Below, piece by piece: positions 1 through 15,294 of a stretch of 15,294 nt of DNA (the first letter of the stretch is position 1; the number at the start of each line of letters is the position of its first letter). The stretch spans positions 1 through 15,294 of the forward strand of contig DASVDK010000349.1 of NCBI GenBank assembly GCA_036381125.1, in the 5' to 3' direction. This stretch comes from DASVDK01 sp036381125 [NCBI: Thermodesulfobacteriota bacterium] (GTDB lineage Bacteria > DASVDK01). The notes under the pieces are model-generated. The model did not search any database. It was not told the DNA's origin and worked only from the letters and a program-made list of their open reading frames with translations. The position numbers were made by a program, and so were the translations under genes.

Positions 1-1456
1 ACCCTTGGATCGTCGCGTGGCCGCGCAACGCCAGGATGCCGCCGCCGGGCCTGCCGATGTTGCCGAGCAGCAGCTGCACCAGCGTGGCGGTGCGGATGAG
101 CTGCACGCCGCTGGTGTGCTGCGTCCAGCCGACCGCGTAGCAGATCGCGCTGGTTTTGTCGGGGCCGCTGTTGTCCAGCAGCGTCTCGGCCACCTTGGTA
201 AACGTGTCCTTCGGCGTGCCGCAGACCCGCTCGACCAGCTCGGGGGTATAGCGCGCGTAGTGCCGCTTCATGACCTGGAACACCGTCTGCGGGTCCTGCA
301 TCGTGCGGTCCTGCTTGGGCGGCGGGCCGACCAGCTTGGCGACCTGGGCCGCGAAGCCCTGCGCCTGGCCGCCCTGCGACGTGGGCTGGGTGCTGGGCTG
401 GGCTTGCCCGGCGGCGGCCTCGCTCTGGTAGGCCCAGGTCTTGGTGTCGTACTTCTTGGTATCTGCGCTGAAGCCGCTGAACAGCCCGTCGAGGTCGTCG
501 GGCCCTTTGTAGTCGGGCGAGATCAGTGTGGCCGCGTTGGTGTAGTTGAGCACATACTCCTTGAAGAACGGCTCCTCGTTCCAGCGGCGGCTGTTGAGCA
601 CGTAGTTGATCAGGCCGCCGAGGAAGGCGATGTCCGAGCCGGCGCGGATCGGCGCGTAGAGGTGTGCCATCGCGCTCGTCCGCGTGAATCGCGGGTCGAC
701 GTGGATGATCTTCGCGCCGCGCCGCTTCGCCTCCATGACCCAGCGGAAGGCCACCGGGTGGCACTCCGCCATGTTGGAGCCCTCGACCACGATGCAGTCC
801 GAGGCCGCGAGGCTGCCCGGATACGTCGTCGCCGCGCCACGACCAAGCCGCACCCCCAGACCGGGGACGCTCGAGCTGTGTCAGATCCGGGCCTGGTTCT
901 CGATGGCGACGACGCCGAGGCCCCGCAGGAGCTTCTGCTGGATGTGGTTCCACTCGTTGTCGATCGTGGCGCCGCCGAGCGAGAACATCGCGAGCGTCTG
1001 CATCAGCGGCCGCCCGTCGGCGGTCTTCTCCTGGAACGTCTCGTCACGGGTCTTCTTGACCAGCTCGGCGACGCGGTCCATGGCCTGCTCGAGCGGCCAG
1101 ACCTCCCAGGCGGTCGCGCCCGGGGCGCGGTGGAGGACCTGGGTCGCGCGGTTGGGGTTCACGTGGAGCTGGAAGGTCGCCGCGCCCTTGGGGCAGAGCG
1201 TGCCGCGGTTGACCGGGCTGTCGGGGTTTCCCTCGATGTTCACGATCCGGCCGTCCTTCACGTGGACGAGGGTGCCGCAGCCGACCGCGCAGTAGGGACA
1301 GACGCTCGGGTACACCTTCGCGTCCTTGATGCGCAGCTCCTGCGCGCGCGCCACGACGGGCGCGAGGTCCGCGCCGAGGCCTGCGAGCCCACCGAGCGCC
1401 GTGCCGGCGGCCGTGCCGACGGAGAGTCTGAGAAAGCCGCGACGGGACAGTTCCAT
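1..1456 (-). CDS. fdnG: Formate dehydrogenase alpha subunit (FDH-N/O type), selenocysteine-containing, 3' part outside window
   Basis: Catalytic subunit of a membrane-associated, periplasm-facing formate dehydrogenase, oxidising formate to CO2 and passing electrons to Fe-S and cytochrome b partners (family knowledge). Start ATG 1454-1456 is preceded by GGAG at 1465-1468. Residues 4-9 (SRRGFL) form a twin-arginine Tat signal, followed by a hydrophobic stretch and a likely cleavage after ARA (about residue 38). The [4Fe-4S] ligands are C53, C56, C60 and C88. Codon 192 (881-883) is an in-frame UGA in the context ENQARI-UGA-H. This matches the E. coli FdnG selenocysteine and its following His, and the frame stays open with clear FdnG similarity to the window edge (GRGA, AECHPVAFRW, DPRFTRT, YAPIRAGSDIAFL, CGTPKD, GWTQHTSG, LRGHATIQG). 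485 of about 1000 residues are visible. A Gln/Ala/Pro-rich insert lies near residues 343-375. It could equally be named fdoG or fdhA. Taking UGA as a stop would wrongly give a 191-aa fragment. Confidence 0.95.
850..883 (-). promoter_or_regulatory. SECIS element: UGA(Sec) codon plus downstream hairpin
   Basis: UGA (883-881) is followed, 10 nt later, by a hairpin at 870-850 on the minus strand. The stem is GCGUCCCC/GGGGGUGC (8 pairs, two of them G-U) and the loop is GGUCU. From memory, the E. coli fdhF SECIS also has GGUCU starting 18 nt after the UGA, and that spacing is the same here. A U occurs at the position of the E. coli bulged U17. This should recruit SelB for selenocysteine insertion. 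The sequence is visible; the function is inferred from the family. Confidence 0.85.
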
Positions 1457-1504
1457 GGATGGGTCTCCGGGAGGGAGGACGAGCCTCGAACCAGCCCATC
1501 TGCG

Positions 1505-1521
1505 TGCAGAAAGGCTGCCAG
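1505..1521 (-). promoter_or_regulatory. Candidate sigma-54 (-24/-12) promoter for formate dehydrogenase
   Basis: Read on the minus strand, this is CTGGCAGCCTTTCTGCA, against the consensus YTGGCACGNNNNTTGCW. The GG and GC doublets are exactly 12 bp apart, as required for sigma-54. The predicted start (about 1494) gives a leader of roughly 38 nt that contains the GGAG ribosome site. Formate dehydrogenase genes are known sigma-54 targets in enteric bacteria (fdhF/FhlA). The third part of the -24 box and the first T of the -12 box deviate from consensus. Confidence 0.5.
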
Positions 1522-1557
1522 CCCCGTGGCAGGCGCGACACGTGCACGCGGTCGGGC

Positions 1558-1767
1558 ATGGGCCACCCGCCAGAGGACCCCCGCCGGCACCCCGTGCGCG
1601 AGCCCGACCCGACCCCGGGGCGGCCGCCGCCGGGCCGCGACGCGCCGCCCATCGAACCCCCGCAACCGACCGACGAGCCGCCGATCGAGGAGCCACCGGG
1701 TCGGGGGCGCGGCGAGGGGACGCCCGTCGGCGATCCGCCGGGACCCGGCCGCCCGGAACGCGCGTAG
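1558..1767 (+). CDS. Possible small proline-rich hypothetical protein (69 aa)
   Basis: ATG 1558 to TAG 1765-1767 encodes 69 residues starting MGHPPEDP. It is dominated by repeated short acidic and proline units (PPIEPP, PTDEPPIEEPP, VGDPPG). No signal peptide, membrane segment or cysteine is present, so it would be an intrinsically disordered soluble peptide. Short proteins of this PP-I/V-x-E/D-PP style are annotated as hypothetical in many proteobacteria, which is the main reason for listing it. Against it: no convincing Shine-Dalgarno before the ATG, and GC-rich DNA readily makes chance Pro/Arg/Gly ORFs. The same frame is open upstream to ATG 1459, but that extension would run through the fdnG promoter. 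No function can be assigned. Confidence 0.35.
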   Translation: MGHPPEDPRRHPVREPDPTPGRPPPGRDAPPIEPPQPTDEPPIEEPPGRGRGEGTPVGDPPGPGRPERA

Positions 1768-1931
1768 GCGGCGGGCGCTCGGCGCCTGACGGTTCGGCCC
1801 GCGCGTGCGGCGCCCCGTCACGCGCGAGCGGTACGAGGCGGACGGGTACGTCCGGGGGCCCGTGACCTGGTGTCGTTCGGGACGCGGCTCGCCGGCCGGG
1901 CAAGGGCGGAGCGGGGGCGCCGCGGCGAAGG

Positions 1932-1940
1932 TGGTACACT
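1932..1940 (+). promoter_or_regulatory. Candidate extended -10 promoter for the thioesterase-rnr-ribF-aroE operon
   Basis: TGGTACACT has the TGn extension followed by TACACT (4 of 6 matches to TATAAT). There is no recognisable -35 box, as is usual for extended -10 promoters. Transcription would start near 1947, leaving a leader of about 47 nt before the GTG start at 1994. Confidence 0.4.
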
Positions 1941-1982
1941 AGCCAACCGCCGCGCTGGTGCCGGCTCGCCATCCTGACCCTC

Positions 1983-1987
1983 GGAGG
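1983..1987 (+). promoter_or_regulatory. Ribosome binding site that decides the thioesterase start
   Basis: GGAGG sits 6 nt before GTG 1994. The alternative in-frame GTG at 1958 has no such site and would add a 12-residue tail (PARHPDPRRNL-like) with no family support. Confidence 0.75.
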
Positions 1988-1993
1988 AACCTC

Positions 1994-2392
1994 GTGGCCC
2001 TCGAAGCCGCCGGCAGCTGCTTCGTCTGCGGCGCCGCCAACCCCGGAGGGCTGCGTCTCGCCTTCGAGGTCGACCGGGACGCCCGCACGCTGCGAACGAC
2101 CTGCCGTCCGCCCGAGGTGTACCAGAGCTGGGAGGGGATCGTCCACGGCGGCCTCGTGGCCACGCTGCTCGACGAGGCGATGGGCAAGCTCGCCCAGGAG
2201 CTGGGCCGTCCGGCGCTCACCGCCGCGCTCGACGTCCGCTTCCGCCGCCCGGCGCGGGTGGGGGACACGATCGACGTGGAGGCCGCCATCGACGCCATGG
2301 ACCGACGACTCATCACGGCGAGGGCCGTGGCGTACGGCCCGGGCCGGACGGTGCTCGCCGAGGCGACCGCCAAGCTGATGCCTGCCCGATGA
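1994..2392 (+). CDS. PaaI/4HBT-type hotdog-fold thioesterase
   Basis: A 132-residue single-domain hotdog protein predicted to hydrolyse an acyl-CoA thioester; the substrate cannot be read from sequence. The N terminus carries the CxxC-type motif CFVCGAANPGGL (residues 9-20), typical of one PaaI-like subgroup. The central helix has the family signature HGGLVATLLDEAMG (H51, G52, G53, with D60/E61 as catalytic candidates). The second half alternates strands (VRFRRPARVGDTIDVEA, ITARAVAYGPGRTVLAEATAK) as expected for the fold. GTG 1994 is chosen because GGAGG lies 6 nt upstream and the protein then starts directly before the conserved motif. The stop overlaps the rnr start in an ATGA, so the two are translationally coupled. 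Family assignment is firm; biological role is unknown. Confidence 0.88.
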   Translation: MALEAAGSCFVCGAANPGGLRLAFEVDRDARTLRTTCRPPEVYQSWEGIVHGGLVATLLDEAMGKLAQELGRPALTAALDVRFRRPARVGDTIDVEAAIDAMDRRLITARAVAYGPGRTVLAEATAKLMPAR

Positions 2393-4692
2393 TCACCCGG
2401 GACGCCCTCCTCGCCTTCATGCGGGACGCCGCCTACCGGCCGATGCTCCTCGACGAGCTCGGCCGGGGCCTCGGGGTGCCGGTCGAGGACCTGCCCGCGC
2501 TCGAGCGGCTCGTACGCGAGCTGGTGGAGGAGGGGGCGGTCGTCCGCACCCGCACCGGACGCTTCGGCCTCCCCGAGCGGATGAACCTCGTGGTCGGGCG
2601 CGTCGTGGTCCACCCCGACGGCTACGGGTTCCTCGTGCCCGACCGCCGGCCCGATCGGGCCGACGGCGGCGACTTCTTCCTCGCGCCCCGCAGCATCCGC
2701 GAGGTCATGGACGGCGACCGCGTGGTGGCCCGCGTCGAGCGGGAGCGGCGCGACGGCGGACGCGAGGCGCGGGTGATCCGCGTCCTCGAGCGGGCGCGCA
2801 CGCGGATCGTCGGGCGCTACGAGGCCTCGCGCGGCGTCGGCTACGTCGTGCCCCACGAGAAGCGGCTCGTCCACGAGGTCGTCATCCCGCCCGACCAGGT
2901 GGCCGGCGCGGTCTCGGGCGACCTCGTGGTCGCCGAGCTGACGAGCTATCCGTCCGACCGGGGCGGTCCCGAGGGGCGCATCGTCGAGGTGATCGGCCGG
3001 CGCGAGGACCCGGACGCCGAGGCCGAGCTGATCATTCGGAAGCACGAGCTGCCGCACCGATTCGGCGCGGCCGCGCTCGCGGAGGCCGATCGGGCGGCGC
3101 GCGAACGCGCCCCGTCGGAGCCGGACATCGCCGCCTCGGGCCGCGTCGACCTCCGGGACCGGACACTGGTGACGATCGACGGCGAGACGGCGAGGGACTT
3201 CGACGACGCGGTCGGCATCGAGCCGCTCGAGGGGGGCCGGACGCGGCTCTACGTGGCCATCGCCGACGTGTCGCACTACGTCGACCCCGGCGGGGCCCTC
3301 GACCGCGAGGCGTACGCGCGGGGCACGAGCGTCTACTTCCCGGACCGCGCGATCCCGATGCTGCCCGAGGTGCTCTCGAACGGCATCTGCTCGCTGAACC
3401 CGCGCGTCGACCGCTACGCGCTCACCGCCGAGCTGACCTTCGACGCCGCGGCGCGGCCGCTCGAGGCGCGCATTTACCCGAGCGTCATCAGGAGCCGGGC
3501 GCGCCTCACGTACACGCTCGTGCGGCGGATCGTGGGGGATCGGGACGAGGCGGCGCGCGCGGCGCACGCCCCCCTCGTCGCCGACCTCGAGCGGATGGCC
3601 GACCTCGCCGCCCGGCTGCGCAGCCGCCGCCTTCAGCGCGGCAGCATCGACTTCGACCTGCCGGAGCCGCAGGTCGTCCTCGACCTCGAGGGGGGGATCG
3701 AGGCGATCGTCCGCTCCGAGCGGAACCTGGCCCACCAGCTCATCGAGGAGTTCATGCTGGCGGCCAACGAGGCGGTGGCGCGCCACCTCCAGGGGCTCGA
3801 CGTGCCGACCCTCTACCGGGTCCACGAGGAGCCGGCGCGCGACAAGCTCGACGCGTTCCGGGAGTTCCTTCACAACCTCGGGTACACGCTCGGCGGCACC
3901 GCCGGCGGGCCGGTGCATCCCAAGATGTTCCAGAAGGTGGTCGACGCCGCGCGCGGCCGGCCGGAGGAGCGGCTCGTCAACACCGTGATGCTCCGGACGA
4001 TGACGCAGGCACACTACTCGACCGAGAACATCGGCCACTTCGGCCTCGCCTCGCCCGCCTACACCCACTTCACCTCGCCCATCCGACGCTACCCCGACCT
4101 CGTGGTCCACAGGATCCTGCACGAGGTGGGGGCGCACGGTCGCCTGCGGGCCGATCGTCGCGCCGCCCTCGAGCGCGAGCTCCCCGAGACGGCGCGCCAC
4201 TGCTCCGAGCGCGAGCGCAAGGCGATGGAGGCCGAGCGCGAGGTGGTCGCCCTCAAGAAGTGCCAGTTCATGGCGACCCGGGTGGGCGACGAGTTCGACG
4301 GCGTCATCGCCGGCGTGACGGTGTTCGGCTTCTTCGTGGAGCTCTGCGACGTGTTCGTCGAGGGGCTGGTCCACATGTCCTCGATCGGTGACGATTACTA
4401 CACCTACGTCGAGAAGGCGCACGCGCTCGTGGGGCGGCACACCCGGCGCACGTTCCGCATCGGCGACCCCGTTCGGGTGCGGGTCGAGCGGGTCGACCTC
4501 GACAGCCGCCACATCGACTTCTCGATCGTGGAGGCCGAGGGCGCGGCCGGCCGTCGGCCCGCGAGGACCGGGAAGACGGCCAGGACGAAGGCGAAGCGCA
4601 AGGCGAAGCCGCAGCCGGCGGCGCCGGCGACCCGGGCGAAGACGAGCCTCCGGCGCACCGCGACGCAGCGCCGCGGCAAGAAGGGGAAGTAG
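2389..4692 (+). CDS. rnr: Ribonuclease R, 3'-5' exoribonuclease
   Basis: Processive hydrolytic 3'-5' exoribonuclease of the RNB family, acting on structured RNA, mRNA decay and rRNA quality control. The 767 residues follow RNase R architecture: an N-terminal winged-helix region (about 1-65), cold-shock/OB domains (about 66-215), an RNB catalytic domain (about 250-600), an S1 domain (about 633-718, GDEFDGVIAGVTVFGFFVEL) and a Lys/Arg-rich tail (about 720-767). The four metal-binding aspartates of the family appear as D264 (VTID) and D270, D272, D273 (RDFDDA), with the same spacing as D201/D207/D209/D210 of RNase II. Other RNB marks are CSLNPRVDRYALT, RVHEEP and HFTSPIRRYPDLVVHR. The N-terminal winged helix and basic tail favour RNase R over RNase II. 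ATG 2389 overlaps the upstream stop; the ribF reading frame begins right after the stop. Confidence 0.97.
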   Translation: MITRDALLAFMRDAAYRPMLLDELGRGLGVPVEDLPALERLVRELVEEGAVVRTRTGRFGLPERMNLVVGRVVVHPDGYGFLVPDRRPDRADGGDFFLAPRSIREVMDGDRVVARVERERRDGGREARVIRVLERARTRIVGRYEASRGVGYVVPHEKRLVHEVVIPPDQVAGAVSGDLVVAELTSYPSDRGGPEGRIVEVIGRREDPDAEAELIIRKHELPHRFGAAALAEADRAARERAPSEPDIAASGRVDLRDRTLVTIDGETARDFDDAVGIEPLEGGRTRLYVAIADVSHYVDPGGALDREAYARGTSVYFPDRAIPMLPEVLSNGICSLNPRVDRYALTAELTFDAAARPLEARIYPSVIRSRARLTYTLVRRIVGDRDEAARAAHAPLVADLERMADLAARLRSRRLQRGSIDFDLPEPQVVLDLEGGIEAIVRSERNLAHQLIEEFMLAANEAVARHLQGLDVPTLYRVHEEPARDKLDAFREFLHNLGYTLGGTAGGPVHPKMFQKVVDAARGRPEERLVNTVMLRTMTQAHYSTENIGHFGLASPAYTHFTSPIRRYPDLVVHRILHEVGAHGRLRADRRAALERELPETARHCSERERKAMEAEREVVALKKCQFMATRVGDEFDGVIAGVTVFGFFVELCDVFVEGLVHMSSIGDDYYTYVEKAHALVGRHTRRTFRIGDPVRVRVERVDLDSRHIDFSIVEAEGAAGRRPARTGKTARTKAKRKAKPQPAAPATRAKTSLRRTATQRRGKKGK
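4683..4689 (+). promoter_or_regulatory. Purine-rich ribosome site before a possible ATC start of ribF
   Basis: GGGGAAG lies in the last codons of rnr, 5 nt before ATC 4695 (8 nt from the G run). No comparable site precedes the first conventional start, GTG 4755. It therefore favours initiation near 4695. Confidence 0.45.
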
Positions 4693-4694
4693 CC

Positions 4695-5660
4695 ATCGCC
4701 CTCGAGATCATCCGCGACGGCCGGCGCCTGCCGCGGCCCTTCCACCGCGCCGCCGTGGCGCTCGGCAACTTCGACGGGGTCCACCTCGGGCACCAGGCGC
4801 TCTTCGACCGGCTCAAGGCGCTCGGCGGTCGGCTCGGGGGCGACACGGTCGTCTACACCTTCGACCCGCACCCGGTCGCCTTCTTCTTCCCCGACCGGCC
4901 GCCGTTCCTGCTCACGACGCTCGAGCAGCGGCTCGAGCTGATCGAGCGATTCGGCATCCCGACCGCCGTGGTGGCCACGTTCGACGCCTCCTACGCCGCG
5001 CAGTCCCCCGAGGCGTTCGTCGAGGAGGTGCTGGTCGGCGCCCTGTCGGCACGGGCGGTCGTCGTCGGGTACGACTTCACGTTCGGCAAGGGACGCGCCG
5101 GGACGCCGGAGGTGCTCGTGAGCCTCGGGCGCCGACACGGCTTCGAGGTCGACGTGATCGCGCCGGTGTCGGTGGGCGGCGAGCCGGTCTCCTCGAGCCG
5201 CATCCGCCGGCTCGTGGCCGCCGGACGGGTGGAGGAGGCTGCCGCCCTGCTCGGCCGACCCTACGCCATCCGGGGGGCCGTGGTGCCCGGCCACCGGCGC
5301 GGCGGCGCCGCGCTCGGCTTTCCCACCGCCAACGTCGCCGCCGAGAACCCGGTGCTGCCGCCCAACGGCGTGTACGCGGCCCTCGTGCGCGGCCTCGGCC
5401 CCGACGCGCTCCCGGCGGGGGCGTGGGCCGCGGCCGTGAACGTCGGCGTCGCGCCGACCTTCGGCGGTGCGGGTGCGCGCACGGTGGAGGCACACCTTCT
5501 CGACTTCGACGGCGATCTCTACGGCCGGCGGCTCGAGGTGGCCTTCGTCGCCCGCCTGCGCGACGAGCGGCGCTTCCCGGACCTCGACGCGCTCCGCGCC
5601 CAGATCGCCGCCGACGTCGCCGCCGTGCGGGCGGCGCTCGCCGGGCGGCCCGCCCGATGA
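4695..5660 (+). CDS. ribF: Bifunctional riboflavin kinase / FAD synthetase
   Basis: Converts riboflavin to FMN and FMN to FAD in the cytoplasm. The N-terminal adenylyltransferase domain shows GNFDGVHLGH (residues 24-33 from ATC 4695), an HxGH nucleotidyltransferase signature, and SSSRIR (166-171). The C-terminal kinase domain shows GFPTAN (208-213), containing the PTAN motif, then GVYAALV and NVGVAPTFG. Start: the first ATG/GTG/TTG in frame is GTG 4755 (301 aa), but it begins inside the first strand (VALGNFDG) and has no ribosome site. The sequence before it, ALEIIRDGRRLPRPFHRAA, matches the usual RibF N terminus (E. coli MKLIRGIHNL...). ATC 4695 gives 321 aa, close to the usual 310, lies 2 nt after the rnr stop and follows GGGGAAG. 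I therefore use ATC, or a miscalled ATG, as the likely start. Its stop overlaps the aroE ATG. Function is sure; the start is not. Confidence 0.93.
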   Translation: MALEIIRDGRRLPRPFHRAAVALGNFDGVHLGHQALFDRLKALGGRLGGDTVVYTFDPHPVAFFFPDRPPFLLTTLEQRLELIERFGIPTAVVATFDASYAAQSPEAFVEEVLVGALSARAVVVGYDFTFGKGRAGTPEVLVSLGRRHGFEVDVIAPVSVGGEPVSSSRIRRLVAAGRVEEAAALLGRPYAIRGAVVPGHRRGGAALGFPTANVAAENPVLPPNGVYAALVRGLGPDALPAGAWAAAVNVGVAPTFGGAGARTVEAHLLDFDGDLYGRRLEVAFVARLRDERRFPDLDALRAQIAADVAAVRAALAGRPAR

Positions 5661-6568
5661 CGATCAGCGCCGCGACCCGGCTCGTGGGGCTCCTCGGCTG
5701 GCCGGTGACCCAGTCGAAGTCGCCGGTCTTCCAGAACGCCGCCTTCGCCGCCGCCGGCCTCGACTGGCGCTACGTGCCGCTCGGGGCGCCGCCCGGACAG
5801 CTCCCGGCGGCCGTGCGGGGCCTCGCCGCCATGGGCTTCGTCGGGGCCAACGTGACGATCCCCCACAAGGAGGCGGTGCTCGGTCTCCTCGACGCGGTCG
5901 ACGACGAGGCGGCGCTGGCCGGCTCGGCCAACACGCTCGTCGTCGAGGGGACCCGCGAGCGCCCGCGCCTGGTCGGCTACACGACCGACGGGCCCGGCTT
6001 CCTCGCCAGCCTGCGCGAGGAGACCGGCGCCGACGCGGCGGGCATGACGGTCCTCCTCCTCGGGGCGGGCGGCGCGGCCCGAAGCCTCGCCGCGGCCCTC
6101 GTGCGGGCCGGTGCGGATCGGGTGATCGTGGCCAACCGGACGGTCGAGCGGGCGCAGGCGCTCGTGGCGGCGCTGACGGGCCGGGCCGGCCGGACCCGCC
6201 TTGCGGCGCTGCCGCTCGACGCCGCGGCGCTCGCGCCCCATCTCGGGGCCGTGGACCTCGTCGTGCAGGCGACCTCGGTCGGCATGACGGGGGGCGGCGC
6301 GCCGGCGGCGATGCCGGCCGTCGACATGGACCGCCTGCGCCCCTCGACCATTGCCGCCGACCTCGTCTACGCCCCCCCGCGAACGCCCTTCCTCGCCGCG
6401 GCCGAGGCGCGGGGCCTGCCGCGGTTCGGCGGCGCCGGCATGCTGCTCCATCAGGGGGCGCTCGCGTTCGAGCGCTGGACGGGTCGCACGGCCCCTCTCG
6501 AGGTCATGCGCCGCGCCCTCGCCGGCGCCCTCGGCACGCCGGTCGGGCCGCGGGAGCGCGAGGCCTGA
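5657..6568 (+). CDS. aroE: Shikimate dehydrogenase
   Basis: NADPH-dependent reduction of 3-dehydroshikimate to shikimate in the aromatic amino acid (chorismate) pathway. 303 residues, slightly longer than the usual 270-290. The shikimate-binding serines are in QSKSP (S20, S22); the catalytic lysine is in VTIPHK (K71) with its partner aspartate in TTDGPGF (D111); SANTLV precedes the latter. The Rossmann loop is GAGGAARS (136-143), and NRTVERA (160-166) has the basic pattern for NADP preference. QATSVGM, DLVYAPPRTPFL and GMLLHQGALAFERWTG complete the family signature. The ATG overlaps the ribF stop (ATGA), so it is the fourth gene of the operon. In-frame codons upstream belong to another frame of ribF and are not part of the protein. 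Confidence 0.97.
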   Translation: MTISAATRLVGLLGWPVTQSKSPVFQNAAFAAAGLDWRYVPLGAPPGQLPAAVRGLAAMGFVGANVTIPHKEAVLGLLDAVDDEAALAGSANTLVVEGTRERPRLVGYTTDGPGFLASLREETGADAAGMTVLLLGAGGAARSLAAALVRAGADRVIVANRTVERAQALVAALTGRAGRTRLAALPLDAAALAPHLGAVDLVVQATSVGMTGGGAPAAMPAVDMDRLRPSTIAADLVYAPPRTPFLAAAEARGLPRFGGAGMLLHQGALAFERWTGRTAPLEVMRRALAGALGTPVGPREREA

Positions 6569-6576
6569 CCTCCCCG

Positions 6577-6596
6577 ATCGGAACGATCGTTCCGAT
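6577..6596. repeat. 20-bp perfect palindrome downstream of aroE
   Basis: ATCGGAACGATCGTTCCGAT is its own reverse complement. It lies 9 bp after the aroE stop and about 140 bp before the pilB promoter -35 box. As RNA it can form an 8-bp stem with a GATC loop. As DNA it is a two-fold symmetric site of the kind bound by dimeric regulators such as TetR-like proteins. No T-run follows. Confidence 0.7.
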
Positions 6597-6733
6597 TCGC
6601 AACTTCCCGACTCCGCAGGAAAAAGCGACGCGCAGCGCGGCAACGGCGCGCCCGCGTGCGCCGCGCGGGTGACGCGGTGCGCGCCGGCCGCCGGGGAAGG
6701 TCCCCCGGGTGCCGCGGAGCGACAACTTTGCGC

Positions 6734-6762
6734 TTGACAGCCCCCGGCCCCTCGCGTAGGTT
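6734..6762 (+). promoter_or_regulatory. Candidate sigma-70-type promoter for pilB (pilBTCSR)
   Basis: A perfect -35 TTGACA (6734-6739) is followed after exactly 17 bp by TAGGTT (6757-6762), a weak -10 (3 of 6). Transcription would start near 6769, giving a leader of about 160 nt. The following genes are close together (gaps of 5 to 65 bp), so this may serve the whole pilB-pilR unit. Confidence 0.55.
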
Positions 6763-6915
6763 CCCGCCGCTTCGCGGGGCCGCTGCGCCCCGGCACGCGG
6801 GCCGGTTGCGGCCCGATCGCGGCGGGAACGAGCCGCGAGCCGGGGCGGCCGCGGCGTTCGCCGCCGCGGAGGCCGGGTCGGTCCCGGCCGGAGCGAATGG
6901 CGACCGCGAGGCGGT
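6761..6915 (+). promoter_or_regulatory. Hairpin-rich leader of pilB, possibly a structured RNA
   Basis: Perfect inverted arms TTCCCGCCGC (6761-6770) and GCGGCGGGAA (6819-6828) enclose two similar hairpins, each with a 5-bp stem and 6-nt loop: GGGGC/GCCCC (6776-6791) and GGGCC/GGCCC (6799-6814). Together they make a potential three-way junction. Then come CCGCGGCG-ttcgc-CGCCGCGG (6849-6869), GGCCGGG-tcggt-CCCGGCC (6871-6889) and ACCGC-gag-GCGGT (6903-6915), just before the GGAGG ribosome site (6922-6926). It does not resemble a c-di-GMP riboswitch that I recognise. If transcription starts near 6769 the outer stem could not form in the RNA. Confidence 0.4.
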
Positions 6916-6930
6916 GTTGGCGGAGGCGGG

Positions 6931-8631
<1,701 letters not shown>

Positions 8632-8696
8632 CGAGCCGAAGCGGACGTCGCGCGGCGGCTCGACAGGGACGAACACCGCGACAGGATGGGGGACCC

Positions 8697-9851
8697 GTGG
8701 CCAACCTGCACGAACTGCTCAAGACGATGATCGAGAAGGGGGCGTCGGACCTCCACATCACGACCGGCACGGCGCCGATGCTCCGCATCCACGGGCACCT
8801 GCAGCCGCTGCCCGGGGCGCCCCTCAGCGCGGCCGAGACGAAGCAGCTCTGCTACTCGATCCTCACCGACGCCCAGAAGCACAAGTTCGAAGAGGAGAAC
8901 GAGCTCGACCTGTCGTTCGGCGTGAAGGGGCTCTCGCGCTTTCGCGCGAACATCTACGTCCAGAAGGGCGCGGTGGCCGCCGCCATCCGGACGATCCCCT
9001 TCAAGATCATGACCTTCCAGGAGCTGGGCCTGCCCCAGGCGGTCGCCGACCTCGCCAAGCGGCCGCGCGGCCTGGTGCTCGTGACCGGGCCGACCGGCTC
9101 GGGCAAGTCGACGACGCTCGCCGCCATCATCGACTCGATCAACCAGACCCGTCACGACCACATCGTGACGATCGAGGACCCGATCGAGTACCTGCACCCG
9201 CACAAGAACTGCCTCGTGAACCAGCGCGAGGTGCACGCGGACACGAAGAGCTTCAAGACGGCGCTCAAGTACATCCTCCGGCAGGACCCGGACGTGGTCC
9301 TGGTCGGCGAGCTGCGCGACCTCGAGACGATCGAGGCGGCGCTGACCGTGGCCGAGACCGGCCACCTGGTCTTCGCCACGCTCCACACGAACGGCGCCGT
9401 CCAGACGATCAACCGTATCGTCGACGTCTTCCCGCCCCACCAGCAGCAGCAGGTCCGGGCGCAGCTCTCCCTCTCGCTCGAGGGGGTGCTCTCGCAGGTG
9501 CTGATCCCCAAGCTGGGCGGCGGCGGGCGGGTGCTCGCGCTCGAGATCATGATTCCGAACTCGGCCATCCGCGCCCTCATCCGCGACGACAAGGTCCACC
9601 AGATCTACTCGCAGATGCAGGTCGGCCAGGACAAGTACGGGATGCAGACGATGAACCAGTCGCTGCTCTACCTGTACCAGAAGCGGCTCATCAGCCTCGA
9701 GGACGCGCTCGGCAAGAGCTCCAACCCGGACGAGCTCAAGCAGATGCTGGGCGGCGCGGCGCCGGCGGGCGCGGGCGGGCTGCGGCCGGGGATGCCGGGA
9801 CAGCCGGGCATGCCGCGGCCGGCGGGCATGCCGCGGCCGGCGGGCCGGTAG
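8697..9851 (+). CDS. pilT: Type IV pilus retraction ATPase
   Basis: Hexameric ATPase that drives pilus depolymerisation and so twitching motility. 384 residues. An N-terminal PAS-like domain begins ANLHELLKTMIEKGASDLHITTG. Walker A is GPTGSGKST (K137), the Asp box is TIEDPIEYLH, Walker B is DPDVVLVGELRD (E205), and the His box is GHLVFATLHTN. The C-terminal AIRALIRD (290-297) corresponds to the AIRNLIRE motif required for retraction in PilT. There is no tetracysteine zinc site, which separates it from PilB. The start is GTG 8697 with a G-rich GGATGGGGG stretch upstream; the nearby ATG 8686 is out of frame. The last ~30 residues form a Gly/Pro/Met/Ala tail with a tandem GMPRPA repeat, longer than in typical PilT. 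Confidence 0.96.
   Translation: MANLHELLKTMIEKGASDLHITTGTAPMLRIHGHLQPLPGAPLSAAETKQLCYSILTDAQKHKFEEENELDLSFGVKGLSRFRANIYVQKGAVAAAIRTIPFKIMTFQELGLPQAVADLAKRPRGLVLVTGPTGSGKSTTLAAIIDSINQTRHDHIVTIEDPIEYLHPHKNCLVNQREVHADTKSFKTALKYILRQDPDVVLVGELRDLETIEAALTVAETGHLVFATLHTNGAVQTINRIVDVFPPHQQQQVRAQLSLSLEGVLSQVLIPKLGGGGRVLALEIMIPNSAIRALIRDDKVHQIYSQMQVGQDKYGMQTMNQSLLYLYQKRLISLEDALGKSSNPDELKQMLGGAAPAGAGGLRPGMPGQPGMPRPAGMPRPAGR
9806..9841 (+). repeat. 18-bp tandem duplication in the 3' end of pilT
   Basis: GGGCATGCCGCGGCCGGC occurs twice head to tail (9806-9823 and 9824-9841), encoding GMPRPA twice. A degenerate earlier relative (PGMPGQ) precedes it, consistent with slippage expanding the tail. Confidence 0.85.
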
Positions 9852-9882
9852 GCTCGGGGCCCGGAGGGCCGGAGGGCGGACG

Positions 9883-11094
9883 ATGCCGATCTTCACGTAC
9901 GAAGGCAGGACGGCGCAGGGGCAGGTCACCCGCGGCGAAATGGAGGGGGTCTCGGAGGCGGCCATCCGGATCCTCCTGCGCCGGCAGGGGATCACGCCGA
10001 CGAAGGTCTCCCAGAAGGGCCGGGGCCTCAACATGGAGATCCGGATCGGCGGCAACTCGGTCGCCGAGAAGGACCTCGTCGTCTTCACCCGGCAGTTCGC
10101 CACCATGATCGACGCGGGCCTGCCGCTCGTGCAGTGTCTCGACATCCTGTCGCAGCAGCAGACGAACCCGTTCTTCAGGAAGACGATCACGAGGATCAAG
10201 GAAGACGTCGAGGGCGGCTCCACGTTCAACGAGGCCCTGGCCAAGCACCCGAAGGTCTTCGACGAGCTGTACGTCAACCTCGTGGCCGCGGGCGAGGTGG
10301 GCGGCATCCTCGACACGATCCTGAACCGCCTCGCCGCCTACATCGAGAAGTCGATGAAGCTCAAGAAGCGGATCAAGGGGGCGATGGTCTACCCGGGCGT
10401 CATCGTCACGGTTGCCGTCGGCGTCGTCGCGATCCTGCTCGTCTTCGTCATCCCGATCTTCGCCAAGATGTTCGCCGACTTCGGCGGCGAGCTGCCGGCG
10501 CCGACCAAGATCGTCATCGGGCTGTCGGAGTGGCTGAAGAGATGGATCGTCCCGATCCTCATCGGCGCCGGCGTCTTCGCCTTCCTCTTCAAGAAGTGGT
10601 ACGGGACGCAGAGCGGCCGGCGGATCGTCGACCGGAACATCCTGCGCCTCCCGGTCGTCGGCGACCTCATCCGGAAGATCGCCGTGGCCCGGTTCACGCG
10701 GACGCTCGGCACGATGGTCTCCTCGGGTGTGCCGATCCTCGACGGCCTGCAGATCACGGCCAGGACGTCCGGCAACAAGACGGTCGAGGCGGCGATCATG
10801 GCGACCCGCGTCTCGATCAGCGAGGGCAAGACCATCGCCGAGCCGCTCCAGAAGAGCGGGGTCTTCCCCTCCATGGTCTGCCAGATGATCGCGGTCGGCG
10901 AGTCGACCGGCGCGCTCGACAACATGCTCAACAAGATCGCCGACTTCTACGACGACGAGGTCGACAGCGCCGTCGGCGCCCTCACCGCCCTCATGGAGCC
11001 GGCGCTCATGGTGTTCCTGGGGGTCGTCATCGGCGGCCTGGTCATCGCCATGTACCTGCCGATCTTCAAGATCGCGGGTGCGGTGGGCGCCTAG
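9883..11094 (+). CDS. pilC: Type IV pilus inner-membrane platform protein
   Basis: Polytopic GspF-family protein that couples PilB and PilT to pilin insertion. 403 residues with two T2SSF repeats. The first starts about 68 (FTRQFATMIDAGLPL) and the second about 271 (FTRTLGTMVSSGVPI), each followed by the GE-type signature (AAGEVGG at 135-141; AVGESTGALDNML at 337-349). Three membrane segments are visible: about 168-194, 221-238 and 371-394. The N-terminal MPIFTYEGRTAQGQV stretch is typical of the family. ATG 9883 has GGAGGG (9871-9876) 6 nt upstream. It lies 31 bp after pilT and 5 bp before pilS, consistent with one transcript. Confidence 0.97.
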   Translation: MPIFTYEGRTAQGQVTRGEMEGVSEAAIRILLRRQGITPTKVSQKGRGLNMEIRIGGNSVAEKDLVVFTRQFATMIDAGLPLVQCLDILSQQQTNPFFRKTITRIKEDVEGGSTFNEALAKHPKVFDELYVNLVAAGEVGGILDTILNRLAAYIEKSMKLKKRIKGAMVYPGVIVTVAVGVVAILLVFVIPIFAKMFADFGGELPAPTKIVIGLSEWLKRWIVPILIGAGVFAFLFKKWYGTQSGRRIVDRNILRLPVVGDLIRKIAVARFTRTLGTMVSSGVPILDGLQITARTSGNKTVEAAIMATRVSISEGKTIAEPLQKSGVFPSMVCQMIAVGESTGALDNMLNKIADFYDDEVDSAVGALTALMEPALMVFLGVVIGGLVIAMYLPIFKIAGAVGA

Positions 11095-11099
11095 CCGCC

Positions 11100-12791
11100 A
11101 TGGAGCCCGTCCTGCGAGAGCGCCTCAAGTGGTCGCTCCTCCTCAGGGTCGTCGTCGTGACCGTCATGCTCGGGGCGGCCGCCGGCCTGCAGGCCGGGGT
11201 GCGCGAGCCGCTGGTCCCGCCGCCGCTCACGGTGCTGTACCTGCTGATCGGGCTCACGTACGCCCTCACCGTGGTCTACGCGCTGGCGCTGCCGCGGCTC
11301 CGCCCGGCGCCGCTCCACCTCTTCGCGTACGGCCAGGTGCTCCACGACCTCGGCTTCGCGAGCGTCACGGTCGCCTTCACGGGCGGTCTCGAGAGCCCGT
11401 TCGTCGTCCTCTACACCCTCGGGATCGTGAACGCGGGGCTCCTGCTCTACCGCCGCGGCACGGTGCTGGCGGTCTCGCTCGCCGCGCTGTCGCTCGTGCT
11501 GGTGACGCAGGTCCCCCCGGCGTGGCTGCCCGGCCAGGGAGAGGGGCCGCTCGACTGGCTTGCCGCCTCGAGCGCGCGGGCCGGCAGCGACCGCACCGAC
11601 CTCGTCCTGGTCCTCTCGCTGGCCGGCTTCGTCGCCATCGGCGCCCTCGCGTCGTACCTGGCCGACCAGCTCCGGCGCGCCTCCGAGCGGCTCGAGGCCA
11701 AGTCGGTCGACCTCGCCGAGCTGGAGGCGATGAACCGCCTCATCGTCCAGAGCATCCAGAGCGGGCTCCTCACCGTGTCGCCCGACGGCCGGGTCACGTC
11801 CTTCAACCGGGCGGCGCACGGCATCACCGGCCGGGCGCCGGCCGACGTGATCGGCCGGCCGGTCCGCGACCTCTTCCCGGGCATCGACCTCGACCGGCCG
11901 GTGCGGGGCGAGCGCTGGGAGGTGGAGTACACGCGCCCCTCGGGCGAGACGCTGACGCTCGGCTTCTCGGTGTCGGCGCTGCGCGACGAGCCGGGCAACC
12001 CGGCCGAGGCGCCGCGGAGCCTGGGGCGGATCGTCCTCTTCCAGGACCTGACGCCGTACAAGGCGCTCGAGGAGGAGGTCCGGCGCGTCGACCGCCTGGC
12101 GGCGGTGGGCAAGCTCGCCGCCGGCATGGCGCACGAGATCAGGAACCCGCTCGCCTCGATGAGCGGCTCGGTCCAGCTCCTCAGGGAGGAGCTGGTGACG
12201 GCGAGCCGCGAGCACCGCCGGCTCATGGACATCATCCTCCGGGAGACCGACCGGCTCAACGAGCTGATCACCGACTTCCTGCTCTTCGCCCGCCCGGGGA
12301 CCCCGAGGCGGGAGCCGGTGGACCTGGCCGCCGTGATCGAGGAGACGGCCGCGCTGGTCGGCACGGGGCGGGAGCGCGCGGTGGAGCTCGACGTCCGCCT
12401 CGAGCGACCGCTGCCGATGGTCGGCGACCCGCGCGAGCTGCGCCAGGTCTTCTGGAACCTCGTCGTGAACGCCGAGCAGGCGATGCCGCGAGGGGGCCGC
12501 ATCGAGGTCGCCGGCCGTCTCGTCGCCGGCGGATCGATCGAGGTGACGGTCAAGGACGGCGGCAGCGGGATCGCCGCCAGGGACCTCGAGCGGATCTTCG
12601 ACCCGTTCTTCACCACCAAGCCGAACGGGACGGGTCTCGGCCTGGCGATCGTCCACCGGATCGTGCAGTCCCACGGCGGCACGATCGCCGTGGCGAGCCG
12701 GCCGGACGCCGGCACCACGTTCACGCTCAGGCTGCCCGCCGCCGAGGCGCCGGCCCCGGCGGGCGTCGCCCTCAACGACCGAGCCGCGTAG
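11100..12791 (+). CDS. pilS: Sensor histidine kinase of the PilS/PilR two-component system
   Basis: Membrane kinase that should phosphorylate PilR to control pilin transcription. 563 residues. The N-terminal region holds about six hydrophobic segments (roughly 12-32, 42-64, 75-94, 99-117, 120-138, 166-187), as in Pseudomonas PilS. A cytoplasmic PAS domain spans about 212-325 (VQSIQSGLLTVSPDG...NRAAHGITG). HisKA contains GMAHEIRNPLAS with phospho-acceptor H345. The HATPase domain has N box NLVVN (453-457), G1 DGGSG (486-490), FDPFFTTK and G2 GTGLGL (510-515). ATG 11100 is 5 nt after the pilC stop, with only a weak ribosome site, which suggests translational coupling. The frame is open upstream through pilC, but that is an overprint. 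The NtrB-like kinase core alone would not name it; its position before pilR and pilA does. Confidence 0.93.
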   Translation: MEPVLRERLKWSLLLRVVVVTVMLGAAAGLQAGVREPLVPPPLTVLYLLIGLTYALTVVYALALPRLRPAPLHLFAYGQVLHDLGFASVTVAFTGGLESPFVVLYTLGIVNAGLLLYRRGTVLAVSLAALSLVLVTQVPPAWLPGQGEGPLDWLAASSARAGSDRTDLVLVLSLAGFVAIGALASYLADQLRRASERLEAKSVDLAELEAMNRLIVQSIQSGLLTVSPDGRVTSFNRAAHGITGRAPADVIGRPVRDLFPGIDLDRPVRGERWEVEYTRPSGETLTLGFSVSALRDEPGNPAEAPRSLGRIVLFQDLTPYKALEEEVRRVDRLAAVGKLAAGMAHEIRNPLASMSGSVQLLREELVTASREHRRLMDIILRETDRLNELITDFLLFARPGTPRREPVDLAAVIEETAALVGTGRERAVELDVRLERPLPMVGDPRELRQVFWNLVVNAEQAMPRGGRIEVAGRLVAGGSIEVTVKDGGSGIAARDLERIFDPFFTTKPNGTGLGLAIVHRIVQSHGGTIAVASRPDAGTTFTLRLPAAEAPAPAGVALNDRAA

Positions 12792-12803
12792 GAGCCCTGT
12801 GGG

Positions 12804-14207
<1,404 letters not shown>

Positions 14208-14244
14208 ACCCGCCGGGGTCGGGTCGCACCCGTCTTCCCGGTGA

Positions 14245-14292
14245 ACCGGCTCCGACTCGATGCCGGACGTCCGGCCACCGGGCGGAGCCGGT
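14245..14292. repeat. Nested inverted repeats downstream of pilR
   Basis: Perfect 10-bp arms ACCGGCTCCG (14245-14254) and CGGAGCCGGT (14283-14292) enclose a perfect 14-bp palindrome GCCGGACGTCCGGC (14262-14275). In RNA this would be a strong hairpin with an inner hairpin. It may end or stabilise the pilBTCSR transcript, but there is no following T-run. Confidence 0.65.
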
Positions 14293-14324
14293 GGTGGGCC
14301 GAGGGCCGCGAAGCCCGAGGCGGT

Positions 14325-14382
14325 GCCGCCCACGGACCGCACTGTCGGCGCTCGGGCCTCCGGCCCGGGGCCGCTGGCGCGG
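14325..14382. repeat. 58-bp direct repeat, copy 1, upstream of pilA
   Basis: Identical over 58 bp to 14413-14470 (period 88 bp, 30-bp spacer). The unit starts GCCGCCCACGGACCGCACTG and contains CTGTC (14342-14346) and a hairpin CGGGCC-tcc-GGCCCG (14353-14367). Confidence 0.9.
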
Positions 14383-14412
14383 AGTGCCGGGGATCGGCGC
14401 CTGTCCTCGCGG

Positions 14413-14470
14413 GCCGCCCACGGACCGCACTGTCGGCGCTCGGGCCTCCGGCCCGGGGCCGCTGGCGCGG
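14413..14470. repeat. 58-bp direct repeat, copy 2, upstream of pilA
   Basis: Second exact copy, with CTGTC at 14430-14434 and the hairpin at 14441-14455. The 30-bp spacer between copies carries a third CTGTC (14401-14405). The P. aeruginosa PilR recognition element is reported as (C/G)TGTC, so the array could be an upstream activator site. A dispersed REP-like repeat is the main alternative. Confidence 0.9.
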
Positions 14471-14554
14471 CCCGCATTCACGCTACTTGCCTGCGGTGAC
14501 GGGGAGCGGCACCTCAGACGCGTCCCGGGGCACCACGTGCCGTGGAGTGACGCA

Positions 14555-14609
14555 GCCTGCCGGGGGTGGGACGCAAGGCGCGGCGCCGGGACGGCAGGCG
14601 GGGCGCCCC
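14555..14609. repeat. Inverted repeat and adjacent palindrome upstream of the pilA promoter
   Basis: GCCTGCCG (14555-14562) and CGGCAGGC (14592-14599) are perfect 8-bp arms, followed directly by the palindrome GGGGCGCCCC (14600-14609). They lie about 100-150 bp upstream of the pilA start of transcription. In such GC-rich DNA part of this may be chance. Confidence 0.4.
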
Positions 14610-14680
14610 AAGTGGCCGAAAGCGCATGAGCCCGGGGGGGCGGCCCCGGAGTCACGGCGGCCTGGCGAGGAAGGGGTCGC

Positions 14681-14697
14681 CTGGCACGCCCTCTGCA
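14681..14697 (+). promoter_or_regulatory. Sigma-54 (-24/-12) promoter of pilA
   Basis: CTGGCACGCCCTCTGCA differs from the consensus YTGGCACGNNNNTTGCW at one position only (C for the first T of the -12 box). The GG (14683-14684) and GC (14695-14696) doublets have the required 12-bp register. Transcription would start near 14708, giving a leader of about 70 nt. Sigma-54 control of pilA by PilR is well established in other bacteria. Confidence 0.82.
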
Positions 14698-14778
14698 CGG
14701 TTGCCGCTGTGCAACCCACTGCCGCAAGCCGGGTGGTCCGGTCGACGCGGCGGGATGATCAGCAAGGAGTCGTGATCA

Positions 14779-15270
14779 ATGCGGACCACGCGCAAGAGCA
14801 CGAAGGGCTTCACGCTCATCGAGCTCATGATCGTCGTGGCGATCATCGGTATTCTCGCCGCGATCGCCATCCCGAACTTCCTCCGGTTCCAGGCCAAGGC
14901 TCGGCAGTCGGAGGCCAAGACCTCGCTCGCCGCCATCTTCACGGCGCAGACGGCGTTCTTCGCCGAGAACAACAACATGGGCGGCAGCTTCAACGCCATC
15001 GGCTGGTCGCCGTCGGGTGAGCCGAAGTACGACTACGCGATGTGGGACGACACCGAGGGGACCAAGACCGGGACCTTCATCGCGGTCGCCCAGGGCATCG
15101 ACGCCGCGTGCGGCGCGGCGATGGACACCTCGGTCCAGGTGGTCGAGTTCACCGCCTGCGCGGCCGGCAACGTCGACAACGACCCCGACACCGACCGCTG
15201 GATGGTGAACGACGACAAGAACCTCACCCAGGATCAGACTGACTGCCCGGGCTGCTTCAACGACGTGTAG
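14779..15270 (+). CDS. pilA: Type IV major pilin precursor
   Basis: Structural subunit of the pilus. 163 residues: a short basic leader MRTTRKSTKG, prepilin peptidase (PilD) cleavage after G10, and a mature protein of 153 residues starting FTLIELMIVV, with N-methyl-Phe at F11 and the essential Glu5 at E15. The hydrophobic N-terminal helix runs to about residue 34, then FQAKARQSEAKTSL and AQTAFFAENN, like Myxococcus/Bdellovibrio-type pilins. The C-terminal globular part is acidic and Asn/Asp-rich, with four cysteines (C111, C127, C156, C159) able to form two disulfides. AAGGAG (14764-14769) lies 9 nt before ATG. It is separated from pilR by about 570 bp with its own sigma-54 promoter, so it is transcribed apart from pilBTCSR. 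No prepilin peptidase gene is in the window. Confidence 0.97.
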   Translation: MRTTRKSTKGFTLIELMIVVAIIGILAAIAIPNFLRFQAKARQSEAKTSLAAIFTAQTAFFAENNNMGGSFNAIGWSPSGEPKYDYAMWDDTEGTKTGTFIAVAQGIDAACGAAMDTSVQVVEFTACAAGNVDNDPDTDRWMVNDDKNLTQDQTDCPGCFNDV

Positions 15271-15277
15271 TCCGAGC

Positions 15278-15292
15278 GGTTCGTCCGGAACC
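15278..15292 (+). terminator. Possible hairpin after pilA, cut by the window end
   Basis: GGTTC (15278-15282) and GAACC (15288-15292) form a 5-bp stem with a 5-nt loop, 8 nt after the pilA stop. Whether a T-run follows cannot be seen. Confidence 0.25.
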
Positions 15293-15294
15293 CG

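Follow-up and report, generated by a model that had tools for sequence, protein, structure and literature searches.

A probable selenocysteine-containing formate dehydrogenase gene with an in-frame UGA codon and a bacterial SECIS hairpin shared with relatives across phyla

The 15,294-nucleotide stretch of DNA analysed here (the window; contig DASVDK010000349.1 of a Thermodesulfobacteriota bacterium) carries on its minus strand the 5' half of an fdnG/fdhA-like gene for an FDH-N type formate dehydrogenase alpha subunit (2..1456, 485 codons, cut by the window edge), and an in-frame UGA within it raises the question of whether this codon is decoded as selenocysteine, ends translation, reflects a sequence error or is a sense codon genome-wide. 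Translation from the ATG at 1456-1454 places the UGA (881..883, minus strand) at codon 192, directly followed by a histidine codon (CAC) and by a total of 293 further codons that run to the window edge without another stop. From sequence comparisons we consider it very probable that the gene encodes a selenocysteine-containing, probably Tat-exported catalytic subunit of the FDH-N type, with UGA 192 read as selenocysteine by means of a SECIS hairpin. In such a mechanism, the codon would specify the selenocysteine residue of a molybdenum or tungsten active site, the hairpin, 18 nt downstream, would bind SelB carrying selenocysteinyl-tRNA(Sec), and the ribosome would then insert selenocysteine rather than terminate. 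The evidence presented here concerns the frame, its homology, the conservation of the UGA, the conservation and covariation of the hairpin, and the sel genes of relatives.

To which family the product belongs is evident from profile and structure matches alike. The encoded half-protein contains Pfam domains PF04879 (Molybdop_Fe4S4, 74 bits) and PF00384 (Molybdopterin, 53.7 bits), both above gathering, and its best NCBIfam match is NF041513 (formate_DH_Act, 662.2 bits, full-length cut-off 1400), with TIGR01553 (FDH-N alpha) at 525.5 bits (cut-off 814.2 for the whole protein); both scores stay under their full-length cut-offs because only about half of the gene, the part encoding the N-terminal half, lies inside the window. 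A full-length relative that is 68% identical to the window half (locus L001) passes both, with 1012.2 versus 814.2 bits for TIGR01553 and 1432.3 versus 1400 for NF041513; downstream of it lie a 4Fe-4S and an NrfD-like subunit together with an open reading frame whose FdhE match is weak and sub-threshold. Among PDB entries the best matches are selenocysteine-containing formate dehydrogenase alpha chains (E down to 8.7e-131), to which the window protein, with the UGA read as cysteine, aligns at residues 2-347 and 379-485, and in the three alignments shown residue 192 stands opposite a residue printed C or X. The sequence-only reading, made from the letters of the window, had placed the codon at the FdnG selenocysteine position and had described FDH-N similarity continuing past the UGA and its histidine; the alignment to solved formate dehydrogenases, with residue 192 at their Sec/Cys position, bears out both.

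The window protein thus resembles the selenocysteine-containing FDH-N alpha chains (TIGR01553; PDB 1kqf, 6sdr and 9qm0) in family, selenocysteine position, Tat-like N-terminus and continuous alignment, but differs from them in a Q/P-rich insert at residues ~346-380 and in the residues that follow the selenocysteine, UHSS in the window versus HSP in the top PDB chains. The insert is a Q/P/A-rich low-complexity stretch (window positions ~317-421, minus strand) with a similar but longer counterpart in L001. The N-terminus (MELSRRGFLRLS...ARA; 1343..1456, minus strand) begins with what we take to be a twin-arginine-type motif, from which a putative export signal is deduced.

How such a gene is annotated appears to vary. 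Automatic annotation had been expected to break it in two, and a plain table-11 list of open reading frames does cut the frame into 881..2146 and 2..853, but a RefSeq record of E. coli presents fdhF as one CDS across its UGA; the split therefore depends on the pipeline. The gene is an ordinary textbook case in a known enzyme family, and one that is easily mis-annotated: the formate dehydrogenase alpha subunit is, according to an excerpt of PMC13188914, the selenoprotein family with the widest distribution in bacteria, and an excerpt of PMC5029168 counts it in 822 organisms. Recognition of the codon spares a catalytic selenoprotein annotation as two fragments or as a pseudogene, and a metabolism that uses selenium and formate is implied for the organism.

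Conservation of the UGA was assessed in the best 80 of 458 stretches encoding relatives, found by a scan of genome contigs. The codon aligned to 192 is TGA in 79 of these 80 and TGC in one, from Streptomyces nanshensis (L078); this is the outcome of the check for selenocysteine in homologs that the sequence-only reading had suggested. The titles of the 80 span many phyla, and similarity extends to both sides of the UGA. The top six (a Proteobacteria MAG, a Chloroflexales MAG, two Rokubacteria and two Thermomicrobiales) reach 65-70% identity over the best segment. A quick tree places the window in a starred set of 29 rows, the smallest such set to include it, with Thermomicrobiota, Rokubacteria, Chloroflexota and Pseudomonadota as its main members. 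UHxP, a selenocysteine-related motif that an excerpt of PMC13188914 gives with a representative formate dehydrogenase sequence and that we do not take as a definition, does not describe the window, which reads UHSS, and proline three residues past the Sec/Cys position occurs in 0 of 81 rows.

These comparisons bear directly on two other accounts of the codon. The existence of a TGC relative, albeit one in the 80, would suit an erroneous TGA, introduced by sequencing or assembly, in a Cys-type enzyme (TGC or TGT), but an error is hard to reconcile with a TGA common to 79 of the 80 and with a window in which all six SECIS pairs described below are possible, as against three of six in the cysteine relative; we regard it as very improbable. 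Extremely improbable, in our estimate, is a pseudogene with a true stop codon: the in-frame stop under table 11 is what it would predict, yet the stop sits exactly at the active-site selenocysteine position, is shared as TGA with relatives, lies beside a hairpin whose six pairs can form in the window, and is followed by strong similarity over 293 more codons with no further stop. The cysteine relative, L078 (position 1714), combines TGC at the selenocysteine codon with three of six SECIS pairs and a genome with no convincing selA, selB, selC or selD. Its GGGCT loop was considered as a sign of SECIS loss and dropped, the same loop being present in the TGA relatives L011 and L015.

Selenocysteine decoding would call for a SECIS element, and a candidate lies just downstream of the UGA. 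The apical hairpin (852..868, minus strand; alignment A1, columns 22-27 with 33-38) consists of a 6-bp helix, two of whose six pairs are G-U in the window, around a GGUCU loop (858..862, minus strand) that starts 18 nt after the UGA; the loop reads GGTCT in 71 of 81 rows, which comprise the window, its 79 TGA relatives and the cysteine relative, and its distance from the UGA is the same 18 nt in E. coli fdhF, in agreement with the sequence-only reading. Judged by its sequence, the hairpin is a bacterial SECIS, an assignment made firm by comparison across relatives. It resembles the Rfam models of such elements (RF01988, RF01989) in its place right after the UGA, its G-U loop core and the 18-nt spacing of E. 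coli fdhF, but differs in a score under gathering and in that 64 of 80 rows are predicted to fold with an uninterrupted helix where E. coli fdhF is predicted to have a bulged U.

Taken by itself, the window hairpin is unremarkable. At minimum energy it folds out of register, into a stem of 4 bp and a loop of 6 nt; positions 840-883 are not unusually stable (z -0.99, 37 of 200 dinucleotide shuffles being as stable), and three other cuts of the hairpin region give shuffle z values of -0.47, 0.21 and -0.15. When the codons were recoded synonymously 5000 times, all six pairs survived in 20% of the recodings and the pairs together with the GGUCU loop in 1.2%. RF01989 (SECIS_3) matches 828..886 (minus strand) at 30.9 bits (E 2.9e-5 in a 301-base search), below the gathering score of 63, and the lower stem of the matched region is poorly conserved in relatives; no Rfam family reaches its gathering score in the whole window, and the Geomonas relative L045 has no Rfam match up to E 1. 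For comparison, the known SECIS of E. coli fdhF scores 35.8 bits with SECIS_3, which it fails, and 87.1 with SECIS_2 (RF01988), which it passes. The check suggested earlier, folding the region and comparing it with a SECIS covariance model, gave a match under the model's gathering score and a stability that does not rise above that of shuffles.

The dimensions of the hairpin agree with the bSECIS model given in an excerpt of PMC13188914, which allows an apical loop of 3-9 nt and an upper stem of 4-16 bp, places a G within the first two loop positions and the loop 16-37 nt from the UGA, and sets a minimum free energy at or below -7.5 kcal/mol. The window offers a 5-nt loop with six pairs, or a 6-nt loop with four pairs in the shifted fold, and has the early G (GGUCU) and the 18-nt spacing; its apical hairpin, at -7.6 kcal/mol, is barely past the energy limit, and the larger region reaches -20.2. 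Among the window and its 79 TGA relatives, 75 of 80 rows pass the energy limit on the apical part and 80 of 80 on 44 nt.

The stronger case for the hairpin comes from an ungapped alignment of the window with the 79 TGA relatives (from the best 80 of 458), the cysteine relative being left out. RNAalifold recovers from it the 6-bp apical helix only (columns 22-27 with 33-38, around GGUCU), and in the 78 distinct rows 99.6% of 468 cells are paired. Double-changed cells number 25 versus 7.7 +/- 2.0 in shuffles, none of 500 shuffles reaching 25, and the covariation score exceeds that of all 500, whereas six slid versions of the helix have fewer paired cells, fewer double-changed cells and a lower score. 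Double changes fall at just one of the six pairs, a pair count reached by 500 of 500 shuffles; the number of pair types is reached by 23 of 500, and two of the six pairs are invariant and hence uninformative on covariation. The covarying pair joins a valine and a glycine codon and is synonymous, with GTC+GGG in 49 of 81 rows, GTG+GGC in 26, GTT+GGG in three and GTT+GGA in one; the unpaired combination GTC+GGC occurs in two, the cysteine relative L078 and the TGA relative L016, which keep three and four of the six pairs, the window keeping all six. On supported branches there are only three independent valine-codon changes, all agreeing with the glycine codon, and the sign test (median p 0.25) is unable to reach significance with three changes. 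The lower stem of SECIS_3 is weak in relatives, with 61.1% of cells paired and a higher covariation score when its partners are slid by +3 (0.123 versus 0.104). The near-complete pairing of the apical helix and its synonymous covariation thus substantiate the identification of the hairpin as a bacterial SECIS proposed in the sequence-only reading.

The same alignment touches on the bulged U, which an excerpt of PMC8704476 lists among the features conserved in prokaryotic SECIS elements and on which the excerpted text of PMC7590224 is silent. In predicted folds of the window and its 79 TGA relatives, the apical helix of 64 of 80 rows runs without a bulge or other interruption for at least six pairs, and E. 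coli fdhF is predicted to fold with the bulged U. The window and 13 near relatives (L001, L003, L004, L005, L006, L007, L009, L012, L013, L014, L017, L021 and L029) are predicted to fold in the shifted register, where the stem has 4 bp, the loop has 6 nt and the U lies unpaired below the stem. One doubtful possibility is that most of this widespread branch of selenocysteine-containing formate dehydrogenases (Chloroflexota, Planctomycetota, Myxococcota, Geobacteraceae, Acidobacteriota, Actinomycetota and others) would have an uninterrupted SECIS helix, with a covarying pair at the place of the E. coli fdhF bulged U, and that SelB there might read GGUCU and dispense with the contact to the bulge described for E. 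coli; the absence of such a fold from the window and its 13 near relatives makes it less likely. In the window's sub-branch, with its weaker G-U pairs, the U may stay unpaired, and this sub-branch may thus be an intermediate form. Synonymous covariation across phyla in any case provides a comparative picture of the SECIS in this formate dehydrogenase branch, many members of which seem to be without the textbook bulged U.

Selenocysteine decoding would also call for the sel genes, and these were searched in the genomes behind 14 of the 80 loci (best 80 of 458), 13 with TGA and one with cysteine (L078). Control genomes also give weak matches (tRNA-Sec, SelB and SelD in 14 of 14 each, SelA in four of 14) and some above cut-off (tRNA-Sec in five, SelB in two, SelD in two and SelA in one of 14), so proteins were counted only above cut-off and tRNAs only with ARAGORN agreement. 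By this count selA, selB, selC and selD are all present in 10 of the 13 TGA genomes, and two or three of the four in each of the remaining three; gaps of this kind are expected because most of the genomes are draft or MAG by title. A tRNA-Sec match exceeds the Rfam cut-off in 13 of the 14 genomes, and at the best match ARAGORN calls a tRNA-Sec in 12 genomes but a tRNA-Ser in those of L005 and L078. SelB is above cut-off in 12 of 14 (absent for L009 and L078), SelA is found in 12 of 14 (partial for L006, no match for L078) and SelD is above cut-off in 11 of 14 (absent for L005, L009 and L078). The cysteine genome accordingly shows no SelA match, no SelB or SelD above cut-off, and at its tRNA-Sec match just a tRNA-Ser, where Rfam's best family is plain tRNA. 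Established knowledge of the family leads us to infer selABCD in the window's host, decoding of the codon as selenocysteine and the metal site of the enzyme; the sel genes that the sequence-only reading expected in the organism draw their support from the relatives. As a side observation, SelD has an in-frame TGA in nine of the 11 genomes with SelD above cut-off (G001, G002 and G004-G010), in which SelD is probably itself a selenoprotein.

The remainder of the window (1958-15270) holds genes for a thioesterase, RNase R, ribF, aroE (TIGR00507, 229.5 bits, over 200.2), pilB, pilT, pilC, pilS, pilR and pilA, and these speak to the third alternative, a genome-wide reassignment of UGA to sense as in codes 4 or 25. 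A lone in-frame UGA would by itself be compatible with such a code, but TGA is the terminal stop of three neighbours, the thioesterase, ribF and aroE, and the ten other named genes of the window are open under table 11 with no internal stop, which renders reassignment vanishingly improbable.

In the fetched flanks, which are often short, relatives do not share the gene's place beside RNase R and the pilus genes. Nine window proteins have no match at 1e-15 in those flanks, and a search of ten in-frame window proteins against the 80 loci at 1e-5 gave only weak matches at 25-37% identity, 8 rows for pilS and 6 for pilR, such as any sensor kinase or response regulator gives; the formate dehydrogenase control matched all 80 loci. 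A plasmid search returned seven records, with at most 4% of the window covered among the five matches listed, and a scan of positions 700-2000 found no promoter or terminator.

RNase R and PilB matches make the window's chromosome look deltaproteobacterial. RNase R has matches in 345 of 395 genomes of Geomesophilobacter's phylum (up to 55% identity among the matches listed); for the phylum to which L024 belongs the count is four of four genomes (best identities 42-49%), and for that of the Rokubacteria locus L003 it is 29 of 95 (at most 39%). PilB identity reaches 73-74% in Geobacteraceae and an Anaeromyxobacter. The formate dehydrogenase gene may have been acquired by lateral transfer. Among the best 80 of 458 relatives, the enzyme itself is closest to those of Rokubacteria, Chloroflexota and the like, unlike its deltaproteobacterial-looking neighbours.
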